DNA from: Pseudonocardia sp. T1-2H
Lineage (GTDB): Bacteria; Actinomycetota; Actinomycetes; Mycobacteriales; Pseudonocardiaceae
NCBI RefSeq assembly: GCF_038039215.1
Contig: NZ_JBBPCL010000001.1
Location: 4,774,001 to 4,838,000, forward strand
Direction of reading: 5' to 3'
DNA: 64,000 bases
Of the stretch, positions 1-64,000 are shown in pieces. How positions within the stretch are numbered: position 1 is the first letter of the stretch; every line of letters starts with the position of its first letter. The translations under genes were made by a program, and so were the position numbers. The notes below the pieces were generated by a model, which made no database searches, was not told the DNA's origin, and worked only from the letters and a program-made list of their open reading frames with translations.

Positions 1-30
1 AGGCCGGCGCGGGCCTTAGAAACGGCCTCA

Positions 31-56
31 GGGGCCTGGTTTGTAGGCCAGGCCCC
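31..56 (-). terminator. Hairpin after the 246-aa gene
   Basis: A 9-bp perfect stem (31-39 with 48-56) with an 8-nt loop lies just past the stop of the leftmost gene. There is no T-run, as is common for actinobacterial terminators. Confidence 0.5.
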
Positions 57-66
57 CCCGGGTCGA

Positions 67-807
67 TTAGTCCACGTCAATTGAACGGGCGAATGCGTCA
101 GCCGGGGAGACGAGGTTAAGCGTCCCGCCTACCCGGATGATTCCCACGTGCGGAGCTAGGCCCCCGAGGAACAGACCACTATCGCCACGCGCATAGGCAC
201 GGTGCAGCTCCACGGCCCTGAGGGCCTGGGCCTGGTCCTCGAACGAACCGAGGCGGGCCACCGTGAGGGCCGCCGGTCCAGCCTGCTTCTGAACCCCTAC
301 CTCGTGCCCCTCAGCCTTCATGAGGGCCGTATATGCGGCCCATGCCTTAGCCAGCGGTACGACGGTCTGCTTAGCCTCCAGGAGGGCCGCTGAAACATCC
401 GGCGAGATATCCAGCAGTCCCATGCCAGAAAGGTCGGGAATCCGCTCCACGACGGACACGAAAGCGGGTACAGCCGCGTTGTACTTGTCGCAGACAGCGG
501 CAAAGAGTCCGTCCAGGTGCGGAGAGACTGCCGTACGTAGGGCACGCTCTCGGGCTGAACCGACATGTCCGGCCAGAACCTCCGGCAGCATCTGCTTAAT
601 CACCGCCGCGTGGGCCAGCTCCAGGACCGCCTTGTCAAACGCCCTCTGGTCCTTGGCCGCTGCTAGAGCTTCCTCAGCCTCATAAGTCGTCGGATGCGTA
701 ACCCTGAAGCTGCTTCGCTCTACGGCCGTGCGGATCTCATCCGGAACCGGAATGTCCAGAGCGGCGAAGGTGGAAACGATCGAACGTGCATCGTGGATAA
801 GTGCCAT
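67..807 (-). CDS. Hypothetical protein of the integrated element, 246 aa
   Basis: I do not recognise this protein. It is Ala-rich and largely helical by appearance, with no signal peptide, no membrane segment and no nucleotide-binding motif. A GGGAG ribosome site lies about 8 nt before the ATG. It is the last gene before the left edge and is followed by a hairpin. It starts 13 bp after the stop of the 131-aa gene, so the two are probably co-transcribed. Its distal position could fit a structural or packaging accessory protein of a phage-derived element, but nothing in the sequence proves that. Confidence 0.7.
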   Translation of the reverse strand: MALIHDARSIVSTFAALDIPVPDEIRTAVERSSFRVTHPTTYEAEEALAAAKDQRAFDKAVLELAHAAVIKQMLPEVLAGHVGSARERALRTAVSPHLDGLFAAVCDKYNAAVPAFVSVVERIPDLSGMGLLDISPDVSAALLEAKQTVVPLAKAWAAYTALMKAEGHEVGVQKQAGPAALTVARLGSFEDQAQALRAVELHRAYARGDSGLFLGGLAPHVGIIRVGGTLNLVSPADAFARSIDVD

Positions 808-820
808 TGTATTTTCTCCC

Positions 821-1216
821 TTAGACGTTGTTTAGACGGCGCCCGCCGTTGCGGGCGATATCGCGTAGCATTCGGTTAAACTGACCTTCGGCGGTATCAA
901 AGTCCGCAAAGGGTGAATCTTCGACAGTCGAAACTCCCAGGCCCTGGGACGGATCGTAAGCCATTCGGCGCCACGATCCGTCAGGCTGTCGGCCGCCCGA
1001 CTCGATATGGTCGGGAATCTCCACCGTGACAGGCTGTCCCTTATTAAGCTGAGCCTCGATAACGGCGCGTAGTTCGGCCTCAGGGTCAGAGTCGGTATCC
1101 GGATTAGCGTCAGCCGATGCCTGAGCTACATCCTGAAGGGTAATCGTCCGGTTAAGCTGAGCCCGGATAACGTCATTAAACGCCTGAAGCTCTGCCGGAC
1201 TCGGTCCGCTAGTCAT
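821..1216 (-). CDS. Hypothetical protein of the integrated element, 131 aa
   Basis: Unrecognised, acidic, helical-looking soluble protein. An Asp/Glu-rich stretch (about residues 38-48) separates an N-terminal helix-rich part from a C-terminal part ending in Arg/Asn-rich residues. Translation is likely coupled to the preceding 46-aa gene through an ATGA overlap, and an AGGAG site lies ahead of the ATG. It belongs to the same leftward transcription unit as the 246-aa gene. Confidence 0.7.
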   Translation of the reverse strand: MTSGPSPAELQAFNDVIRAQLNRTITLQDVAQASADANPDTDSDPEAELRAVIEAQLNKGQPVTVEIPDHIESGGRQPDGSWRRMAYDPSQGLGVSTVEDSPFADFDTAEGQFNRMLRDIARNGGRRLNNV

Positions 1217-1353
1217 GCCTTACTCCTATCGTCGTCAATTAGTCGGCGCAGCCACTCAGCCAATTCTTGCCGGTCGTATTCCGGCAGTAGCCTCACCCAA
1301 AGCATTATCTCAAGTAGCGTCACAATCGCATTCCCCGTTAGGGCCGCAGTCAT
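1213..1353 (-). CDS. Small hypothetical protein, 46 aa
   Basis: A short reading frame with one hydrophobic/amphipathic helix followed by a charged tail rich in Asp and Arg (RRLIDDDRSKA). Its TGA stop overlaps the ATG of the 131-aa gene as ATGA, and its start lies inside the 55-aa gene upstream, giving a chain of overlapping genes typical of compact mobile elements. It has several Leu CTA codons, like its neighbours. The start is uncertain: ATG at 1353, or an internal GTG. Confidence 0.5.
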   Translation of the reverse strand: MTAALTGNAIVTLLEIMLWVRLLPEYDRQELAEWLRRLIDDDRSKA

Positions 1354-1477
1354 AGGCCCGCGTCATCAAAACGTCATTGATACTCGACACGAGGTGCGGC
1401 GACTTGTCGGGACTCTTTCGGAGCGCGATCAGCTCTTGGGTGGACATGCTCTCCAGGATTGCATCGGCGATAATCAT
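1310..1477 (-). CDS. Small hypothetical protein, 55 aa
   Basis: The ATG is preceded by AGGAG at good spacing. The protein starts with a helical segment containing STQELIALRKS and ends with three Cys in the last twelve residues (CGPNGECDCDAT), which might bind metal. It overlaps the next gene by 44 bp in another frame. Function unknown. The ribosome site and position in the operon are the main support. Confidence 0.55.
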   Translation of the reverse strand: MIIADAILESMSTQELIALRKSPDKSPHLVSSINDVLMTRAYDCGPNGECDCDAT

Positions 1478-1516
1478 TGGTGTCTCCTAATTGTTGGATT
1501 GAAACGGGGGGCTAAC

Positions 1517-1726
1517 TCAGTCGTCGGTCTTCAGGTCCCGAACGTCGACCCTCAGGGCCTGGGCCAGCTTTGCCAGATTTTCGTGGTGGGGCTTGCGTAG
1601 CCCTGTCATGTATCGATGGATCGCCACATCGGAAAGTCCGATCTTTCGGGCTAGCTGGGCCTGGGAGAGTCCGGACTTATAAATGGCCGCACGGATCTTC
1701 GCCGTATCGGCAGGGTTGTTCTTCAT
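1517..1726 (-). CDS. XRE-family (Cro/CI-type) HTH regulator, 69 aa
   Basis: A small DNA-binding protein made almost wholly of one HTH_3 domain: SGLSQAQLARKIGLSDVAIHRYMTG is the classic helix-turn-helix (about residues 16-40), followed by a PHHENLAKLAQAL helix. I prefer the ATG at 1726 over the GTG at 1732 because an AAGGGG site then lies 5 nt ahead. It is probably the repressor or copy-control switch of the element, acting on nearby promoters. The target is not visible. Confidence 0.85.
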   Translation of the reverse strand: MKNNPADTAKIRAAIYKSGLSQAQLARKIGLSDVAIHRYMTGLRKPHHENLAKLAQALRVDVRDLKTDD

Positions 1727-1826
1727 CGTCACCCCTTACGGGTAATAGGTAGTTGGTCGGTAACAACCTGGGCATGCCGAAGAGGCCCCATCCCAGGATG
1801 GGAGGGGGCTAAGCCTGAGCTGTGGG

Positions 1827-1859
1827 GGACCGGCCTTACCGAAGGAGTAAGGCCGGTCC
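1827..1859 (-). terminator. Perfect 13-bp hairpin between the Cys-rich gene and the XRE gene
   Basis: Arms 1827-1839 and 1847-1859 are exact complements with a 7-nt loop. It follows the stop of the 197-aa gene in its direction of transcription. The 175-bp gap here probably also carries the promoter of the XRE gene. Confidence 0.55.
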
Positions 1860-1907
1860 GGCTGACATCGCGGAGCGTGAACGTTCTACCGTCCCATCCA
1901 TAGGGAA

Positions 1908-2501
1908 TTACGGTGACGCTAGGGCTAGTTCCTTCTCGGCCTTCCTGCGTGCCCGATAGTCACGAGACTTCTGCCTGTTCCGTGCCCTCTGGCAGTCGAG
2001 GGCCTGGCAGTATTCCCGGGGCCTACCCGCACCCTGCCAATTCGCATTCGCCACGCACCAATTGCAACGGCACGTCTGCCCATTCGGGAAACCCGGCGCT
2101 TCCGTGACGTACTTCCCGTTACTGAACTCGCAGATCCAGCGATCAGACGGCACATAGATGCGGGTCTGGCAGTGAGCGCACCGCCTCGGCTCGGACGGGG
2201 CCTTAACGGACTCGACCATGAATCCGTGCCCGTTGGATAGAAGATCCGCAACAGCCACAGACCGGCGCTTGCCTAGCCCTAGCTTTACCGATGGATTCAC
2301 TGACGCGCCGTCTAGGTCCAGATCCTCCGGAGAGCCGATCTCGTGATCATCGAGGTTGCTCCCGTCGTCATAGACGCGGAAGTCATCGGGCTCGGCGTCG
2401 AGGGTGCTTAGAGCGGCCTTCACGCTCTCGGGGGCCTCGTCAGGCTCCAGGCCCTTAGGCGGGTCCTGGGGCACTGTGGCGTTAATGCGTGTGTTCATCA
2501 T
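1908..2501 (-). CDS. Cys-rich putative zinc-binding protein, 197 aa
   Basis: The N-terminal half is acidic and disordered-looking. The C-terminal half has eight cysteines: C108 and C111 (CAHC), C124, C144, C146 and C149 (CRCNWC), C165 and C170. It ends in a very basic helix (RNRQKSRDYRARRKAEKE). This layout suggests one or two zinc ribbons plus a nucleic-acid-binding tail. I do not recognise the family. An AAGGAG site precedes the ATG pair at 2501/2498. Leu CTA codons occur repeatedly in its C-terminal region, marking it as foreign to the host. Confidence 0.75.
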   Translation of the reverse strand: MMNTRINATVPQDPPKGLEPDEAPESVKAALSTLDAEPDDFRVYDDGSNLDDHEIGSPEDLDLDGASVNPSVKLGLGKRRSVAVADLLSNGHGFMVESVKAPSEPRRCAHCQTRIYVPSDRWICEFSNGKYVTEAPGFPNGQTCRCNWCVANANWQGAGRPREYCQALDCQRARNRQKSRDYRARRKAEKELALASP

Positions 2502-2532
2502 GGGTCTCCTTCATGTTGTGTGCGGACAGCAG

Positions 2533-2568
2533 AGGACCCCGCTAAGCCCTAAGGCTCAACGGGGTCCT
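2533..2568 (-). terminator. Hairpin upstream of the Cys-rich gene
   Basis: Nine-bp arms 2533-2541 and 2560-2568 enclose an 18-nt partly self-complementary loop. It follows the 132-aa gene in the direction of transcription and precedes the Cys-rich gene. Confidence 0.5.
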
Positions 2569-2614
2569 AAGCGTGGGTTAGCTCTTAGCTAGTCGGACGG
2601 CGACGGTCGGCAGG

Positions 2615-3013
2615 CTAAGCCCCGGCAGATCGAAACGGTGCGGACGGGATCGGCCGGCCGCTCTTAGAGCGGTGGACAGACCGGGCCTCATCGGGCCCGG
2701 AGAAGTTGACTCCCGGGACCTTAGGAGGTGCCGCAGTGGCCGTTAGGTCACGAGGGTCGGTAGCCCTTAGGTCTGCCTCCGGGGACTCTGTGGAGTGGAC
2801 GAGGCGGGTAGGGGCCTCGTCGTGGTCCGTCCGGCCACCACGCCGGACTAGGAGTCGTGAATCCCGAGGCACCGTCAGGGTGCCTACGGTGGTGGTTAGC
2901 ACGACGTCGTCGCCGCGTAGGCGACTCTGGATTACGTGCCGTTCAGCGGCACCCCCCATGAGTACTGTGTCGCCGATCTTAATATCGGCGCTAACGATTC
3001 GCTTAGCGCTCAT
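2615..3013 (-). CDS. Hypothetical protein with beta-rich N-terminal domain, 132 aa
   Basis: Residues 1-55 alternate hydrophobic strands and turns (DIKIGDTVLMGG, VVLTTTVGTLTVP), suggesting a small SH3-like or KOW-like fold. The remainder is Pro/Ser/Arg-rich and probably disordered. An AAGGA site precedes the ATG. It is the first gene beyond the iteron array in the direction of transcription. Function unknown; a DNA- or RNA-binding accessory role would be a guess. Confidence 0.65.
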   Translation of the reverse strand: MSAKRIVSADIKIGDTVLMGGAAERHVIQSRLRGDDVVLTTTVGTLTVPRDSRLLVRRGGRTDHDEAPTRLVHSTESPEADLRATDPRDLTATAAPPKVPGVNFSGPDEARSVHRSKSGRPIPSAPFRSAGA

Positions 3014-3095
3014 CTCGTCCTTACGTAGAGCAGGGCGTTAGGCCCTGCCCCCAGGGTACAGAGGCCCGGCTGTGAGGGCCGACCCTCTCCACTAG

Positions 3096-3117
3096 GCAGC
3101 CCCTCTAAGGGGGCTGC
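3096..3117 (-). terminator. GC-rich hairpin between the iteron array and the 132-aa gene
   Basis: Eight-bp arms 3096-3103 and 3110-3117 with a 6-nt loop. A second weaker hairpin lies at about 3030-3050. Both are in the untranslated space before the 132-aa gene. Confidence 0.4.
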
Positions 3118-3154
3118 TAAGGATGACTAGCTTGTTCCTTGCCTATTGGGACCT

Positions 3155-3240
3155 CCCTTGGTTCCGGTCCCTTGGTTGTTCCTTCCTCCATCCTAGGAGA
3201 CAACCTCGGTTGTTAGACCTCGGTTGTTCCCTTGGTTGTT
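3155..3240. repeat. Iteron family A, five 12-bp direct repeats
   Basis: Five copies of MCCTYGGTTGTT start at 3155 (degenerate end), 3169, 3203, 3217 and 3229. They lie head-to-tail with centre distances of 12-34 bp, immediately left of iteron family B. The block is AT-richer than its surroundings. Confidence 0.75.
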
Positions 3241-3242
3241 AG

Positions 3243-3369
3243 CGTCGTAAGAACTACCACCCTGGGTGGTCAGAACTACCACGGTCAGGGTGGTAGGAAC
3301 TACCACGGTAGGAGCCTTCCCTGTCATCGCAACCGTGGTAAGAACTACCACCGTGGTAGAACCGACCAC
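3243..3369. repeat. Iteron family B, candidate origin of replication
   Basis: Five copies of an 18-bp unit, consensus CGTGGTAAGAACTACCAC, start at 3243, 3265, 3289, 3334 and 3352. The last copy is imperfect. Each unit is an imperfect dyad and all share one orientation. Spacings of 22, 24 and 45 bp place the first four roughly on one face of the helix. The array directly follows the stop of the initiator-like gene. Iterons beside a two-winged-helix initiator are the usual layout of plasmid and phage origins, so I infer an origin here. Confidence 0.7.
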
Positions 3370-3371
3370 GG

Positions 3372-4091
3372 TTACCTGTGAGCCCCGCAATCACACGAGG
3401 GAATCGCCAGCCGGTACACCTTAGCCCGTCCTCGGGTGTCCCCCGTGTCCACGAGCCATCCCGCCTCCACGAGTGCAGCCCTGCGCTTCTTCGTGTTCCG
3501 GCGATCCCAGCCGGTTAGCTCGCATACCTGTTCGTTCCCGACGAACACAGTTCCACTGTCCGGATCGTCAGTCCTTACCCGGACGTGCTCGCGGATCACA
3601 ACGCCTAGTAGCTTCACCATCGGTTGCGTCTTCGTGCACGAGGCAAGGGCAATCGTCCACTCCTTAGCGGACGCCAGGCCCTTAGCGGGGTCCCAGGACC
3701 AGGACCCCGTTTCCTCCCGAACCTTCAGAGGAGCCTCTGAGACCTCCGGAGAGGCTGATAGAGGTCCGTGGACGGGTTCCGATGCGTCCTCGGGAGGATC
3801 TGCCAGCAGAGGCAGCCTTAGAATCCCGCCCGTGGCGGTGAGCAGACCTAGGCGCCTTAGCTCACCAACGGCAATCGACATGTGCCGTTCCTCGCGTCGT
3901 GCCAGGGCCGCCAGCTCCCTAGCCTTGCCCTCCCACGCGAGATCCACTGCGTTCTCGGCCAGGGCATCGGCCACAGCGATGATGATATCCGTCGTACGTG
4001 GCGAGATATCCTCGGTCCAGCACTTAGCTGCGACTACTGCACCGTAATCGGTCCGGGCCTTGCCCTCAGGTAGTAGGTCGGCCGTGGTCAT
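3372..4091 (-). CDS. Two-winged-helix protein, probable replication initiator, 239 aa
   Basis: Two predicted winged-helix regions flank a Pro/Glu/Ser-rich linker. The first is about residues 20-95 (TTDIIIAVADALAENAV, then MSIAVGELRRLGLL). The second is about 155-232 (VGNEQVCELTGWDRRNTKKRRAALVEAGWLV). Paired winged helices are the architecture of iteron-binding plasmid initiators and of replication proteins of some phage-like elements. The gene abuts ten repeats, and its start is overlapped by the 53-aa gene. No helicase motif is present, so it would depend on a host helicase. An element-encoded transcription regulator remains possible. Confidence 0.7.
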   Translation of the reverse strand: MTTADLLPEGKARTDYGAVVAAKCWTEDISPRTTDIIIAVADALAENAVDLAWEGKARELAALARREERHMSIAVGELRRLGLLTATGGILRLPLLADPPEDASEPVHGPLSASPEVSEAPLKVREETGSWSWDPAKGLASAKEWTIALASCTKTQPMVKLLGVVIREHVRVRTDDPDSGTVFVGNEQVCELTGWDRRNTKKRRAALVEAGWLVDTGDTRGRAKVYRLAIPSCDCGAHR

Positions 4092-4227
4092 TCTTCGTAG
4101 TCCTTTGCTTCGCGGTCTTGCGGTCTAGCTGAGTAACGCCATGGGCTGGAATCAATCTGACTCCCACCATCCTCACGGTTTCGTATCGCCACGCGGGGCG
4201 CTTAGGCACGTTTAGCGGCGTAGGCAT
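4066..4227 (-). CDS. Small basic hypothetical protein, 53 aa
   Basis: The ATG lies 6 nt after a strong AAAGGAG site. The protein is basic (MPTPLNVPKRPAWRYETV at the start, a Lys/Arg/Thr-rich end) and its last 26 bp overlap the start of the initiator gene in another frame, suggesting coupled translation. No family recognised. Confidence 0.55.
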   Translation of the reverse strand: MPTPLNVPKRPAWRYETVRMVGVRLIPAHGVTQLDRKTAKQRTTKNDHGRPTT

Positions 4228-4256
4228 TGTCAACTCCTTTCGTCAGTGCGGTTTGC

Positions 4257-4400
4257 TTACTTGCGTCGGAACTTACGCATCCCCTCCCTTGCAGTGTTCC
4301 TGCGGCACGGGCGGCAACGGAGGTAGCCGCTACCGCACTCCCGGTACGTGTCCGCGTTGTCTCCGCGCGGCCTACCGCAGCACCTGAAGACGGGCGTCAT
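4257..4400 (-). CDS. Small Cys-rich protein, zinc-ribbon-like, 47 aa
   Basis: The start codon has an ideal AAGGAG site 6 nt upstream. Five cysteines (C7, C8, C22, C29 and C32, the last pair as CRPC) and a strongly basic C-terminus suggest a tiny zinc-bound nucleic-acid-binding protein. It lies 29 bp before the 53-aa gene and 42 bp after an intrinsic terminator, so it may be expressed by read-through or from a promoter inside that gap. Confidence 0.6.
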   Translation of the reverse strand: MTPVFRCCGRPRGDNADTYRECGSGYLRCRPCRRNTAREGMRKFRRK

Positions 4401-4442
4401 CACTCGCTCCTTACGTGGGTGTGTTAGCCAGAGAAGGGCACG

Positions 4443-4482
4443 AAAAAGGGGCCGGGGGCCACCTGGTGGTGGCTCCCAGCCC
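4443..4482 (-). terminator. Intrinsic terminator with T5 tract
   Basis: On the minus strand a 15-bp stem (4468-4482 with 4449-4463, two G:T pairs) with a 4-nt loop is followed directly by TTTTT (4443-4447). This is a textbook rho-independent terminator for the 81-aa gene, or an attenuator for the genes to its left. It is the only one in the window that I saw with a clear T tract. Confidence 0.8.
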
Positions 4483-4581
4483 TCTACCTACTACTTTACT
4501 CGGGCACGCAACACCCTCTGAACTGCGAGGATGTGCTAGGTGTTCGGGACGATGGTTCCGGACCTGCGGGAAGTAGCCGGC

Positions 4582-4827
4582 CTACCGCTCGCCCTCGGAC
4601 CTCTTACGGTCCCTGATCTGCTCCGCCCTGACGGCGCGAACCTTCCCGGTCCCACCACATTCAGGGCATCTCGTCCTTGTGGGCGGGGCCATCGTGAGGC
4701 CTTTCAGTCGTAAGGAAACCGCCTGTCGGCTAGTGCCGAACATGCCTGCGATCTCGCCATGGGTGTAGCCCTCGCCAACCAGGCCGACGAGGATTTCCGT
4801 GCTCGGGAGCTTGCGATGTCCTGCCAT
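4582..4827 (-). CDS. HTH protein with CxxC motif, 81 aa
   Basis: Residues 20-43 (YTHGEIAGMFGTSRQAVSLRLKG) form a clear helix-turn-helix like that of sigma-region-4 or resolvase-type domains. A CPECGGTGK motif follows (C54, C57), resembling half of a DnaJ-type zinc ribbon, then a basic tail. A TAGCGT -10 box (4834-4839) sits 6 nt before the ATG, fitting a leaderless transcript. It lies next to the integrase, so it may act as an excisionase or directionality regulator, which is an inference from position only. Confidence 0.75.
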   Translation of the reverse strand: MAGHRKLPSTEILVGLVGEGYTHGEIAGMFGTSRQAVSLRLKGLTMAPPTRTRCPECGGTGKVRAVRAEQIRDRKRSEGER

Positions 4828-4871
4828 GATCGGACGCTACAGCCGGGGGCCACTATCCCAATGGGACGAGG

Positions 4872-5768
4872 TCACAGCCGGTCGCCGAGGGCTGCCCTAC
4901 GGTGGGCCTCCCGGGCTCGCTCATCCGCCGCACTAGCCGCGTATCGGCTAAGCATGTCCCGGGATCTCCAGCCTGTAAGCCTCATGAGGTCTGTCTCCCC
5001 TCCCCCGGATGCCAACCAACGGTGGGCGAACGTGTGGCGTAGTTGGTGGGGGTAGATGCGACCTAGCCCGGCCTGGTGACCGCGCCTTAGCAGGGCCTCC
5101 CGGATTCCCTGATCTGTCATCCAGCCCTTACGGCCGATCCACAGATACGGAGTATTGGACATAGAGTGCCGTTTCCTGGCCCTCAGATAGCGCGTAAGCG
5201 CCTCCCCGGTCTTAACTCCGAACGGAACCATCCGGGGCCGTCTCCCCTTACCCAAGACGGTTGCAACGTCCACGGTGAAGTCCAGGCCTTCAACGGTGAT
5301 GTTCGATAGTTCAGCCACGCGGACCCCAGTATCGATCAGGAATCGGATTAGGGCGGTGTCCCTAAGCGCGTCAAAGTCTCGTCCCTGACAGGTGGCGAGT
5401 AGTCGCTTCAGCTTAGCGTCCGTTAGGACAGGGACGGGCTTCTCCGGAACGTGCGGAGCACTCATCCGAGCGAAAGGCGATTCCGGAATGATGTCCTCGG
5501 CCGTTAACCACCGATAGAACTGCTGAAGTGATCGGTAATGCCGTGCCACGTAGGAAGGGCTTAGCGGCTTACCGGTCCGGGAGTTCACCGACCCGCTGAA
5601 GGAGGCGAAGTAGTCCTCCAGGCCCTCGCGGTCTGTCCTGCCCTGGTGGACGGTCACGAACCGTTCGGCCGCCTCGACGTAGGAGTCGATCGTCCGGGGT
5701 GCCCGGTTGACGGCTCGAAGGTGCCGTCTCCAGTCCGGAATCAGCTCTGCCAGCTCCCGTGTGTCCAC
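4872..5768 (-). CDS. int: Tyrosine recombinase / phage-type integrase, 298 aa
   Basis: Catalyses site-specific integration and excision of the element. The N-terminal SAM-like core-binding domain spans about residues 5-95 and the catalytic domain 110-295. The catalytic set is visible: R150 (TGVRVAEL), K174 (GKGRRPR), H241 and R244 (HQLRHTF), W267 in the H/W position (LTGWRS), and nucleophile Y276 (SRYA). Length is that of the XerC/D-like phage integrases. The GTG start has no ribosome site, but a TACTTT -10 box 8 nt upstream suggests a leaderless mRNA. It lies 100 bp from the broken tRNA-Met, which I take as its attachment site. Confidence 0.95.
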
Positions 5769-5776
5769 GGATCAGC

Positions 5777-5796
5777 AAAGTACGTTGCGGTAGTTC
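5777..5796 (-). promoter_or_regulatory. int: Integrase promoter with an iteron-like half site
   Basis: A TACTTT -10 box (5777-5782) lies 8 nt before the integrase GTG. The -35 zone contains GAACTACCGC (5787-5796, minus strand), nine of ten bases identical to the conserved half of iteron family B. This could let the initiator protein touch the integrase promoter. Confidence 0.4.
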
Positions 5797-5825
5797 CAGA
5801 AGCCAGTACGCCATGTACGGCATAT

Positions 5826-5842
5826 CCGTTGTGCGACAACGG
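5826..5842. repeat. 7-bp inverted repeat near the attachment junction
   Basis: CCGTTGT and ACAACGG arms separated by 3 bp, about 30 bp inside the element from the tRNA break. It may be an integrase arm or core site. Nothing else supports a function. Confidence 0.35.
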
Positions 5843-5870
5843 GTTTCACTGCCTGAGTCTGTCGATCATG

Positions 5871-5909
5871 TTATGAGTCCGCTGCTCTGACCAACTGAGC
5901 TACTGCCCC
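5871..5909 (-). tRNA. tRNA-Met (CAT), 5' half only, at the right attachment junction
   Basis: Reading leftward from 5909, the sequence gives a tRNA acceptor strand (GGGGCAG), a D arm (GCTC/GAGC), the 5' strand of the anticodon stem (GCGGA) and the loop CTCATAA with anticodon CAT. Where the 3' strand of the anticodon stem should follow, element sequence begins. The gene here is therefore truncated. A whole copy, if any, must lie at the other end of the element, outside this window. Confidence 0.85.
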
Positions 5910-5963
5910 GTCCGCCCAGGTTAGCGACCCCGCTCGACGTCCGGATCAGCCAGGTGGGCCGCC

Positions 5964-5987
5964 GCGACGCGCCCCGAAGCGCGTCGC
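5964..5987 (-). terminator. Hairpin after the SRPBCC gene
   Basis: Nine-bp arms 5964-5972 and 5979-5987. It follows the SRPBCC gene in its direction of transcription. The 200 bp between the tRNA fragment and that gene hold no other convincing feature. Confidence 0.45.
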
Positions 5988-6112
5988 GGGGCGCGCCGCA
6001 GCCACGCGACGGTCACGATTCCCGTCCACTCCTCGGCGCTGAGCGCGTCAGCGCGGAAGCGTCACGGGTAGCCGTCGAGGTGCGGAGTCGAGAACGACAG
6101 GGCGGACGACAG

Positions 6113-6550
6113 CTACTTCCCGAAGCGTTCCTGCAGCGCCGCGATGCCCGAACCGTAGACGCCGTTCGCGAACAGGTCGGTGAGCTTCTCCTCGTCCGCT
6201 CCTTCGGCGTCGAACTCCGACCACCACTCGACGAACGCCTGGCCGGTGTCCGTCACCGGGGCGACGCGGACGGTCGAGACGTAGCGGCGGCAGCCGAACG
6301 GGTTCTCGCCGATGAATGTGTAGGTGTAGCTGCGATCCGCGTCGTCGAGGGTGATCAGCTTCTCCGTGACGACGCCACCGTCACCGAGGGTCAGCCGCCG
6401 CACCGCGCCGACGGTGCCCTCGGAGCCCGCGGTCAGCTCGCTGCTCTCGATTGCAGCCAGCCATGCCGGCAGCCCGTCGAACTCGCGGACCACCTCCCAC
6501 ACCGCGTCGGCGGACGCGGGAACGACTCCACTGGCATAGGGACGAGGCAT
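6113..6550 (-). CDS. SRPBCC (polyketide cyclase/START-like) family protein, 145 aa
   Basis: Small lipid/ligand-binding fold. Typical START-like features are the N-terminal strand plus SADAVWEVVREFDGLPAWLAAIE, then GTVGAVRRLTL, SYTYTFIGENPFGCRRYVSTV and FVEWWSEFDAEG, with a long C-terminal helix (FANGVYGSGIAALQERFGK). Length is normal for the family. Of two adjacent ATGs I use the second (6550), which lies 6 nt after AGGAG. It is the first chromosomal gene beside the element. The natural ligand is unknown; such proteins are often ligand carriers or small cyclases. Confidence 0.85.
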   Translation of the reverse strand: MPRPYASGVVPASADAVWEVVREFDGLPAWLAAIESSELTAGSEGTVGAVRRLTLGDGGVVTEKLITLDDADRSYTYTFIGENPFGCRRYVSTVRVAPVTDTGQAFVEWWSEFDAEGADEEKLTDLFANGVYGSGIAALQERFGK

Positions 6551-6651
6551 CATCGACTCCTTCGTGTACGGGTGTACTCGAACGCTAGCGCCTCCGCGGT
6601 CATCTGGGCGTCGGTGCGGGAGGCGAGCCGGAAGATCGGCCGGTCCCGCTT

Positions 6652-7941
6652 TCAGGAACGCTCGGGACGGATGACGGGCGGGGCCAGCGGCGGCAGACCC
6701 TCGAACCAGACCTTCTCGTCCTCCTCGACCAGCCACGCGGGCCGCGGGTGTTCCGCGCCGCCCGAACGCGCACCGCCACCGCCGGGCAGGAACGGCACAC
6801 CACCCTGTCCCGCACGTCCCTCCGCCGCAGCCCGAGGACCGGCGGGCGTCGACTCGACAGGTGGTGGGGCCGCAGGCCGCCGGCCCAGTTCGTTGCCCGC
6901 CTCGCCCCGCACACCTGCCCCGCCCTCCGGGGAGAGGCGGCTGCTCCACGAGGTTCCGGGGGTCCAGCCACTGCCGCCCGGTGCCCGGGTGACGCCGACC
7001 GCGCCGCCCGGACCCGGCGTGGGGCGCGGTCCGCGGGAGGTCGCGCTGCTGCCGGCGAGCCCAGGCCTGTTGCGGAAGCCCCCACCCCCGGTCGTCCCGG
7101 CGGACCCGCCGTACCGGGGAAGATCGACGTCGGGCAGGCTTCCCGTTCCGCGTCCCCGCCCGGCCTGTCCGGTGACGCCGGCCGAGCCGCCACTCCGTGA
7201 GTTCGACATTCCTGTCGCGGCGACGCCCGGTCGGAACGGCGCCACCGGTCCGGCCGCGCCGGCACCCGTACCCCCAAGCCCGGAAGGCCCGGCGCTGCCA
7301 CTCGGCGCCACACCCTCACTGCCTCCGGCCGGCAGCGTGCTCTGTCCGGGTCCAGCGCCGAGAGCACCAGCACTGTGCATCCCGACCGAGCCGGTGTCGC
7401 CCCCGGCGCCGGGGGCTGACGTGGCCTCCACCATGTTCGGGGTCGCGGCCGGCGGAGGATCGAAGGGCTGGAACGCCTGGTCGAGGTTCCAGTTCGTGTT
7501 GCTCTGGTAGAGGTTCGCCGCCTCGACGGCGAGCGGCTGGTTCCTGTCCGACACGAACGAGGTCGCCGGAACCGCCGGGTCTCGCCGGAACCTCTTCAGC
7601 GCCTCCATCGACGTCCGTACCCGGGCGTGGTACTCGGCCTGGTCCCCCAGTGCCCGCGCGGCCATGGCCGCTTGCGCAGCACCATGATCACCCTGTGCCG
7701 CGACGCTCTCGATGAAGCGTCGGCTCGCATCGGCGGCCTCACCCTCGCTCGCTGCCTGGGCGGCCGACAACGCCGACCGCACCCGCTCCGCGGTCCTCCC
7801 GATCTGCTCGCCCAACGCCCGGTAGGCCGCCACCGAGTCCTCGATGACGCCGACGCCGGGACCGTTCAGGACGGGGTCGCGAAGATCCTCCAGCGGAAGG
7901 GAGTCGAAGGACAGGTGGGTCTTCGGATACTCGCCGGGCAT
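6652..7941 (-). CDS. PPE-like / ESX (type VII) secretion substrate, 429 aa
   Basis: The N-terminal 150 residues are helical and resemble the PPE/WXG100 helical-bundle region of actinobacterial type VII substrates (VIEDSVAAYRALGEQIGRTAERVRSAL, a paired helix, then a linker). The rest (about 170-429) is Gly/Pro/Ala/Ser-rich low complexity. It ends in a short conserved-looking Trp/acidic motif (RPAWLVEEDEKVWFEGLPPLAPPV). A GAGGAG site precedes the ATG. Two genes upstream on the same strand, a DUF3558 lipoprotein and a 141-aa helical protein, form the usual companion set in Pseudonocardiaceae. Secretion is inferred from the family. Confidence 0.75.
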   Translation of the reverse strand: MPGEYPKTHLSFDSLPLEDLRDPVLNGPGVGVIEDSVAAYRALGEQIGRTAERVRSALSAAQAASEGEAADASRRFIESVAAQGDHGAAQAAMAARALGDQAEYHARVRTSMEALKRFRRDPAVPATSFVSDRNQPLAVEAANLYQSNTNWNLDQAFQPFDPPPAATPNMVEATSAPGAGGDTGSVGMHSAGALGAGPGQSTLPAGGSEGVAPSGSAGPSGLGGTGAGAAGPVAPFRPGVAATGMSNSRSGGSAGVTGQAGRGRGTGSLPDVDLPRYGGSAGTTGGGGFRNRPGLAGSSATSRGPRPTPGPGGAVGVTRAPGGSGWTPGTSWSSRLSPEGGAGVRGEAGNELGRRPAAPPPVESTPAGPRAAAEGRAGQGGVPFLPGGGGARSGGAEHPRPAWLVEEDEKVWFEGLPPLAPPVIRPERS

Positions 7942-7958
7942 CGGGTCTCCTCGGGTGC

Positions 7959-8563
7959 TCAGCGGAGCGGGGAAGATTGGAGAGAATCATCTCCGCCATG
8001 CGGCGGGAGCGGGCGCAGGGATCTGGATCCCGGCCTGCGAAGTCGCCATTGGCAACGATTCCTTGGTAATCAGCGATCGCTACGACCAGTGAACAACCCG
8101 TCATGGGAGTGCGATCCGCTCGGCGCGCCGGGTAGCCTTTAACTTCTGTCGCCTCGAAGGTGACGAACGATTCTTTCACGAGATCGAGAGATTCGAGCAC
8201 CGGGATCGCGAAGTCCGTTCGCACCTGGACTGAAGCAACGTTGGCTCGATCATCTGCTCGTTCCCAGCCGCACGTCGGAGCGCGGGAGACAGTGGTGGTG
8301 TCCTTCGCGCTCGCCGCGCGGAGACCCACCTCGACGAGTTGTCCTGAGGTGAACAGCTCGCAAGGGTTTCGCCCTCGAACATCTCGAGGATTGACCACGC
8401 GCTGGGTCGAGGACAACGGCGGCTGCGCCGACATGACGGCGGATGGTGCGACAGAAGGATCCGCAGTCGTCTCGGCGGCTCCTTCAGATTTCTGCGTCCG
8501 ACTTACCGAGCAAGCGGCGAGAACCAGCAAGAGGACCACCAACGGTATCTGGCCGTGCCTCAT
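7959..8563 (-). CDS. DUF3558 family lipoprotein (C-terminal frame probably shifted)
   Basis: The signal peptide has a lipobox (LVVLLLVLAACS), so the product should be anchored outside the membrane. DUF3558 hallmarks follow: NPCELFTSGQLVEVGL, PTCGWERA, and the late Cys pair region (MTGCSLVVAI, DPCARSRRMAEMIL). As read, the frame runs on to 7739, 203 bp into the PPE gene. Adding one base to the GGGG run at 7969-7972 instead ends the protein in NLPPLR with a stop at 7959-7961, 17 bp before the PPE start. I take that as the true end. The ATG overlaps the stop of the upstream 141-aa gene (ATGA). Confidence 0.8.
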
Positions 8564-8985
8564 AGTGTCAGAGCGCTCTCTGAATCCTGAGCTCTATACG
8601 CCTCCAATTGATGCTGCAGACCGTTTCGCGTGGATTCGAGCTGCGCTATCCAGGCCAGCATCCACTCCTGAGCGCGTGTAGCCATTTCACCAGCGTTCCT
8701 GGCCACGTTGATGCTGACCGGATCCTGGGAGGGGGGTGCGAAAGCGAGGGCAGAGCCTGCCGTGACGGCGAATCGCAGATCCCTGATCACCGCAGTCAAC
8801 TCGTCGATACACGCCTGTGCCTTCTCCGGGTCGACCCGAAACCCCGTCCCCACCCCACCCGGCCCCGGCCGCAGCGACAGCTCGATCGCTACGCGCGACT
8901 CCGCGAGATCGTTGAGCACCTTCTGGCGGCTGTGCTCGTACGCCTCGCCCTCGAGCCCACCGGTCGACTCCCCCATGGCGGACAT
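8560..8985 (-). CDS. Helical ESX-associated hypothetical protein, 141 aa
   Basis: A soluble, almost all-helical protein without signal peptide, with paired helices about residues 10-40 and 50-80 and a C-terminal helix (ATRAQEWMLAWIAQLESTRNGLQHQLEAY). The size and helix pattern fit WXG100-like or EspG-companion proteins encoded beside PPE genes, although a canonical WxG turn is not visible. Its stop overlaps the start of the DUF3558 gene, so the pair is translationally coupled. It is the first gene of the three-gene unit 8985-6652. Confidence 0.6.
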   Translation of the reverse strand: MSAMGESTGGLEGEAYEHSRQKVLNDLAESRVAIELSLRPGPGGVGTGFRVDPEKAQACIDELTAVIRDLRFAVTAGSALAFAPPSQDPVSINVARNAGEMATRAQEWMLAWIAQLESTRNGLQHQLEAYRAQDSESALTL

Positions 8986-9026
8986 CGTGCCAGCCCGTGA
9001 TCGATCCCGTGGCCGTTCGCCGAAAC

Positions 9027-9260
9027 TCAGTCGTCGTCGCGGAGCCTGTACTCGCCGCCGTGCCCGGCGACCTCGTGCAGGTCGTAGTGGTGGACGATCT
9101 TCGGGCCGTCGTGCAGGTGGACGTGCCGGATCGTCGCAGGCACCTCCTCCTCGGCGGGGCGCTTCTCGGTGCGCCCGTCGAGCGGGCCGCCGACGTACCA
9201 GTAGACGTCGTGGGACTCGTCGAGCCCTCCGGCGTCGTTCTGGTCACCGTCCGTCGTCAC
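9027..9260 (-). CDS. Hypothetical protein, 77 aa
   Basis: Short acidic, His-rich soluble protein (VYWYVGGPLDGRTEKRP, then IRHVHLHDGPKIVHHYDLHEVAGHGGEYRLRDDD). The GGPLDG motif is common in small actinobacterial and phage proteins of unknown role. Start chosen at GTG 9260; a GTG 12 nt further upstream is also possible. No strong ribosome site is present. The many histidines could bind metal, but that is a guess. Confidence 0.6.
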   Translation of the reverse strand: MTTDGDQNDAGGLDESHDVYWYVGGPLDGRTEKRPAEEEVPATIRHVHLHDGPKIVHHYDLHEVAGHGGEYRLRDDD

Positions 9261-9355
9261 GACAGGCACGGTACGCACCGCGGCGGGTGAACGCACGACA
9301 TGACTCGGCCCCGCCACCGGACACAAGGTGGCGGGGCCGATGCTCACGTCAACGC

Positions 9356-10582
9356 TCAGCCGACGGCGCCGACGCGCTTCTTCGCATCGTGGGCCAGCCC
9401 GCGGGCCGCCTTGGCGCTGGCGAGACCGGCGTCGGAGGCACGGGCGGCGACGTCGCCGCCGAACTTCGCAGCCTGCGCTCCGGCCTGCGACGCCAGCGCG
9501 GAGAGGTGGTCGGCGTAGGCGGGTGCCTTCTTGCGGGCGATCTTCGCGGCCTTGTTGGCCTGCTTCTCCCACTCCGCGCGCTTCTTCTCGGCGGCCTTCG
9601 TCCAGCGGGCCCCCTGCTTGTCCGCGAGCTTCTCCCACTCGGCGCCGCGCTTGTCGACGATCTTCTGGAGCTTCGCCCCGCGCTTCTCGGCCTTCTTCTG
9701 GGCCTTCGCGGCACGCTTGGTCAGCTCGACGCCCCAGGTCGAGGCGCGATCCGAGGCGACCGCGCCCAGCCCGGCGGCCCGGGCCTTCACGACCGGCGCC
9801 TTCTCGGCGACCGTCCCGGCGACCGCACCGCCCAGCTCGGCGGCACGCGCGGCCACCATCGGCGCCCGGTCGGTGACCGCCCCGCCCAGGACCGCGGCGC
9901 GGCCGGCGAGGTCGGCACCGGCGGCGGACGCCTTGGTCGCGATCTCCGAGCCCTTGGACGACGCGAGACCCGCCAGGCCGGAGCCCTTCGACGAGCCGGC
10001 CGAGGCAGCGCTGCCGCCGAGACCGCCGACCAGGCCTGCGGCGACCCCGGACACGGTCTCGGCCAGCTCGTGGCCGGTGGAGGAGATCGCGTTGGTCTGC
10101 CGCTCGACGGCCTTGGACGCCAGCTTCGCGGCCCGCTTGCTCCGCCAGGCCACCGACGGCTTCCCGCCGGTGTCCGCCGCGGCGATCATGAGGCCGCCGA
10201 GCAGGCCGACGTTCTTGAAGAAGTGGATCTGCTGGGCCTGCTTGGCCTCCGGGTCCGTCTCCTCCCAGAACCGGTGGGCGGCGAGCGTGGTCGGGACGAT
10301 CGAGGAGGCGAGTGCGACGGACGCGAGGCGGGGAGCCTTGCCCAGCGCGAGGAGGGAGCCCGCCGCGATCTTCACGACGCCGTCGATCTTGATCAGTGTC
10401 TCGTTGTCCGGCAGCTTCTCGATCGGCGCGACCTCCACCACCTTGTCGAGGGCCGGCGCTGCGTAGTCGAGTACGGGCTTGGCGGCCTCCGCGTGCGCCT
10501 GGGAGTAGCGCAGGGAGTTGATGCCGCCCTGGATGAAGATGGCCGCCAACATGGGACGGGCCACACGACGCAACAGAGGCAT
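9356..10582 (-). CDS. DoxX family membrane protein with long Ala/Lys-rich tail, 408 aa
   Basis: Residues 1-140 match the DoxX layout: MPLLRRVARPMLAAIFIQGGINSLRYS, then IDGVVKIAAGSLLALGKAPRLASVALASSIVPTTLAAHRFW, and a third hydrophobic segment KNVGLLGGLMIAAADTGG. About 270 further residues are Ala-rich with periodic Lys/Arg and Glu (KRAAKAQKKAEKRGAKLQK and similar), suggesting a long helical or coiled, partly histone-like cytoplasmic tail. Typical DoxX proteins are 130-180 aa, so the tail is an add-on. The start at 10582 lacks a good ribosome site. The gene is divergent from the ROK kinase. Confidence 0.8.
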   Translation of the reverse strand: MPLLRRVARPMLAAIFIQGGINSLRYSQAHAEAAKPVLDYAAPALDKVVEVAPIEKLPDNETLIKIDGVVKIAAGSLLALGKAPRLASVALASSIVPTTLAAHRFWEETDPEAKQAQQIHFFKNVGLLGGLMIAAADTGGKPSVAWRSKRAAKLASKAVERQTNAISSTGHELAETVSGVAAGLVGGLGGSAASAGSSKGSGLAGLASSKGSEIATKASAAGADLAGRAAVLGGAVTDRAPMVAARAAELGGAVAGTVAEKAPVVKARAAGLGAVASDRASTWGVELTKRAAKAQKKAEKRGAKLQKIVDKRGAEWEKLADKQGARWTKAAEKKRAEWEKQANKAAKIARKKAPAYADHLSALASQAGAQAAKFGGDVAARASDAGLASAKAARGLAHDAKKRVGAVG

Positions 10583-10663
10583 GGGGCGACATTCCCCGGA
10601 TGCCCCACGGATCAAACCCGTTGCCAGTTGGCATGCGCCGGGCGGTACGGGAATCATGCCCGC

Positions 10664-11617
10664 GTGAGCAACGCACGACTGGCGATAGGCCTGGACATCG
10701 GCGGCACCAAGATCGCGGGAGCGGTGGTGGCCGAGGACGGCTCGATGCTGGCCGAGCTCACCGAGCCGACGCCGGACGTTTCCGACGCCGCGACGATGAC
10801 GGCCCTGCTCCTCGACATGGTCGAGAAGCTCCGGGTCCAGCACCCGGACGTCGTCGCCATCGGGGTGGGCGCGGCCGGCACCGTGGAGTGGCCCACCGGG
10901 CGGATCCGCTGGGCGCCGAACAACGCCTACCGGGACTGGGAGATCCGCGCCGAGCTGGAGTCCGCGACCGGGCTGCCCGCCGTCGTGGACAACGACGCGA
11001 ACGTCGCCGGCCTGGCCGAGGCCCGGTTGGGCGAGACCCGGTGGTCGGACATGATCCTGGTGACGGTCGGCACCGGCGTCGGCAGCGGGATCGTCCTCGA
11101 CGGGAAGATCTACCGCGGCCCGCACGGCCTCGGCGCCGAGCTGGGGCACATCATCGTCAACCCGGACGGGCCGCGCTGCGGCTGCGGCAACTACGGCTGT
11201 CTCGAGGCGTACGCGTCGGGAACGGCGCTGACCCGCATGGGCCGGGAGTCCGCGGCGGACGACCCGGACGGCCTCATCGCGAGGCTCGCCCGCGAGGCGG
11301 GCGTCGAGGTCACGGGGCAGACGGTCACGAAGGCCGCGCTGCAGGGCGACCAGGCCGCCAAGGAGCTGTTCGGACGGCTGGGGCGCTGGCTGGGCGTCGG
11401 CATCGCGTCCATGACGACGATCTTCGAGCTCGAGGCGGTCGTGATCGGCGGTGGGCTGGTGCACACCGGCGACCTGCTCCTGGAGCCGACCCGGCTGGCC
11501 GCGCGCGAGTTCGCCTACGCGCTCGAGGCGCGCCCGCTCGTCCCGGTGGTTCCGGGGACGTTCGGCAGCGACGCGGGCAAGATCGGGGCCGCGTTGCTCG
11601 CGCTCGACCACGCCTGA
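10664..11617 (+). CDS. ROK family kinase, probable glucokinase, 317 aa
   Basis: Phosphorylates glucose or a related sugar using ATP. The N-terminal phosphate-binding motif DIGGTK (residues 11-16) is followed by the sugar-site segment VVDNDANVAG, the GTGVGSGIV motif, the E-x-G-H type segment GAELGHIIVNPDG, and the ROK zinc/fold motif CGCGNYGCLE (about 172-181). The end of the domain (EAVVIGGGLV) is intact. Length is normal for actinobacterial ROK glucokinases. It starts at a GTG. The PhoD-like gene follows 25 bp later on the same strand and is probably co-transcribed. Confidence 0.9.
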   Translation: MSNARLAIGLDIGGTKIAGAVVAEDGSMLAELTEPTPDVSDAATMTALLLDMVEKLRVQHPDVVAIGVGAAGTVEWPTGRIRWAPNNAYRDWEIRAELESATGLPAVVDNDANVAGLAEARLGETRWSDMILVTVGTGVGSGIVLDGKIYRGPHGLGAELGHIIVNPDGPRCGCGNYGCLEAYASGTALTRMGRESAADDPDGLIARLAREAGVEVTGQTVTKAALQGDQAAKELFGRLGRWLGVGIASMTTIFELEAVVIGGGLVHTGDLLLEPTRLAAREFAYALEARPLVPVVPGTFGSDAGKIGAALLALDHA

Positions 11618-11642
11618 CCGGCTCACCCCATAGGGTGGCCCG

Positions 11643-13363
11643 GTGACTCTTGTGCTCGGACCGGTGCTCCGGCATGTCGGGGAGACCACCGCCACCGTCT
11701 GGGTGCAGACGGAGCAGAAGGCCCGCGTCGAGGTGCTGGGCTGCGCCGCGGACACCTTCGAGGTCTGCGGCCACCACTACGCCCTCGTCCCCGTCACCGG
11801 TCTCGAACCGGACTCGCGCATCCCCTACGAAGTGCACGTCGACGGCGCGAAGGTCTGGCCCCGGCCCAGCTCCCCGTTCCCGGACAGCATCATCCCGACC
11901 CGCGGGCCGCTGACGGCCGGGCACGCGCGGATCCTCTTCGGATCGTGTCGGTACGTGAAGGTGTCGGACCGCAAGCAGGCCGCCCTCTACGGCCTCGACG
12001 CGCTCGACGCCTACTCCGCGCGCCTCGCGAGCCGGCCCGTCGAGGAGCGGCCGACGGCGCTGCTCCTGCTCGGGGACCAGGTCTACGCGGACGAGCTGAC
12101 GCCCCAGACGCGTCGCCGGATCGCGGGCCGTCGGGACCGGCACCCGGACTGGCCGGACGACGAGATCGTGGGCTTCGACGAGTACGTCGGCCTCTACCGG
12201 GACTCCTGGTCGGACCCGGAGATCCGTTGGATCCTCTCGACCGTCCCCACCGCGATGATCTTCGACGACCACGACGTCCGGGACGACTGGAACACCTCGG
12301 CCGCGTGGCGGCGCCAGATGGCGCAGACGCCCTGGTGGAAGGACCGCATCCGCTCGGCGCTGGCGTCCTACTGGGTCTACCAGCACCTCGGCAACCTGCC
12401 GCCGGAGGAGCTGGAGGCGGACCCGGACTACCAGCGGGTCCTGGAGGCGGAGGGCGACGTCTGGCCCCTCCTCGTGGAGCTGGCGGACCGCGCGGACGCC
12501 GAGATCGACGGCACCAAGGGCCTGCGGTTCTCCTTCCGCTGGGACATGGGCCGCAGCCGGCTCGTCATGATCGACTCACGCAACGGCCGGATCCTCGACG
12601 GCGGGCACCACCTGATGGTCGGGGACCACGAGTTCGCATGGATCGAGGAGCAGGCGACGGCACCCGGAGAGGTCGACCATCTGCTGCTCGGCACGTCCGT
12701 GCCCTGGTTGATGGCCCCCGCGCTCGGCGACCTCGAGACCGTGAACGAGATCGCCGCGGCCCGGCCCGGGTGGCGGGGAAGCTCGGCGAGAAGCTCCGGC
12801 AGGCCGCCGACCTGGAGCACTGGCCAGCGTTCCGGGAGTCGTTCGACCGGCTCGGCCGGCTGGTGGGTCGGGTCGCCGCGGGCGAGGAGGGCCGAAGGCC
12901 ACCGGCCACGGTCAGCGTACTGTCCGGTGACGTGCACCATAGCTATGCCGCCCGCGCGGAGCTGCCGGACCTGCCGGCGGAGGCGGCCCGTGTGCATCAG
13001 CTCGTGTGCTCGCCGGTGCACAACGTCGTCCCGCTGCCCGTGCGGGTGGCGTTCCGGCTGAGCTGGTCCCGACTGGCCCGGCGGGCCGCCCGCCGCTGGG
13101 CCTCGCACAACGGCGCTCCCGCACCGGGTCTGAGCTGGCGGAAGCTGGACCGTCCGATGTTCGGCAACCTGATCGCGACGCTGGTCGTCGACGGCCGCGA
13201 AGCGGACGTGTTCTTCGAGAAGCCACTCTCGGCCGCGAGCCTGTGCGAGCTCGGCCGATTCGACCTCACCGCCGAGGAGAAGCCGTTGAGCGAGATCGCA
13301 AACGGATCGTCGGCTCAGCTGCAGAGCCGAACCCCGAGTTCACGCAGACAGGGAGAACGATGA
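11643..13363 (+). pseudogene. PhoD-like metallophosphatase, frameshifted
   Basis: Alkaline phosphatase D / phosphodiesterase-type metallophosphatase. The first frame carries an N-terminal fibronectin-like domain (TTATVWVQTEQKARVEVLG), then FGSCRY, LLLGDQVYADE, MIFDDHDVRDDWN and TSVPWLM. The rest (SVLSGDVHHSYAA, VHQLVCSPVHNVVP, FFEKPL) is in another frame. The frames join if one G is added to the GGGG run at 12775-12778. No Tat or Sec signal is visible, so it may be cytoplasmic. The stop overlaps the GNAT start (ATGA). A real frameshift or a sequencing error are both possible; the product would be 573 aa if repaired. Confidence 0.85.
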
Positions 13364-13923
13364 GTTCGCTGGGACACGTGCCCGGACCCGCGCCGCTCCG
13401 CGCGGACGACGTCCCCGAGACCGAGGGCACGGACGCGCTCGCCGGCCAGACCGTCGTCCTGCGCCCGACCGAGCCCCGCCACGTCGGGGAGTTCCTGGCG
13501 ATCCTGCAGCACCCCGAGGTCGCGCGGTGGTGGGCGGGGTACGACCTCGAGCGCGTCCGCCGGGAGCTCCTCGGACCGCACTGCTACGCCGTCGAGCTGG
13601 CCCGCGAGACCGTCGGCCTGATCATCTTCCACGAGGAGGACGACCCGGACTACCGGCACGCGGGACTCGACGTCGCCCTGCACCCGGACGCGCACGGCCA
13701 GGGCCTCGGCGCGGACGCCGTACGCGCGCTCGCCCGGTACCTGTTCGACGTGCGCGGCCATCACCGCATCGTGATCGATCCCGCCGCGACGAACGAGCGC
13801 GCGATCCGGAGCTACCGGCGCGTCGGATTCCGGGACGTCGGCGTGATGCGCCGCTACGAGCGCGGTGGCGACGGCACCTGGCACGACGGCCTGCTCATGG
13901 ACCTGCTGCGCGAGGACCTCTGA
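13360..13923 (+). CDS. GNAT family N-acetyltransferase, AAC(6')-like, 187 aa
   Basis: Acetyl-CoA-dependent acyltransferase. The domain (about residues 28-185) shows the pattern of aminoglycoside 6'-acetyltransferase-like GNATs: VVLRPTEPRHVGEFLAIL, HPEVARWWAGYD, the acetyl-CoA pyrophosphate loop HGQGLGADAVRAL and the final NERAIRSYRRVGFRDVGVM. It overlaps the upstream gene by 4 bp and has a GGGAG site. The substrate cannot be deduced. Similarity in layout to resistance acetyltransferases does not show that it confers resistance. Confidence 0.85.
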   Translation: MSSLGHVPGPAPLRADDVPETEGTDALAGQTVVLRPTEPRHVGEFLAILQHPEVARWWAGYDLERVRRELLGPHCYAVELARETVGLIIFHEEDDPDYRHAGLDVALHPDAHGQGLGADAVRALARYLFDVRGHHRIVIDPAATNERAIRSYRRVGFRDVGVMRRYERGGDGTWHDGLLMDLLREDL

Positions 13924-13992
13924 CTCGGGCCGCGAGGCTTAGCAGCTCGCGGCGCCGACCACCCCGCGCCGGCGGCGGACGACCCAGGAGGA

Positions 13993-14694
13993 CTAGTCGG
14001 CGAGGGCCGCCAGGCCGCCGACCAGCAGGTCCAGCCCGAAGCGGAAGCGCTCGTCGGCGTCGCCCTGGGTCAGCAGCGGCAGCAGGCCGACGAACGTGGG
14101 GAACCGGTCCGGCGGCAGGCTCGCGAAGTACGTCGCCACCTGCCGGTAGTAGTGCGCGGGATCCTGCCCCTCGCCGGCCTTGCGGTCCTCGACGACCGCG
14201 CCCTCGACCGCGCTCGCGCTGACGTAGAGCCCGACGACGTCCACGGCCCACGCGACCGCCTGGTCCGGCACGCCGCCCATCCGGAGCAGGACCATCGTCA
14301 CCTCCGCGATGCGGATGGAGTTCGGCCCCAGCGGGACCGACCCGAGCGCCACCCGGGCGATGTCCCGGTAGCGCTGCATCGCGGCGCGGGAGTCCATCCA
14401 GAGCTGCGTGACCTGCTCCCGCCAGCGCGCCGGGTCCGGCTCCGGAAGCGGGATCTCGCCCGCGACCTCGTCGAAGAGCAGTTCCAGCAGCTCATCCTTG
14501 TGCGCGATGTGCGCGTAGAGCGAGGCCGGGCCCGTCCCGAGCTCGGACGCGACCCGCCGCATGCTCACGCCGTCGATGCCGTCCGCCCGCAGCACACCGA
14601 GGGCCGCGTCGACGATCGTCTCCCGGCTCAGGGACCGGCGGGTGACCTCCTTGCGCGGGGTCCGCCAGGGAGGTTCGGGCATGTCCGTGCTCAC
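13993..14694 (-). CDS. TetR family transcriptional regulator, 233 aa
   Basis: One-component repressor. The N-terminal HTH (TIVDAALGVLRADGIDGVSMRRVASELGTGPASLYAHIAHKDELLE) is followed by a TetR class C-terminal ligand domain of about 150 residues. I choose the GTG at 14694 because a TAGAAT -10 box lies 7 nt upstream, the pattern of a leaderless transcript, and because a start at 14721 would lie inside the operator. Three 11-bp GAAC-N3-GTTC palindromes sit just upstream, so autoregulation is likely. The adjacent mycothiol-dependent gene on the same strand may be a target. Confidence 0.9.
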   Translation of the reverse strand: MSTDMPEPPWRTPRKEVTRRSLSRETIVDAALGVLRADGIDGVSMRRVASELGTGPASLYAHIAHKDELLELLFDEVAGEIPLPEPDPARWREQVTQLWMDSRAAMQRYRDIARVALGSVPLGPNSIRIAEVTMVLLRMGGVPDQAVAWAVDVVGLYVSASAVEGAVVEDRKAGEGQDPAHYYRQVATYFASLPPDRFPTFVGLLPLLTQGDADERFRFGLDLLVGGLAALAD

Positions 14695-14701
14695 GGCGCC
14701 G

Positions 14702-14707
14702 ATTCTA
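14702..14707 (-). promoter_or_regulatory. -10 box of a leaderless promoter for the TetR gene
   Basis: TAGAAT on the minus strand followed by 7 nt and the GTG start at 14694. Confidence 0.6.
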
Positions 14708-14715
14708 CTTGAGGC

Positions 14716-14778
14716 GAACACGGTTCGTGGAAAGAACGGCGTTCGCTTAGAACGCTGTTCGTCGAACGATCACTGTTC
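14716..14778. promoter_or_regulatory. TetR operator array
   Basis: Three perfect palindromes of form GAAC-N3-GTTC at 14716-14726, 14734-14744 and 14750-14760, spaced 18 and 16 bp, plus a looser GAAC-N7-GTTC at 14764-14778. They cover the -35 region of the TetR promoter and extend toward the upstream gene's 3' end. Confidence 0.75.
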
Positions 14779-14819
14779 GCTCTCAGCAGGGAGGGCTCGT
14801 CGATGGGTCGTCGCCACCG

Positions 14820-15590
14820 TCAGAACGACGTGCGGGCGAGCCAGTCGGTGAGGACGTCCGCCTCGCCGACGACCTGCAGGCGCGGGTCGTCGGCCGGGAG
14901 GCGGCCGAGCATCATCGGGTAGAGGACGGCCGCGGGGCCGCGCACGGCGACCGAGCCCTTCGCGTGCCCCGGCTCCCAGGAGACGAGCCCGCCGGCGGGG
15001 CGGACCATCCACTCCCCCGCCTCGCCCAGGCCCTCGTCCGTGGCGTGCAGGTGCAGCGTCCTGCCCTCGTCGAGCAGCGGGCCGGGGTTGCCGGGGCGCT
15101 CCGCGGTGAGGAGGTCCAGCCACTCCGAGATCCCGTCGGCCGCCAGCCACGGTTCGAGGTCGACGTCCCGGTTCAGCGCGAGCGCGAGGTCCGCACGGTG
15201 CCCGGTCTCCTCGTGCAGGCGGCGCCGGATCCACCAGGCCGCGGGCTTCGGGCCGGTGAACGTCCAGATCGGGGTGTCCTCACCGGCGCGGTCCACGGCG
15301 TCGAGCACCGCCTGCGCACCGGTCCGCAGCCATTCGTCGAGCCCCTGAGGGTCGCCGGGCGGCTTCCCGTCGGGGACCTTGCGCGGGTCCAGCATCTCGG
15401 TGGCCCGGGCGCCGATCATCGTGGCGGCCCAGCGGTGACCGCGTCCGACGTGCGCGGAAAGTTTCGCCACCGTCCAGCCCGGACAGGTCGGGATGTCGAT
15501 CTCCGGGTCGACGCCCCGGACGAGGTCCCTGAGCAGGGCGTTCTGCTCGATCAGCGCGGAGCGGTAGGCGGTGGTGCCCGGCTCGGTCAT
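14820..15590 (-). CDS. Maleylpyruvate isomerase family mycothiol-dependent enzyme, 256 aa
   Basis: DinB-like four-helix metal site plus C-terminal MDMPI domain. The N-terminal part has ALLRDLVRGVDPEIDIPTCPGWTVAKLSAHVGRGHRW, including the metal-binding His of the HVG motif. The later HEETGHRADL supplies the remaining helix-borne His residues. The C-terminal domain includes LHLHATDEG and WEPGHAKGSVAVRGPAAVLYPMMLGR. Family members use mycothiol in isomerisation or detoxification. Start at the ATG 15590. It lies upstream of the TetR gene on the same strand, so the two could share regulation. Confidence 0.88.
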   Translation of the reverse strand: MTEPGTTAYRSALIEQNALLRDLVRGVDPEIDIPTCPGWTVAKLSAHVGRGHRWAATMIGARATEMLDPRKVPDGKPPGDPQGLDEWLRTGAQAVLDAVDRAGEDTPIWTFTGPKPAAWWIRRRLHEETGHRADLALALNRDVDLEPWLAADGISEWLDLLTAERPGNPGPLLDEGRTLHLHATDEGLGEAGEWMVRPAGGLVSWEPGHAKGSVAVRGPAAVLYPMMLGRLPADDPRLQVVGEADVLTDWLARTSF

Positions 15591-15657
15591 GGCCGTGAAC
15601 CTAGCCCGCCCGCCGCGCGAACGCATACCTCTCGGCCAGGCGGGGTAAGGAATCGAC

Positions 15658-15957
15658 ATGGGGCGGGAACATCACGACTGGACGAAGAACGGGCCGGGCC
15701 GGGCGCTGCTGTGGTGGCCGCTGATCTCCTTTCTGCTGATGGCGGTGTTCCCGGACGCCGGGATCGTCCCCGTCTTCCTGGCCGGCGCCGCACTGGCGCT
15801 GCTCGGTTTCGCGGCCCGCGCGCTGGTGCTGCTCCTTCGCCGTCACCTTCCGGAGGCCACCGCCGGGCGGCCGGTCGTCGCCGCGCGGGAGATCGGCGCC
15901 GCCACCGAGGCTCCCGACGCCGACGCGGGCGAGCAGGAGCACCGTCGAGCTGCCTGA
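15658..15957 (+). CDS. Small membrane protein, 99 aa
   Basis: Two hydrophobic segments (about residues 17-35, ALLWWPLISFLLMAVF, and 38-62, VPVFLAGAALALLGFAARALVLLL) are followed by a polar Ala/Glu-rich cytoplasmic tail. An AAGGA site precedes the ATG. No family recognised. It lies between the divergent mycothiol-dependent gene and icmF. Confidence 0.7.
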   Translation: MGREHHDWTKNGPGRALLWWPLISFLLMAVFPDAGIVPVFLAGAALALLGFAARALVLLLRRHLPEATAGRPVVAAREIGAATEAPDADAGEQEHRRAA

Positions 15958-16083
15958 CACGTCACACCGACTTCTCCCGGGCGACGGTTGTACGTCCGAT
16001 ACTAGGATGCCAAACTAAATCGTGCGGCCCGCTCCTCGACGAGCGCTGCGTCGCGCGACGGCAGCCCGGTAGGAGGAGTACTC

Positions 16084-19000
16084 ATGGCCGAGTCGAACGA
16101 GCTCTACGTCCCGAAGAACCCGATCCGCTTCGTGACGGCGGCGAGCCTCTTCGACGGCCACGACGCCGCGATCAACATCATGCGGCGGATCCTGCAGCGC
16201 CAGGGCGCGGAGGTCATCCACCTCGGGCACAACCGCTCGGTCGACGAGGTCGTCACCGCGGCGATCCAGGAGGACGTCCAGGGCGTCGCCATCAGCTCCT
16301 ACCAGGGCGGGCACGTCGAGTACTTCTCCTACCTGGTCGAGCTGCTGCGCGAGCGCGGCGCCGGCCACATCAAGGTCTACGGCGGTGGCGGCGGCGTCAT
16401 CGTGCACGAGGAGATCGAGCTGCTGCACTCCCGCGGCGTCTCCCGCATCTTCTCCCCGGACGACGGCCAGAAGCTGGGCCTGCCGGGGATGATCAACCTG
16501 ATGATCAAGGAGTGCGACACCGACCTGACGGCCGAGCCGCCGGCGTCGTACGACGGACTGTTCACCGGCGAGCCGGCCACGCTGGCCCGCGCGCTCACCC
16601 TGGCCGAGACCGGCGCGCTGCCGAAGGAGATCCACGAGCGGGTCGCCGCGAACGAGCGGCACGTCCCCGTCCTCGGCATCACCGGCACCGGCGGTTCCGG
16701 CAAGTCCTCGCTCACGGACGAACTGGTCCGCCGCTTCCGGCTGGACCAGGAGGACAAGCTCCGGATCGCCGTCCTCGCCGTCGACCCGACCCGGCGCAGG
16801 GGCGGCGGCGCGCTGCTCGGGGACCGGATCCGGATGAACTCCCTGAACGGCCACCAGGTCTTCTTCCGTTCCCTCGCCACCCGCGGCAACGACGGCGGCA
16901 GCCTCCCCGAGCGTCTCGGCGACACGATCGCGGTGTTGAAGGCCGCCGGGTTCGACCTGGTCGTCGTCGAGACCCCGGGCATCGGCCAGGGCGACGCCGG
17001 GATCGTGCCGTTCGTCGATCGCTCGCTGTACGTGATGACGCCGGAGTTCGGCGCCGCGTCGCAGCTCGAGAAGATCGACATGCTGGACTTCGCGGACGTC
17101 GTCGCGATCAACAAGTTCGAGCGCCGCGGCGCGGACGACGCCCGGCGGGACGTGGGTCGCCAGCTCGTCCGCAACCGGGATGCGTTCGGCGAGAGCTGGG
17201 AGGACATGCCGGTCTACGGCACCTCCGCGGCGACCTTCAACGACGACGGCGTCACCGCGCTCTACCAGCACCTCGGCTCGCTGCTCGCCGAGGACGGCCT
17301 GACCCTGCACGAGGGCCGCCTCGCCAAGGTGGACCGCAAGACGTCCAGCGAGTACGCCGCCGTCATCCCGCCGGAGCGCGTGCGCTACCTCGCCGAGATC
17401 GCCGACACCGTCCGGAGCTACCACGCCGACACCGAGTCCCAGGCCACGGCCGCACGGACCCGGCAGCACCTGCGCACCGCCCGCGAGATCGTGGGCGACT
17501 CGGTCGAGGAGGCGCTGACCAAGGCCGAGAAGGCGCTGCCCGGCGAGGCGGCCGAGCTGCTGGACACCTGGCCCCAGGTCGTCGAGGACTACTCGGGCGA
17601 CGAGCTCGTCGTGAAGATCCGGGACAAGGAGCTCCGCACCCAGCTCACCAAGGAGACGCTGTCCGGCAACAAGGTCCGCCGGGTCTCGCTGCCGAAGTAC
17701 ACCGAGGACGCGGAGCTGCTGCGCTTCCTGCGCAAGGAGAACCTGCCCGGGAAGTACCCCTTCACGGCGGGCGTCTTCCCCTTCAAGCGCGAGGGTGAAG
17801 ACCCGGCGCGGATGTTCGCCGGCGAGGGCGACCCGTTCCGCACCAACCGCCGGTTCAAGTACCTGTCCTCGGACTCGGACGCCAAGCGCCTGTCGACCGC
17901 GTTCGACTCGGTGACGCTCTACGGGCACGACCCGGCGACCCGACCCGACATCTACGGCAAGGTCGGCACCTCCGGCGTCTCGATCGCGACGCTCGAGGAC
18001 ATGAAGGCCCTCTACGACGGCTTCGACCTCTGCTCGCCGACGACCTCGGTCTCCATGACGATCAACGGCCCGGCGCCGACGATCCTCGCGTTCTTCCTGA
18101 ACACGGCCGTGGACCAGCAGGTGGCGAAGTTCGTCGAGGAGGAGGGCCGGGAGCCGGACGAGGCCGAGCGGGAGGAGCTCACCGCGTTCGCCTTCGCCAA
18201 CGTCCGCGGCACCGTCCAGGCGGACATCCTCAAGGAGGACCAGGGGCAGAACACCTGCATCTTCTCCACGGAGTTCTCGCTGCGGATGATGGCGGACATC
18301 CAGGAGTGGTTCATCCAGCACAAGGTGCGGAACTTCTACTCCGTCTCGATCTCCGGCTACCACATCGCCGAGGCCGGGGCGAACCCCATCAGCCAGCTCG
18401 CGTTCACCCTCTCCAACGGCTTCACCTTCGTCGAGAGCTACCTCGCGCGCGGCATGGACATCGACGACTTCGCGCCCAACCTGTCGTTCTTCTTCTCCAA
18501 CGGCATGGACGCCGAGTACTCGGTGATCGGCCGGGTCGCGCGGCGGATCTGGGCCGTGGCGATGCGGGAGCGCTACGGCGCGAACGAGCGCTCGCAGAAG
18601 CTGAAGTACCACGTGCAGACGTCCGGCCGGTCGCTGCACGCGCAGGAGATGAACTTCAACGACATCCGCACCACCCTGCAGGCCCTCTGCGCGCTCTACG
18701 ACAACGCGAACTCGTTGCACACCAACGCCTACGACGAGGCCATCACCACCCCGACCGAGGCCTCGGTGCGCCGCGCGATGGCGATCCAGCTGATCATCAA
18801 CCGCGAGTGGGGCCTCTCGATGAACGAGAACCCGCTGCAGGGCTCGTTCGTGATCGACGAGCTGACGGACCTCGTCGAGGAGGCCGTGCTCAAGGAGTTC
18901 GACTCGATCGCGGAGCGCGGCGGCGTGCTGGGCGCGATGGAGACCGGCTACCAGCGCGGCAAGATCCAGGACGAGTCGATGCTCTACGAGCACCGCAAGC

Positions 19001-19308
19001 ACGACGGCACGCTGCCGATCGTGGGCGTCAACACGTTCGTCCGCCCGGACGTCGACTCCGACGAGCCGCTGGAGATCGAGCTCGCGCGCGGGACCGAGGC
19101 GGAGAAGAAGAGCCAGCTGGACCGGCTCGCGGACTTCCAGGGCCGGCACAAGACCGACGCCGAGCAGGCGATCCGGAGGCTGCAGGACGTCGCGACGGGC
19201 GAGGGCAACGTCTTCGACGAGCTGATGAAGGCCGCCAGGGTCTGCTCCCTCGGACAGCTCACCGAGGCGTTCTTCGAGGTGGGCGGCCAGTACCGACGCA
19301 ACATGTAG
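16084..19308 (+). CDS. icmF: Fused isobutyryl-CoA mutase with GTPase chaperone, 1074 aa
   Basis: Adenosylcobalamin-dependent interconversion of isobutyryl-CoA and n-butyryl-CoA. Domain order is that of IcmF: a B12-binding domain (residues 10-145) with FDGHDAAINIMRR carrying the cobalt-ligand His; a MeaB-like G-protein domain with P-loop GTGGSGKSS (about 200-208) and IGQGDAGIV; then the large substrate-binding TIM-barrel subunit with TSGVSIATLEDMKALY, ISGYHIAEAGANPISQLAF and YHVQTSGRSLHAQEM. The full length is intact. A GGAGGAG site precedes the ATG. 3-Hydroxyisobutyryl-CoA hydrolase at 27.4 kb is another valine/branched-chain function in this window. Confidence 0.96.
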   Translation: MAESNELYVPKNPIRFVTAASLFDGHDAAINIMRRILQRQGAEVIHLGHNRSVDEVVTAAIQEDVQGVAISSYQGGHVEYFSYLVELLRERGAGHIKVYGGGGGVIVHEEIELLHSRGVSRIFSPDDGQKLGLPGMINLMIKECDTDLTAEPPASYDGLFTGEPATLARALTLAETGALPKEIHERVAANERHVPVLGITGTGGSGKSSLTDELVRRFRLDQEDKLRIAVLAVDPTRRRGGGALLGDRIRMNSLNGHQVFFRSLATRGNDGGSLPERLGDTIAVLKAAGFDLVVVETPGIGQGDAGIVPFVDRSLYVMTPEFGAASQLEKIDMLDFADVVAINKFERRGADDARRDVGRQLVRNRDAFGESWEDMPVYGTSAATFNDDGVTALYQHLGSLLAEDGLTLHEGRLAKVDRKTSSEYAAVIPPERVRYLAEIADTVRSYHADTESQATAARTRQHLRTAREIVGDSVEEALTKAEKALPGEAAELLDTWPQVVEDYSGDELVVKIRDKELRTQLTKETLSGNKVRRVSLPKYTEDAELLRFLRKENLPGKYPFTAGVFPFKREGEDPARMFAGEGDPFRTNRRFKYLSSDSDAKRLSTAFDSVTLYGHDPATRPDIYGKVGTSGVSIATLEDMKALYDGFDLCSPTTSVSMTINGPAPTILAFFLNTAVDQQVAKFVEEEGREPDEAEREELTAFAFANVRGTVQADILKEDQGQNTCIFSTEFSLRMMADIQEWFIQHKVRNFYSVSISGYHIAEAGANPISQLAFTLSNGFTFVESYLARGMDIDDFAPNLSFFFSNGMDAEYSVIGRVARRIWAVAMRERYGANERSQKLKYHVQTSGRSLHAQEMNFNDIRTTLQALCALYDNANSLHTNAYDEAITTPTEASVRRAMAIQLIINREWGLSMNENPLQGSFVIDELTDLVEEAVLKEFDSIAERGGVLGAMETGYQRGKIQDESMLYEHRKHDGTLPIVGVNTFVRPDVDSDEPLEIELARGTEAEKKSQLDRLADFQGRHKTDAEQAIRRLQDVATGEGNVFDELMKAARVCSLGQLTEAFFEVGGQYRRNM

Positions 19309-19335
19309 CCCAGGTGAGCTCCCGCGCTCGGCACT

Positions 19336-19358
19336 TTCGCTCACACCTGGTGAGCGAA
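19336..19358. terminator. TTCGCTCAC hairpin between icmF and the PadR gene
   Basis: Perfect 9-bp arms (19336-19344, 19350-19358) with a 5-nt loop between two convergent genes. It probably terminates both. The same TTCGCTCAC/GTGAGCG word recurs in the hairpin at 56947-56985. Confidence 0.65.
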
Positions 19359-19396
19359 GATGCCGGGCGCCGGCCCGCCCCGGGTTCGGAGCCGCC

Positions 19397-20089
19397 CTAT
19401 CCCGGTGCGTTGCGGCCGCCCTCGCCGGCCGCCTCGAGCACCGAGTTCATGGCGCGGGAGAACGTCTGCCATTCTCGCCGCCGCGACGCGAGGACGCGCT
19501 CCCCGAACGAGGTCAACCGGTAGCGGCGGGACCCGCTCTGCCACGTGTCCTGCATCAGCCGGTCGTTCCTGAGCCGATGCAGCTCGCGGTAGACGGTGGC
19601 CGGGGACAGCACGAAGACCCCACCACTGCGGCCTCGGACGAGATCGACCAGCTCGCGGCCCGTGGCGGGACCCCGGGCGGCCATCGCGAGCAGCAGCATG
19701 TCGATGTGCTGCCGGTCCCGGATCCGCGTGATGCGAGGACGCCGGTGAGGCGCGGGATCGTGCGAACGCCGGGAGCCGACCGGTCGGCGCACCCGGCCCG
19801 CTGAAGGATCGCGCCGGTTCACCGGCACCCTCCGCTCATCCTCCACGACTTCCGGCGGCGGCAGGTCCGGCTCCTCCCGGACGGGCTCCCCGGTCCGCGT
19901 CGGGGGCGGGTCCTCGGCCACGTCGTCCGCGCGGGAACGGCGGGCGAGAACGCTGCGCCGCAGTGACGACGCGGCCGCGACGCCGAACGCGGACGAGAGG
20001 TCGAGGACGGCGCCGTTGCGGAGGGCACCGTCGCGGACGGCGCCGTTGTGACGGGGGTCCCCGGGCGAGGCCGGGCTCGGCGACGTCAT
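19397..20089 (-). CDS. PadR-like winged-helix regulator with long disordered N-terminus, 230 aa
   Basis: The C-terminal half (about residues 120-230) is a PadR-type winged helix: IDMLLLAMAARGPATGRELVDLV, then VFVLSPATVYRELHRLRNDRLM, the wing TWQSGSRRYRLTSFG, and a final dimerisation helix. The first 120 residues are Arg/Pro/Glu-rich and probably disordered, which is unusual for PadR proteins (mostly about 110 or 180 aa). Its ATG overlaps the stop of the ParA gene by 4 bp (ATGA), so the two are co-translated. This suggests it works with, not only regulates, the ParA/collagen-like locus. Confidence 0.85.
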   Translation of the reverse strand: MTSPSPASPGDPRHNGAVRDGALRNGAVLDLSSAFGVAAASSLRRSVLARRSRADDVAEDPPPTRTGEPVREEPDLPPPEVVEDERRVPVNRRDPSAGRVRRPVGSRRSHDPAPHRRPRITRIRDRQHIDMLLLAMAARGPATGRELVDLVRGRSGGVFVLSPATVYRELHRLRNDRLMQDTWQSGSRRYRLTSFGERVLASRRREWQTFSRAMNSVLEAAGEGGRNAPG

Positions 20090-21042
20090 GCGGGCGCCGA
20101 CGCCCCGCCGGGGGTCCCGGCCCGTTCGGCCTCCTCGGCCGCCTGTAACGCGCTGAGCACCTCGACCCCCAGGGCGCGGTAGTCACCGGCCACGCTGGCG
20201 GCGCTCGGCGAGACCCGCGGGGTGCGGATGTCCAGCCGCAACGCCTCCCACCACGCCGGCTGCGCCGCCAGCTCGATCTCGAGTTCGTGTGCGAGCTTGC
20301 CGAGGCGACGCGCGTCCTGGGCGGTGCGCTCCGCGTGCCGGATGGTCGTCGCGAACCGCGGCGAGTCGCCACCGAACGCCCTGTCGATGGCTGCACGGGC
20401 CTCACTGTGGATCGCGCGTGAGCGGCTGCCGGTGTCGAAGAGCACCACGCCGAGCAACCCCAGACGCGGGTTGATCTCCCGCGCGAGCGTGAACCGTTCC
20501 GCGACGAGGCCCATCCCCACGAGGCCCCCGAGATCCGACTTCGTCGGCATCAGCACCCATCGCGACGCCGCGAGCGCCAGGTCGGAGAGGATCGTCGACT
20601 CCGGCGGACAGTCCACGAACACGACCTCGTAGTCGGTCGCGACCGGGGCCAGCACGTCCCCGAGCACGCGGAACGCCTTGCGTCCGTGGTGCTGCAGGCG
20701 CGACACCATGACCGGGGTCAGGTCCTCGAGCCGCGCGCCACCGCACACCACGTCCAGCTGCGGACGCACGTTCGGCGCCGGGACGAGCGGCGTGCCGGCC
20801 AGGACACTGCCGAGCAGACCGGCGCCCTGGTCGTCGACGTCCGTGCCGCGGTAGCCGAGGTCGTCGGCAAGGTTCGCCTGCCGGTTGAGGTCGATCAGGA
20901 GGCACCGATAACCCGCCCCGGCGAACTGGCCGCCGAGGTTCGCGGCGATTGACGTCTTCCCGACGCCACCCTTGTCGTTGACGATCGCGATGACGCGTCC
21001 CAATGCGAAATCGCGCACCTCGTCCTTCGAGCGCCTGGCCAC
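20086..21042 (-). CDS. ParA/MinD-type ATPase, 318 aa
   Basis: P-loop ATPase that normally positions DNA or protein cargo by cycling between dimer and monomer. The deviant Walker A motif KGGVGKTS (residues 24-31) has the signature first Lys. The switch region LIDLNRQANLADDLGY and Walker B segment VVFVDCPPES follow, then a C-terminal KSDLGGLVGMGLVAERF. It has no N-terminal HTH, and no ParB gene or parS site is visible nearby, so it is an orphan ParA rather than a chromosome-segregation one. The GTG at 21042 is chosen because GGAGG lies 5 nt upstream. The 231 bp upstream contain no gene. Confidence 0.9.
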   Translation of the reverse strand: MARRSKDEVRDFALGRVIAIVNDKGGVGKTSIAANLGGQFAGAGYRCLLIDLNRQANLADDLGYRGTDVDDQGAGLLGSVLAGTPLVPAPNVRPQLDVVCGGARLEDLTPVMVSRLQHHGRKAFRVLGDVLAPVATDYEVVFVDCPPESTILSDLALAASRWVLMPTKSDLGGLVGMGLVAERFTLAREINPRLGLLGVVLFDTGSRSRAIHSEARAAIDRAFGGDSPRFATTIRHAERTAQDARRLGKLAHELEIELAAQPAWWEALRLDIRTPRVSPSAASVAGDYRALGVEVLSALQAAEEAERAGTPGGASAPA

Positions 21043-21273
21043 GGGCACCTCCGCACCGATCGGCGACGGACGCCTTCGTCCGCGTTCCGCACCCCGTGCG
21101 CGCAGGGTGCAGCGCAGGCCTACCCGCGGACGAGGATCGACACGCCTCTGCCGCACCAGCACCATCGAAGTTCGCAGCGCTCAGCAGACCGGTCGGAGCA
21201 GAGCGCTACGCGGACCGGCCTACCAGGACCGAAGATTCACGCCGTCGGCTCCGCCGGGGCGGCACCCGGTCGC

Positions 21274-22218
21274 TCAGCGCTTCGGCCTCGCCGCTCGTTC
21301 GCTGATGGTCCGCCGACCGGTCTGCGTCCCACTTTCCGGGCGGGCGGCCTGACCACCCTTGCCGCGTCGGATGGGTGGTTGTTCCGCTCCCGACGCCGGC
21401 GATCCCGTCCGACGGGCCGGGCGCCCGGCCTGCGGCGCGTCGGCGTCCGCGCCGTCTCCTGCGCCGCTCGGGCGCTCCTCGGAGCTCCCCGTGGCCCGTT
21501 CGCGGGGCCGGGGTCGTGCCGGCGCAGGACCCTTGTCATCGACGTCTTCCGCTCGAGCGCCGCTGTCCGTCTCGGCGCTCTCCTTGCGGGCGGACCCACG
21601 CCGCCGGGGTCGAGGGCTGAGCAGATGACGGAGACTGCCTCTCTCGGGATCCGCCTCGTCCTGCTCGTCGGGTCCGGCGTCGCCTTCGGCCTGATCCTCG
21701 GGCTCCGAGTCGCCCTCGTCCTCGTCCTGCGCCGCGCTCTCGTCCTGGTCTTCGAGGTCGTCCTGGTCGTCGCCCTCCTCGTCGGCGTCCTCGAGATCCG
21801 CACCCTCCTCTTCGTCGAGGTCGGAGTCGTCCTCCTCGTCCTCGACGTCCTCCGCGTCCTCCAGTGGCGCGGTGTCCTCCTCGTCGTAGTCGTAGTCCTC
21901 CTCCGCGTCGACGGCCTCGTCCTGGTCCTCGACGTCGTCGGCGTCCTCGAGATCCGCACCCTCCTCTTCGTCGAGGTCGGAGTCGTCCTCCTCGTCCTCG
22001 ACGTCCTCCTCGTCCTCGACGTCCTCCGCGTCCTCCAGTGGCGCGGTGTCCTCCTCGTCGTAGTCGTAGTCCTCCTCCGCGTCGACGGCCTCGTCCTGGT
22101 CCTCGAACGCGGCGGCGGAGTCCGTGTCCTCGAGGGTGATGTGGATGTTCAGCTTCTTGGTGCCGAACATGATGTAGCCACTGATGTCGGCGGCGTTGAT
22201 CGGTGATGGTTCGCTCAC
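21274..22218 (-). CDS. Acidic tandem-repeat protein, 314 aa
   Basis: The N-terminal 30 residues look folded (ADISGYIMFGTKKLNIHITLED). Residues about 35-190 are almost only Asp, Glu and Ala with DYDYDEEDTAPLEDAEDVED repeated twice. The C-terminal 120 residues are Arg/Pro/Ser-rich and basic. No signal peptide or membrane segment. The two long repeats come from a near-perfect duplication in the DNA. The GTG start has an AAGGGAG site. It sits between the collagen-like and ParA genes on the same strand. It could act as an intracellular scaffold or client that pairs with the basic collagen-like N-terminus. No family recognised. Confidence 0.75.
   Translation of the reverse strand: MSEPSPINAADISGYIMFGTKKLNIHITLEDTDSAAAFEDQDEAVDAEEDYDYDEEDTAPLEDAEDVEDEEDVEDEEDDSDLDEEEGADLEDADDVEDQDEAVDAEEDYDYDEEDTAPLEDAEDVEDEEDDSDLDEEEGADLEDADEEGDDQDDLEDQDESAAQDEDEGDSEPEDQAEGDAGPDEQDEADPERGSLRHLLSPRPRRRGSARKESAETDSGARAEDVDDKGPAPARPRPRERATGSSEERPSGAGDGADADAPQAGRPARRTGSPASGAEQPPIRRGKGGQAARPESGTQTGRRTISERAARPKR
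21785..22110 (-). repeat. Tandem duplication of about 150 bp within the acidic-protein gene
   Basis: Unit 1 begins at 21785 and unit 2 at 21941 (period 156 bp). The units are nearly identical at DNA level, synonymous sites included, but the second has an extra 18 bp (GTCCTCCTCGTCCTCGAC type). Such identity points to recent duplication. Confidence 0.8.
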
Positions 22219-22677
22219 GGCGGATGACTCCCTTGGTGCAGTGGCTGTCGGTCGGGGCCGTGCCGAGTTCGGGAGAAGGCCAGGATCGCGAGGCGGCGAC
22301 CCGGTCGCGAGTCGAATCCCGGCGTCAGCGGTGGGTCCGCCGGACCGAGGGCGACGGAGACGTGATCTCGCGTGGCGCCGGCTCGGGCCGGTACCCGCCC
22401 CACGCGGCTCACCAATGGCCTTCTCCGATGCGCCTCGCTCCTCCGGGGACGCTTCTCGCGTGCCGGAGACGGCACACGTACTCGAAAGTCTTGTGTTGTC
22501 CGAATCACATACCCGTTCCGACGCCGCCGAACCTTCGGGCCCGGCGGGCCCGGACTCCTGACGCGCCCGTCGGCCGGCAGCGCCAGGAGGGTGCCGCAGG
22601 ACCGACGCAACGGGTACCGGGACGGCGCCCCGCGACCCTGGTGACGGGTACGAGGCGCCGTCTGCGGAGCTCGCCGG
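22219..22677. other. Intergenic space between the collagen-like and acidic-protein genes
   Basis: About 460 bp. A minus-strand open frame (start 22610) fills it but has Arg/Pro-rich shadow-like composition and no ribosome site, so I do not call a gene. It probably contains the promoter of the acidic-protein gene. Confidence 0.4.
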
Positions 22678-23676
22678 TCAGGCGATGGAGCGCACGCCGG
22701 ACCGATCGGCCGAGGATGCAGGATCGTCCTCGTTGGTGATCACGACGGCGCGCACCGCGAGGCCGCACTGCAGCTTGACGAGCCGGGAGGTCAGTTTCCG
22801 CCAGTACCTGTAGGTAGCTCGCGGGTCGATCACCGTGCGAGGTTTGACATCCACCGCTGCGCGAACCACATTGCGCACGAGTTCGCCGGCGCTCGGCACG
22901 GGGAAGGACGGGTGGCCGTCGACCTCCGAGCGACCTTGGACCCCGCGGATACCAGGCGGTCCGGGAGGACCAGCCGGGCCTTGGGGACCCTGCGGACCCT
23001 GGAGGCCGTCGATGCCCGGCGGGCCTGCCTCCCCCACCGGCCCACGTGGCCCCTGCATGCCACGTTCGCCCTGCTCACCGGTCTCCCCGATGACGCCGCG
23101 CTGCCCCGGCGCCCCCTGCTCACCCTGCTCGCCAGGCTTGCCGGGCGGGCCGGTCTCGCCCTGCGCGCCGGGCAGGCCCTGCGGCCCCACCGGCCCCTTG
23201 TCGCCCTGTTCACCCGGGAGGCCGGTGGAGCCGGGAAGGCCACGCGGGCCCTGCTCACCCGTCATCCCCTCGGGGCCCTTGTCCCCCTGCTCACCGAGCG
23301 GGCCGGGCGCGCCCTGCGGGCCCTTGTCCCCCTGCTCGCCCACCGGGCCGGGCGCGCCCTGCGGGCCCTTGTCCCCCGGCTCACCCACCGGGCCGGGCGC
23401 CCCCTGCGGGCCCTTGTCCCCTTGCTCGCCCACCGGGCCGGGCGCCCCCTGCGGGCCCTTCTCCCCCTGCTCACCGGTTCGACCCGGTACGCGCTTCGTG
23501 CGCTTGGACTCCGGCTCTCCGGCCGGTCCGGCTACTCGCTTGACGCCCTTGTCCGCTTTGCTGCGCGGCGCCGAGGCCGATCCGGCCACCCGCCGGAGGC
23601 CACGGCCACCGCGCTCGTCGTTCGAACTCCGGCCGCTCTTGCGGTCGTCCCGGATCACGTCTTCTGGTTGAGCCAT
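22678..23676 (-). CDS. Collagen-like Gly-X-Y repeat protein without signal peptide, 332 aa
   Basis: Residues 1-65 are basic and polar (GRSSNDERGGRGLRRVAG, ESKRTKRVPG). Residues about 66-245 are uninterrupted Gly-X-Y triplets such as GEQGDKGPQGAPGPV, many with Pro at X and Lys/Gln/Glu, as in bacterial collagen-like proteins. A C-terminal domain of about 85 residues follows (SAGELVRNVVRAAVDVKPRTVIDPRATYRYWRK, then LVKLQCGLAVRAVVI). No Sec signal, sortase motif or membrane anchor is visible, unlike surface collagen-like proteins, so I infer it is cytoplasmic or exported another way. It heads the leftward acidic-protein/ParA/PadR locus. Confidence 0.85.
   Translation of the reverse strand: MAQPEDVIRDDRKSGRSSNDERGGRGLRRVAGSASAPRSKADKGVKRVAGPAGEPESKRTKRVPGRTGEQGEKGPQGAPGPVGEQGDKGPQGAPGPVGEPGDKGPQGAPGPVGEQGDKGPQGAPGPLGEQGDKGPEGMTGEQGPRGLPGSTGLPGEQGDKGPVGPQGLPGAQGETGPPGKPGEQGEQGAPGQRGVIGETGEQGERGMQGPRGPVGEAGPPGIDGLQGPQGPQGPAGPPGPPGIRGVQGRSEVDGHPSFPVPSAGELVRNVVRAAVDVKPRTVIDPRATYRYWRKLTSRLVKLQCGLAVRAVVITNEDDPASSADRSGVRSIA
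23270..23480 (-). repeat. 45-bp tandem repeats in the collagen-like gene
   Basis: Roughly four and a half copies of a 45-bp unit encode GEQGDKGPQGAPGPV variants. Copies differ at only a few bases, so the array can change length by slippage. Confidence 0.8.
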
Positions 23677-24067
23677 CGGGTCACACTGCCTCTCGCGTGG
23701 TCATACTCGGGTCGCAGCTCGCTGACCTGTTGGTTCCCTCGGATCTTGAATTCCTCGCCCGCGGGCACCGCAATGGGCACCCTGTGCGCAGGCGGTACGC
23801 ATCCGCCTTCTCCTGGGGGCCCGCATGGCGCCACCCCGCAGTTACCCGGACGAGCGGAACCAAACACGCCGACCCGAAAACAATCTTCGAATTGCCCGTC
23901 AGGACGGCGGGACATCCCTGCAGACCACGACGTCGCCACTCGACGATGCACCTTTTCGGACCAGCCCCCGCAAACCACCGACCCACACCGGACTGGTCCA
24001 GCTGGAATGGCAGTGAAATGGCCGACAGAATCCCGCGCGAGCCCGGAACGCCATTCCCACACAGGCT
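23677..24067. other. Gene-free stretch upstream of the collagen-like gene
   Basis: About 390 bp with no convincing frame. It is somewhat AT-richer around 23870-23910 (AAAACAATCTTCGAATT) than the genes beside it, which fits a promoter region for the leftward collagen-like locus. I see no clear operator. Confidence 0.4.
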
Positions 24068-24109
24068 CAGGTGCTCCTGCACAGGTCGGACCCTGTGCAG
24101 GAGCACCTG
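24068..24109. terminator. Perfect 18-bp hairpin after the MFS gene
   Basis: Arms 24068-24085 and 24092-24109 are exact complements with a 6-nt loop. It lies about 115 bp past the MFS stop. No T-run on either side. It is one of the longest perfect stems in the window and isolates the MFS gene from the collagen-like locus. Confidence 0.7.
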
Positions 24110-24224
24110 AACTTGTGCGTGAGCGCTGGGTGGGCCGGGTGCGGCAAGGGCATCGAGGCGGGCCGCGACGGCTTCCTCGGCCGCATCCTCCGGGAAGCTC
24201 GGCACACGGCCGCGGCGGGCGGTC

Positions 24225-25475
24225 CTAGCGGGAGAAGGCCGCCCGAGGGGTCGGGATCCGGCGGAGCACCAGGGCGAGGCCGAGGGCTCCGAGCAGCAGC
24301 AGGCTGATGTAGCCGACGAGCCCGGGCCAGCCACCCAGGTCGTAGGCGATCCCGCCGACGGACCCGCCGATGCTGCTGCCCGCGTAGTAGCCGAACAGGT
24401 ACAGCGACGACGCCAGGCCCGGCGACCCGCCCGGCAGCATCGACGACCGCCGCCCCACGAAGCTGCTGGCCACCGAATGCCCGGCGAAGAACCCGACGGT
24501 CACCAGGACCAGCCCGACGAGCACGCTCGGCAACCAGTCCGGCAGCGTGATCCACGCGCCGGCCAGGGCGACCGCCTCGCCGATCCAGAGCACGGTCCGC
24601 CGGCCGTAGCGATCCCCGAGCCGCCCCGCCGTCGTCGACGCCCAGGTGCCGGCCAGGTAGCCCAGGAAGATCAACCCGACGAGGGCCGGGGCCAGCGCGA
24701 AGGGCTCGCGCAGCAGCCGGAAGCCGAGGTAGTTGTAGACCGTCACGAACGCCGCCATCAGCAGGAACCCGATGCCGAACAGGCACAGCAGGCCCGGGTC
24801 CCGCAGGTGCCGCCGGATCGGCCCGCCGAGCTCCCGCACGCGGACCCTCGGCGGGTCCGGGGCGACCGACGGCGGCAGGAGCAGCCGGAAGGCGACGGTG
24901 CAGAGCATCGAGACCAGGCCGATCACGAACAGCCCGGCCCGCCAGCCACCGAGGTCCGCGACCAGCCCGGCGATCAGCCGTCCCGACATGCCGCCGAGGG
25001 TGTTGCCCGCGATCAGCATGCCGACCGCGCCACCGAGCCAGCGCGGGTTCACCTCGCGCGTCACGTGCGACATCGCCAGCGCCGGGAGCGCGGCGAGCGC
25101 GACGCCCTGCAGCCCGCGGAGGACGACCAGCAGCCAGAACGTGGGCGCCAGCGGGGCGAGCAGGCCGAGCACGGCGGACGCCGCGAGCGCGACGGTCATC
25201 ACCCGCGCGCGGCCCCAGGACTCCGCGACCGCGGACAGCGGCACGATGGCCAGCGCGAGCATCCCGGTGGTCGCGGACAGCGCGAGGCTCGACGTCGACG
25301 ACGAGACCCCGAACTCGTCGGCCAGCGCCGGGAGCAGTCCCTGCGCGGCGTAGACCAGCACGAACGTCGCCAGGCCGGCGCACCACAGCGCCGCGCCGAG
25401 CCGGCGGTAGCCGGGGCTGCCGCGCTCGTGGCCGGACGGTGCGGTGGCGGCGGGAACGGGCGAGGTCGTTGTCAT
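24225..25475 (-). CDS. MFS transporter, 416 aa
   Basis: Twelve-helix major facilitator protein of the drug/arabinose-efflux type (resembling YnfM-like inner membrane transporters). Visible features: first helix ALWCAGLATFVLVYAAQGLLPALADEFGV, the motif-A-like loop ESWGRARVMTVAL after helix 2, a second-half motif A GRLGDRYGRRTVLW, and regularly spaced helices to LLLLGALGLALVL. Start chosen at ATG 25475, giving a short polar N-terminus before helix 1. It is divergent from a LysR gene and is its probable target. The substrate is unknown, likely an organic compound exported from the cell. Confidence 0.9.
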   Translation of the reverse strand: MTTTSPVPAATAPSGHERGSPGYRRLGAALWCAGLATFVLVYAAQGLLPALADEFGVSSSTSSLALSATTGMLALAIVPLSAVAESWGRARVMTVALAASAVLGLLAPLAPTFWLLVVLRGLQGVALAALPALAMSHVTREVNPRWLGGAVGMLIAGNTLGGMSGRLIAGLVADLGGWRAGLFVIGLVSMLCTVAFRLLLPPSVAPDPPRVRVRELGGPIRRHLRDPGLLCLFGIGFLLMAAFVTVYNYLGFRLLREPFALAPALVGLIFLGYLAGTWASTTAGRLGDRYGRRTVLWIGEAVALAGAWITLPDWLPSVLVGLVLVTVGFFAGHSVASSFVGRRSSMLPGGSPGLASSLYLFGYYAGSSIGGSVGGIAYDLGGWPGLVGYISLLLLGALGLALVLRRIPTPRAAFSR

Positions 25476-25513
25476 CGCCAACGACCGTACGAGCCGATGT
25501 TCCATGCGTCCAA

Positions 25514-25539
25514 TGCATCAGCCCGTCGTGCATGATGCA
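25514..25539. promoter_or_regulatory. Candidate LysR operator between the MFS and LysR genes
   Basis: TGCATCA (25514-25520) and TGATGCA (25533-25539) form a 7-bp inverted repeat with 12-bp spacing, the T-N11-A type of site bound by LysR proteins. It lies directly before the LysR start and close to the divergent MFS start. Confidence 0.55.
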
Positions 25540-25542
25540 GAT

Positions 25543-26472
25543 GTGGATGAGACGACCGTGCTGGCCGCGCTCGCGCCCCGGCTGCGCTGGTTCGCCGCCG
25601 TCGGGCGGGCCGAACACGTGACCCGGGCGGCGGACGAGCTGGGGGTGCCGCAGTCCACGCTGAGCCGCGGGATCGCCAGGCTCGAGGAGGAGCTCGGCGT
25701 GGCGCTGTTCGTCCGGGCCGGCCGGTCGTTGCGGCTCACCCGCGAGGGCCGCACCCTGCTGCGCGCCGCCGAGCGCTCCCTCGCCGAGCTCGCCACCGGG
25801 GCCCGGGACCTGGCCGGGGACGCGGACCGGCTGCGGGGACGGATCAGCCTCGCGTTCCTGCCCACGCTCGGCACCGACGTCGTCCCGCACCTGCTCAGCG
25901 AGTTCCGGGGCCGCCATCCCGGCATCCGCTTCGACCTCATCCAGGACGCGCACAGCGTGCTGCTGGCGCGGGTGCGTTCCGGCGAGGCGGATCTCGCGCT
26001 GACCTCTCCCCTCCCGGAGGAGGCCGCGCTCGCCGCGCACGCACTCGGGGAGGAGGAGTTGCGGCTCGCGGTCCCGGCCGGGCATCCGCTGGCGGACCGG
26101 GTCGACGGGCTGCCGCTCGCCGACGCCGCGAGCGAGGCGTTCGTCGGGTTCCTGCCGGGCTACGGGCTGCGCGGGACCGTCGACGCCTGGTGCCGGGAGG
26201 CGGGGTTCACCCCGCGGCTCGCGTTCGAGGGCGGGGACACGGCGACGTTGCGAGGGTTCGTGGGGGCGGGGCTGGGGGTGGCGCTGCTGCCGGTGTCGCA
26301 CCGGGAGCCGCCGCCGGGCGTCGTCGAGCTCCCGGTGAGCAGCCCGCGCACCAGCCGCGTGATCGGGCTGGTCTGGGCCCGGAACCGGGCCGCGAGCACG
26401 CCCACGCGGGCGCTGCGGGACTTCGTCCGCCGCCGTCGCCGGCCGCTCTTCGCGGATAGGGTGACGACATGA
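25543..26472 (+). CDS. LysR family transcriptional regulator, 309 aa
   Basis: N-terminal winged HTH (LRWFAAVGRAEHVTRAADELGVPQSTLSRGIARLEEELGVALFVRAGR), long linker helix, then the periplasmic-binding-like effector domain (ISLAFLPTLGTDVVPHLLSEFRGRHPGIRFDL to the end). Length is typical. GTG 25543 is preferred: it places the HTH at the usual distance and puts a CATGAT -10-like box 6 nt upstream. ATG 25513 is an alternative. It likely controls the divergent MFS gene. Its stop overlaps the next gene (ATGA). Confidence 0.9.
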   Translation: MDETTVLAALAPRLRWFAAVGRAEHVTRAADELGVPQSTLSRGIARLEEELGVALFVRAGRSLRLTREGRTLLRAAERSLAELATGARDLAGDADRLRGRISLAFLPTLGTDVVPHLLSEFRGRHPGIRFDLIQDAHSVLLARVRSGEADLALTSPLPEEAALAAHALGEEELRLAVPAGHPLADRVDGLPLADAASEAFVGFLPGYGLRGTVDAWCREAGFTPRLAFEGGDTATLRGFVGAGLGVALLPVSHREPPPGVVELPVSSPRTSRVIGLVWARNRAASTPTRALRDFVRRRRRPLFADRVTT

Positions 26473-27266
26473 TCAGGGAGGTCACGGACGACGAGGGCCG
26501 TACCGTGCGGGTGTCCGCCGAGGTGCGGCGGGTGGTGTCGCTCGTCCCGTCGCTCACGGAGGCGGTCGCGGAGACGAGGCCGGGGCTTCTCGTCGGTGCG
26601 ACGGACTGGTGCACGCATCCTGCGGACCTGGACGTCCCCCGGATCCGCGGGACCAAGAACCCGGACGTCGCCGCGATCCTCGCGCTGGCGCCGGACCTCG
26701 TCCTGGCCAACCAGGAGGAGAACCGGCTCCCCGATCTGGACGCCCTGCGTGCCGCCGGCGTCCCCGTGTACGTGACGGACATCCGGACCGTCGACGGCGC
26801 GATGGGTTCCCTGGGGCGGATGCTCGACGCCTGCGGGCTTCCCGAGCCCGGCTGGCTCGGCGAGGCACGGGAGGCCTGGGCCGCCGCCACGCCCCTCGAA
26901 CCCCGGCTGCGCGCGGTGGTGCCGATCTGGCGGAAGCCCTGGATGGCCGTGGGATCGGACACCTTCACCGGCGCGGTCCTGCACCGGCTCGGCGTCGACA
27001 ACGTGCTCGCCGGCGACCCCGAGCGTTACCCGAAGATCGACCCGAAGGACCTCCCGGAGCACGACCTCGCGGTCCTCCCGGACGAGCCCTACCTGTTCAC
27101 GGCGCGCGACGGGCCCGAGGCGTTCCCGGACGTCCCCGTCGCGCTGGTCAGCGGGCGCCTGCTCACCTGGTACGGCCCCAGCCTCGTCGAGGCGGCGCGG
27201 GTGCTGCCCGCGGCGTTGGTGCGATCAGCGCGACACCGCAACACGGACGTCTCGTTCGGCGGGTAG
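26469..27266 (+). CDS. Helical-backbone metal receptor fold protein (BtuF/FepB-like), cytoplasmic, 265 aa
   Basis: Contains the class III substrate-binding fold: RRVVSLVPSLTEAVAE at the start of lobe 1, TDWCTHP, GTKNPDVAAILALAPDLVLANQEEN, the backbone helix, then lobe 2 (WMAVGSDTFTGAVLHRLGVDNVLAG). The family binds cobalamin or ferric siderophores for ABC importers. No signal peptide or lipobox is present, and no permease or ATPase gene is adjacent, so it is an orphan, cytoplasmic member. Short versions like this are known in actinobacteria as cobalamin-binding proteins. It is translationally coupled to the LysR gene, an odd pairing. Confidence 0.8.
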   Translation: MIREVTDDEGRTVRVSAEVRRVVSLVPSLTEAVAETRPGLLVGATDWCTHPADLDVPRIRGTKNPDVAAILALAPDLVLANQEENRLPDLDALRAAGVPVYVTDIRTVDGAMGSLGRMLDACGLPEPGWLGEAREAWAAATPLEPRLRAVVPIWRKPWMAVGSDTFTGAVLHRLGVDNVLAGDPERYPKIDPKDLPEHDLAVLPDEPYLFTARDGPEAFPDVPVALVSGRLLTWYGPSLVEAARVLPAALVRSARHRNTDVSFGG

Positions 27267-27384
27267 ACACGGCTCGTGACGACCACGAACGGACGACGCG
27301 TGGCGGAGGCCGAGTTCACCGGGAGGCTGATCTCCGGGATCCGGCTCGGGCGGCGCCGCGGTCCCGGGAGGTAGCGTCCCCGGA

Positions 27385-28446
27385 ATGATCTCGGAACCGA
27401 TGATCTCGGAATCGGTGCTGGTCCGTCGTCAGGGGGCGGTCGGCCGCCTCACGCTCAACCGGCCGCGCTCGCTGAACGCGCTGAGCCTGGACATGATCCG
27501 GCTGATCGCCGCCGCACTCGACGAGTGGGAGCACGACGACGCGGTGCGCACGGTGGTCCTCGACGGCGCCGGCGAACGCGGGCTCTGCGCCGGTGGCGAC
27601 GTCCGGTTCATGGTCGAGGACGCGGCGGACCCGGCGAGCGAGGGCCACCAGGCCGCGGTGCTGCTGGCCGAGGAGTACCGGCTCGACGCGCGGATCGCCC
27701 GGTACCCGAAGCCCTACGTCGCACTGATGGACGGCGTGGTGATGGGCGGCGGGGTCGGGCTCTCGGCGCACCGGCGCCTGCGGGTCGCCACGCCGCGGAC
27801 CCGGATCGCGATGCCCGAGGTGACGCTCGGGTACGTGCCGGACGTCGGGGGGACCTGGCTGCTCGCGCACACGCCCGGGGAGATCGGCACGCACGTGGCG
27901 CTGACCTCGGCCCGGCTCACCGCCGCGGACGCGGTGTACTGCGGGCTCGCGGACGTCGTCGTCGGGGAGGAGACGCTCGGCGCGCTGGTCGAGGGCCTCG
28001 CCGCCGGGGGTGATCCCGACGAGGTCGCCGGGCGGCTGGCCGTCGATCCCGGGCCCGCCCCGATCGCGGAGGCCCGGGATTGGATCGACGCGGCGTACTC
28101 CGCGGAGGACCCGTCGGAGATCGTCGCGGCGCTGCGGGACGGCGGCCACCACGAGCCGGCGGACGCGATCGGGAAGGCCTCGCCGCTCGCCGTCACCGTC
28201 ACCCTGCGGGCGCTGCGCGAGGCGCGGGCGCTGCCGGACCTCGAACACGCCCTGGCCGCGGAGTACCGGCTCAGCCGCTGCTGCGTGCGCTGGCCGGACT
28301 TCACCGAAGGGGTGCGGGCGACGCTGGTGGACCGCAACCGGGCGCCGCGGTGGTGCCCGAGCACTCCCGAGGGCGTCACCGACGACGTCCTCGCCCGGTT
28401 CGCCGAGGGCACCCGGGACTCCGACCCCGTACTCGGCCTGACCTGA
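27385..28446 (+). CDS. 3-Hydroxyisobutyryl-CoA hydrolase / enoyl-CoA hydratase family, 353 aa
   Basis: Crotonase-fold enzyme; length and the C-terminal extension fit the HIBCH type that frees 3-hydroxyisobutyrate in valine breakdown. Seen: RLTLNRPRSLNALSLDMI, the oxyanion loop GLCAGGDVRFM, the second loop MDGVVMGGGVGLSAHRRLR, and PEVTLGYVPDVGG, which carries the catalytic Glu of HIBCH-type enzymes. The C-terminal ECH_2-like part (SRCCVRWPDFTEGVRATLVDRN) is typical. Two in-frame ATGs (27385 and 27400) are possible starts. Together with icmF it suggests valine/branched-chain metabolism. Confidence 0.88.
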   Translation: MISEPMISESVLVRRQGAVGRLTLNRPRSLNALSLDMIRLIAAALDEWEHDDAVRTVVLDGAGERGLCAGGDVRFMVEDAADPASEGHQAAVLLAEEYRLDARIARYPKPYVALMDGVVMGGGVGLSAHRRLRVATPRTRIAMPEVTLGYVPDVGGTWLLAHTPGEIGTHVALTSARLTAADAVYCGLADVVVGEETLGALVEGLAAGGDPDEVAGRLAVDPGPAPIAEARDWIDAAYSAEDPSEIVAALRDGGHHEPADAIGKASPLAVTVTLRALREARALPDLEHALAAEYRLSRCCVRWPDFTEGVRATLVDRNRAPRWCPSTPEGVTDDVLARFAEGTRDSDPVLGLT

Positions 28447-28510
28447 CACTCGCGTTGCGGCGGCTCCGCGCGGGTCCGGACGCGAGCGGAGCCTCCGGGA
28501 CGCGAGCGTG
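28447..28510 (+). terminator. Nested hairpin between the hydrolase and TRIC genes
   Basis: GGCTCCGC (28462-28469) pairs perfectly with GCGGAGCC (28486-28493). An outer pair CACTCGCGT/ACGCGAGCGTG is imperfect by one base. Confidence 0.4.
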
Positions 28511-28523
28511 GGATCGTGCGCGG

Positions 28524-29123
28524 ATGCTCGTCGTCCTGGACCTGACCGGGGTCGCCGTCTTCGCCGTCTCCGGGGCGCTCGCCGCCGTGTACGCCCGCCT
28601 CGACGTGTTCGGCGTCCTCGTCCTGGCCTGCGTCACCGCGCTGGGCGGCGGCGTGGTGCGGGATCTCCTGCTCGGCATCAGCCCGCCCACGACGTTGCGG
28701 CAGTGGCCGTTCCTGGTGACCCCGGTCGTCGTCGCGCTGGTGGTGTTCCGGTTCCATCCCGCGGTCGCCCGGCTGCGCCGCGGCACCCAGCTGGCGGACG
28801 CCCTGGGCCTCGCCCTGTTCGTGACCACCGCGACCTCGACCGGCCTGGCGACGGGCGCCCCGGGCATCACGTCCGCGATCGTCGGGGTGATCACCGGCAT
28901 CGGCGGGGGCGTGCTGCGCGACGTGCTGCTCAACGAGGTCCCGCAGGTGCTGCGGCGGGAGATCTACGCGATCGCGGCGCTGCTGGGCGCCACGCTCGTC
29001 GTCATCGGGACGCGGCTCGGGATCACCCCTGTGGCCGTCACCCTGGTGGCCGCGGCGGTGGTCGCGGGCCTGCGGATCGTCGCGCTCTGGCGAGGCTGGA
29101 ACGCGCCGATCCCCAGGTCCTAG
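28524..29123 (+). CDS. TRIC cation channel family protein (UPF0126), 199 aa
   Basis: Seven-helix membrane protein with two homologous halves. Each half carries the family glycine motif: ALGGGVVRDLLLG in the first repeat and GIGGGVLRDVLLNEVP in the second. Prokaryotic TRIC proteins form monovalent cation channels. The length is exactly that of the family. It starts at an ATG after GCGCGG without a strong ribosome site. The GMC gene converges from the right with 6 bp between stops. Confidence 0.9.
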   Translation: MLVVLDLTGVAVFAVSGALAAVYARLDVFGVLVLACVTALGGGVVRDLLLGISPPTTLRQWPFLVTPVVVALVVFRFHPAVARLRRGTQLADALGLALFVTTATSTGLATGAPGITSAIVGVITGIGGGVLRDVLLNEVPQVLRREIYAIAALLGATLVVIGTRLGITPVAVTLVAAAVVAGLRIVALWRGWNAPIPRS

Positions 29124-29129
29124 GCCGGC

Positions 29130-30692
29130 CTAGAGAGCGTCGGCCTTCAGCATGTCCGCGCACTTCTCGCCGACCATCATCGTGGTGATGTTCGGGTTGA
29201 TCGCGGGCAGGAACGGCAGCACGGACGCGTCCGCGACCCGCAGCCCCTCGACCCCCCGGACCCGCAGCTGCGGGTCCAGCGGGGCCGTCGGGTCCGTCGC
29301 CGGACCCATCTTCACGGTGCACGCCGGGTGGTAGACGGTGTTGTGGGTCTTGAGGATGTAGTCGATCAGCTCGTCGTCGGTCACCGCGTCGGGCCCCGGG
29401 GCGAGCTCGCGGGCGATCCAGTCCTTGAGCGCGGGCTGCTCGCCGATCCTCCGGGCGAGCTTGACCCCGGCGAGCATCACGCCCATGTCGTGGTCCTCGG
29501 GGTCGGTGAAGTAGCGCGGGTCGACCCTGGCCCGGTCCCGGAAGTCCCGGCTGCGCAGCCGCACCGTGCCCCGCGAGCGCCCACGGGTCACGTTCGGGGT
29601 GAGGCAGAAGCCGTTGTCCGTGGTCGGGTAGCCCCAGCGCACCGTGTTCAGGTCGAAGGGCACCGAGCCGTAGTGCATCATCAGGTCGGGCCGGTCGAGG
29701 TCCGGGGTCGTCCGGCTGAACAGCCCGATCTCCCACCACTGCGTCGAGTGGTCGACCATCGGCCGCGCGGCCTCCCACATCACCAGGCCCTCGACGTGGT
29801 CGTCGAGGTTGGAGCCGACGCCGGGGGCGTCGACCAGGACGTCGATCCCGAACTCCCGCAGGTGCTCGGCCGGGCCGATGCCGGAGAGCATCAGCAGTTT
29901 CGGGGTGTCGATCGCGCCGGCGGAGAGGACGACCTCGCGGCGCGCGTCCACCCGCATCCGGCCCGGCCCGATCCCCTCCTGGTACTCGACGCCGCTCGCC
30001 CGGCGGTCCGCGTCGAAGAGCACCCGGGAGGCCCACGCCGCGGTGCGGATCTCCAGGTTGTGCCGGGTCCCCAGGATCGGGTGCAGGTAGGCGTGCGACG
30101 ACGACATCCGGACGTTGTCCGGTGAGGCGTTGATCTGGAAGAACCCGGCGCCCTCGACGATCGTGACGCCCTCGTTGAACCGTACGGTCGGCAGGCCCAC
30201 AGCGGCGGCCGCCTCCAGCACCGCCACCCCGCAGGGGTCGTCGGGCGGGATCTGGCGCAGGTTCACCGGGCCGGTGCGGCCATGGCCCTCCCACGGTCCG
30301 TCGTTGGTCTCCAGGCGTCGGATGAGCGGCCAGCACTCGTCGGCGCTCCAGCCGGTGCAGCCCTGCGCCGCCCACTCGTCGAGGTCCTCGCGCGGGGTCC
30401 AGAACGCGATGCACGAGTTGTGCGAGGAGCAGCCGCCGAGGACCTTCGCGCGGGCGTGGCGCAGGAAGCTGTTGCCGCGCTCCTGCGGTTCGACGAGGTA
30501 GTCCCAGTCGTATCCGGAGTCGAGGAGCTCCATCCAGTCCTCGAGCCGCAGGATTGCCGGGTCCCCCACGTCGGACGGGCCGGCCTCCAGCAGGCACACG
30601 GTCACGGCCGGGTCCTCGGACAGCCGGGCGGCCAGCGCGCAGCCGGCCGACCCGCCGCCGACGACGACGTAGTCGAAGATCGCTTCGGTCAC
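29130..30692 (-). CDS. GMC oxidoreductase, choline-dehydrogenase-like, 520 aa
   Basis: FAD-dependent alcohol oxidase/dehydrogenase. The N-terminal dinucleotide motif is GGGSAG (residues 12-17) with LLEAGPS. The GMC signatures are RAKVLGGCSSHNSCIAF and GAIDTPKLLMLSGIGPAEHL. The C-terminal active-site region has the catalytic His segment HNTVYHPACTVKMG and VADASVLPFLPAINPNITTMM. In context (permease, aldehyde dehydrogenase, GbcA-like oxygenase) it probably oxidises choline to betaine aldehyde (BetA-type). GTG start with a GGGAG site; it overlaps the permease stop (GTGA). Confidence 0.9.
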   Translation of the reverse strand: MTEAIFDYVVVGGGSAGCALAARLSEDPAVTVCLLEAGPSDVGDPAILRLEDWMELLDSGYDWDYLVEPQERGNSFLRHARAKVLGGCSSHNSCIAFWTPREDLDEWAAQGCTGWSADECWPLIRRLETNDGPWEGHGRTGPVNLRQIPPDDPCGVAVLEAAAAVGLPTVRFNEGVTIVEGAGFFQINASPDNVRMSSSHAYLHPILGTRHNLEIRTAAWASRVLFDADRRASGVEYQEGIGPGRMRVDARREVVLSAGAIDTPKLLMLSGIGPAEHLREFGIDVLVDAPGVGSNLDDHVEGLVMWEAARPMVDHSTQWWEIGLFSRTTPDLDRPDLMMHYGSVPFDLNTVRWGYPTTDNGFCLTPNVTRGRSRGTVRLRSRDFRDRARVDPRYFTDPEDHDMGVMLAGVKLARRIGEQPALKDWIARELAPGPDAVTDDELIDYILKTHNTVYHPACTVKMGPATDPTAPLDPQLRVRGVEGLRVADASVLPFLPAINPNITTMMVGEKCADMLKADAL

Positions 30693-32253
30693 GTGTGCTC
30701 CCGAGGGACGGTGGGATCGACGGCGAGCGCCTCGGCCATGTGTTCCGGGAGGACGCCGACGTGGTGCCGCCCGCGCAACCGGTACCACAGCAGGCCCGCC
30801 AGCGCGACGATCCCGACGAACACGAAGGCGATCCACCGCAGGTACCAGGGGCCGTCCCCGTAGACCTCCGAGCGGGGCCAGGCGAGGTTGAGCGCCATCA
30901 GCGATCCCCACAGGACCGCCAGCACGTTGACCGGCAGGCCCCACCGGCCCAGCGAGAAGTAGCGCCTGCCGCTCGTGTCCGGGACCGGCCACCTGCCCCG
31001 CAGCCTGCTGATCAACATGGGCAGGGTGACCAGCAGGTACGCCAGGTAGACCATGATGATCGCGACGCTGGTGACCGCCGTGAAGATCTCCGGCGTGCGG
31101 ATGTTGACCACCAGGATCAGGACCGCGACCGCACCGATCAGCACGGCGGGCACGATCGGGGTCTTGTGTCTCGGGTCGATCTTCGCCAGCGTCGCCCCGG
31201 CAGGCAGCGCGTTGTCCCTCGCCATCGCGAACATCATCCGGATCGCCGCGGTGTGCACCGCGAGCACGCACACCGTGATGGCGATGGCGATGCAGATCAG
31301 CAGCACCTTGCCGAGCGTGCCCCCGAGCACCAGCAGGACGATGTACTGCAACCCTCCGTCCTTCTCCCGATCCTCGGGTCGGCGAGGTCGGGTGCGGCGA
31401 GGATGCCGAACATCAGGATCAGTCCGCCCAGCACGAACGAGGCCACGATGGCGCGCAGGATCGCCCTGGGCGCGGTGCGCCGGGGATCGACCGTCTCCTC
31501 GCCGAGCGAGGCCGCCGTGTCGAAGCCGTACATGACGTAGGCGGACGCGAGCGCCGCGATCAGGAAGGCGCCGAAGTAGCCGAGCGGCATCCCCGCGCCC
31601 TTGTCCTGCGTGTCGAACAGGACGGTCGGCGGGTTATGGATGTTGATCGCCAGCAGCACGACGATCACCACCGCGGCGATCAGCTCGATGAACACGCCAG
31701 TGCTGTTGATCCGGGCCATCAGCTTGACGCCGAGTGCGTTGATCACCGTGGTGAACGTGATGAGCACGGTGCCGAGGATGACCGCGTTGATCGCGAAGTC
31801 GTACTCGCCGCTGCCGTCGCCGACGAGCTGGAAGCCGGACCAGATCTGCGGCAGTGTGATCTGGTAGGCGAGCGCCGTGGCCGAGATGCTCACGATCGAG
31901 GCGATCAGCATCATCCAGCCGGCCATCCAGGAGGTGGTCGGGCCGGCGAGGCGTTTGGACCAGTTGTAGACCGATCCGGCCACCGGGTAGCGGGCGGCCA
32001 GTTCCGCGAAGCTCAGCGCGACCATGAGCTGGCCGGCGAACACCATCGGCCAGGACCACCAGTAGGCGGGGCCGCCGAAGGAGAAGCCGAAGTAGAAGAG
32101 CTGGAACGTGCCCGTCAGGATCGAGATGTAGCTGACACCCGCCGCGAAGCTGGCGAACTTGCCGATGGATCGCTCGAGGGACTGGTTGTAGCCGAACTCC
32201 GCGAGCCCGTGCTCGCTCTCGCCCGTATCCGTGCTGTTCTCGGTCCTGCTCAT
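30689..32253 (-). pseudogene. APC superfamily amino acid/amine permease, frameshifted
   Basis: Twelve-helix APC permease, 520 aa or so if repaired. The first part (from ATG 32253) has SIGKFASFAAGVSYISILTGTF, a typical helix 1, and GEETVDPRRTAPRAILRAI before helix 8. It then loses frame. The rest, from about 31350 to the stop, continues in another frame (QYIVLLVLGGTLGKVLLIC, then helices to LLWYRLRG). The shift lies at about 31351-31368; one base is missing. In context it probably imports choline, betaine or a related amine. The stop overlaps the GMC start. A sequencing error is possible. Confidence 0.85.
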
Positions 32254-32313
32254 CGCCTGCTACCTCCGCCTGCTGGAAGGAAAAGCGGGAACGTCACGTA
32301 CGGGCCGGGTCGA

Positions 32314-33779
32314 TCAACCCTTGAACCACCCCGACGGTTCCGGCGCGGTGTTCTGCCAGATGTGCTTGAGCTCCTGGTACTCGGCCAGCCCGGTGGGGCC
32401 GCTGCCCGGCCGTTGCCGGAACGCTTCATCCCGCCCCATTCGGCGCCCGGGACGTACGGGTGGAAGTCGTTGATCCAGACCGTCCCGTGCCGCAGCCCGT
32501 TCGCGACCCGGTGCGCCCGACCGATGTCGTTCGTCCAGACCGCGCCCGCCAGCCCGTACTCGGTGCCGTTGCCGAGTGCCAACGCCTCCTCCTCGGTGCG
32601 GAACCGCTCGACGGTCAGGATGGGCCCGAAGGTCTCCTCCCGGACTACCCGCATGTCCGTCCGGCAGTCCGCGAGGACCGTGGGCCGGTAGAAGTACCCG
32701 TTCTGCAGCTCGGGCTCCTCCGGGCGGCGCCCGCCGGCAACCAGGCGGGCCCCCTCGTCGAGCGCCGACTTCACGAAGTCCTCGATCTTCGCGAGCTGGG
32801 CCTCGGACACCAGCGGGCCCGACTCGGTCCCGGGGTCCAGGCCGTTGCCCAGCCGGATCAGCTCGGCGCGGCGGCCGATCTCCTCGACGAGCCGGTCGTG
32901 CAGCGGGTCCTCGACGATCAGCCGGGCACCGGCGGAGCAGACCTGCCCGGCGTGCAGGAACACCGCGAGCAGCGCGTAGTCCACGACGGTCTCGAAGTCC
33001 GTGTCCGCGAAGACGATGTTGGCGTTCTTGCCGCCGAGCTCCACGGCGAGCTTCTTCACCGTCTCCGCGCTCGCCCGGATGATCGACCGGCCGGTGTTCA
33101 GGCCGCCCGTGAAGGACACCATGTCGACGTCCGGGTGCTCGGTGAGCGGGGCGCCGACGCTGCGGCCGTCGCCGAGCAGCAGGTTCACCACGCCGGGCGG
33201 GAGCTCCAGCTCGGCCATCAGCTCCACGAGCTTGATCGTGGTGAGCGGGGTGACCTCGCTGGGTTTGATCACGATCGTGTTCCCGGCGGCCAGCGCGGGC
33301 GCGACCTTCCAGGACAGCTGCAGCAGCGGGTAGTTCCAGGGGGTGATCAGGACGCAGACGCCGACGGGCTCGTGCACGACCTTGGACACGATGTTCGCCT
33401 GCCCGGTGTCGACCAGCCGGCCGGCATCCTTGCCGGCGAGGTCCGCGTAGTACCGGAAGGCGTTCGCGACGTCGTCGACGTCGATCCGGCTCTCCACCAG
33501 TGTCTTGCCGGTGTCCAGTGTCTCCGTGTGCGCGATCTCCTCCTTGTCCCGCATCAGGAGCTCCGCGATCCTCCGCAGGATCGCGCCGCGTTCGGCGGCG
33601 GAGGTGGCGCGCCACGGGCCCGAGTCGAAGGCCGCCCGGGCGGCGGCCACGGCACGGTCCACGTCGTCCGGCCCGGCCTGGTCCACCTCCTGCACCACGC
33701 TCGCGTCGAAGGGGTTGATGACAGGCGCGCGTCCAGCGGACCCCGCGGTCCAGGAACCGTCGATGTAGAGGCTCGGCAC
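32314..33779 (-). pseudogene. Aldehyde dehydrogenase, betaine-aldehyde-dehydrogenase-like, frameshifted
   Basis: NAD(P)-dependent ALDH, about 488 aa if repaired. Seen: LYIDGSW start, ITPWNYPLLQLSWKVAPALAAGNT, KPSEVTPLTT, the catalytic Glu region AVELGGKNANIVFAD, the catalytic Cys in LHAGQVCSAGARL, and EETFGPILTV. The last 35 residues (GPTGLAEYQELKHIWQNT, then SGWFKG) are in another frame; adding one C to the CCC run at 32405-32407 joins them. GTG start with GGAGGAG. It likely converts betaine aldehyde to glycine betaine next to the GMC dehydrogenase. Confidence 0.88.
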
Positions 33780-33829
33780 GGCGTGAGGCTCCTCCGGGCC
33801 GGCAGGTCAGGTCAAGCGGAGGAGTCGCC

Positions 33830-33835
33830 TATAGT
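33830..33835 (+). promoter_or_regulatory. -10 box of a leaderless promoter for the IclR gene
   Basis: TATAGT followed by 6 nt and the ATG at 33842, so transcription would begin at or next to the start codon. The 62-bp gap is shared with the divergent aldehyde dehydrogenase gene. Confidence 0.6.
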
Positions 33836-33841
33836 TCCGCC

Positions 33842-34630
33842 ATGAGCAACACGGAGCGGCCCCGTGACTCAGGGGTGCAGTCCGTGGACCGCGCGATCTC
33901 GGTGCTCGAGATCCTGGCGCGGCACGGCGAGGCGGGCGTGAGCGAGGTCGCGCTGGAACTGGACGTGCACAAGTCCACGGCGTTCCGGCTGCTCGCAGCC
34001 CTGGAGACGCGAGGACTGGTCGAGCAGACCGTGGACCGGGGCAAGTACACCCTCGGCTTCGGGCTGATCCCGCTCGCGGGGGCGGTGTCCGGCCGGCTCG
34101 ACGTGACCCGGCTCGGCCGCGAGCTGTGCGAACGGCTCGCGGTGGAGTTCGCCGAGACGGTCAACCTCGCCGTCCTGCAGGAGCAGTACGCGGTGAACGT
34201 GCACCAGGCGCGCGGGCCGTCCACCGTCCTGACCTACAACTGGATCGGCCGGATCACGCCGCTGCACTGCACGTCGAGCGGGAAGGCGCTGATCGCCTGG
34301 CTGGACCCGGCGGAGCTGGGGCACCTGCTCAAGGACGGGATCGCGGCGCCGGCCCGGTTCACCGAGCACACCCGGATCAGCCGCGAGGACATCGAGGCGG
34401 ACCTCGGCCGGGTCCGCGAGCGGGGGTACGCGCTCGTCGAGGAGGAGTACGAGGTCGGGCTCAACGCCGTCGGCGCCCCGATCCGGGACCAGACCGGCGC
34501 GGTGACCGCGGCGCTCTCGGTGTCCGGCCCCGCCTACCGGCTGCCGGCCGAGCGCCTGACGGACATGGCGCCGGCGGTCGTCGACGCGGCGCACGAGATC
34601 TCCCGGCGGCTGGGCTGGTTCCCGGGCTGA
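33842..34630 (+). CDS. IclR family transcriptional regulator, 262 aa
   Basis: N-terminal winged HTH (SVDRAISVLEILARHGEAGVSEVALELDVHKSTAFRLLAALETRGLVEQ), then an IclR effector domain (TVNLAVLQEQYAVNVHQ, ITPLHCTSSGKALIAWL, ERGYALVEEEYEVGLNAVGAPI). Full family length. It is divergent from the aldehyde dehydrogenase and lies between the two blocks of the choline/betaine cluster, so it is the likely pathway regulator. A TATAGT box 6 nt before the ATG implies a leaderless mRNA. Confidence 0.92.
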   Translation: MSNTERPRDSGVQSVDRAISVLEILARHGEAGVSEVALELDVHKSTAFRLLAALETRGLVEQTVDRGKYTLGFGLIPLAGAVSGRLDVTRLGRELCERLAVEFAETVNLAVLQEQYAVNVHQARGPSTVLTYNWIGRITPLHCTSSGKALIAWLDPAELGHLLKDGIAAPARFTEHTRISREDIEADLGRVRERGYALVEEEYEVGLNAVGAPIRDQTGAVTAALSVSGPAYRLPAERLTDMAPAVVDAAHEISRRLGWFPG

Positions 34631-34646
34631 GCCGCCGGTCGCGGCC

Positions 34647-35547
34647 TCATCGGGCCATCGCCAGCGCGTGCCGGACGGTGTCGACGACCCGTTCGGGCAC
34701 CCACAGGTCGTGCCGGGTGACCCGGACGATCCGCCAACCGTCGTCGACCAGGGAGACCAGGCGTCCGGCGTCGCGCAGCACCCGGTCCGCCCGGCCGAGG
34801 TCCGAGTACTCGATCCCGATCCGCCGCTCCGGGTAGGCGAGGTCGAGCCGGATCGCGCCACCGCCGGCCGGGTCCGGGACGGCCGGGCGCACCTGCGGCG
34901 CCGGCAGCCCGGCGAGCACCAGCAGCAGCCGCAGCCGGCTCTGCATCGGCGAACCGGACCGCGGGTCCGCGAGCGCGACCACCCGGGGCAGCCGGGACCG
35001 CCCGCGCGCCCGCGGATACCGCTCGGAGAAGCTCCAGGACCTGCGCCGGGTCGAACGGCCCGACCCTCGCCAGGGCGTCCATCGCCACGACCGCCTCGGT
35101 GACGTCCGTGATCCAGCGTCCGATGTCGTAGGCCGTGCGCAGGGCGGTGGTGACCAGCGCGTCCGCGACCTGCGTGACCTCCCGGGGCGCCATCGCGTCG
35201 GAGTGCACCACCAGCCCCGGGTGCGCCCGGATCCCGCCGCGCCCGTCCGCGCGGCCGGTCAGGGTGATCTCGGCGGGGGCGCCGCGCGGGGTGCAGTCCG
35301 CGCCGAGCAGGGTCGCCGCCGAGTAGCCACACACGACCCCTCGGCCCTCGACGAGCGCGGCTGCGGCCAGGGCCGCCAGCTCCGGACCGAACTCGTCCGC
35401 CGCGCGGACGTAGACGTCCGGATGGACCCGCCGGAACCGCGGGGCCCGCAGGTCCCGCTGGGCGAGGAGACCCGCCCGCACCGCCGCCGACCCGCGGAAC
35501 GCCACGGGCCACCCGAACACACCCCGGCGGGGCTCGGTACTCGCCAC
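34647..35547 (-). pseudogene. DUF559-type / AbiEi-like protein, frameshifted
   Basis: Actinobacterial protein of the kind with an N-terminal AbiEi-like winged region (AQRDLRAPRFRRVHPDVYV, GVVCGYSAATLLGADC) and a C-terminal endonuclease-like DUF559/VSR-fold domain (DLAYPERRIGIEYSDLGRADRVLRDAGRL, DGWRIVRVTRHDLW). The two halves are in different frames; one extra base near 35021-35036 explains it, giving EFSERYPRARGRSRLPRVVALADPRS across the joint. The GTG start is at 35547. Such genes are common, often decayed, and of uncertain role; some authors group them with type IV toxin-antitoxin systems. Confidence 0.75.
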
Positions 35548-35627
35548 GCAGTGATGATCACCCGCCGACGGTGCTCACCGTGGGCGTTCGAGCGAATCCG
35601 TGGTGTGAGAATTCCGATCCGGCGAGC

Positions 35628-36785
35628 TCAGGCGAGCCGGTCCTGGACCCACCGGTGGAACTCGGCGATGTGGTGCTCGCTCGGCACGAGCGACCCGCCG
35701 GCGGCGTAGACCCGGCTGGACATGCCCGGCTGGGTGCGCTCGCAGGCGTCGAAGTCCTGGACGTTGACCCGGTGGAACAGCTCCACGGAGCGGTCGATGT
35801 CCGCGCCGGAGGCGATGACCTCCGGCAGGAACAGCCAGTCGACCTCGACGAGCGTGCGGTCCGTCGCGAGCGGCGTCATCCGGTGCACGATCACGTGGTC
35901 CGGCACGAGGTTCACGAACACCTGGGGCCGGATCGTGATCGCGTAGTAGCGGCGGTCCTGGCCCTCCTCGATCCCCGGGATGCGCGGATGCCCGGCGGAC
36001 CCGTCGACGGTGAACCCGGCGACGTACTCGCCGAACTCCGCGCCGTGGCCCACGTAGTACTGGGCGGCGTAGCCGTCCGCGAACTCCGGCAGGACCTCGG
36101 TGAGCTCGGGGTGGATCGTCGCGCAGTGGTAGCACTCCATGAAGTTCTCGACGATCAGCTTCCAGTTCGCCGCGACGTCGTAGGAGATCCGGCGGCCGAG
36201 GGCGAGGTCCTCGATCCCGTAGTGCTCGATCGACTCGACGTCCCCGAGCCGGGTGACCACCGAGCCGATCACCTCCGTCTCGAACGACGGCGGCTCGGGC
36301 GCGAGGCAGACCCAGACGTAGCCGATCCACTCCCGCACGGCGACGGGCGCGAGGCCGTTGGCGACCCGGTCGACGTCCGGCATCGACGTCAGGTTGGGGG
36401 CGGCGACGAGTTTGCCGGACAGGTCGTAGGTCCAGGCGTGGTACGGGCACTGCAGGCTGCGCCGCACCTGCCCCTCGGGCTCCGTGCAGAGCCGCGCACC
36501 GCGGTGCCGGCACACGTTGTAGAAGGCGCGGACGGCCTGGTCCCGGCCCCTGACCAGGACGATCGACTCACGGCCCACGGTCACCGTCCGGTAGGCGCCG
36601 GGAGCGGCGAGGTCGCCGACGTGCGCCACGCAGGTCCAGCTCCGTTCGAGGATGCGGTCCTGCTCCGCGGCGAAGATCTCCGGGTCGGTGTACCAGCGGC
36701 CGCCCAACGTCGGGACGAGGCTCGAGGTGAGGGGTGGGCCGGTGGCGGGGCTGCCGGGCGCGGGGGCCGGGTCGAGCGTGGTCAT
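35628..36785 (-). CDS. Rieske aromatic-ring-hydroxylating-type oxygenase alpha subunit, GbcA-like, 385 aa
   Basis: Two-domain Rieske oxygenase. The [2Fe-2S] site is C92-x-H94 (CRHRG) and C113-x2-H116 (CPYHAW). The mononuclear iron site lies in NWKLIVENFMECYHCATIHPEL with H220 and H225. Length and the placing beside a dimethylglycine-dehydrogenase-like gene match glycine betaine monooxygenase, which demethylates betaine to dimethylglycine and formaldehyde. No GbcB-type reductase gene is adjacent; electrons may come via the 119-aa Rieske ferredoxin encoded at the head of the operon. ATG start at 36785. Other quaternary-amine substrates (stachydrine, carnitine-like) are possible. Confidence 0.85.
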   Translation of the reverse strand: MTTLDPAPAPGSPATGPPLTSSLVPTLGGRWYTDPEIFAAEQDRILERSWTCVAHVGDLAAPGAYRTVTVGRESIVLVRGRDQAVRAFYNVCRHRGARLCTEPEGQVRRSLQCPYHAWTYDLSGKLVAAPNLTSMPDVDRVANGLAPVAVREWIGYVWVCLAPEPPSFETEVIGSVVTRLGDVESIEHYGIEDLALGRRISYDVAANWKLIVENFMECYHCATIHPELTEVLPEFADGYAAQYYVGHGAEFGEYVAGFTVDGSAGHPRIPGIEEGQDRRYYAITIRPQVFVNLVPDHVIVHRMTPLATDRTLVEVDWLFLPEVIASGADIDRSVELFHRVNVQDFDACERTQPGMSSRVYAAGGSLVPSEHHIAEFHRWVQDRLA

Positions 36786-36800
36786 GGCGTCTCCGCAGGC

Positions 36801-36830
36801 GCTGGGTGGTTCGAGTGCTGGGTGGTTCGA
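36801..36830. repeat. Two 14-bp direct repeats before the GbcA-like gene
   Basis: GCTGGGTGGTTCGA occurs at 36801-36814 and 36817-36830 (period 16 bp), within 45 bp upstream of the oxygenase start. It may be a regulator site. Confidence 0.45.
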
Positions 36831-36856
36831 TGTTTCCGCAGGTCGGATGCCCTTGC

Positions 36857-36892
36857 GCGCGGGAAACCTCGTTCTAGCGAGGTTTCCCGCGC
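36857..36892 (-). terminator. Perfect 15-bp hairpin between the dehydrogenase and oxygenase genes
   Basis: Arms 36857-36871 and 36878-36892 with a 6-nt loop, starting 7 bp after the dehydrogenase stop. It should reduce read-through into the oxygenase gene, which may have its own promoter at the direct repeats. Confidence 0.7.
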
Positions 36893-36898
36893 ACAGGG

Positions 36899-39316
36899 TC
36901 AGGTGCGCAGGCGTTTGCCCTCGGGATCGAAGAGCGGCTCGGCGGCGGTGACGCCGGGGAGCCTCTCGCCGAAGTACTCGATCTGCACGGCCGTGCCGGG
37001 TTCGGCCAGGGCGGGCGGGAGCCAGGCGTAGGCGATGCTCGCGTCGATCGAGTAGCCGTAGGCCGCGCTGGTCACGTACCCGACGGGCACGTCCCCGGAG
37101 TACACCGGCTCGGCGCCCATGACGACGTGCTGCGGGTCGTCGAGCAGGACCGGCACGAGCTTCCTCCGCGGCGGCGCGCCGACCGAGGCCGATCCGACGT
37201 ACGTGCCCGGCTTCACCGCGAACTCGATCCCGGCCTCGGACGGGGTGTCCTCGCTCGACATGTCCAGGCCGGACGCGCGGTAGCCCTTCTCCAGCCGCAG
37301 GCTCGTGAGGGCGCTGCGGCCGGCGGCGACGATCCCGTGCTCCTGCCCCGCCGCCCAGAGCGCATCCCAGAGGGCGAGCCCCAGATCCGCGGTCGTGTAC
37401 AGCTCCCAGCCCAGCTCGCCCACGTACGAGACGCGCAGGGCGGTCACCGGGACCGCGCCGACGGTGATCCGCCGGGAGCGGAAGTACCCGAACCGCAGGT
37501 CGTTGTCGGTCAGAGCGGCGAGGACGTCCCGGGCCCGCGGGCCCCAGAGGCCCAGGCAGCAGGTGCCCGCCGTGACGTCGGCGACGTGCACGTCCGCCGG
37601 GGCGAGCCGGCGCAACCGGTCGACGTCGACCTCGCCGTTGGCGCCGACCTGGAACCGGTCCTCGGCGAGCCGGGTCACGGTCAGGTCGGAGAGCACTCCC
37701 CCGGCCGCGGTCAGCATCAGTGTGTAGACGACGGCACCGACCGACTTGTCGACGTCGCCCGAGGTCAGACCCTGCAGGAAGGCGCACGCCCCGGGCCCGG
37801 ACACCTCGACGCGGGTCAGCGGCGTCATGTCGTAGAGGGCCACCCGCTCGCGGGTCGCCAGCGCCTCGGCCCCCGCGATCGGGGACCACCAGCGCGACGC
37901 CCACTCCCCACGGCCGGGAATGCGCCCGACCTCGGGCAGCGCGGCGTTGGCCTCGAACCACAGCGGCCGCTCCCAGCCCGCGGCCTCGCCGAACACGGCG
38001 CCGAGCTCCACCTGGCGCGCGTGGAACGGGCTGACGCGCAGCGGGCGCGGCGAGGCGGGCGGGTCCAGCGGGTGCAGGATGTCGTAGACCTCGACGAAGT
38101 TCCGCGCGCTCCGCTCGGCCACGTAGGCCGGGCTGCGCTGGGCCTCGGTGAAGCGGTTGAGGTCGCACCCGTGGACGTCGAACTCGGGGTGGCCGTCGAC
38201 CAGCCACTGCGCCATCGCCCGGGCGACGCCGCAGGAGTGCGTCACCCACACCGCCTCGGCCACCCAGTAGCCGCGCAGGCCGGGGTGCTCGCCGAGCAGC
38301 GGCATGCCGTCGGCGGTGAAGGAGAAGACGCCGTTGAAGCCGTCCGCGATCTCCGTGCCGTTCAGCGCCGGGAGCAGGGCCCGCGCGTCGTCCCAGGACG
38401 GGGCGAAGTCCTCCGGGGTGAAGTCCAGCGACGACGGCATGGACGTGTGCGCCGGCAGGTCCGCGGGATCCACCGGCATGGGCCGGTGCGCGTAGGAGCC
38501 GATGCCGATCCGGTCGCCGTGCTCGCGGAAGTAGAGGTCCCGGTCCTGGTGGCGCAGGATCGGGGCGCTCGCCTCCCGCACCGGGTCGGTGCGCCCGGCC
38601 AGGTCCGGGAGCGGCGTCGTGGTCACGTACTGGTGGGCCATCGGCAGCAGCGGTGTCGGCAGCCCGACCAGGGCACCGGTCAACGGGCCCCAGAAGCCGG
38701 AGCACTGCACGACGACGTCCGCTCCGAACTCGTCGGTCTCGGTGCGGACCCCGGTGACCCGGCCCTGCGCGCGTAGGACCTCGACCACGCGCTGCCCGCC
38801 GAGGAAGCGCGCGCCGCGGGAGATCGCCCGCCGCGCCTGGGCCTCGACGGCGCGGGGCGCCTTGGCCAGCCCGTCCGACGGGATGTGCAGCCCGCCGAGG
38901 ATCTTCTCCTCGCCGAGCAGCGGGTGGAGGGCGGCCGCGTCGGACGCCGCCAGCACGGTGGACTCGACCCCGACCGAGGTCAGGAAGCCGTGCCTGCGGT
39001 GCAGCTCGTCGAGCCGCTCGGGGGTGGTGGCCACCTCGAGCCCGCCGACGGGGTTGAAGCACCACTTGCCGTCGACGTCGAGGCCGGAGAGCTTCTCCAC
39101 CGTGTAGGAGGCGAACCGCGCCATCGTCCGCGACGGGTTCGCCTGGAACACCAGGCCCGGCGCGTGCGACGACGAGCCGCCCGGCAGGAAGAGGGCGCCG
39201 CGGTCCAGGACCGTGACGTCCGTCCAGCCGCGCTCGGTGAGCTCGTCGGCCACTGCGGCCCCGACGACCCCGGAGCCGATGACGACGACCCTCGGGATCC
39301 GCACAACCGGGGTCAT
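36899..39316 (-). CDS. FAD-dependent oxidoreductase with aminomethyltransferase domains (dimethylglycine/sarcosine dehydrogenase-like), 805 aa
   Basis: N-terminal DAO-type FAD domain (RVVVIGSGVVGAAVADELTERGW, SSHAPGLVFQANPSRTMARFA carrying the covalent-FAD His region, GIGSYAHRPMPV). A linker FAO_M-like domain follows at about 370-430, then GcvT-type folate-binding domains (YDMTPLTRVEVSGPGACAFLQGLTSGDVDK, LRVSYVGELGWELY, LRLEKGYRASGLDMSSEDTP, GYVTSAAYGYSIDASIAYAW). This is the architecture of dimethylglycine and sarcosine dehydrogenases, which pass the methyl group to tetrahydrofolate. It overlaps the Rieske ferredoxin gene by 4 bp. In context it demethylates dimethylglycine after the GbcA-like step. 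Confidence 0.9.
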   Translation of the reverse strand: MTPVVRIPRVVVIGSGVVGAAVADELTERGWTDVTVLDRGALFLPGGSSSHAPGLVFQANPSRTMARFASYTVEKLSGLDVDGKWCFNPVGGLEVATTPERLDELHRRHGFLTSVGVESTVLAASDAAALHPLLGEEKILGGLHIPSDGLAKAPRAVEAQARRAISRGARFLGGQRVVEVLRAQGRVTGVRTETDEFGADVVVQCSGFWGPLTGALVGLPTPLLPMAHQYVTTTPLPDLAGRTDPVREASAPILRHQDRDLYFREHGDRIGIGSYAHRPMPVDPADLPAHTSMPSSLDFTPEDFAPSWDDARALLPALNGTEIADGFNGVFSFTADGMPLLGEHPGLRGYWVAEAVWVTHSCGVARAMAQWLVDGHPEFDVHGCDLNRFTEAQRSPAYVAERSARNFVEVYDILHPLDPPASPRPLRVSPFHARQVELGAVFGEAAGWERPLWFEANAALPEVGRIPGRGEWASRWWSPIAGAEALATRERVALYDMTPLTRVEVSGPGACAFLQGLTSGDVDKSVGAVVYTLMLTAAGGVLSDLTVTRLAEDRFQVGANGEVDVDRLRRLAPADVHVADVTAGTCCLGLWGPRARDVLAALTDNDLRFGYFRSRRITVGAVPVTALRVSYVGELGWELYTTADLGLALWDALWAAGQEHGIVAAGRSALTSLRLEKGYRASGLDMSSEDTPSEAGIEFAVKPGTYVGSASVGAPPRRKLVPVLLDDPQHVVMGAEPVYSGDVPVGYVTSAAYGYSIDASIAYAWLPPALAEPGTAVQIEYFGERLPGVTAAEPLFDPEGKRLRT

Positions 39317-39672
39317 GATGCGACGGTCCGGCGCGCTCCGGGCGGCAGGTACGGGACGGCCTCGGAGACCTGCACGTGCACGGCGCCGTCCTCGATCATC
39401 ACCCGGTGGGTGCGGATCGGGAACTTCGCGAGCATGCCGTCGGCCTCGCCGGTGCGGAGATCGAAGATCGCCGCGTGCAGCGGGCACTCGACCGCGCAGT
39501 CCTCGACGAAGCCGTCGGCCAGCGAGGCGTCCTGGTGGGTGCAGGTGTCGTCGACCGCGTAGAGCTCACCGTCCTCGGTGTGGAACAGCGCCACGGGTGG
39601 GCTGCCGGGGACGTCGGTGAGCCGCAGGGAACCGCCTCGCGGGAGGTCGGCGAGCTGGCAGGCGTAGATCAT
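39313..39672 (-). CDS. Rieske [2Fe-2S] ferredoxin, 119 aa
   Basis: Single Rieske domain: C44-x-H46 (CTHQD) and C63-x2-H66 (CPLHAA), with the GELYAVDDTCTHQ pattern of ferredoxin components of dioxygenases and of the NirD-like small subunit. Likely electron carrier for the GbcA-like oxygenase or the adjacent flavoenzyme. It is the first gene of the leftward unit and overlaps the dehydrogenase start (ATGA). AGGA ribosome site before ATG 39672. Confidence 0.9.
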   Translation of the reverse strand: MIYACQLADLPRGGSLRLTDVPGSPPVALFHTEDGELYAVDDTCTHQDASLADGFVEDCAVECPLHAAIFDLRTGEADGMLAKFPIRTHRVMIEDGAVHVQVSEAVPYLPPGARRTVAS

Positions 39673-39962
39673 GTCGCGTCCTAGGTGCGGGCCGGGCGAA
39701 GCGCAGTGCAGTCGCCCAAGGAGAAGCACAGGGCGAAACACTGAGCACGACACGCAACAAGGTGAGGCTCCACCGCCACCCCTGTCAAGAGCCCTGAGCC
39801 GAGCGGAAACGCTGTGCCCGAATTCGTCCCGGATAGGAAAACTGCTGGTAACACCACGAGACCGGACGGGCGACCAGCGAGGAGCCCGGTTGCCGTGGAG
39901 CGGCGGCTCAGTACCCCAGGGGCGGGCCTGCTTCAAGCCGTGACCCTGATCACCGCAGCCCG
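39673..39962. other. Divergent intergenic region upstream of the ferredoxin operon
   Basis: About 290 bp with no convincing gene. It should hold the promoter of the leftward ferredoxin-dehydrogenase unit. I see no certain operator. Confidence 0.5.
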
Positions 39963-39968
39963 TAGGGT
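39963..39968 (+). promoter_or_regulatory. -10 box of a likely leaderless promoter for the lipase gene
   Basis: TAGGGT followed by 6 nt and ATG 39975. No ribosome site is present. Confidence 0.5.
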
Positions 39969-39974
39969 CGCGGC

Positions 39975-40844
39975 ATGGCTCGCTCAGCGTTGATGCTCGG
40001 GGCGTCGGACGGCGCCCGCCTCGTCGGACAGCGGTGGTCGTGCGAGAGCGGGTCGCCACGCGCGGCCGTCGTCCTCGCCCACGGCATGGGCGAGCACTCG
40101 CTGCGCTACGACCGGCTCGGGGTCGCACTGGCGGCCGCGGGCTACGACGTGCTCGCCGTCGACCACCGGGGGCACGGGCGCACCGCGGGAATCGCCGGCA
40201 GCGCACTCGGCGACCTCGGCCCGCGTGGCTGGGACGGGCTGGTGGCGGACTACGCGCTCACCGTCCGCAGCACGCTCGGCGAGGTGGGCGTCCCGGTGGT
40301 CGCGCTGGGACACAGCATGGGGTCCTGGGCGGTGCAGCAGTACCTGCTGGAGCACTCGGACCAGGTGTCGGCCGCGGTCCTCTCCGGGACCGGGGCGCTG
40401 GACCTGCTCGCGACGATCGTCGATCCCGACGCGGAGGTGGACCTCTCCGCCTTCAACGCCCCGTTCGAGCCGGCGCGCACGGAGTACGACTGGCTCAGCC
40501 GGGACCCCGAGGAGGTCGACCAGTACGTCGCCGAACCGCTGTGCGGGTTCGGCCTGGACGGCCCGAGCGCCGCCGGGCTGTGGGCCAACGCGCAGCGGCT
40601 GGCCGATCCCGCGGCACTGGCCGCGATCCGGGACGGGTTCCCGCTCTACGTGCTGGCCGGGACCGCGGACCCGGTCAACGCGGCCCTGAAGTGGCTGGAC
40701 CCGCTGGTGGAGCGGTACCGGGCCGCCGGAGTCGACGTCACGACGTCGATCTACCCGGACGGCCGGCACGAGATGTTCAACGAGACCAACCGGGACGAGG
40801 TCGTCGCGGACCTCATCCGCTGGCTGGACGGACTGACCCTGTAG
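39975..40844 (+). CDS. Alpha/beta hydrolase, monoacylglycerol-lipase/lysophospholipase-like, 289 aa
   Basis: Serine hydrolase of the Hydrolase_4 type. Seen: VVLAHGMGEHSLRYDRLGVALAAAGYDVLAVDHRGHGRT (oxyanion HG and the DHRGHG motif), nucleophile elbow GHSMGS, a lid region, the acid residue segment YVLAGTADPVN, and catalytic His in DGRHEMFNE. Length fits the family. Probably hydrolyses monoacylglycerols or lysophospholipids in the cytoplasm; no signal peptide. A TAGGGT box 6 nt upstream suggests a leaderless mRNA. Confidence 0.9.
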   Translation: MARSALMLGASDGARLVGQRWSCESGSPRAAVVLAHGMGEHSLRYDRLGVALAAAGYDVLAVDHRGHGRTAGIAGSALGDLGPRGWDGLVADYALTVRSTLGEVGVPVVALGHSMGSWAVQQYLLEHSDQVSAAVLSGTGALDLLATIVDPDAEVDLSAFNAPFEPARTEYDWLSRDPEEVDQYVAEPLCGFGLDGPSAAGLWANAQRLADPAALAAIRDGFPLYVLAGTADPVNAALKWLDPLVERYRAAGVDVTTSIYPDGRHEMFNETNRDEVVADLIRWLDGLTL

Positions 40845-40862
40845 CCGTCGGCACTGCAGCTC

Positions 40863-40961
40863 TCAGCGACGGCGGCGGCCGCGGTTCCAGCCGCCGAGGA
40901 TCCCGATGGCCTCGACCATCCCGGTGGTGAACCTGCCGACGGCGCGTCCGAATCCCTTCAC
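40863..40961 (-). CDS. Very small basic protein, 32 aa
   Basis: A GTG start with a near-perfect AAGGAGG site 5 nt upstream opens a 32-residue frame containing VGRFTTGMVEAIGILGGWN and ending in a run of Arg. Basic, with one hydrophobic helix, it could be a membrane-active or nucleic-acid-binding peptide. Converges with the lipase gene. No family recognised. The ribosome site is the main evidence. Confidence 0.55.
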   Translation of the reverse strand: MKGFGRAVGRFTTGMVEAIGILGGWNRGRRRR

Positions 40962-41350
40962 GGGGTCCTCCTTGTACTCGTACGTGTGCTGGGGCACCCG
41001 ACAAGGTCTCAAACGGGTGACGGCCGCGCACGGACGGGACCGGCCACGGCGTGTCACCCCGCGTGACCGACGGTCGTCGCAGGTCACCCGCCCTCCGCGC
41101 GGCCGCCCCACCTCGACTCCGGAGGGTGTCCGCGCAGGTCACGTTCCGCGGCGCGATCGTCGAGCGTGCCCGAACGGGCGACGACCGGCACCTGGTCGGG
41201 GCCCGCGCCCCGACCGGTCCCGTCCCGGAGAAGATCACCGGGAGCACCGGCACCCTCGCGCGGGCGTCGCGATCGCCACCCCGGGGTGGGCGGTTCGTCG
41301 GGTTCGTGTGGTTTGCTCGTCCGTCCGAGACGAACCGGTGGAAGGCGCGA
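40962..41350. other. Gene-free stretch between the 32-aa gene and the HTH gene
   Basis: About 390 bp with no frame of convincing composition. It should hold the two divergent promoters. Confidence 0.4.
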
Positions 41351-41728
41351 GTGGCCCACAATCGACAGGACCCGGCCGTGGAGTCCCTCGTGCTCCTCGG
41401 TGAGCAGCTGGATCGGACCCTGGCCGAGCTGCAGGCCGCCCGCGAACGCGTCGACCAGCTCCTGGAGCTGCGGACCACCGGGCACACCTGGCACGAGATC
41501 GTCGCCGCCGAGTCCCGCCCGCTCGTCATCGAGACCGTGACCCGGGCCCTGGACGATCTCGGTACGGTCGGCGGACGCTTCCGGCGGGACGAGGCCGTCG
41601 CGTTGCAGCGGGAGAACGTGAGCATCACCCGGATCGGCAAGCTGTTCGGCGTCAGCCGGCAGCGTGTGTCCGCCATCCTGCAGGAGCGCGCACGGCAGCC
41701 GGGCGAGGAGACCGCGGAGCCGGCCTGA
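41351..41728 (+). CDS. HTH-containing hypothetical protein, 125 aa
   Basis: N-terminal coiled helix (VESLVLLGEQLDRTLAELQAARERVDQLLELR) followed by helical segments and a C-terminal HTH (ENVSITRIGKLFGVSRQRVSAILQER) like that of sigma factor region 4 or MerR/Trp-repressor families. Probably a small DNA-binding regulator. GGAAGG lies before the GTG start. It resembles short conserved proteins of Pseudonocardiaceae with no assigned role. Upstream (40962-41350) no gene is evident. Confidence 0.75.
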   Translation: MAHNRQDPAVESLVLLGEQLDRTLAELQAARERVDQLLELRTTGHTWHEIVAAESRPLVIETVTRALDDLGTVGGRFRRDEAVALQRENVSITRIGKLFGVSRQRVSAILQERARQPGEETAEPA

Positions 41729-41888
41729 CGACGCCCGGAGCAGGCACGGCCGGGGTAACGCCCGCGGCGGTGATCGATCGGGCTAAGGTTCGGCGCAACG
41801 GGGGTTGCGGCTTGTAACCCTGGCGTGCCCTGTGCCGATATCCCCCGGCACACCACGTCCGCTCCCCGGAAAGTCCGAAAGGGTCCCG

Positions 41889-42689
41889 ATGAACGAGCTG
41901 CCTCCCGCTCGCGCGCGGCGCGCCGTCCGGAACGCCGCGGACCGCGCCCTGCGCCTCGGCACCGTCGCGATCCGGCCGGCCGCCGCCGCGGGCCGCCCGG
42001 GCCCGGAACCGCTCGTCGCGCGCCTGAGCCGGCTCCGGCGGCAGGCCGGCGGTCCGCTCCCGGTCGAGTACCTGCGCACGACCCACGACGAGATCCTCCG
42101 GGTGATCGGCGACGGCCCCACCGGCCGCGTCCTCGAGATCGGCTGCGGCGAGGGACTGCTCACCGAACGCCTCGCCCCCGTCGCGGACGCCGTCGTGGCC
42201 GTGGACACCGCGGAGGGCCCCGTCGCCCGCGCGGCGGCCCGCTTCCACGAGAACCCGCAGGTCCGCGTCGAACGTCGAGCGCTGCCGTTCGACCGGTTCG
42301 ACGGCACCTTCGACCTGATCGTCTGCGCGGACTCGCTGCACCACCTGAACCCTGCGCTGTTCCGCCGTGGCCTCGAGCACCTGCTCGCGCGGCTGCGCCC
42401 GGGCGGACGGCTGGTCCTGCTGCACCACACGGGCGGCACCGGCCGCGGGAACGCGGTTCACCACGCGGCCGCTGTCCGTGTCGGGGCCGATGCCCGTTTC
42501 GTCCACGACCACTGCCAGGCGCTCCCCGGCCTCGGGCCGGACGGCTCCGGGGTCCGGCTGGACGTGTTCCGCCGGGCCGGGGCTACCGTCTCCCCCGCTC
42601 CGGTCCGGGTGCCCGACGGCGAGGTCCCCCGTCCCCGCGGCGACGTGACGCGCCAGGACGAGGGCCGCTCCCGCACGACCGTGGCCTGA
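41889..42689 (+). CDS. Class I SAM-dependent methyltransferase, 266 aa
   Basis: Rossmann-type methyltransferase: motif I GRVLEIGCGEGLLTERLAP, acidic loop VVAVDTAEGPVARAAARF, motif II-like FDLIVCADSLHHLNP, then LRPGGRLVLLHHTGG. The layout resembles NodS/SAM methyltransferase-type enzymes acting on small molecules. The C-terminal 60 residues are Pro/Arg-rich and look poorly structured, and normal family members end earlier, so the true end may have drifted. Start ATG 41889. The 150 bp upstream contain TAAGGT and a GTGCC/GGCAC hairpin. Confidence 0.8.
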   Translation: MNELPPARARRAVRNAADRALRLGTVAIRPAAAAGRPGPEPLVARLSRLRRQAGGPLPVEYLRTTHDEILRVIGDGPTGRVLEIGCGEGLLTERLAPVADAVVAVDTAEGPVARAAARFHENPQVRVERRALPFDRFDGTFDLIVCADSLHHLNPALFRRGLEHLLARLRPGGRLVLLHHTGGTGRGNAVHHAAAVRVGADARFVHDHCQALPGLGPDGSGVRLDVFRRAGATVSPAPVRVPDGEVPRPRGDVTRQDEGRSRTTVA

Positions 42690-42729
42690 GCTCCGGAACT
42701 CCGGGGTTCGCGGCATCGAGGAGGACATC

Positions 42730-44368
42730 ATCAGCGGGTCGTACGACTTCGTGATCGTCGGCGGCGGCTCCGCCGGACTGGTCCTGGCCAACAGGCTGAG
42801 CACCGACCCGGGCACGCGTGTGCTCGTGCTCGAGGCGGGCCGGCCGGACCACCGGTGGGACCCGATCGTCCGGGTCCCGGCGGCGCTCGCCTTCGGCTGG
42901 GGCAACCCCCGCTACGACTGGTGTTACGAGTCCGAGGCCGAGCCCGGCCTCAACGGGCGCACCCTGCACGTTCCCCGCGGGAAGCTCCTCGGCGGCTCCA
43001 GCTCCATCAACGGCATGGTCTACCAGCGCGGCAACGCGGCGGACTACGACGCGTGGGCGCAGCGCGAGGGCCTGGAGAACTGGGACTGGGCGCACTGCTC
43101 GCCGTACTTCCGCAAGCTGGAGAACCGGCTCGTCGACGGCGAGCCCGGCGGTCCGCAGCTGCTCGAGCAGGCGGATGCCGAGGGCCCGCTGTACGACGCG
43201 TTCTTCGAAGCCGTCCGGCAGGCCGGGCACGCCGTCCTGGACGACGTCAACGGCCCGCGGCAGCGCGGGTTCTCGCGGACCACCCGCACGATCCACCGCG
43301 GCCGCCGCTACTCCGCCGCCGACGCCTACCTGCACCCGATCGTCGCGAGCCGGCCCACGTTGACGATCAAGACCCGCGCCATGGTCACGGGCGTGGTCCT
43401 CGAGGGCGGCCGGGCGGTCGGCGTGCGCTACCGCGAGGGCGGCGGGCCCACCCAGGAGGTGCGCTCGGCGGAGGTCATCCTCGCCGGCGGCGCGGTGAAC
43501 TCGCCGCAGCTCCTGCAGCTCTCCGGCATCGGGGACCCCGGGCACCTGGAAGGTCTCGGCATCCCGGTGCAGGCCGAGCTTCCCGGGCGTCGGCCGGAAC
43601 CTGCAGGACCACCTCGACGTGCACCTGCAGCACGCGTGCAGCCAGCCGGTCTCACTCGGCCCGATGCGCAAGGCGCACAAGGTCCCCGGCATGGCCGCGG
43701 AGTGGCTGCGCCACGGCACCGGCGCCGCGGCCACCAACCACTTCGAGGCGGGCGGCTTCGCCTGCACGGCGATGGCCTCCGACGGCGTCCCGGACATGAT
43801 GATGTTGTTCGCGCCGGTCGCGATGAAGTGGGCGGACTCGGAGCGGCTGCGCGGGCACGGCTACCAGGTTCACCTGTCCGTCATGCGCTCGCACAACCGC
43901 GGCACCGTCAGGATCACCAGCCGGGACCCGCTGCGGAAGCCTGCGCTCGAGGTCGGCTACCTGACCCACGACGAGGACGTGCAGCGCTGGGTCGAGGCCT
44001 TCCACGTCGCCCGGGACATCCTGGCGCAGCCGGCGTTCTCCCGGTACGAGGGCGGAGAGCTGCTTCCCGGCCCGGCCGTCCGGACGGACGCGCAGGTCGC
44101 CGAGTGGGTGCGCTCGTGGGCCCAGACCGGCCTGCACCCGACCGGCACCTGCCGGCTGGGGCTGGACGCGGAGGCGGTCACGGATCCGGACACGCTGCGT
44201 GTGCACGGGGTCGACGGGCTCCGGGTCGTCGACGCGTCGATCATCCCGGACCTGCCGAACAGCAACACCTACGCGCCCACGATGATGGTCGCGGAGAAGG
44301 CTGCGGACCTCGTCCTGGGGAACACACCGCTCGCGCCGGACGCGCCGCAGAAGCTCACGTCCGCCTGA
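42730..44368 (+). pseudogene. Second GMC oxidoreductase, frameshifted and lacking a normal start codon
   Basis: FAD-dependent GMC enzyme: FVIVGGGSAGLVLANRL, RGKLLGGSSSINGMVYQRG, GGAVNSPQLLQLSGIGDPGHL, then in another frame VGRNLQDHLDVHLQ, TGLHPTGTCRLG and VVDASIIPDLPNSNTYAPTMM. One base too many in CCCGGG at 43582-43587 separates the frames. At the 5' end a GAGGAGG site is followed 5 nt later by ATC (42730) where ATG would be expected; the first GTG (42751) would cut into the FAD-binding strand. Two lesions make real decay more likely here. Family substrate: choline or another alcohol. Confidence 0.8.
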
Positions 44369-44464
44369 GCCGGTGGCCGCGCTCCGGCCGTAGCCGTCGG
44401 AGCCGCATCCCGCCACGGCCAGGCCGAGCGCCAGCATCACGAACAGTTCCCCAGCCCGCCGCAT
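44355..44464 (-). pseudogene. Remnant of a small lipoprotein gene
   Basis: From ATG 44464 a clean lipoprotein signal appears (GELFVMLALGLAVAGCGS), then the frame runs without a stop into the antisense of the GMC gene. In a neighbouring frame a stop lies at 44355. A frameshift in a short secreted lipoprotein gene would explain this. Low support beyond the signal peptide. Confidence 0.35.
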
Positions 44465-44614
44465 CGTGTACCCCCGGGGTCGATCACGGCGTGTCGGCGG
44501 CAGCCTCGCACCGGGGAGATCGACGGAGCGGCCCATGAGACGGACCGTGACGTGGTCGTGTCCCGGGTCCGTCTGGCACAGTGGCCTGCACCCGAACCGG
44601 TGCGGAGGACGAAC

Positions 44615-45268
44615 GTGGCCACGACGAGCAACCTCCACCTGCGGGAACCGGTCACGGTCGTCGGCGCACCGGCCGCCTCGGCGCGGGCCGCCGCGGTGGT
44701 GGTGCACGGCCGGGACCAGGATCCCGAGTACATGCTCGCCGTGCTGGACCGGGCGGGCGTCGACGACGTCGCGTACCTGCTGCCCCGCGCGGCCGGACGC
44801 AGCTGGTACCCGGGCCGGTTCATGGACCCGGAGCCCGCGAACCGACCGCACCTGGACCATGCCCTCGCGGCCGTCGAGGCCGCCGTCGACCGTGCGGCCG
44901 CCGAGGGTTTCGGGCCGGAGCGCACCGTGCTCGTCGGCTTCTCCCAGGGCGCGTGCCTGCTCTCGGAACTGCTGCTGCGCACGCCCCGCCGGTACGCGGG
45001 CGCGTCGCTGCTGACCGGCGGCTTCTTCGGACCGGCCGGCCACCGGCCCGGTCCGGGCGGCTCGCTGCAGGGCACACCGGTCGTGCTGGCGAGCAGCCGG
45101 TTCGACGCGTGGATCCCGCTGGACCGGGTGCAGGAGACGGCCGAGGTGCTGCGTGAGCGCGGCGCCGACGTCACGGTCGCGGTCTACGACGACCGCGAGC
45201 ACCTCGTGAACGACGACGCCGTCGCCCGGACCCGGGCACTGCTCACGGCCGTCCGGCCCGTTCCCTGA
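44615..45268 (+). CDS. Phospholipase/carboxylesterase-like hydrolase, 217 aa
   Basis: Alpha/beta hydrolase of the YpfH/phospholipase-carboxylesterase type. Seen: AAAVVVHGRDQDPEYML, the nucleophile motif VLVGFSQGACL, LLTGGFFGP, the acid-bearing FDAWIPLDRVQETAEVL, and catalytic His near YDDREHLVNDD. GGAGG lies 6 nt before the GTG start. Its last 26 bp overlap the end of the convergent AraC gene. In related loci this hydrolase sits next to a glyoxalase-type dioxygenase (here 46389-47339), suggesting joint work on aromatic or quinone compounds. Confidence 0.85.
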   Translation: MATTSNLHLREPVTVVGAPAASARAAAVVVHGRDQDPEYMLAVLDRAGVDDVAYLLPRAAGRSWYPGRFMDPEPANRPHLDHALAAVEAAVDRAAAEGFGPERTVLVGFSQGACLLSELLLRTPRRYAGASLLTGGFFGPAGHRPGPGGSLQGTPVVLASSRFDAWIPLDRVQETAEVLRERGADVTVAVYDDREHLVNDDAVARTRALLTAVRPVP

Positions 45269-46193
45269 ACTCGCCGGGCGTGCAGCCCTCGACCCTGCGG
45301 AAGAGCCGGCTGAAGTGCGGCGCGTCGCCGAAGCCGCGGGCCGCGGCGAGCGCCCGGATCGGGCGCTCCGCCAGCCGCGGGTCCAGCAGATCGCGGCGGA
45401 CCGCCGCGAGCCGCCGCTCCCGGATCCAGCCCGCGACCGTACGGCCCTCGGCCTCGAAGGCCTTGTGCAGCCGGCGCGGCGACACGAAGTGCGCGGCGGC
45501 GATCGTCCTCGGCCCGAGCCCGCGATCGCCGAGGTGCGCCTCGACGTAGGCGAGGACCTGCGGGAACAACGGGTCCGACGCCGGCGGCGGCTCCGGGTCG
45601 CGGGCGCCCGCGAACAGCAGCCGCGCCAGGTCGACCACGCAGTCGGCGAGGACGGCGCCGTCCGCGTCCAGGCTCCCGTCCTGCACCCGGTCCGCGAGCC
45701 CGCGGAGGAACGGGCCGGCGAGCGCCGCCGGCCCGCGCCGCCCGTCGAGGGCGACGGCCGTGTGCGCGCAGATCCTGTCCGCCTCGGCGCCGAGCATGGC
45801 CCGTGGCAGGGAGAACAGCAGCAGCTCGAACGGTCCGGCGGACTGGACCTCGTAGGGATGGGAGGTCTCGTACCCGGAGACGTCCCCCGAGCCGACGACG
45901 GCCACCCGGCCGGCCTGCTCGATGCGGAACCGGCCGCGGACGAGGTGGGTGATCTGGAGCTCCTCCGGGTCGTGCCGGGCGACGAGGCGGCGGGTCCGCT
46001 CGATGGTCGAGGCCTCGCCCTCGATCCGGTAGACGGTCAGCGGGCCGACGCCGTGGGCCCGGATCCGGCCGGTGAACGGCCCGTTCCCGGGTCTGCGCAG
46101 GGCGAGCGGATGCAGCACGCGGCCGTGCTCGGCGGCCCAGTAGTCGAACCGGTCGGGGCCGGGCACCGTGGAGGTGTCCACGATCAGGGGCAT
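45243..46193 (-). CDS. AraC family transcriptional regulator, 316 aa
   Basis: N-terminal AraC-binding-like (AraC_binding_2/cupin) ligand domain with GRFRIEQAGRVAVVGSGDVSGYETSHPYEVQ, and a C-terminal double HTH (RTIAAAHFVSPRRLHKAFEAEGRTVAGWIRERRL, then RPIRALAAARGFGDAPHFSRLFRRVEGCTPGEFRER). Full length. Divergent from the ring-cleavage-type dioxygenase with a 195-bp shared upstream region, which makes that gene and perhaps the nearby esterase its targets. Confidence 0.92.
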   Translation of the reverse strand: MPLIVDTSTVPGPDRFDYWAAEHGRVLHPLALRRPGNGPFTGRIRAHGVGPLTVYRIEGEASTIERTRRLVARHDPEELQITHLVRGRFRIEQAGRVAVVGSGDVSGYETSHPYEVQSAGPFELLLFSLPRAMLGAEADRICAHTAVALDGRRGPAALAGPFLRGLADRVQDGSLDADGAVLADCVVDLARLLFAGARDPEPPPASDPLFPQVLAYVEAHLGDRGLGPRTIAAAHFVSPRRLHKAFEAEGRTVAGWIRERRLAAVRRDLLDPRLAERPIRALAAARGFGDAPHFSRLFRRVEGCTPGEFRERAGRP

Positions 46194-46388
46194 ATGTGGT
46201 CGTTCTCCGGATCGGCGGGTGATCTCATCATGGCCCGTGCCACCAGGTCGCACCACTATCGTGTTGTCCGCCGCGGCACGGGTCGGACCCGCAGTTGTCC
46301 GTGCGCGCACGACCTGTCCCACGGACCTCCCGGTGGGCCTAGCGTGCGCAGGCGACCGGACGACGACCCCACCAGCGGAGGTAACCCC

Positions 46389-47339
46389 GTGGCCCATCTC
46401 GACGGCAGCCACCACGTGACGATGTCCGTGGGCTCGGCCCAGGAGGACGTCGACTTCCACGTCCGCACCCTCGGCCTGCGGTTCATCAAGCGCACCGTGC
46501 TCTTCGACGGCTCCACGCCGATCTACCACCTCTACTACAGCAACGCGGGTGGCGACCCGAGCGCCGTCCTGACCACGTTCCCGTTCCGGCAGGCGGGGCT
46601 GATGGGCCGACGCGGCACCAACCAGGCCCGCGAGGTCCTGCTCGCGGCGCCGTCGGGCTCGCTGGACTACTGGAGCGGGCGGCTCACCGAGCGCGGGGTC
46701 GAGGTCGCGGACGCCGAGGTGCTGGACCGCCGCCGGTTGCTGTTCCGCCACCCCTGCGGCATCGAGTACGCGCTCGTCGGCGTCGACGACGACCCGCGTG
46801 TCGGCTGGACCGAGGGCGGCGTCCCCGCCGAGTACGCGATCCACGGCATCCACGGCATCGGGGTGCACGTCACGAACCCGGAGAACATGGTGGAGTTCAC
46901 CACCGGCTCGCTGGCCGCCAAGGACCTGGTCGAGGAGGGGGACCGGGTCGCCCTGCAGGTCGGCTCCGCGGCCCGCGGCGGCGCCGTCGAGCTCGTGGTC
47001 AACCGCACCGACGACCCCGGGACCTGGCGGTACGGCGAGGGCACGATCCACCACTTCGCGTGGAACGCCGAGACCCTGGAGAACCAGGACGAGCTCAAGT
47101 TCGAGATCGAGGGCCTCGGCTACACCGACATCTCCGAGCTCAAGGACCGCAAGTACTTCAAGTCCGTGTACGTCCGCAGCCCGGGCGGCGCGCTGTTCGA
47201 GCTGGCCGTCACCCACGCCGAGGGCGGCTGGACCTGCGACGAGTCCCCGAAGGAGCTCGGGAGCGCGTTCCAGCTGCCGGAGCAGTTCGAGGACCGCCGC
47301 GCCGAGCTGCTGGACCAGCTGGAGCCGATCGACGTCTGA
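46389..47339 (+). CDS. VOC family ring-cleaving dioxygenase (MhqO/PcpA-like), 316 aa
   Basis: Vicinal-oxygen-chelate enzyme with two glyoxalase modules. Metal-ligand candidates are the His of GSHHVTMSVG near the N-terminus, the His in the second module (GIHGIGVHV), and Glu in ALFELAVTHAEGGW. Also seen: LYYSNAGGDPSAVLTTFPF and WTCDESPKELG near the end, typical of hydroquinone/catechol-related dioxygenases of the MhqA/MhqO type. GGAGG lies 7 nt before the GTG start. The AraC gene upstream and the nearby carboxylesterase support a quinone or aromatic detoxification role. Confidence 0.9.
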   Translation: MAHLDGSHHVTMSVGSAQEDVDFHVRTLGLRFIKRTVLFDGSTPIYHLYYSNAGGDPSAVLTTFPFRQAGLMGRRGTNQAREVLLAAPSGSLDYWSGRLTERGVEVADAEVLDRRRLLFRHPCGIEYALVGVDDDPRVGWTEGGVPAEYAIHGIHGIGVHVTNPENMVEFTTGSLAAKDLVEEGDRVALQVGSAARGGAVELVVNRTDDPGTWRYGEGTIHHFAWNAETLENQDELKFEIEGLGYTDISELKDRKYFKSVYVRSPGGALFELAVTHAEGGWTCDESPKELGSAFQLPEQFEDRRAELLDQLEPIDV

Positions 47340-47382
47340 CGGGGACGGTGCGCGACATCGGGATGCCCGGGGACGGGCGCCC

Positions 47383-47421
47383 GCGGCTCCGCCGCCCGGC
47401 CCCGGCCGCCGGCGGAGCCGC
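47383..47421 (+). terminator. Perfect 11-bp hairpin after the dioxygenase gene
   Basis: Arms 47383-47393 and 47411-47421 with a 17-nt GC-rich loop, about 45 bp past the stop. Confidence 0.6.
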
Positions 47422-47470
47422 GCCTCCCCACCTGCCGCATAACCGCGGTGCAGGCGGGTAGTCCTGTCCA

Positions 47471-47794
47471 ATGTCCGCTCACGTCGACGACGCCCTCTGG
47501 AACGAGTTCCACCGGGTCGTGAACATGACGTCCCGAGAGCTCCAGGACTGGCTCCGGACCGACGCCGCCGGCACCGACGCCGAGGTGGAGCCCGAGCACG
47601 CCGGCACCCCCAGCGGCCAGGAGGTCCTGCGCAAGCGCCGGGCCGACCTCACCGAGCACGACGCCGACCGCATGCGGCGCGTGGTGGATCGTGTGCTCGC
47701 CGAACGCCGCGACGACCTCGAGCCGACGGCCGGCCAGCAGTACTGGCGGCGCCGGATGATGCGCATGGGGCACGACCCGCTCAAACCCGTCTGA
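47471..47794 (+). CDS. DUF3140 domain protein, 107 aa
   Basis: Small soluble helical protein matching the DUF3140 pattern: LWNEFHRVVNMTSRELQDWLRT near the start, then SGQEVLRKRRADLTEHDADRMRRVVDRV and a terminal YWRRRMMRMGHDP motif. Length typical. The family is common in actinobacteria and has no known function. The first helices resemble a SAP-like or DNA-binding region, which is inference. No close operon partner. Confidence 0.9.
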   Translation: MSAHVDDALWNEFHRVVNMTSRELQDWLRTDAAGTDAEVEPEHAGTPSGQEVLRKRRADLTEHDADRMRRVVDRVLAERRDDLEPTAGQQYWRRRMMRMGHDPLKPV

Positions 47795-47864
47795 GGCCGG
47801 GGCGGCTCCTGCCCGGGCCCCGTCGCGACCGTGCGGACATCCTCCGGGAGCGGCGGGCGGCCCG

Positions 47865-48368
47865 TCAGTCGCCCGGCCTGCACATCACCGGGCTCGCGCC
47901 GCGGACGAACATCTCCGCCACCTGGACCCCGTCGATCAGGATCCGGCAGGAGACCTTCGTGGCCCGGCCCGCCGCCTGGGCGATGACGAGAGCACCCGGC
48001 ATCGGGCCGGCCGGGATCTGCACCTTCGTCGCCCAGGGGGCCGGGACGTGGGACAGGCTGTGCACGCCCGTCCCGTCGGCGTAGGTCACGTCGACCAGGG
48101 GTCCGTCGCTGGTCACCTCGTAGTCGACCGTGGCGAGCGCCGGAGCCGGCGTCGTGCTGGGCGCGGTGGTGGACGTCGTGCTGGGGCCCGGAGCGGCGGC
48201 GGCGGTCGGGGCGGCCGGCGCCGGCGACGGGCCGCGGTCACCGGAACGCAGGGCCACGACGAGAGCCACGCCGAGGAGCAGCACGACGGCCAGCCCGACC
48301 GCGGCCAGGACCACCCGCCGTCCGCGGGCAGGGGGTGCGGAGTGGCGACCGCCGTGGTGAGGGGTCAC
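47865..48368 (-). CDS. MmpS family-like membrane-anchored protein, 167 aa
   Basis: Single N-terminal membrane helix (VVLAAVGLAVVLLLGVALVVAL), a Pro/Thr/Ala-rich spacer, then a beta-rich extracytoplasmic domain (VDYEVTSDGPLVDVTYADGTGV, WATKVQIPAG, CRILIDGVQVAE, and a Cys pair). This matches mycobacterial MmpS proteins, partners of MmpL transporters. No MmpL gene is adjacent, so it is a stand-alone member. GTG start. Confidence 0.85.
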   Translation of the reverse strand: MTPHHGGRHSAPPARGRRVVLAAVGLAVVLLLGVALVVALRSGDRGPSPAPAAPTAAAAPGPSTTSTTAPSTTPAPALATVDYEVTSDGPLVDVTYADGTGVHSLSHVPAPWATKVQIPAGPMPGALVIAQAAGRATKVSCRILIDGVQVAEMFVRGASPVMCRPGD

Positions 48369-48630
48369 GAGCGTCGGCTCGGATCCCCGTCGGGAGTGCC
48401 GCCCCGCCCAGGTCCGGTGCCAGGGGTGCGACCGTCCGGCTCGCTCATGCTCGACCAGCTCCTACAGGTCGCCTTCCATGCTCGGCCTCCCCGCCACCGT
48501 GCGCAACGGCCCGGCGGGGGGTGAACGCCGGCAGGGCTCGCCGAGGTGAGCCGGCCGCGACAACACGTCCTCGCCGGTGGCTCGACGCCCACAGACCTCT
48601 CTCCCCCTTGTGCTCCTGCGCGCCTCGGAC

Positions 48631-48653
48631 TAACTTACAACCCGATGGTTGTA
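48631..48653 (+). promoter_or_regulatory. ArsR gene promoter and operator
   Basis: A TAACTT -10 box (48631-48636) lies 8 nt before the ATG, implying a leaderless mRNA. The palindrome TACAACC-cgat-GGTTGTA (48636-48653) spans the start codon and is placed to block transcription, as in ArsR-family autoregulation. Confidence 0.65.
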
Positions 48654-49010
48654 GGAAATGTCGATGCGGAACACGCCGACCGGGTCTTCCACGCACTCGC
48701 GGACGCCACCCGGCGGGACATCGTCGCGGTGGTGCTGCGCGGCGAGCAGTCCGTGTCCGACCTCGCCCGCCGCTATCCGATGAGTTTTGCGGCCGTGCAG
48801 AAGCACGTCGTCGTGCTCGAGCGCGCCGGTCTGGTCACCAAGCAACGGCGAGGCCGCGAGCAACGCGTGCGCGGCAACGTCGACACCCTGCGCGAGGCCC
48901 ATCGCCTGCTCGATCAGCTCGAAGTGGTGTGGCGACAGCGCCTGGACAGCATCGACGCGATCCTCGCCGACCCGCCCGAGGCCGGACCGAACGAAGGAGC
49001 GAGCTCGTGA
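48645..49010 (+). CDS. ArsR family transcriptional regulator, 121 aa
   Basis: Winged HTH repressor: RVFHALADATRRDIVAVVLRGEQSVSDLARRYPMSFAAVQKHVVVLERAGLVTKQRRGREQRVR is the classic ArsR/SmtB fold with the SDLARRY recognition region. No metal-binding CxC motif is visible, so it belongs to the metal-independent group usually paired with SRPBCC genes. Its stop overlaps the SRPBCC start (GTGA). Confidence 0.92.
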   Translation: MVVGNVDAEHADRVFHALADATRRDIVAVVLRGEQSVSDLARRYPMSFAAVQKHVVVLERAGLVTKQRRGREQRVRGNVDTLREAHRLLDQLEVVWRQRLDSIDAILADPPEAGPNEGASS

Positions 49011-49504
49011 CACTGACCAGCGTCGACAAGGATCCCGAGACCAGGACGATGACCTTCACCGCGCAGTTCGACGCACCGGTCGCCCGGGTCTGGCAGGTGT
49101 GGAGCGACCCGCGTCAGCTCGAACGGTGGTGGGGGCCGCCGACCTACCCGGCGACCGTCGTCGACCATGACCTCACCCCTGGCGGCAGCGTCACCTACCT
49201 GATGACCGGGCCCGAGGGCGATAAGCACAGGGGATGGTGGCGTGTGCAGGCCGTCGACGCGCCCCACCGCCTCGAGTTCGAGGACGGGTTCGCCGACCAC
49301 GCCGGCAATCCCAACGCCGACCTGCCGACCACGACGGTCCGCGTCACCCTCCGAGAACAGGCCGGGGGCGGGACCCGGATGGAGATCGCGTCGACCTTCC
49401 CGAGCCTCGAGGCCATGGAGCAGCTGATCGCCATGGGCATGGAGGAGGGCATGGCCGCCGCGATCGGGCAGATCGACCAGCTGCTCGCTCCGCAGGGCCG
49501 CTGA
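49007..49504 (+). CDS. SRPBCC (AHSA1-like) domain protein, 165 aa
   Basis: Activator-of-Hsp90-ATPase-type START fold: FTAQFDAPVARVWQVWSDPRQLERWWGPPTYPATVVDHDLTPGGSVTYLMTGPEG, then TTTVRVTLREQAGGGTRMEI and a C-terminal helix. Translationally coupled to the ArsR gene (4-bp overlap, AAGGAG upstream). Pairs of this kind are widespread in actinobacteria; the SRPBCC protein probably binds a small hydrophobic ligand. The ligand is unknown. Confidence 0.9.
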   Translation: MTLTSVDKDPETRTMTFTAQFDAPVARVWQVWSDPRQLERWWGPPTYPATVVDHDLTPGGSVTYLMTGPEGDKHRGWWRVQAVDAPHRLEFEDGFADHAGNPNADLPTTTVRVTLREQAGGGTRMEIASTFPSLEAMEQLIAMGMEEGMAAAIGQIDQLLAPQGR

Positions 49505-49531
49505 CCGGCCGTTCCGCAGGTCACGGGGGCA

Positions 49532-49765
49532 TTACCGCGGTCGTGGGCCGCGGCGCCTCGGTCGGAGAGCGTGCGCCGGCACGAGCTGATCCGTGAGAGG
49601 GAGGCCGGTCGAGGGCACCAGAGTCGCGTACGGGACGCGGAACGACACCACCCCGAGCCACTCCCCGGTGGTGCTCCGCAGCCAGCCGCGAAGCTCGCCC
49701 TCGACCGCGCCCCGGACGTCGAGCGTGCTGTCGTCCGGGCGGAAGCGCGGGGGCGGGAAGTTCAT
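49532..49765 (-). CDS. Small hypothetical protein, 77 aa
   Basis: Compact beta-rich-looking protein with FRPDDSTLDVRGAVEGELRGWLRSTTGEWLGVV and STGLPLTDQLVPAHALRPR, a pattern I associate with short conserved actinobacterial proteins of unknown role. The ATG at 49765 gives the best match; the frame stays open upstream but the added residues look random. No good ribosome site. Confidence 0.55.
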   Translation of the reverse strand: MNFPPPRFRPDDSTLDVRGAVEGELRGWLRSTTGEWLGVVSFRVPYATLVPSTGLPLTDQLVPAHALRPRRRGPRPR

Positions 49766-50125
49766 CTGGGGGTAGATCGCCGACAACTCCACCCACACCG
49801 GCCGGGGAGTCCTCAACCTGCGCACGCAACCGCCTTCGAACGCATGTGCGAAGGCTACGACGACGAGGAGTCGGAGCCAACCGCGGGAGCGATCGGAGCG
49901 GATCTCGCCCGAGCGAGCGGCTCCGTGGCGTCCTGCCACGGAGCCTGCGCGAAAACCCGTTGGCGGACCACGGCGACCACAGCTACATTCCCGGCGGCCG
50001 TGCGAGAGATCGAGGAGGTGGTACCCGTGAACGCAGTATCGACATGGGTGCATCCCTTCGGGGTCACGGTCGGGCGATAGGTCGTCCGGGAGCGCCGTTC
50101 ACGAGCACTCCCGAAAGGCACGACC
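49766..50125. other. Gene-free stretch before the DLH-like gene
   Basis: About 360 bp. I see no supported gene. A strong GAGGAGG at 50011-50017 precedes a GTG that opens only a short frame. Confidence 0.4.
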
Positions 50126-50857
50126 ATGCGATTCACTTCCGAACAGCGCCTCGACGACGGCGTCGGAGAACGCGGGTTCACCCTCGGCGAGATCCCCGGC
50201 ATCCTGTGGACGCCCGGATCCGCATCCGCACCGGCCCCGCTGATCCTGCTCGGCCATCCCGGCGGACTGCACAAGATGTACCCCCGACTGGTTGCCCGGG
50301 CCCGGCACTCCGCGGCGGAGGGCTACGCCGCGGCCACCATCGAGCTCCCCTGGAGCGGTGACCGGCCCCGTTCCGCCGCCGCCGAACAGGCCCGCGCCGA
50401 CCTGCGCCGGGCACTGGAGGCCGGCGAGCCGGTCGACGACGAGATCGTCGACCGGCTCGTTCTCCCGCTGGTCGAAAAGGCGGTCCCGGAATGGCGGGCC
50501 GCCCTGGACGCCCTCCTTTCGCTGCCCGAGATCGGCGGCCCGGTCGGGTACGCGGGAGGGGTGATCGCCATCGGCATCCGGTTGGCTGTGGTCGAGCCGC
50601 GCATCTCAGCCGCCCTTCTGTTCGCCGGGAGTTTCGTGCCCCGCACCCTGTTCGAGGAGGCCCGGCAGGTCACCATTCCGCTGCAGGTCCTGCTGCAGTG
50701 GGACGACGAAGGAAACGACCGGAAGATGGCCCTGGACCTGTTCGACGCCTTCGGCGCCAAGGAGAAGACGCTGCACGCCAATATGGGCGGGCACACCGGC
50801 GTCCCGCAGTTCGAGGGGGACGCCGGGAACCGGTTCTTCGCCCGGCACCTGAAGTGA
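50126..50857 (+). CDS. Dienelactone-hydrolase-like alpha/beta hydrolase, nucleophile missing, 243 aa
   Basis: The fold is clear: APLILLGHPGGLHKMYPRLVARARHSAAEGYAAATIELPWSGDR, then EPRISAALLFAGSF, the acid segment LLQWDDEGNDRKMALDLFDAFG and His in NMGGHTGVP. Where related enzymes have G-x-S-x-G before the EPRI strand, this protein reads VGYAGGVIAIGI, so the Ser is replaced by Gly. It is either inactive, non-enzymatic or uses another residue. An AAGG site precedes the ATG. It stands alone between the small-protein gene and the amide operon. Confidence 0.75.
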   Translation: MRFTSEQRLDDGVGERGFTLGEIPGILWTPGSASAPAPLILLGHPGGLHKMYPRLVARARHSAAEGYAAATIELPWSGDRPRSAAAEQARADLRRALEAGEPVDDEIVDRLVLPLVEKAVPEWRAALDALLSLPEIGGPVGYAGGVIAIGIRLAVVEPRISAALLFAGSFVPRTLFEEARQVTIPLQVLLQWDDEGNDRKMALDLFDAFGAKEKTLHANMGGHTGVPQFEGDAGNRFFARHLK

Positions 50858-50911
50858 GGCCGGGCCGTCACGCCGGCAGCAGACGATAGGAGCTGCCGGC
50901 CCGGATGCCGC

Positions 50912-51151
50912 TCATCGAGGACAGGTCCAGGCCTTCCTCGATGGCGGTGGCCAGCACAGAGGGCGGGTCAGCGGGTGAGCGTCGACGAGCTCGGTGATCA
51001 CGACCATCAGCACCCCGATCGGCACACAGTCGCTGATGTTGATCAGGAGGGTCGACCACGGCCACTGCGACGGTCGGTGCGGCAATGCCAGCCCCAGCCC
51101 GTACCGAGCCTCCGCGCCCGCGATACCGCCGACGGCGACCGCCGAGACCAT
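50912..51151 (-). pseudogene. crcB: crcB (fluoride channel) remnant
   Basis: The frame carries the first half of a CrcB/Fluc protein: GGIAGAEARYGLGLALPH, then WPWSTLLINISDCVPIGVLMVVITE and HPLTRPL, after which CrcB similarity stops. Helices 3 and 4 are missing, the conserved NxSG turn reads NISD, and the frame ends at 50912. A dead fragment lying between the hydrolase and the amide operon. Fluoride export must be encoded elsewhere if present. Confidence 0.7.
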
Positions 51152-51380
51152 GCTGATCAGCCGTGCTCCTTCCAGCGCGGGCCGGGATCGGCCGGCCCGA
51201 GATCCGCGTCGACATCCGAGGCCCCTGCGGCCACGGGGCGCCTGGATCAGGTAGCGACATGGCTGACGGAACCCGGGCGAGACACGAGATCTGGCAGCAC
51301 ACCTTTCGTTGACAGCTCCTTCCCGCAGGAATACTTTCGCGCGGAAGCATCAGCTGCACGCAGAGGCAGGAGGGATGACG

Positions 51381-52633
51381 GTGCCCGAGGTCGTGTTCAG
51401 CGTGGATCAGTCGAAGTCGATGCGAGATCAGGCGGTACCGGGGCACAACCGCTGGCACCCCGACATCCCGCCGGCGGCGTCCGTGCGGCCGGGCGCGGAG
51501 TTCCGGGTCGAGTGCCGGGAATGGACCGATGCGCAGCTCGGCAACAACGACTCGTCGAACGACGTGCGCGACGTCGACCTCAGCGTCGCGCACATGCTCA
51601 GCGGGCCGGTCGAGATCCAGGGCGCCGAGCCCGGCGACCTGCTCGTCGTGGACATCCTCGACCTGGGCCCCTGCCAGCCGCCGCAGGAGTACGGCGACGC
51701 GCCCGGCCAGGGCTGGGGCTACACCGGGATCTTCGCCAAGGCCAACGGGGCGGCTTCCTGACCGACCACTTCCCCGACGCCTACAAGGCGATCTGGGACT
51801 TCCACGGTCAGGACGCGACCTCGCGGCACGTTCCCGGGGTGCGCTACACCGGCATCACCCACCCGGGCCTGTTCGGCACGGCACCGTCCGCCGACCTCCT
51901 GGCGGAGTGGAACCGCCGCGAACAGGCACTGATCGACCAGGACCCGGACCGGGTGCCGCCGCTGGCCCTGCCGCCGCTCGAGGACGGGGTCCTGGCCGGC
52001 ACGCTGAGCGGGGCGGAGCTCGAGCGCGTCGGCCGCGAGGGTGCCCGCACCGTCCCCGCCCGGGAGAACGGCGGGAACCACGACATCAAGAACTTCACCC
52101 GAGGAAGCCGCGTCTACTACCCGGTGCACGTGGCCGGGGCCAGACTCTCCGGCGGCGACCTGCACTTCTCGCAGGGCGACGGCGAGATCACCTTCTGCGG
52201 TGCCATCGAGATGGGCGGGTTCATCGACTTCGGCGTGGACCTGATCAAGGGAGGCATGGAGAAGTACGGCATCACCACCAACCCCGTGCTGATCCCAGGT
52301 CGCGTCGAGCCGCGCTACAGCGAGTTCCTCACCTTCATCGGCGTCTCGGTCGACGAGAACTCCGGAGACAACCTCTACCTGGACGCCACCGTCGCCTACC
52401 GGCGAGCCTGCCTCAACGCCGTCGAGTACCTGAAGAAGTTCGGCTACTCTGGGGAACAGGCCTATCTGCTGCTCGGGTCGGCGCCGATCGAGGGACGGGT
52501 GTCCGGCGTGGTGGACATCCCGAACGCCTGCTGTTCGCTCTACCTGCCGACCGAGATCTTCGACTTCGACATCCGGCCGAACAGCGAGGGCCCGCAGTCG
52601 GCGGACCGCGGCGCGTGCGCGACGAGCAGCTGA
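51381..52633 (+). pseudogene. fmdA: Formamidase/acetamidase FmdA, frameshifted
   Basis: Hydrolyses formamide or acetamide to the acid and ammonia. Family features: PEVVFSVDQSKSM start, HNRWHPDIPP, NNDSSNDVRD, LLVVDILDLGP, GWGYTGIF, then in the next frame GGFLTDHFPDAYKAIWDF, ENGGNHDIKNFTRGSRVYYPV, GDGEITFCGAIEM and VVDIPNACCSLYLP. One G is missing from the GGGG run at 51747-51750; repair gives a 418-aa protein. I choose GTG 51381 (AGGAGG 7 nt upstream, family-typical N-terminus) over ATG 51375. First gene of fmdA-fmdB-amiS. Confidence 0.9.
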
Positions 52634-52661
52634 GGACACGCAGGACCCGGAGGAGATCGGA

Positions 52662-52934
52662 ATGCCGGTCTACGTCTTCGCCTGCCCGGCCTGTGGGCGG
52701 TTCGAGCTGACCCGGCCGATGACCCGGGCAGGCGAGGCCGCGGCCTGTCCGGAGTGCGGCCGCGAGGCTCGGCGGGTGTTCACCCCGCCGAACCACCCCT
52801 TGCTGCGCAGTGAGGTGCGGCGCGCGCTCGGGGCGGAAGAGGCCAGCGCGCACGAGCCGCGCGTCGTCAGCCAGACGCGCGGCCGCCCACTCCGGCACCG
52901 GGCGGACCCGACCCCACCGTGGGTCCTGCACTGA
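52662..52934 (+). CDS. fmdB: FmdB family zinc-ribbon protein, 90 aa
   Basis: Starts with the FmdB signature: MPVYVFACPACGRFELTRPM, then CPECGREARRVFTPP, giving two CxxC knuckles that bind zinc. The C-terminal half is disordered. FmdB proteins accompany formamidase genes and were proposed as regulators. Located 28 bp after fmdA with a GGAGGAG site. Next is the transporter. Confidence 0.92.
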   Translation: MPVYVFACPACGRFELTRPMTRAGEAAACPECGREARRVFTPPNHPLLRSEVRRALGAEEASAHEPRVVSQTRGRPLRHRADPTPPWVLH

Positions 52935-52958
52935 CCATCGAGACCGGGAGGCGAAGCG

Positions 52959-53624
52959 ATGTTGCTCGCCGTTGTGTTGTTGTACGTCGGAGCCGTTCTC
53001 GGGGTGAACGGGATCTGGCTGGTCGGACAGGCTCGCGCGGCGGAGGACGTCGAGCGGGCCCCGGCCCACGCTGGCACCGGGGCCGGCGAGCCGGCGGAGG
53101 TACCGGCCTCGGTCGGCGGCCGCGGTGCCGAACCGGCCGCGGCCCGCAGGGAACGCTCGCCGCTGCTCATCCAAAATCGCGAAGTCGCGGTGCTCAACAT
53201 CTTCACCGGCTTCATCGGCGTGGTGATCGCGCTGATCCTCCTGGTGCAGGGCGCCGTCGGCAACAACCTCGCCTCCGTACGCGGCGGAGGCTTCATCCTC
53301 CTGTTCGCGTTCACCTACCTCTGGGTGGCGTTCAATCAGTACCTCAACGCCGGCGGGCGGGCCTTCGGGTGGTACTGCCTGTTCGTCGCCATCACCGCGA
53401 TCCCGGCGGGGATCTACACCCTGCAGAACGCGAACGGGAACATCGCCCTGATCTGGCTGGGCATCAACTGGTTCCTGTGGGCCATCCTGTGGGGGTTGTT
53501 CTGGGCGCTCCTCGCACTCGAGCTACCGATCGCCCGGCTCACCGGGTGGCTCGCCATCGTCGAGGGCATCGCCACGGCGTGGGCCCTCGGCTTCGCCGTG
53601 CTGATCGGGGTCTTCTCGTTCTGA
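52959..53624 (+). CDS. amiS: AmiS/UreI family amide or urea channel, 221 aa
   Basis: Six or seven membrane helices: LLAVVLLYVGAVLGVNGIWLVG at the N-terminus, AVLNIFTGFIGVVIALILLVQG, FILLFAFTYLWVAFNQYL, GWYCLFVAITAIPAGIYTL, IWLGINWFLWAILWGLFWALLAL, and a final WALGFAVLIGVF. AmiS/UreI proteins conduct short-chain amides or urea. An unusual 45-residue polar, Ala/Gly/Pro-rich insert follows helix 1 (about residues 28-68). It forms the third gene of the fmdA-fmdB-amiS unit and would admit the amide substrate. Confidence 0.92.
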   Translation: MLLAVVLLYVGAVLGVNGIWLVGQARAAEDVERAPAHAGTGAGEPAEVPASVGGRGAEPAAARRERSPLLIQNREVAVLNIFTGFIGVVIALILLVQGAVGNNLASVRGGGFILLFAFTYLWVAFNQYLNAGGRAFGWYCLFVAITAIPAGIYTLQNANGNIALIWLGINWFLWAILWGLFWALLALELPIARLTGWLAIVEGIATAWALGFAVLIGVFSF

Positions 53625-53690
53625 ACCCGACCACCGCGGCATGCACGGGCAACCGCCGTCCCACCGGCGACGGTTCCCCGCGTCGGTGGC

Positions 53691-54791
53691 TCAGCTCCGC
53701 GGTGGACCTGCGAGCTGGGCGATGACGTCGAACTCGAGCCCCTCTGCCCGCGCGAGGTACACGCTCTGCAACAGGTGGTTCCCCACCATGCGCACCACCC
53801 CGCGCGGGCTCTCGTAGGCCAGCTCGTCCGCCGCCGCACACAACCGGTCCAGCTCGATGCTCCCGGCCCGCTCGGCGAGCCTCGCCATGAACGTCAACGC
53901 CTCGTAGCAGGACTCCCCCATCGAGTTGAGCGCAGGCGCGGTGATCCCGAACCGCTCGACGTAGCGGCGGGAGAAGTCCAGCCCCGCAGAGGTCACCAGC
54001 GCCTCGAAGAACCCCGCCGTGGCGTACAGGTCCCGGGTGTTCGCCACGCCGCTGGCCAGCAGCATGTTCTCCTCCATCAACGGACTCAGGCGCACACACC
54101 GCTGGTCGAGACCAGCCGCGACGAAGGCACGGTTGAACCGCACCGCGTCCGACCCGACGAGGAACATCAACACACCGCGCGCCCCGCTGCCGCGCACGCG
54201 CCGCACAGCCGAGGCGAAGTCCTCCGTGCCGAGCGGCACGAACACCTCGTCGAGGACCCGGATGCCCGCCGAGCGCCGCGCGAACCGACGTGCCACCCGG
54301 GCCGACGCCCGCGGCCACACATAGTCGTCACCGACGATGCACCAGGTCCGCACGGCCAGCTCCCGCGCCATCCACGTCAGCGCCGGAAGAACCTGGCGGT
54401 CCGGAGTCTCCCCGGTGAGAAAGACGCCTTCCGTGCGTTCCCCGCCCTCGTACAACGTGGAGTACACGTACGGCACCCGGCCGGCCACCACCCGGTCGAT
54501 CTGCTGGCGCACCGCGGAGATGTGCCACCCCGCGACCGCCTGCACCTTCCCGGCGCGGACCAGCGCGTCCACATCGCGAGCCACCCGCTCCGGGGCCTGC
54601 CCTCCGTTGACGACATGCAGCCGAAGCTCGCGCGTCAGCACCCCGCTCGCCGAGTTGATCTCGTCCACGGCGAGCTTCCCGCAGGCCTCGCAGGATGGTC
54701 CGAAAATTCCCTCCGGACCACTGCGCGGGATGACGAATGCGACATCCAGCGAGTCCTGACGCTGACTCACCAGGGCGGTTGCGCCTCGCAT
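53691..54791 (-). CDS. AmiC-like amide sensor (type 1 periplasmic-binding fold), cytoplasmic, 366 aa
   Basis: Two-lobe ligand-binding protein of the Peripla_BP_6 type: DVAFVIPRSGPEGIFGPSCEACGKLAVDEINSASGVL, GKVQAVAGWHISAVRQQID, YVYSTLYEGGERTEGVFLTGETPDRQVLPALTWM, and ARGVLMFLVGSDAVRFNRAF. No signal peptide, as in Pseudomonas AmiC, the cytoplasmic amide sensor that controls amidase expression via AmiR. No AmiR-type antiterminator is visible here, so it may act with the divergent MarR gene. It converges on amiS. Confidence 0.85.
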   Translation of the reverse strand: MRGATALVSQRQDSLDVAFVIPRSGPEGIFGPSCEACGKLAVDEINSASGVLTRELRLHVVNGGQAPERVARDVDALVRAGKVQAVAGWHISAVRQQIDRVVAGRVPYVYSTLYEGGERTEGVFLTGETPDRQVLPALTWMARELAVRTWCIVGDDYVWPRASARVARRFARRSAGIRVLDEVFVPLGTEDFASAVRRVRGSGARGVLMFLVGSDAVRFNRAFVAAGLDQRCVRLSPLMEENMLLASGVANTRDLYATAGFFEALVTSAGLDFSRRYVERFGITAPALNSMGESCYEALTFMARLAERAGSIELDRLCAAADELAYESPRGVVRMVGNHLLQSVYLARAEGLEFDVIAQLAGPPRS

Positions 54792-54893
54792 GGGATCTCC
54801 TCCCCCGGCAGGCGGCACAGCTTCACCCGACACTTCGAGACGTCAGTGTTTACGATGACAGTATCGCCGTTACTCCCTCGAGAGGACCTGTTC

Positions 54894-55358
54894 GTGGCCT
54901 CAGCGCCCCTCGTGCCCCACGGAGCGTCGACGGCACAACCGCTCAACACGCTGCTCGCCCGTGCCATGCACCGCGTGGCACGACATGTCGAGTCGACCCT
55001 CGCCGGCACCGGGATCTCCCTGGAGCAGTGGCGTGTGCTGGACCTACTCGCCGACGGCGACGGGCACTCCATGTCCGAGATCGCCGAGCACGCCATGGTG
55101 CCCGCCCCGACACTGACGAAGATCGTCGACCGGCTCGTCGACAACGCGCTGGTCCACCGCCGGGTCGACGAGCGAGACCGCCGCCGGGTCCTCGTCTTCA
55201 CCACCGATCACGGAGCCGACCTGCACGCGGGACTTGCTCCGCAGGTCGGCAAGGCGGAGAACGACGCCATGTCCGAGCTCGGGCCGGACGACGCCGCGCA
55301 GTTCATCGAGCTCCTCACCAGCGTCGCCGCCCGACCCGCGCCGACAGGCGACGGGTGA
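54894..55358 (+). CDS. MarR family transcriptional regulator, 154 aa
   Basis: Winged HTH dimer: LLARAMHRVARHVESTLAGTGISLEQWRVLDLLADGDGHSMSEIAEHAMVPAPTLTKIVDRLVDNALVHRRVDERDRRRVLVFTT. GTG 54894 is preferred: GAGAGG lies 8 nt upstream and a TACGAT -10 box at 54851-54856 would put the transcript start downstream of the alternative ATG 54855. Divergent from the AmiC-like gene, so it probably regulates the amide-sensing/degradation genes. Confidence 0.9.
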   Translation: MASAPLVPHGASTAQPLNTLLARAMHRVARHVESTLAGTGISLEQWRVLDLLADGDGHSMSEIAEHAMVPAPTLTKIVDRLVDNALVHRRVDERDRRRVLVFTTDHGADLHAGLAPQVGKAENDAMSELGPDDAAQFIELLTSVAARPAPTGDG

Positions 55359-55615
55359 TCGAAGAGTTCGTGATCGGTTACTGGGTTCGTGCCAGGGCCG
55401 ATTGCGAGGGACGAGCGCACCGGCGCGGGCCTGTTGCGAAAGGGCACTGAGAGCAGCGCTGGCGAGCGGACCTCACGGCTCCCGGCGTTCGCGGTCGCGA
55501 TGCTCCGCCGTCACAGGGATGCCGCCGACGAGAGGGAGAAGAGGGTTTCCGGTCCGTGAGCGGTACGGTGATCTTATGGCTGGCCGGGCTGGAAGCCGCT
55601 GACCTGGAAGGGAAG

Positions 55616-55688
55616 CTCCTCCGACTGGACTCGAACCAGTAACCCTGCGATTAACAGTCGCATGCTCTGCCAATTGAGCTACGGAGGA
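55616..55688 (-). tRNA. tRNA-Asn (GTT)
   Basis: A full cloverleaf reads leftward from 55688: acceptor TCCTCCG/CGGAGGA, D arm GCTC/GAGC, anticodon loop CTGTTAA with GTT, T arm CTGG-TTCGAGT-CCAG, discriminator G. No CCA is encoded. 73 nt. Confidence 0.95.
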
Positions 55689-55840
55689 CCGCTGCCTGGA
55701 GCGGTACTCCGCTCACCGGCAGGCCGAACTTTACAGCACCCCTCCCGTGCCCCGATCGAGGCCCCCTCCCCCACACCGCCACCGCAGGTCGGCTGGGGCA
55801 GGATGGCGGTTCCCGCACTTCCCCGCTCCCGGAGGCGTCA

Positions 55841-56029
55841 ATGCTCAAGTTCCTGCTGGGTGCCGCGGTCGGCTACGTGCTCGGTGCGCGGGCCGGCCAC
55901 GAGCGGTACGAGCAGCTCGTCCGCACTTACCAGCGGGTGACGGACCACCCCGCGGTCCAGGGGGCCGCCGGAGTCGTGCGGGCCCGGGTCGACGAGGCCG
56001 TGCACAGCGCGAAGGGCGACCAGCACTGA
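55841..56029 (+). CDS. Small YtxH-like membrane protein, 62 aa
   Basis: N-terminal glycine-rich membrane helix (MLKFLLGAAVGYVLGARAG) followed by a charged amphipathic helix (HERYEQLVRTYQRVTDHP). The GxxxGYVLGARAG pattern is typical of small YtxH-like or general-stress membrane proteins of actinobacteria. GGAGG lies before the ATG. Function unknown. Confidence 0.8.
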   Translation: MLKFLLGAAVGYVLGARAGHERYEQLVRTYQRVTDHPAVQGAAGVVRARVDEAVHSAKGDQH

Positions 56030-56155
56030 GCCCTGGCCTCTTCCTCCGCTACGTCGAGATCGACGAGCAGGAGACCGGGGCCGGATACCCGTTCGATCTC
56101 CCGGCCGTCGCCGCCCTGCGGGGAGTGTGATGTCGAACTCGACGGGCGGACGCGA

Positions 56156-56923
56156 CTAGCGTTTCCGGGCCACCGCGAAGATCCGACGGAACGGGAACCA
56201 CGTCGTGCCGTCCCGCTCCCGCGGGTAGGCCTCGCGCAACCGGGGCGCGAGCCGGGCGGTGAACCGCGCGTAGTCCGCGTCGTCGAGCGCGTGCCGGACC
56301 GGGCGCATCGCCGTCCCGCTGATCCAGTGCAGGACCGGGTCCTCGCCGGTGAGGCGCTGCACGTAGGTCGTCTCCCAGGCGTCGACGTCGGCGCCGGCCG
56401 CGGACAGCAGCGACGTGTACTCCGTCGGTTCGAGCACCGTGCTCGCTCCCCGCAGGACGACCCGGCCGCGCCACTCGTCCTCCTCGGCGAGCTCGCGGAG
56501 CAGGCCATGGGAGGGCGCGCCGAAGTTCCCCGGGACCTGCATCGCGAACGACGCCCCGGCGGGCAGCGCGGCGATCCAACGCGGCAGCAGGTCCGGGTGC
56601 GACGGCACCCACTGCAGCACGGCGTTCGTCACGACGACGTCCGTGTCCGGGGTCGGCATCCACGCCACGACGTCCTGCTGCACGGCCTCGACGCCGCTCG
56701 CCCGGGCCGCGGCGACCATGTCCAGGGACGAGTCGATCGCGTCGACGACCGCGTCCGGCCAGCGCGCGAACAGCACCGACGTCAGGTGGCCCGGCCCGCA
56801 CCCCAGGTCGACGACGCGGCGCGGGTCCTCGGCGCGCACCCGCGCGAGGAGGTCGTGAAAGGGCCGGGAGCGATGGTCGTCGAAGTCGAGGTAGAGCGAG
56901 GGGTCCCAGGTCGTGCTCGTCAC
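56156..56923 (-). CDS. tam: Trans-aconitate 2-methyltransferase-like, 255 aa
   Basis: SAM-dependent methyltransferase. Seen: TWDPSLYLDFDDHRSRPFHDLLARV at the N-terminus (Tam signature), motif I RRVVDLGCGPGHLTSVLF, VDAIDSSLDMV, VVVTNAVLQWVPSHPDLLPRW, and the C-terminal TYVQRLTGEDPVLHWISGTAMRP with REAYPRERDGTTWFPFRRIFAVA. Length matches Tam. The GTG start lies 10 nt after GGAGG. Methylates trans-aconitate to prevent inhibition of aconitase, by family assignment. Confidence 0.92.
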   Translation of the reverse strand: MTSTTWDPSLYLDFDDHRSRPFHDLLARVRAEDPRRVVDLGCGPGHLTSVLFARWPDAVVDAIDSSLDMVAAARASGVEAVQQDVVAWMPTPDTDVVVTNAVLQWVPSHPDLLPRWIAALPAGASFAMQVPGNFGAPSHGLLRELAEEDEWRGRVVLRGASTVLEPTEYTSLLSAAGADVDAWETTYVQRLTGEDPVLHWISGTAMRPVRHALDDADYARFTARLAPRLREAYPRERDGTTWFPFRRIFAVARKR

Positions 56924-56946
56924 CGGTGAAGCACCTCCGCGGGGTC

Positions 56947-56985
56947 GTGAGCGGAAATCGTCGCCAGGGCAACGATTTCGCTCAC
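56947..56985. terminator. Long hairpin after the 167-aa gene
   Basis: GTGAGCGgAAATCGT (56947-56961) pairs with ACGATTTCGCTCAC (56972-56985), one bulged base, 10-nt loop. It overlaps the stop of the gene transcribed from the right and shares the GTGAGCG/CGCTCAC word with the hairpin at 19336. Confidence 0.65.
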
Positions 56986-57485
56986 GGGGCGAGCTTGCGA
57001 GCCACATCCTGGGCGAGCGTACGGACGGCGTCCACATCGGTGCCCGGATCGGGGCGGACCTGCAGGACGGTGCCGTTGCGGCCGGGCACCTTGCGCTGGA
57101 GGAACCAGGCGCCCCCCGTCGCCAGGTCCCGGTGGTGCCGCGAGCGGATCGACTCGGTGACGCGGCGGTGCACGGCCTCGGGGACGGAGCCCGGCTCGGC
57201 GAGGCGGTAGCGCCGGGGAGGCAGGTCCGTGAGCAGTACTGCGCCGTCGAGGTCCTCCTCGACGGCCTCGACGACGCTCAGCGCGGCGTTCCCCCAGGTC
57301 GCCTTGCTGACCAGGTGCCAGCCGATCCGCCGCGCCGGCGGGACCCAGATCCCGCGGTTGGTGACGACGAGGTGGCCCCCGCCGGTCAGCGCCCCGACGG
57401 CGACGACGTGCTCCTCGGTCTCGAGCTCGCCCGCGAAGTCCTCGGGAATCTCGGCCTTCCCGAGCAGGCGCCTGAGGAAGCTCAA
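56982..57485 (-). CDS. Conserved hypothetical protein downstream of dnaG, 167 aa
   Basis: Soluble alpha/beta protein: LLGKAEIPEDFAGELETEEHVVAVGALTGGGHLVVTNRGIWVP, then VVEAVEEDLDGAVLLTDLPPRRYRLAEPGSVPEAVHRRVTESIRS and a C-terminal FLQRKVPGRNGTVLQVRPDPG. Conserved partner of dnaG in actinobacteria, to my knowledge without a known role. The TTG start overlaps the dnaG stop by 4 bp (TTGA), with GGAG upstream, so it is co-translated with primase. Confidence 0.8.
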   Translation of the reverse strand: MSFLRRLLGKAEIPEDFAGELETEEHVVAVGALTGGGHLVVTNRGIWVPPARRIGWHLVSKATWGNAALSVVEAVEEDLDGAVLLTDLPPRRYRLAEPGSVPEAVHRRVTESIRSRHHRDLATGGAWFLQRKVPGRNGTVLQVRPDPGTDVDAVRTLAQDVARKLAP

Positions 57486-59362
57486 TGGACGGCTCCGGAC
57501 GCCTTGTCCCGCAACGCGATCCGGTACTGCTCCAGCGGGACGAGGTCCCCGAACAGCTCGTTGTAGGCCTCGAACTCCTCGACGGGGTTCGTCCGCTGCA
57601 GCCGCGACTTCACCTCCGCGATCTGCTGGTCGACGAGCGCGAGCCGGACCCCGGCCAGCACGCTCGCGATGTAGCGGGACTCGTCCGTGGCGGCGTCCCC
57701 GTTGCGCCGCCGGGGCAGCTCGAGGGGCTCGACGGCCAGCTCGCTGACCAGCCCGCGCTCCTCCGGACCGCACTCCGCGGCGGCGGCCTCGATCCACGCC
57801 GAGCCCTGCATCCCCGAGCACACGCCACCGGCGGCCTGGATGCCGCGGTGCACCGCAGCGAAGGCGGGGTGGGTGAAGGCCTGTTCGGGCAGCTCGTCGT
57901 AGGACGGGCCGGCGACAGCCGGGATCTGCAGAGCCGCCTTCAGCGCCTCGCGCTGCAGATGCAGCCGCGGGTCGTCCCGGCTCGGCAGCGGCACGGGCCG
58001 GCTCCTGCCGCGCGAGCGGTCCGCGGTCCCGCCGCCCGCGCTCTCCCGGACGCGCCGCACGACCATCGCGATGTCGTCCCAGCTGGTCCATCCCGCGAGC
58101 CGGCGCGCGTACTCGTCCCGCAGGTCCTCGCGGCGGATCTGCGCGACCAGCGGGACGCAGCGCTGCAGAGCGGCGACGCGGCCCTCGGCGGTGTCGAGAT
58201 CGTGGTCCTTGAGGATCGAGCGGATCGCGAACTCGAACAGCGGCTCGCGGCGGGCGACGAGGTCGCGGACCGCGGTGTCGCCGTGGCTCTGGCGCAGCTC
58301 GCAGGGGTCCTGGCCGTCCGGCGCGATGCAGACGAAGGTCTGCGCGGCGAAGGACTGGTCCCCCTCGAACGCCTTGAGCGCCGCCGCCTGGCCCGCCGCA
58401 TCGCCGTCGAAGGTGTAGATGACCTCGCCCAGGTCGAACGAGTCGTCCCCGAGCAGCCGGCGCAGCACGCTGACGTGCTCGGACCCGAACGCCGTCCCAC
58501 AGGACGCGACGGCGGTGGGCACGCCCGCGAGGTGCATCGCCATGACGTCCGTGTACCCCTCGACGACGACCACCTGCCGTCGCTTGGCGATCTCGCGCTT
58601 GGCGAGGTCCAGCCCGAAGAGCACGTGCGTCTTGCGGTAGACGGGGGTGTCGCTGGTGTTGAGGTACTTGGCCTCGATCTGGTCGTCGTCGAACAGCCGG
58701 CGGGCGCCGAACCCGACGACGTCCCCGCCGAGGTCCTTGATCGGCCAGAGCAGGCGGCGGTGGAACCGGTCGATCGGGCCGCGGCGGCCCTCCTTCGACA
58801 GCCCGGCCTTGGTCAGCTCCTCGAACGTGAAGCCCTGCTTGAGCAGGTGCTTCGTGAGCATGTCCCAGCCGGCGGGCGCGTAGCCGCAGCCGAACTGCTC
58901 CGCCGCGGCGGTGCCGAACCCGCGGGCGGTGAGGAACTGGACGGCGGGCGCGGCCTCGGGGGTCCTGAGCTGTGCGGCGTAGAACTCGGCCGCGCGCCTG
59001 TTCGCCTCGAGCAGCCGGGACCGGGTCCCCCGGTCCCGCTGGACGGAGCTGCCGCCGCCCTCGTAGGTCAGCTTCAGGCCGATGCGGTCCGCGAGCCGCT
59101 CGACGGCCTCCGGGAAGCCGACGACCTCCATCTTCATGATGAAGTCGATGACGCTGCCGCCCTCGCCGCAGCCGAAGCAGTGGAACGTGCCGTGGGTGGG
59201 GCGGACGTTGAACGACGGGGACTTCTCGTCGTGGAAGGGGCACAGGCCCTTCAGCGACCCGGCGCCCGCCCGGCGCAGCGAGACGTACTCGCCCACGACC
59301 TCCTCGATGCGGGTGCGGTCACGGACCTCGGAGATGTCACTGTCCCGGATCCGGCCTGCCAC
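57482..59362 (-). CDS. dnaG: DNA primase, 626 aa
   Basis: Synthesises RNA primers at the replication fork. The N-terminal CHC2 zinc finger has C41, H44, C62 and C65 (CPFHDEKSP, then HCFGCGEGG). The catalytic core follows, with the TOPRIM motif VVVVEGYTDVMAMHLAG, CGTAFGSEHV and YTFDGDAAGQAAALKAFEGD. A C-terminal DnaB-binding region (about 470-626) is present. Full length, intact. ATG 59362. The 167-aa gene is coupled downstream. Confidence 0.97.
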   Translation of the reverse strand: MAGRIRDSDISEVRDRTRIEEVVGEYVSLRRAGAGSLKGLCPFHDEKSPSFNVRPTHGTFHCFGCGEGGSVIDFIMKMEVVGFPEAVERLADRIGLKLTYEGGGSSVQRDRGTRSRLLEANRRAAEFYAAQLRTPEAAPAVQFLTARGFGTAAAEQFGCGYAPAGWDMLTKHLLKQGFTFEELTKAGLSKEGRRGPIDRFHRRLLWPIKDLGGDVVGFGARRLFDDDQIEAKYLNTSDTPVYRKTHVLFGLDLAKREIAKRRQVVVVEGYTDVMAMHLAGVPTAVASCGTAFGSEHVSVLRRLLGDDSFDLGEVIYTFDGDAAGQAAALKAFEGDQSFAAQTFVCIAPDGQDPCELRQSHGDTAVRDLVARREPLFEFAIRSILKDHDLDTAEGRVAALQRCVPLVAQIRREDLRDEYARRLAGWTSWDDIAMVVRRVRESAGGGTADRSRGRSRPVPLPSRDDPRLHLQREALKAALQIPAVAGPSYDELPEQAFTHPAFAAVHRGIQAAGGVCSGMQGSAWIEAAAAECGPEERGLVSELAVEPLELPRRRNGDAATDESRYIASVLAGVRLALVDQQIAEVKSRLQRTNPVEEFEAYNELFGDLVPLEQYRIALRDKASGAVH

Positions 59363-59405
59363 GCGGCGGAGTCTAGTTCGTGCCGCCCGACGGGTGGGGC
59401 GCGCG

Positions 59406-59597
59406 TCAGCCCTGCGGCGTGAGGATCGCGGGGCGGGCGGTCCCGGCCGTGCGCTGGGTCGGGAGGTGCGGAACGGCGTCGGCCGGCAGGGCCGCCCTCC
59501 TGCGGTTCGGGAGGTCGGCGAGCAGGGGTGTGACGACGAGGACGGCGATCACCAAGATTCCGATCCAGGCTCCGACGGCGGTGAGGATCTCGTTCAT
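59406..59597 (-). CDS. Small single-pass membrane protein, 63 aa
   Basis: One membrane helix (about residues 5-26, TAVGAWIGILVIAVLVVTPLLA) and a polar Arg/Pro-rich cytoplasmic tail. Codon use is like the host's (C/G-ending) and a GAGG lies just before the ATG. No family recognised. Confidence 0.6.
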   Translation of the reverse strand: MNEILTAVGAWIGILVIAVLVVTPLLADLPNRRRAALPADAVPHLPTQRTAGTARPAILTPQG

Positions 59598-59841
59598 GTC
59601 CTCGAGGCTGCCCCGTTCTCCTGTGCGTCACCTCGGCCGGAGGTAGGAATCCCGGGCGAAGCCTCGGCCGTTCGGCCGATCCCGCCGGCTGTGGCCGCCG
59701 CGCCGGGGTCGCGCCGTGGCGGACGGGTTCGAGGAGCACCGGGCCCGTCGAGGGCACAAGATCAGGGTGTAACCCATCGCATCCCGCGCGACCGGCGTGT
59801 CACGCACCGTGATCACCGGATGTCGGCGAGGATCTCGCGTC

Positions 59842-60588
59842 GTGCGAACGGCCCGGGTCATCCCCGCTCTCCTCCTGGTCCTCCTGACGGTGTCGGGGTG
59901 CGCCACGCTGGCGGATCGGCTCCCGGTCGACTTCCCCGGCGTCTCCGTCGAGACGGCCGCCGCGGCCGCACCGTCCGGCGCGGCCGCCGACGTGCTCGCC
60001 ACGCTGCCGGTCAAGGGCCGCGCACCGAAGACCGGCTACACCCGGGACGAGTTCGGGCCGGCCTGGGCGGACGTCGACCGCAACGGCTGCGACACCCGCA
60101 ACGACGTCCTGGCCAGGGACATGACCGGCGAGACCTTCAAGCCGGGCACCCACGAGTGCATCGTCCTCACCGGCACGCTGAACGACCCGTACACCGGGAA
60201 GGCGATCTCGTTCACCCGCGGCCAGGGCACGAGCGAGAAGGTGCAGATCGACCATGTCGTCGCGTTGTCCGACGCCTGGCAGAAGGGCGCCCAGCAGCTC
60301 GACGCCGCCGCCCGGCGCAACCTCGGGAACGACCCGCTGAACCTGCTCGCCGTCGACGGCCCGACGAACAACGCCAAGCGCGACGGCGACGCCGCCACCT
60401 GGCTGCCCCCGGCCAAGGCCTACCGCTGCGACTACGTGGCACGCCAGGTCGCCGTCAAGGCCAAGTACGCGCTGTGGATCACCCAGGCCGAGCACGACGC
60501 CATCGCCGACATCCTCCGCACCTGCCCCGGCGAGCCGGTTCCGGTGGACGACACCGTGCCCGGTCCGGTTCACTCGACGGGGACGTAA
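59842..60588 (+). CDS. Secreted HNH/GmrSD-type (DUF1524) nuclease lipoprotein, 248 aa
   Basis: Starts with a lipoprotein signal (RVIPALLLVLLTVSGC). The mature part carries the DUF1524/HNH nuclease pattern: TRNDVLARDM, QIDHVVALSDAWQKGA with the catalytic His, then NDPLNLLAVDGPTNNAKRDGDAATWLPP with the HNH-type Asn/Asp. A late Cys pair could form a disulfide. GTG 59842 gives a compact signal peptide; GTG 59797 would add 15 residues. Secreted actinobacterial nucleases of this group may serve nutrient scavenging or competition. Confidence 0.9.
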   Translation: MRTARVIPALLLVLLTVSGCATLADRLPVDFPGVSVETAAAAAPSGAAADVLATLPVKGRAPKTGYTRDEFGPAWADVDRNGCDTRNDVLARDMTGETFKPGTHECIVLTGTLNDPYTGKAISFTRGQGTSEKVQIDHVVALSDAWQKGAQQLDAAARRNLGNDPLNLLAVDGPTNNAKRDGDAATWLPPAKAYRCDYVARQVAVKAKYALWITQAEHDAIADILRTCPGEPVPVDDTVPGPVHSTGT

Positions 60589-60646
60589 GTCCTCACCGGC
60601 GGTGCGCGATGTCCTCGGTGAGACGTCCGCACAGCCGGGGGAACGG

Positions 60647-61315
60647 ATGGACACGCAGGGCACCTGGGGGCAGCGTCGGCAGGGTGCGATCCCCGTGCAG
60701 CGGGGCGCGCCGGACCGGAATTCGCCGGATCAGGGGCCGGGATACCGCCCGGCGGGGCCGGGCATCCCGCAGCAGCACGTGCCGCCGCAGGGATGGGGCC
60801 CCCAAGGGCCGGGCCTGCAGGGTCAGGGCCTCCCGCCACAGGGTGCGATCCCGCACCAGGCGGGGCCCCCGACCGGGTGGCGGCCGCCCGCCGGGCCGCA
60901 GTTCGGCCCGCCTCCGCCGGTCCACGGGCGCGCCCCGCACCTCCCGCCGCCGCCGAAGCAGCGGCCGGCATGGATCCTGCCGACCGTGCTCTCGGGCGTC
61001 GTCCTGCTCGCCGGTTGCGCGCTCGCCGGCATCACCACGACGGCGCTGGGCGCGACGAGCGCGCTCACCGCCTCGGCGGGCGCGCGCGGGGACGCCGCCT
61101 ACCTGGCCGCCGTGGCGGACCGGCCCTCGTTCCAGGGCTACACCGACGCCCAGCTCGTCGACCTCGGGCACGAGGTGTGCACCTCGCTCGAGTCGGGGAC
61201 GTCCCGCAGCACCCTGGTCGGCTCGGCGGTGTCCGCGGGTGTCGGGGCCCGGGACGCGCTCGTGCTGGTCGATGCCGCGAGCGACTCGTACTGCCCGGCC
61301 TACTCGCGCCGCTGA
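60647..61315 (+). CDS. DUF732 domain protein with Pro/Gly-rich N-terminus, 222 aa
   Basis: Residues 1-100 are Pro/Gln/Gly-rich low complexity (PGYRPAGPGIPQQ, QGPGLQGQGLPPQG). One membrane helix follows (ILPTVLSGVVLLAGCALAGITTTAL), then a DUF732 domain of about 75 residues (GDAAYLAAVADRPSFQGYTDAQLVDLGHEVCTSLESGTS to SDSYCPAYSRR) with two Cys. DUF732 is common in mycobacteria and relatives, exported, function unknown. ATG 60647 has GGGGG upstream. Confidence 0.82.
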   Translation: MDTQGTWGQRRQGAIPVQRGAPDRNSPDQGPGYRPAGPGIPQQHVPPQGWGPQGPGLQGQGLPPQGAIPHQAGPPTGWRPPAGPQFGPPPPVHGRAPHLPPPPKQRPAWILPTVLSGVVLLAGCALAGITTTALGATSALTASAGARGDAAYLAAVADRPSFQGYTDAQLVDLGHEVCTSLESGTSRSTLVGSAVSAGVGARDALVLVDAASDSYCPAYSRR

Positions 61316-61470
61316 TCAGCCGGTCCGCGCGGACCGCGGCGGGCAGGACCGTCCCGCCTTCTCGAACGCGGTCTCGGTGAGCAGGCCGGCCCGGAACAGC
61401 TTCGGGTGGTGCCGGACCGCGCTCCGGGATGTGACGACGAGTGGCCGGCGTCACTCCCGCGGCAGGGAGC

Positions 61471-61890
61471 TCAGCGGTGGGCGAGCGGGCGCGGCTCGGG
61501 GTAGCCGTACCGCAGCGCGTCGACGGGCACGATCCGTGCCCCCAGCGGGAGCAGCGCGGCGACGGCCAGCTTGAACGACGCGAGACCGAGCGGGATGCCG
61601 ACGATCGTCACGATCATCGCGATCCCGGCCGCGACGTGGGCGAGCGCCAGCCACCAGCCGAAGAGCACGACCCACAGCACGTTGCCGATCATCGACGGCA
61701 TGCCGGCGTACCGGTCGTGCGCGATCGTGCGGCCGAACGGCCAGAGCGAGTAACCCGCGAGCCGGAACGAGGCGATGCCGAACGGGATGGTGACGACGAG
61801 CAGGCACGCGACGATGCCGGCCGCGAGGTAGGCCAGGGCGAGCCACCAGCCGACGAGGACGAACCACAGGACGTTACCGATCGTGCGCAC
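61471..61890 (-). CDS. YccF domain membrane protein, 139 aa
   Basis: Two copies of the YccF repeat: IGNVLWFVLVGWWLALAYLAAGIVACLLVVTIPFGIASFRLAGYSLWPFGR, then IGNVLWVVLFGWWLALAHVAAGIAMIVTIVGIPLGLASFKLAVAALLPLG. Four membrane helices. Inner membrane protein of unknown function, length typical. The 155 bp between it and the DUF732 gene contain only a short decayed-looking frame. Confidence 0.9.
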   Translation of the reverse strand: MRTIGNVLWFVLVGWWLALAYLAAGIVACLLVVTIPFGIASFRLAGYSLWPFGRTIAHDRYAGMPSMIGNVLWVVLFGWWLALAHVAAGIAMIVTIVGIPLGLASFKLAVAALLPLGARIVPVDALRYGYPEPRPLAHR

Positions 61891-62005
61891 GCCTCCACGA
61901 TGCCCGTGATCCCCGGTTCGTGCCGCTGACCTGGCGGATTCTCAGGGGACCCACAGAGTGGTGTGCCGACGCGAACGGCGCGACCCGCCGTCGGTGCGTG
62001 CGCCC

Positions 62006-63309
62006 TCAGCGGGGCAGGCGGGCGTGCCAGGCGACGGCCTGCTGGTCCGTGAGCATCGCGACCTGGTCCACGACGACGCGCAGGCGGGCGGCGTCGTCGG
62101 GGGCGGCGGCCCAGTCCTCGGCCCGGACGGGGTCCAGGCTCTGCGGGGCGCCGCGCAGCAGGGCCTCCCCCAGCTCGTGCAGGAGCTCCCGCTGCCGGGC
62201 CTGCATCGCGAGCCGCTCCGGGTCGCTCATCACGTACCGCAGCGCGACGGACTTCAGCACCGCCACCTCCGCGGCCGCCCGCGGCGGGACGACGAGGTCC
62301 CCGGAGTGCCGGATCAGCGGGGCCTCGCCCTGGACGTCCAGGGTCGCGTCGGTGGCGATCCGCACGAACCGGCCGACGAGCTCGCTGGTCAGCCGCTTGA
62401 GGGCGACGTGCCCCTCGGTCCGCGCGGTGCCGACGTCGAACCCCCGCACCGCCTCGACGGCCGGCAGCGTCGACAGGTCCGCGGCGACCTCCTCGCACGC
62501 CGCCCGGTCCGCGCCGAAGTGCCTGCTCGCGAGCTCGGCCAGCGCGCGGCGCTCGGCGGCCGAGCCCAGGGCCGCGAGGTCGATCCGGCCCGCGAGGATC
62601 CCGTCCTCGACGTCGTGCACCGAGTACGCCACATCGTCCGACCAGTCCATGACCTGCGCCTCGATACAGCGGTGGCCCTCCCGCATGCCGTCCCGGATCC
62701 AGTCGAAGACGTCCGCGTCGTCGGCGTAGGCGCCGAACTTCCGCTCGCCCCCGCGCCGCAGCCACGGGTACTTGCAGGACGCGTCGAGGGCGGCGCGGGT
62801 GAGGTTGAGCCCGCCCGCGGTCTCGCCGTGGCCGATCTTCGGCTCGAGCCGGGTCAGGATCCGCAGGGTCTGGGCGTTGCCCTCGAACCCGCCGCAGGCC
62901 GCACCGAACTCGTCGAGGGCCCGTTCGCCGTTGTGCCCGAAGGGCGGATGGCCGATGTCGTGGGCGAGCCCCGCGGTGTCCACGACGTCCGGGTCGCAGC
63001 CCAGTTCCTCGGCGATGCCGCGGCCGATCTGCGCGACCTCCAGCGAGTGCGTCAGCCGGGTGCGCGGGATGCCGCTGATCTCGGCGCCCTCCCCGGCCCG
63101 ACGACCTGGGTCTTCCCCGCTAGCCGGCGCAGCGCGGCGGAGTGCAGGACGCGGGCGCGGTCCCGGGAGAACGGGCTGCGGCGCTCGCGGCGGACGCGTT
63201 CGCCCAGGCCCGAGCCCTTCGGCGGTTCGGGGAGGAGGCGGGCGCGGGCGTGCTCGTCGTAGGAGTCCGCAGCGGGGTGCGAACCGCCCTGTTCGACGGA
63301 GAGCGTCAT
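62006..63309 (-). pseudogene. dgt: dGTP triphosphohydrolase-like HD protein, frameshifted
   Basis: Hydrolyses dNTPs to deoxynucleoside and triphosphate. The first frame (ATG 63309) has [29 protein letters not shown]. The next has [56 protein letters not shown], the HD metal motif, plus MDWSDDVAYSVHDVEDG with the third ligand. One base is missing from the CCCC run at 63091-63094; repair gives GEGAEISG and a protein of about 434 aa. The start overlaps the YdcF stop (ATGA). The core is otherwise perfect, so sequencing error is likely. Confidence 0.9.
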
Positions 63310-63977
63310 CCGAGCCCGGTGTTCTCGGTCTCCGCGGACGCGTGGGTGAGCCGGTAGTAGAGCAGCGCCCCGGTCTCCCGGAAGATGTAGCGCGCCTGCG
63401 TCTCCCGGGTCTGCACGACCGGCCCGCTGCGGGTCGGGGACGTCCAGGCGTCCAGTCCCGCGTCCCGCGCCATGGTGCGGGCGCGCAGCGAGTGCCACGG
63501 GTCGCTGACGACGAGCGCGCTGCTCCACCCCTCCTGCCCGGCCCGGGCGGCGACGGACTTGAGGCTGCCGAGGGTGTCCGTGCCCTCGTCGACCATGTCG
63601 ATCGCCGTGGCGGGGACGCCCCGCGCGGTCAGGTAGCGACGGCCCGCCTCGGCCTCGGTGTAGAGGTCCCCGACCTGCTTGCCCCCGACCGTGACGATCC
63701 GCGGGGCGAGGCCGTCCCGGTAGAGCGCGAGCGCGTGCTTGAGCCGGGCGGCGAGGACCGGGCTGGGCTCGCCGGCGTACTGCGCGGCCCCGAGCACGAC
63801 CACCGCGTCGACGGGCCGGTCCCCGTCCACCCGGGCGACCTGCCAGACGCGGAACGCGGTGCCGCCCACGATGATCACGGCCATCAGCACCGTGCCGAGC
63901 AGCAGCCGCCGGATCCAGCGGGGCGCGGCGCGGCCGGGGACGGCGCGCGCCGCCGCGGGCTCGGGGCCCATCGGCAC
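63306..63977 (-). CDS. YdcF/SanA family (DUF218) membrane protein, 223 aa, start uncertain
   Basis: One N-terminal membrane helix ([21 protein letters not shown]) and a DUF218 domain: [52 protein letters not shown]-like [44 protein letters not shown]. The family is linked to cell-envelope processes. I use GTG 63977 (ATG 63971 is also possible); the frame stays open to the window edge, so the true start could lie outside. Its stop overlaps the dgt start by 4 bp. Confidence 0.85.
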
Positions 63978-64000
63978 GGTCTCGGCCTCGGACCAGGGCA

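What the first reader, a model, noticed from the sequence alone, without database searches (positions are those of the whole stretch)
19397..23676. Four-gene locus: collagen-like protein, acidic repeat protein, ParA ATPase, PadR-like protein
Four same-strand genes encode a Gly-X-Y protein with no export signal and a basic head, a strongly acidic tandem-repeat protein with a basic tail, an orphan ParA without ParB or parS, and a PadR-like protein with a 120-residue disordered arm fused by ATGA overlap to ParA. The charge complementarity and the ParA suggest an intracellular assembly that is positioned by a ParA gradient, similar in logic to carboxysome (McdA/B) or plasmid positioning. I know of no described system with this set. 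The link among all four is inferred from order and strand; there are gaps of 459 and 231 bp.
Basis: partly seen in the sequence, partly recalled or inferred. Interest (0 to 1): 0.78.

Follow-up and report, generated by a model that had tools for sequence, protein, structure and literature searches.

The report
ParA module tied to gas vesicles
Three neighbouring genes of a soil actinobacterium encode a ParA-type ATPase and two candidate partner proteins, and in related bacteria this set often sits beside the genes for gas vesicles, which makes it a candidate system for placing or sharing out gas vesicles in the cell; the collagen-like fourth gene is probably a bystander.

Summary
The four genes are real; three belong together: acidic protein, ParA, and a PadR protein with a basic disordered arm. 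The collagen-like gene does not travel with them. In Pseudonocardia, ParA orthologues (79% identity or more) occur in 18 of 62 genomes; 17 of the 18 carry gas vesicle (gvp) genes, against 39 of all 62. ParA lies within 5 kb of a gvp gene in 6 of the 18, in several arrangements, and in 9 of 10 Actinomycetospora-type genomes; in 8 of those 9 it opens a same-strand run ParA-PadR-gvp. In the window's own genome the gvp cluster is 2.6 Mb away. The PadR arm shares a motif with the RHH-like partners of related plasmid-type ParAs, so it looks like a ParB-like adaptor with an exchanged domain; six of twelve acidic proteins carry a look-alike of part of the arm. Best reading: a plasmid-type partition ParA recruited to position or partition gas vesicles (0.46). 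Rivals: regulation of gvp genes, or a biogenesis ATPase like the ArsA homologues already known from some gvp clusters (PMC2963123). No function is shown. I found no gas-vesicle ParA in the literature searched.

The parts
20086..21042 (-). ParA-family ATPase, 318 aa, GTG start (stop included)
   Evidence: PF13614 E 2e-22; PHROG ParA-like partition protein E 3.1e-33; start by alignment A2; deviant Walker A VNDKGGVGKT
20884..20886 (-). Codon for N53 of ParA, at the place of residue 44 (Asp) of the Soj chain 1wcv (motif DLNRQAN instead of DLDPQGN)
   Evidence: Alignment to 1wcv; DLNRQAN in 37 of 42 ParAs; D44A named as a Soj ATPase mutant in PMC9178275 (passage)
19397..20089 (-). PadR-domain protein with N-terminal arm, 230 aa; ATGA overlap with ParA
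   Evidence: PF03551; overlap; PadR match behind ParA in 17 of 18 genus genomes with the orthologue
19931..20002 (-). Arm motif DLSSAFGVAAASSLRRSVLARRSR, proposed ParA-binding element
   Evidence: Shared by PadR-type and RHH-like partners; short low-confidence helix 37-48 in the model
19418..19735 (-). Winged-helix PadR domain, residues 119-224
21274..22218 (-). Acidic protein, 314 aa
   Evidence: Head profile matches in 14 of 62 genus genomes; upstream of ParA in 13, on a separate contig in the 14th
22129..22218 (-). Conserved head of the acidic protein (predicted beta hairpin, residues 11-28)
   Evidence: Alignments A1, A5; AlphaFold pLDDT 91 and 88 for residues 11-20 and 21-30
21634..22128 (-). 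Acidic low-complexity spacer, 98 D/E of 165 residues
   Evidence: the layout is seen in 11 of 12 proteins measured, the window's included
21604..21633 (-). Motif LRHLLSPRPR, similar to the second half of the PadR arm; followed by a basic tail

Best explanation
The module is a plasmid-type partition system recruited to gas vesicles. ParA-ATP would bind the nucleoid (inferred). Partners carrying the basic arm would bind ParA and release it: the PadR protein (N-terminal arm plus winged helix) and, in Pseudonocardia, perhaps the acidic protein (hairpin head, long acidic spacer, partial arm-like motif). One or both would attach to gas vesicles or to their assembly site, so that the vesicles are spaced or shared between daughter cells or hyphal compartments. 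Shown here: gene set, arm motif, synteny with gvp clusters in relatives, kinship to plasmid ParAs. Inferred: ParA binding by the arm, attachment to vesicles, positioning. In the window's genome the module would act in trans on a gvp cluster 2.6 Mb away.
For: (1) Adjacency: ParA within 5 kb of a gvp gene in 6 of 18 Pseudonocardia and 9 of 10 Actinomycetospora-type genomes, in at least four arrangements: gvp downstream on the same strand, gvp upstream on the same strand, convergent, or next to a solitary gvpA. (2) Co-occurrence: 17 of 18 ParA genomes and 14 of 14 acidic-head genomes have gvp, against 39 of 62 overall (Fisher p 0.0007 and 0.0005). (3) In the own genome a PadR paralogue (50% identity in the domain) lies upstream of the gvp cluster. 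(4) The arm motif is shared with partners of plasmid-type ParAs; 160 plasmid records hold relatives of this ParA, the five nearest 53-57% identical. (5) Partner proteins of other ParA/MinD systems bind through basic, disordered N-termini (PMC10241942, PMC12204374; passages).
Against: In the window's genome module and gvp cluster are 2.6 Mb apart, and in 12 of 18 Pseudonocardia genomes no gvp gene was found near the module (9.7-20 kb fetched, 64 kb for the window; some contigs end nearby). 22 of 39 gvp-positive genus genomes lack this ParA, and two Actinomycetospora-type genomes (G206, G175) have a gvp cluster without the ParA-PadR pair beside it, so gvp clusters do not need it. One ParA-PadR genome (G048, about 90% complete) has no gvp match and no acidic head; one (G021) has gvp, ParA and acidic gene but no PadR. 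The Asp at position 44 of Soj is Asn here. The head is not related to GvpA by profile. The PadR domain is a transcription-factor fold. Another ATPase family, the ArsA homologues, is known in gvp clusters and was read as a biogenesis factor (PMC2963123, passages). Co-occurrence is not corrected for phylogeny. Whether these bacteria make gas vesicles is not known from these data.
Confidence: 0.46

Rival explanations
1. Regulatory pair: the PadR protein is a transcription factor of the gvp genes and ParA is its ATP-dependent modulator, analogous in logic to haloarchaeal GvpD (NTP-binding repressor) and GvpE (activator).
For: Good PadR winged helix; in 8 Actinomycetospora-type loci the pair opens a same-strand run into gvp; an armless PadR paralogue lies upstream of the own gvp cluster; GvpD/GvpE precedent (PMC9501494, passages).
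Against: The arm is shared with RHH-like partners of plasmid-type ParAs; PadR is absent in G021 while ParA and acidic gene stay; no clear excess of shared DNA words between module and gvp upstream regions in 7 genomes (a weak test).
Confidence: 0.28
2. Biogenesis ATPase: ParA energises a step of vesicle assembly rather than positioning, as proposed for the ArsA homologues and GvpN found in other gvp clusters.
For: ArsA homologues, which share the deviant-Walker superfamily (recalled), are encoded within gvp clusters of several phyla (PMC2963123, passages); ParA opens the gvp run in Actinomycetospora.
Against: This protein is ParA-type, not ArsA-type (AAA_31 80 bits, ArsA 22 bits, below its cut-off), and the gvp-linked ArsA homologues are two-domain proteins of about 600 aa against 318 aa; more than half of the gvp-positive genus genomes do without it (22 of 39).
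Confidence: 0.1
3. Partition remnant: a ParA with its DNA-binding partner left from an integrated plasmid or serving chromosome partition; the gvp neighbourhood is accidental.
For: Plasmids hold relatives at 53-57%; in the tree the PadR-type rows lie among RHH-type rows.
Against: Repeated adjacency to gvp in two genera and several arrangements; partner domain PadR; conserved acidic gene.
Confidence: 0.11
4. Four-gene assembly as first proposed: collagen-like and acidic proteins form a charge-complementary body moved by ParA.
For: Gene order in the window; charges; collagen family and ParA co-occur (p 0.002).
Against: In the other genomes with hits the collagen family is not found next to ParA, and it occurs in 5 gvp-negative genomes.
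Confidence: 0.03

Closest known systems
McdA/McdB carboxysome positioning
   Same: ParA-family ATPase with a partner that has a short basic N-terminal element and a disordered part; association with a protein-shelled organelle
   Different: Partner is a PadR winged-helix protein plus, in Pseudonocardia, an acidic protein; putative cargo is gas vesicles, not a microcompartment; McdB homology was not tested
Type I plasmid partition of actinobacterial plasmids (ParA plus RHH-like partner)
   Same: ParA 53-57% identical to the five nearest plasmid-borne relatives; same N-terminal arm motif in the partner; same DLNRQAN motif in the close plasmid-type ParAs
   Different: Chromosomal, partner domain PadR instead of RHH, linked to gvp clusters in relatives, added acidic gene; no parS found
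ArsA homologues in gas vesicle gene clusters (PMC2963123, passages seen)
   Same: An ATPase other than GvpN encoded within gvp clusters
   Different: ArsA family, two domains, about 600 aa, proposed to energise biogenesis; here a single-domain ParA with a partition-type partner
pNOB8 ParA-ParB-AspA (Sulfolobus)
   Same: ParA with an adaptor and a centromere-binding partner (PMC9178275, passage); that AspA is PadR-like is recalled, not from a call
   Different: There the adaptor and the DNA-binding protein are separate; here arm and PadR domain are one chain
GvpD/GvpE of haloarchaea
   Same: NTP-binding protein and transcription factor next to gvp genes
   Different: Regulation of transcription; kinship of GvpD to ParA was not tested

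Membership tests
ParA/MinD (Walker-type) ATPases | Deviant Walker A, KGGVGKT | tested here: met
   VNDKGGVGKT; invariant in 13 of 13
ParA/MinD (Walker-type) ATPases | ParA homology | tested here: met
   AAA_31 E 2e-22, PHROG ParA E 3.1e-33, PDB ParA/Soj hits
Canonical Soj-type ParA | Asp equivalent to Soj D44 | tested here: not met
   N53 in the alignment; DLNRQAN in 37 of 42 ParAs
ParA/MinD partner protein | Basic, disordered N-terminal element | tested here: met
   Arm with RR..LARRSR; block pLDDT 46-61 over residues 1-110. The motif was found by pattern in 20 of 27 PadR-domain proteins (L040 by a literal pattern), by eye in 2 more, not in 5
ParA/MinD partner protein | Binds and stimulates its ParA | not testable with these tools
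   Needs an experiment
McdAB | Encoded with carboxysome or microcompartment genes | not tested
   No microcompartment family search was run
Type I plasmid partition | Carried on a plasmid | tested here: not met
   Window lies on a 6.6-Mb contig
Type I plasmid partition | parS-like centromere repeats | tested here: inconclusive
   No inverted repeat common to the regions upstream of the acidic gene was seen; the sites are unknown
Gas vesicle gene cluster | Adjacent to gvp genes | tested here: inconclusive
   Not in the own genome; yes in 6 of 18 Pseudonocardia and 9 of 10 Actinomycetospora-type genomes
PadR regulators | PadR winged helix | tested here: met
ArsA ATPases | Pfam ArsA_ATPase cut-off | tested here: not met
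   22.3 bits against a cut-off of 24.3
GvpD/GvpE pair | Homology to GvpD or GvpE | not tested
   No dedicated comparison was made
Collagen-like adhesins (Scl, Lcl) | NCBIfam score cut-off | tested here: not met
   Best 117.6 bits against a cut-off of 500

The most novel reading that the evidence does not exclude
The first dedicated positioning or inheritance system for gas vesicles: a plasmid partition ParA was turned into an organelle-positioning ATPase by exchanging the DNA-binding domain of its partner (RHH to PadR) while keeping the ParA-binding arm, and Pseudonocardia later added a second, acidic adaptor that carries part of the same arm. It would also run on a ParA with Asn at the position of the Soj D44.
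Probability: 0.4. Interest if true: 0.85.

Novelty: new variant of a known kind. Interest (0 to 1): 0.66.

Why it matters
ParA-type ATPases position carboxysomes, chemotaxis clusters and plasmids; gas vesicles are a classic bacterial organelle, and I found no system described for their placement or inheritance in the library searched. A gvp-linked ParA with an identified arm motif and named strains makes that question testable. It would also show how a plasmid partition system changes cargo, by exchange of the partner's domain, and would suggest a partner and cargo for a group of otherwise orphan ParAs.

Tried and rejected
Collagen-like gene as a member: rejected, scattered in relatives. Homologues of the acidic protein by word search with residues 1-45: none found; a profile of heads found 14 genomes. 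Head as a GvpA relative: not supported (hhalign probability 0.2%); Foldseek had no match at E 0.001 or better, 36 at E up to 10. Common operator of module and gvp genes: no clear excess of shared words over shuffles in 7 genomes (counts within the shuffle range throughout; in the own genome 20 words of 10 bases against a mean of 12.1 and a maximum of 26). Promoter and terminator scans: 0 and 0. Rfam: only a tRNA in the window. Searches used a home-made gene caller that misses low-complexity genes, so gene absence was judged by tblastn and profile. The structural comparison rows shown did not list AspA; that is no evidence either way. Literature: searches listed no gas-vesicle ParA; judged by listings except for PMC7317143, PMC7325909, PMC4982088, PMC9501494, PMC12081810, PMC2963123 and PMC9956245, of which I saw passages. 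PMC4982088 has no hit for ParA, partition, MinD, segregat or PadR. PMC2963123, at first passed over in the listing, turned out to report ArsA homologues in gvp clusters; after reading its passages I added a rival and lowered the best explanation from 0.5 to 0.46, the novel case from 0.42 to 0.4 and the interest from 0.68 to 0.66. The library holds open-licence papers only.
Full report
What is in the window. Four minus-strand genes are present as described. Relatives place the ParA start at the GTG at 21042, giving 318 residues. ParA and PadR overlap by ATGA. The collagen-like protein has 62 uninterrupted Gly-X-Y triplets. The acidic protein has a 30-residue head, a spacer with 98 D/E in 165 residues, the motif LRHLLSPRPR and a basic tail.

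Which genes belong together. The window lies in a 7.0-Mb genome on contig C1. Among 62 genus genomes, 35 have some ParA match at E 1e-20 and 18 have an orthologue of 79% identity or more. A profile of acidic heads finds 14 of 62 genomes; in 13 the head lies just upstream of ParA, in the 14th (G047) it is on another contig, and the ParA contig of G047 begins with an acidic tail. Of the 18, four have no head match: G029, G042, G049 (module beside gvp) and G048. A PadR match follows ParA in 17 of the 18; it is missing in G021. The C-terminal family of the collagen-like protein is in 14 of 62 genomes; outside this genome its hits lie on other contigs than ParA or far from it, the nearest about 63 kb away in G029. 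Its presence is unrelated to gvp (9 of 14 against 30 of 48, p 0.58) but correlates with ParA (9 of 14 against 9 of 48, p 0.002), which I read as shared ancestry. The module is therefore acidic gene, ParA, PadR.

The link to gas vesicles. Gene calling around relatives showed gvp genes beside the module, confirmed by Pfam for GvpA-type, GvpF/L, GvpG, GvpK and GvpO proteins in L039. PF00741 occurs in 39 of 62 genus genomes, in 17 of the 18 with the ParA orthologue and in all 14 with the acidic head; Fisher p is 0.0007 and 0.0005, and 0.001 and 0.0008 without the near-duplicate G016. These p values ignore phylogeny. Adjacency is stronger evidence: in Pseudonocardia ParA lies within 5 kb of a gvp gene in 6 of 18 genomes (G012, G017, G049, G029, G042 with several gvp genes, G010 with one gvpA-like gene), and in genus g42, which contig lengths identify as Actinomycetospora, in 9 of 10 genomes with a ParA of 64% or more. 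In 8 of those 9 the order on one strand is ParA, PadR, then the gvp cluster (in L135 up to the contig end); the ninth has a solitary gvpA right behind PadR. The arrangements in Pseudonocardia differ: gvp downstream (L039), gvp upstream (L041), convergent (L043, L047, L050), or a convergent solitary gvpA (L049). Against this, in 12 of 18 Pseudonocardia genomes no gvp gene was near, and the g42 genomes G206 and G175 have gvp clusters without the pair. A scan of named genomes gave 33 loci, Pseudonocardia and Actinomycetospora for the close ones; 24 have the PadR partner, and gvp genes are seen in 13 of these 24 and in none of the other 9, two of which belong to the PadR group of the tree (L154, no PadR found; L169, ParA near a contig end). 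These loci overlap with the unnamed set and are not independent. In the window's own genome a multi-gene gvp cluster is at C1:2,209,835-2,213,201, 2.6 Mb from the module, with an armless PadR paralogue upstream of it.

The acidic protein. In 11 of 12 proteins measured, the window's included, the layout is head, D/E-rich spacer (50-64%), L..LL..R.R motif, basic tail; in the twelfth (L051) my pattern missed the motif. A matrix built from 9 PadR arms scores the motif of 6 of 12 acidic proteins at 12.6-23.3, above every unrelated ORF among 823 (best 9.3); the other 6 score 2.2-7.2, within background. The peptides were chosen by eye, so this is a lead. The head is predicted as a beta hairpin and is not related to GvpA by profile.

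The ATPase. Residue 44 (Asp) of the Soj chain 1wcv aligns with N53; DLNRQAN occurs in 37 of 42 ParAs, the close plasmid-type ones included. D44A is described as an ATPase mutant of Soj (PMC9178275, passage). Hydrolysis may be slow here, or served by another residue; since plasmid relatives share the change it need not abolish function.

Mechanism. I favour positioning or partition of gas vesicles (0.46) over regulation of gvp transcription (0.28) and a role in biogenesis (0.1). For positioning: the partition ancestry, the arm, the acidic second partner. For regulation: the PadR fold, the place at the head of the gvp run, the GvpD/GvpE precedent (PMC9501494, passages). For biogenesis: ArsA homologues are encoded in gvp clusters of several phyla and were proposed to energise a biogenic step (PMC2963123, passages); they are two-domain proteins of about 600 aa, and the window protein misses the ArsA cut-off. 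A search for shared DNA words between module and gvp upstream regions found no clear excess, which is weak. Whether these bacteria make gas vesicles is not known from these data.

Prior work. Searches for gas vesicle with ParA, ATPase and positioning (0 papers), ParA family (0), ParA and Serratia (2, off topic by title), PadR (14, ten listed; two seen by passages, no link described), partitioning protein (3, by title unrelated), Pseudonocardia (5, by title unrelated) and ParA with partition (126, top 20 listed, where the term also matches words such as 'parameter') gave no description of a gas-vesicle ParA. The nearest is PMC2963123 on ArsA homologues. The library lacks most subscription journals.

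Noticed in passing
L096:5929-6357 (G000:C1:2200000-2219500): An armless PadR paralogue (143 aa, 50% to the window PadR in the domain) lies upstream of the own gvp cluster on the opposite strand; the same is seen in G047 (L108).
   Followed up: partly
L103, L104, L110, L113, L114, L140, L049: Solitary gvpA-like genes (L104 and L113 with gvpO); in L140 and L049 beside the ParA module.
   Followed up: partly
G000:C1:2265883-2266068 and G029:C1:4101243-4101458: Copies of the collagen-like C-terminal family lie about 53-56 kb from the gvp cluster in two genomes.
   Followed up: no
window 20884-20886: The Asp at Soj position 44 is Asn in this ParA group, close plasmid-type members included.
   Followed up: partly
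L038/L154 downstream of ParA: Pseudonocardia kunmingensis keeps the acidic gene and ParA but no PadR was found behind ParA.
   Followed up: partly
L052: G048 keeps ParA-PadR but lacks the acidic head and any gvp match (genome about 90% complete).
   Followed up: partly
L047 and L050, upstream of ParA: A conserved divergent gene (178-190 aa by my gene call, family not searched) stands where the acidic gene would be in two genomes with the module beside gvp.
   Followed up: no
window 1-6000 and 8001-9000: GC is 0.57-0.63 against about 0.70-0.76 over most of the rest, possibly a foreign stretch.
   Followed up: no
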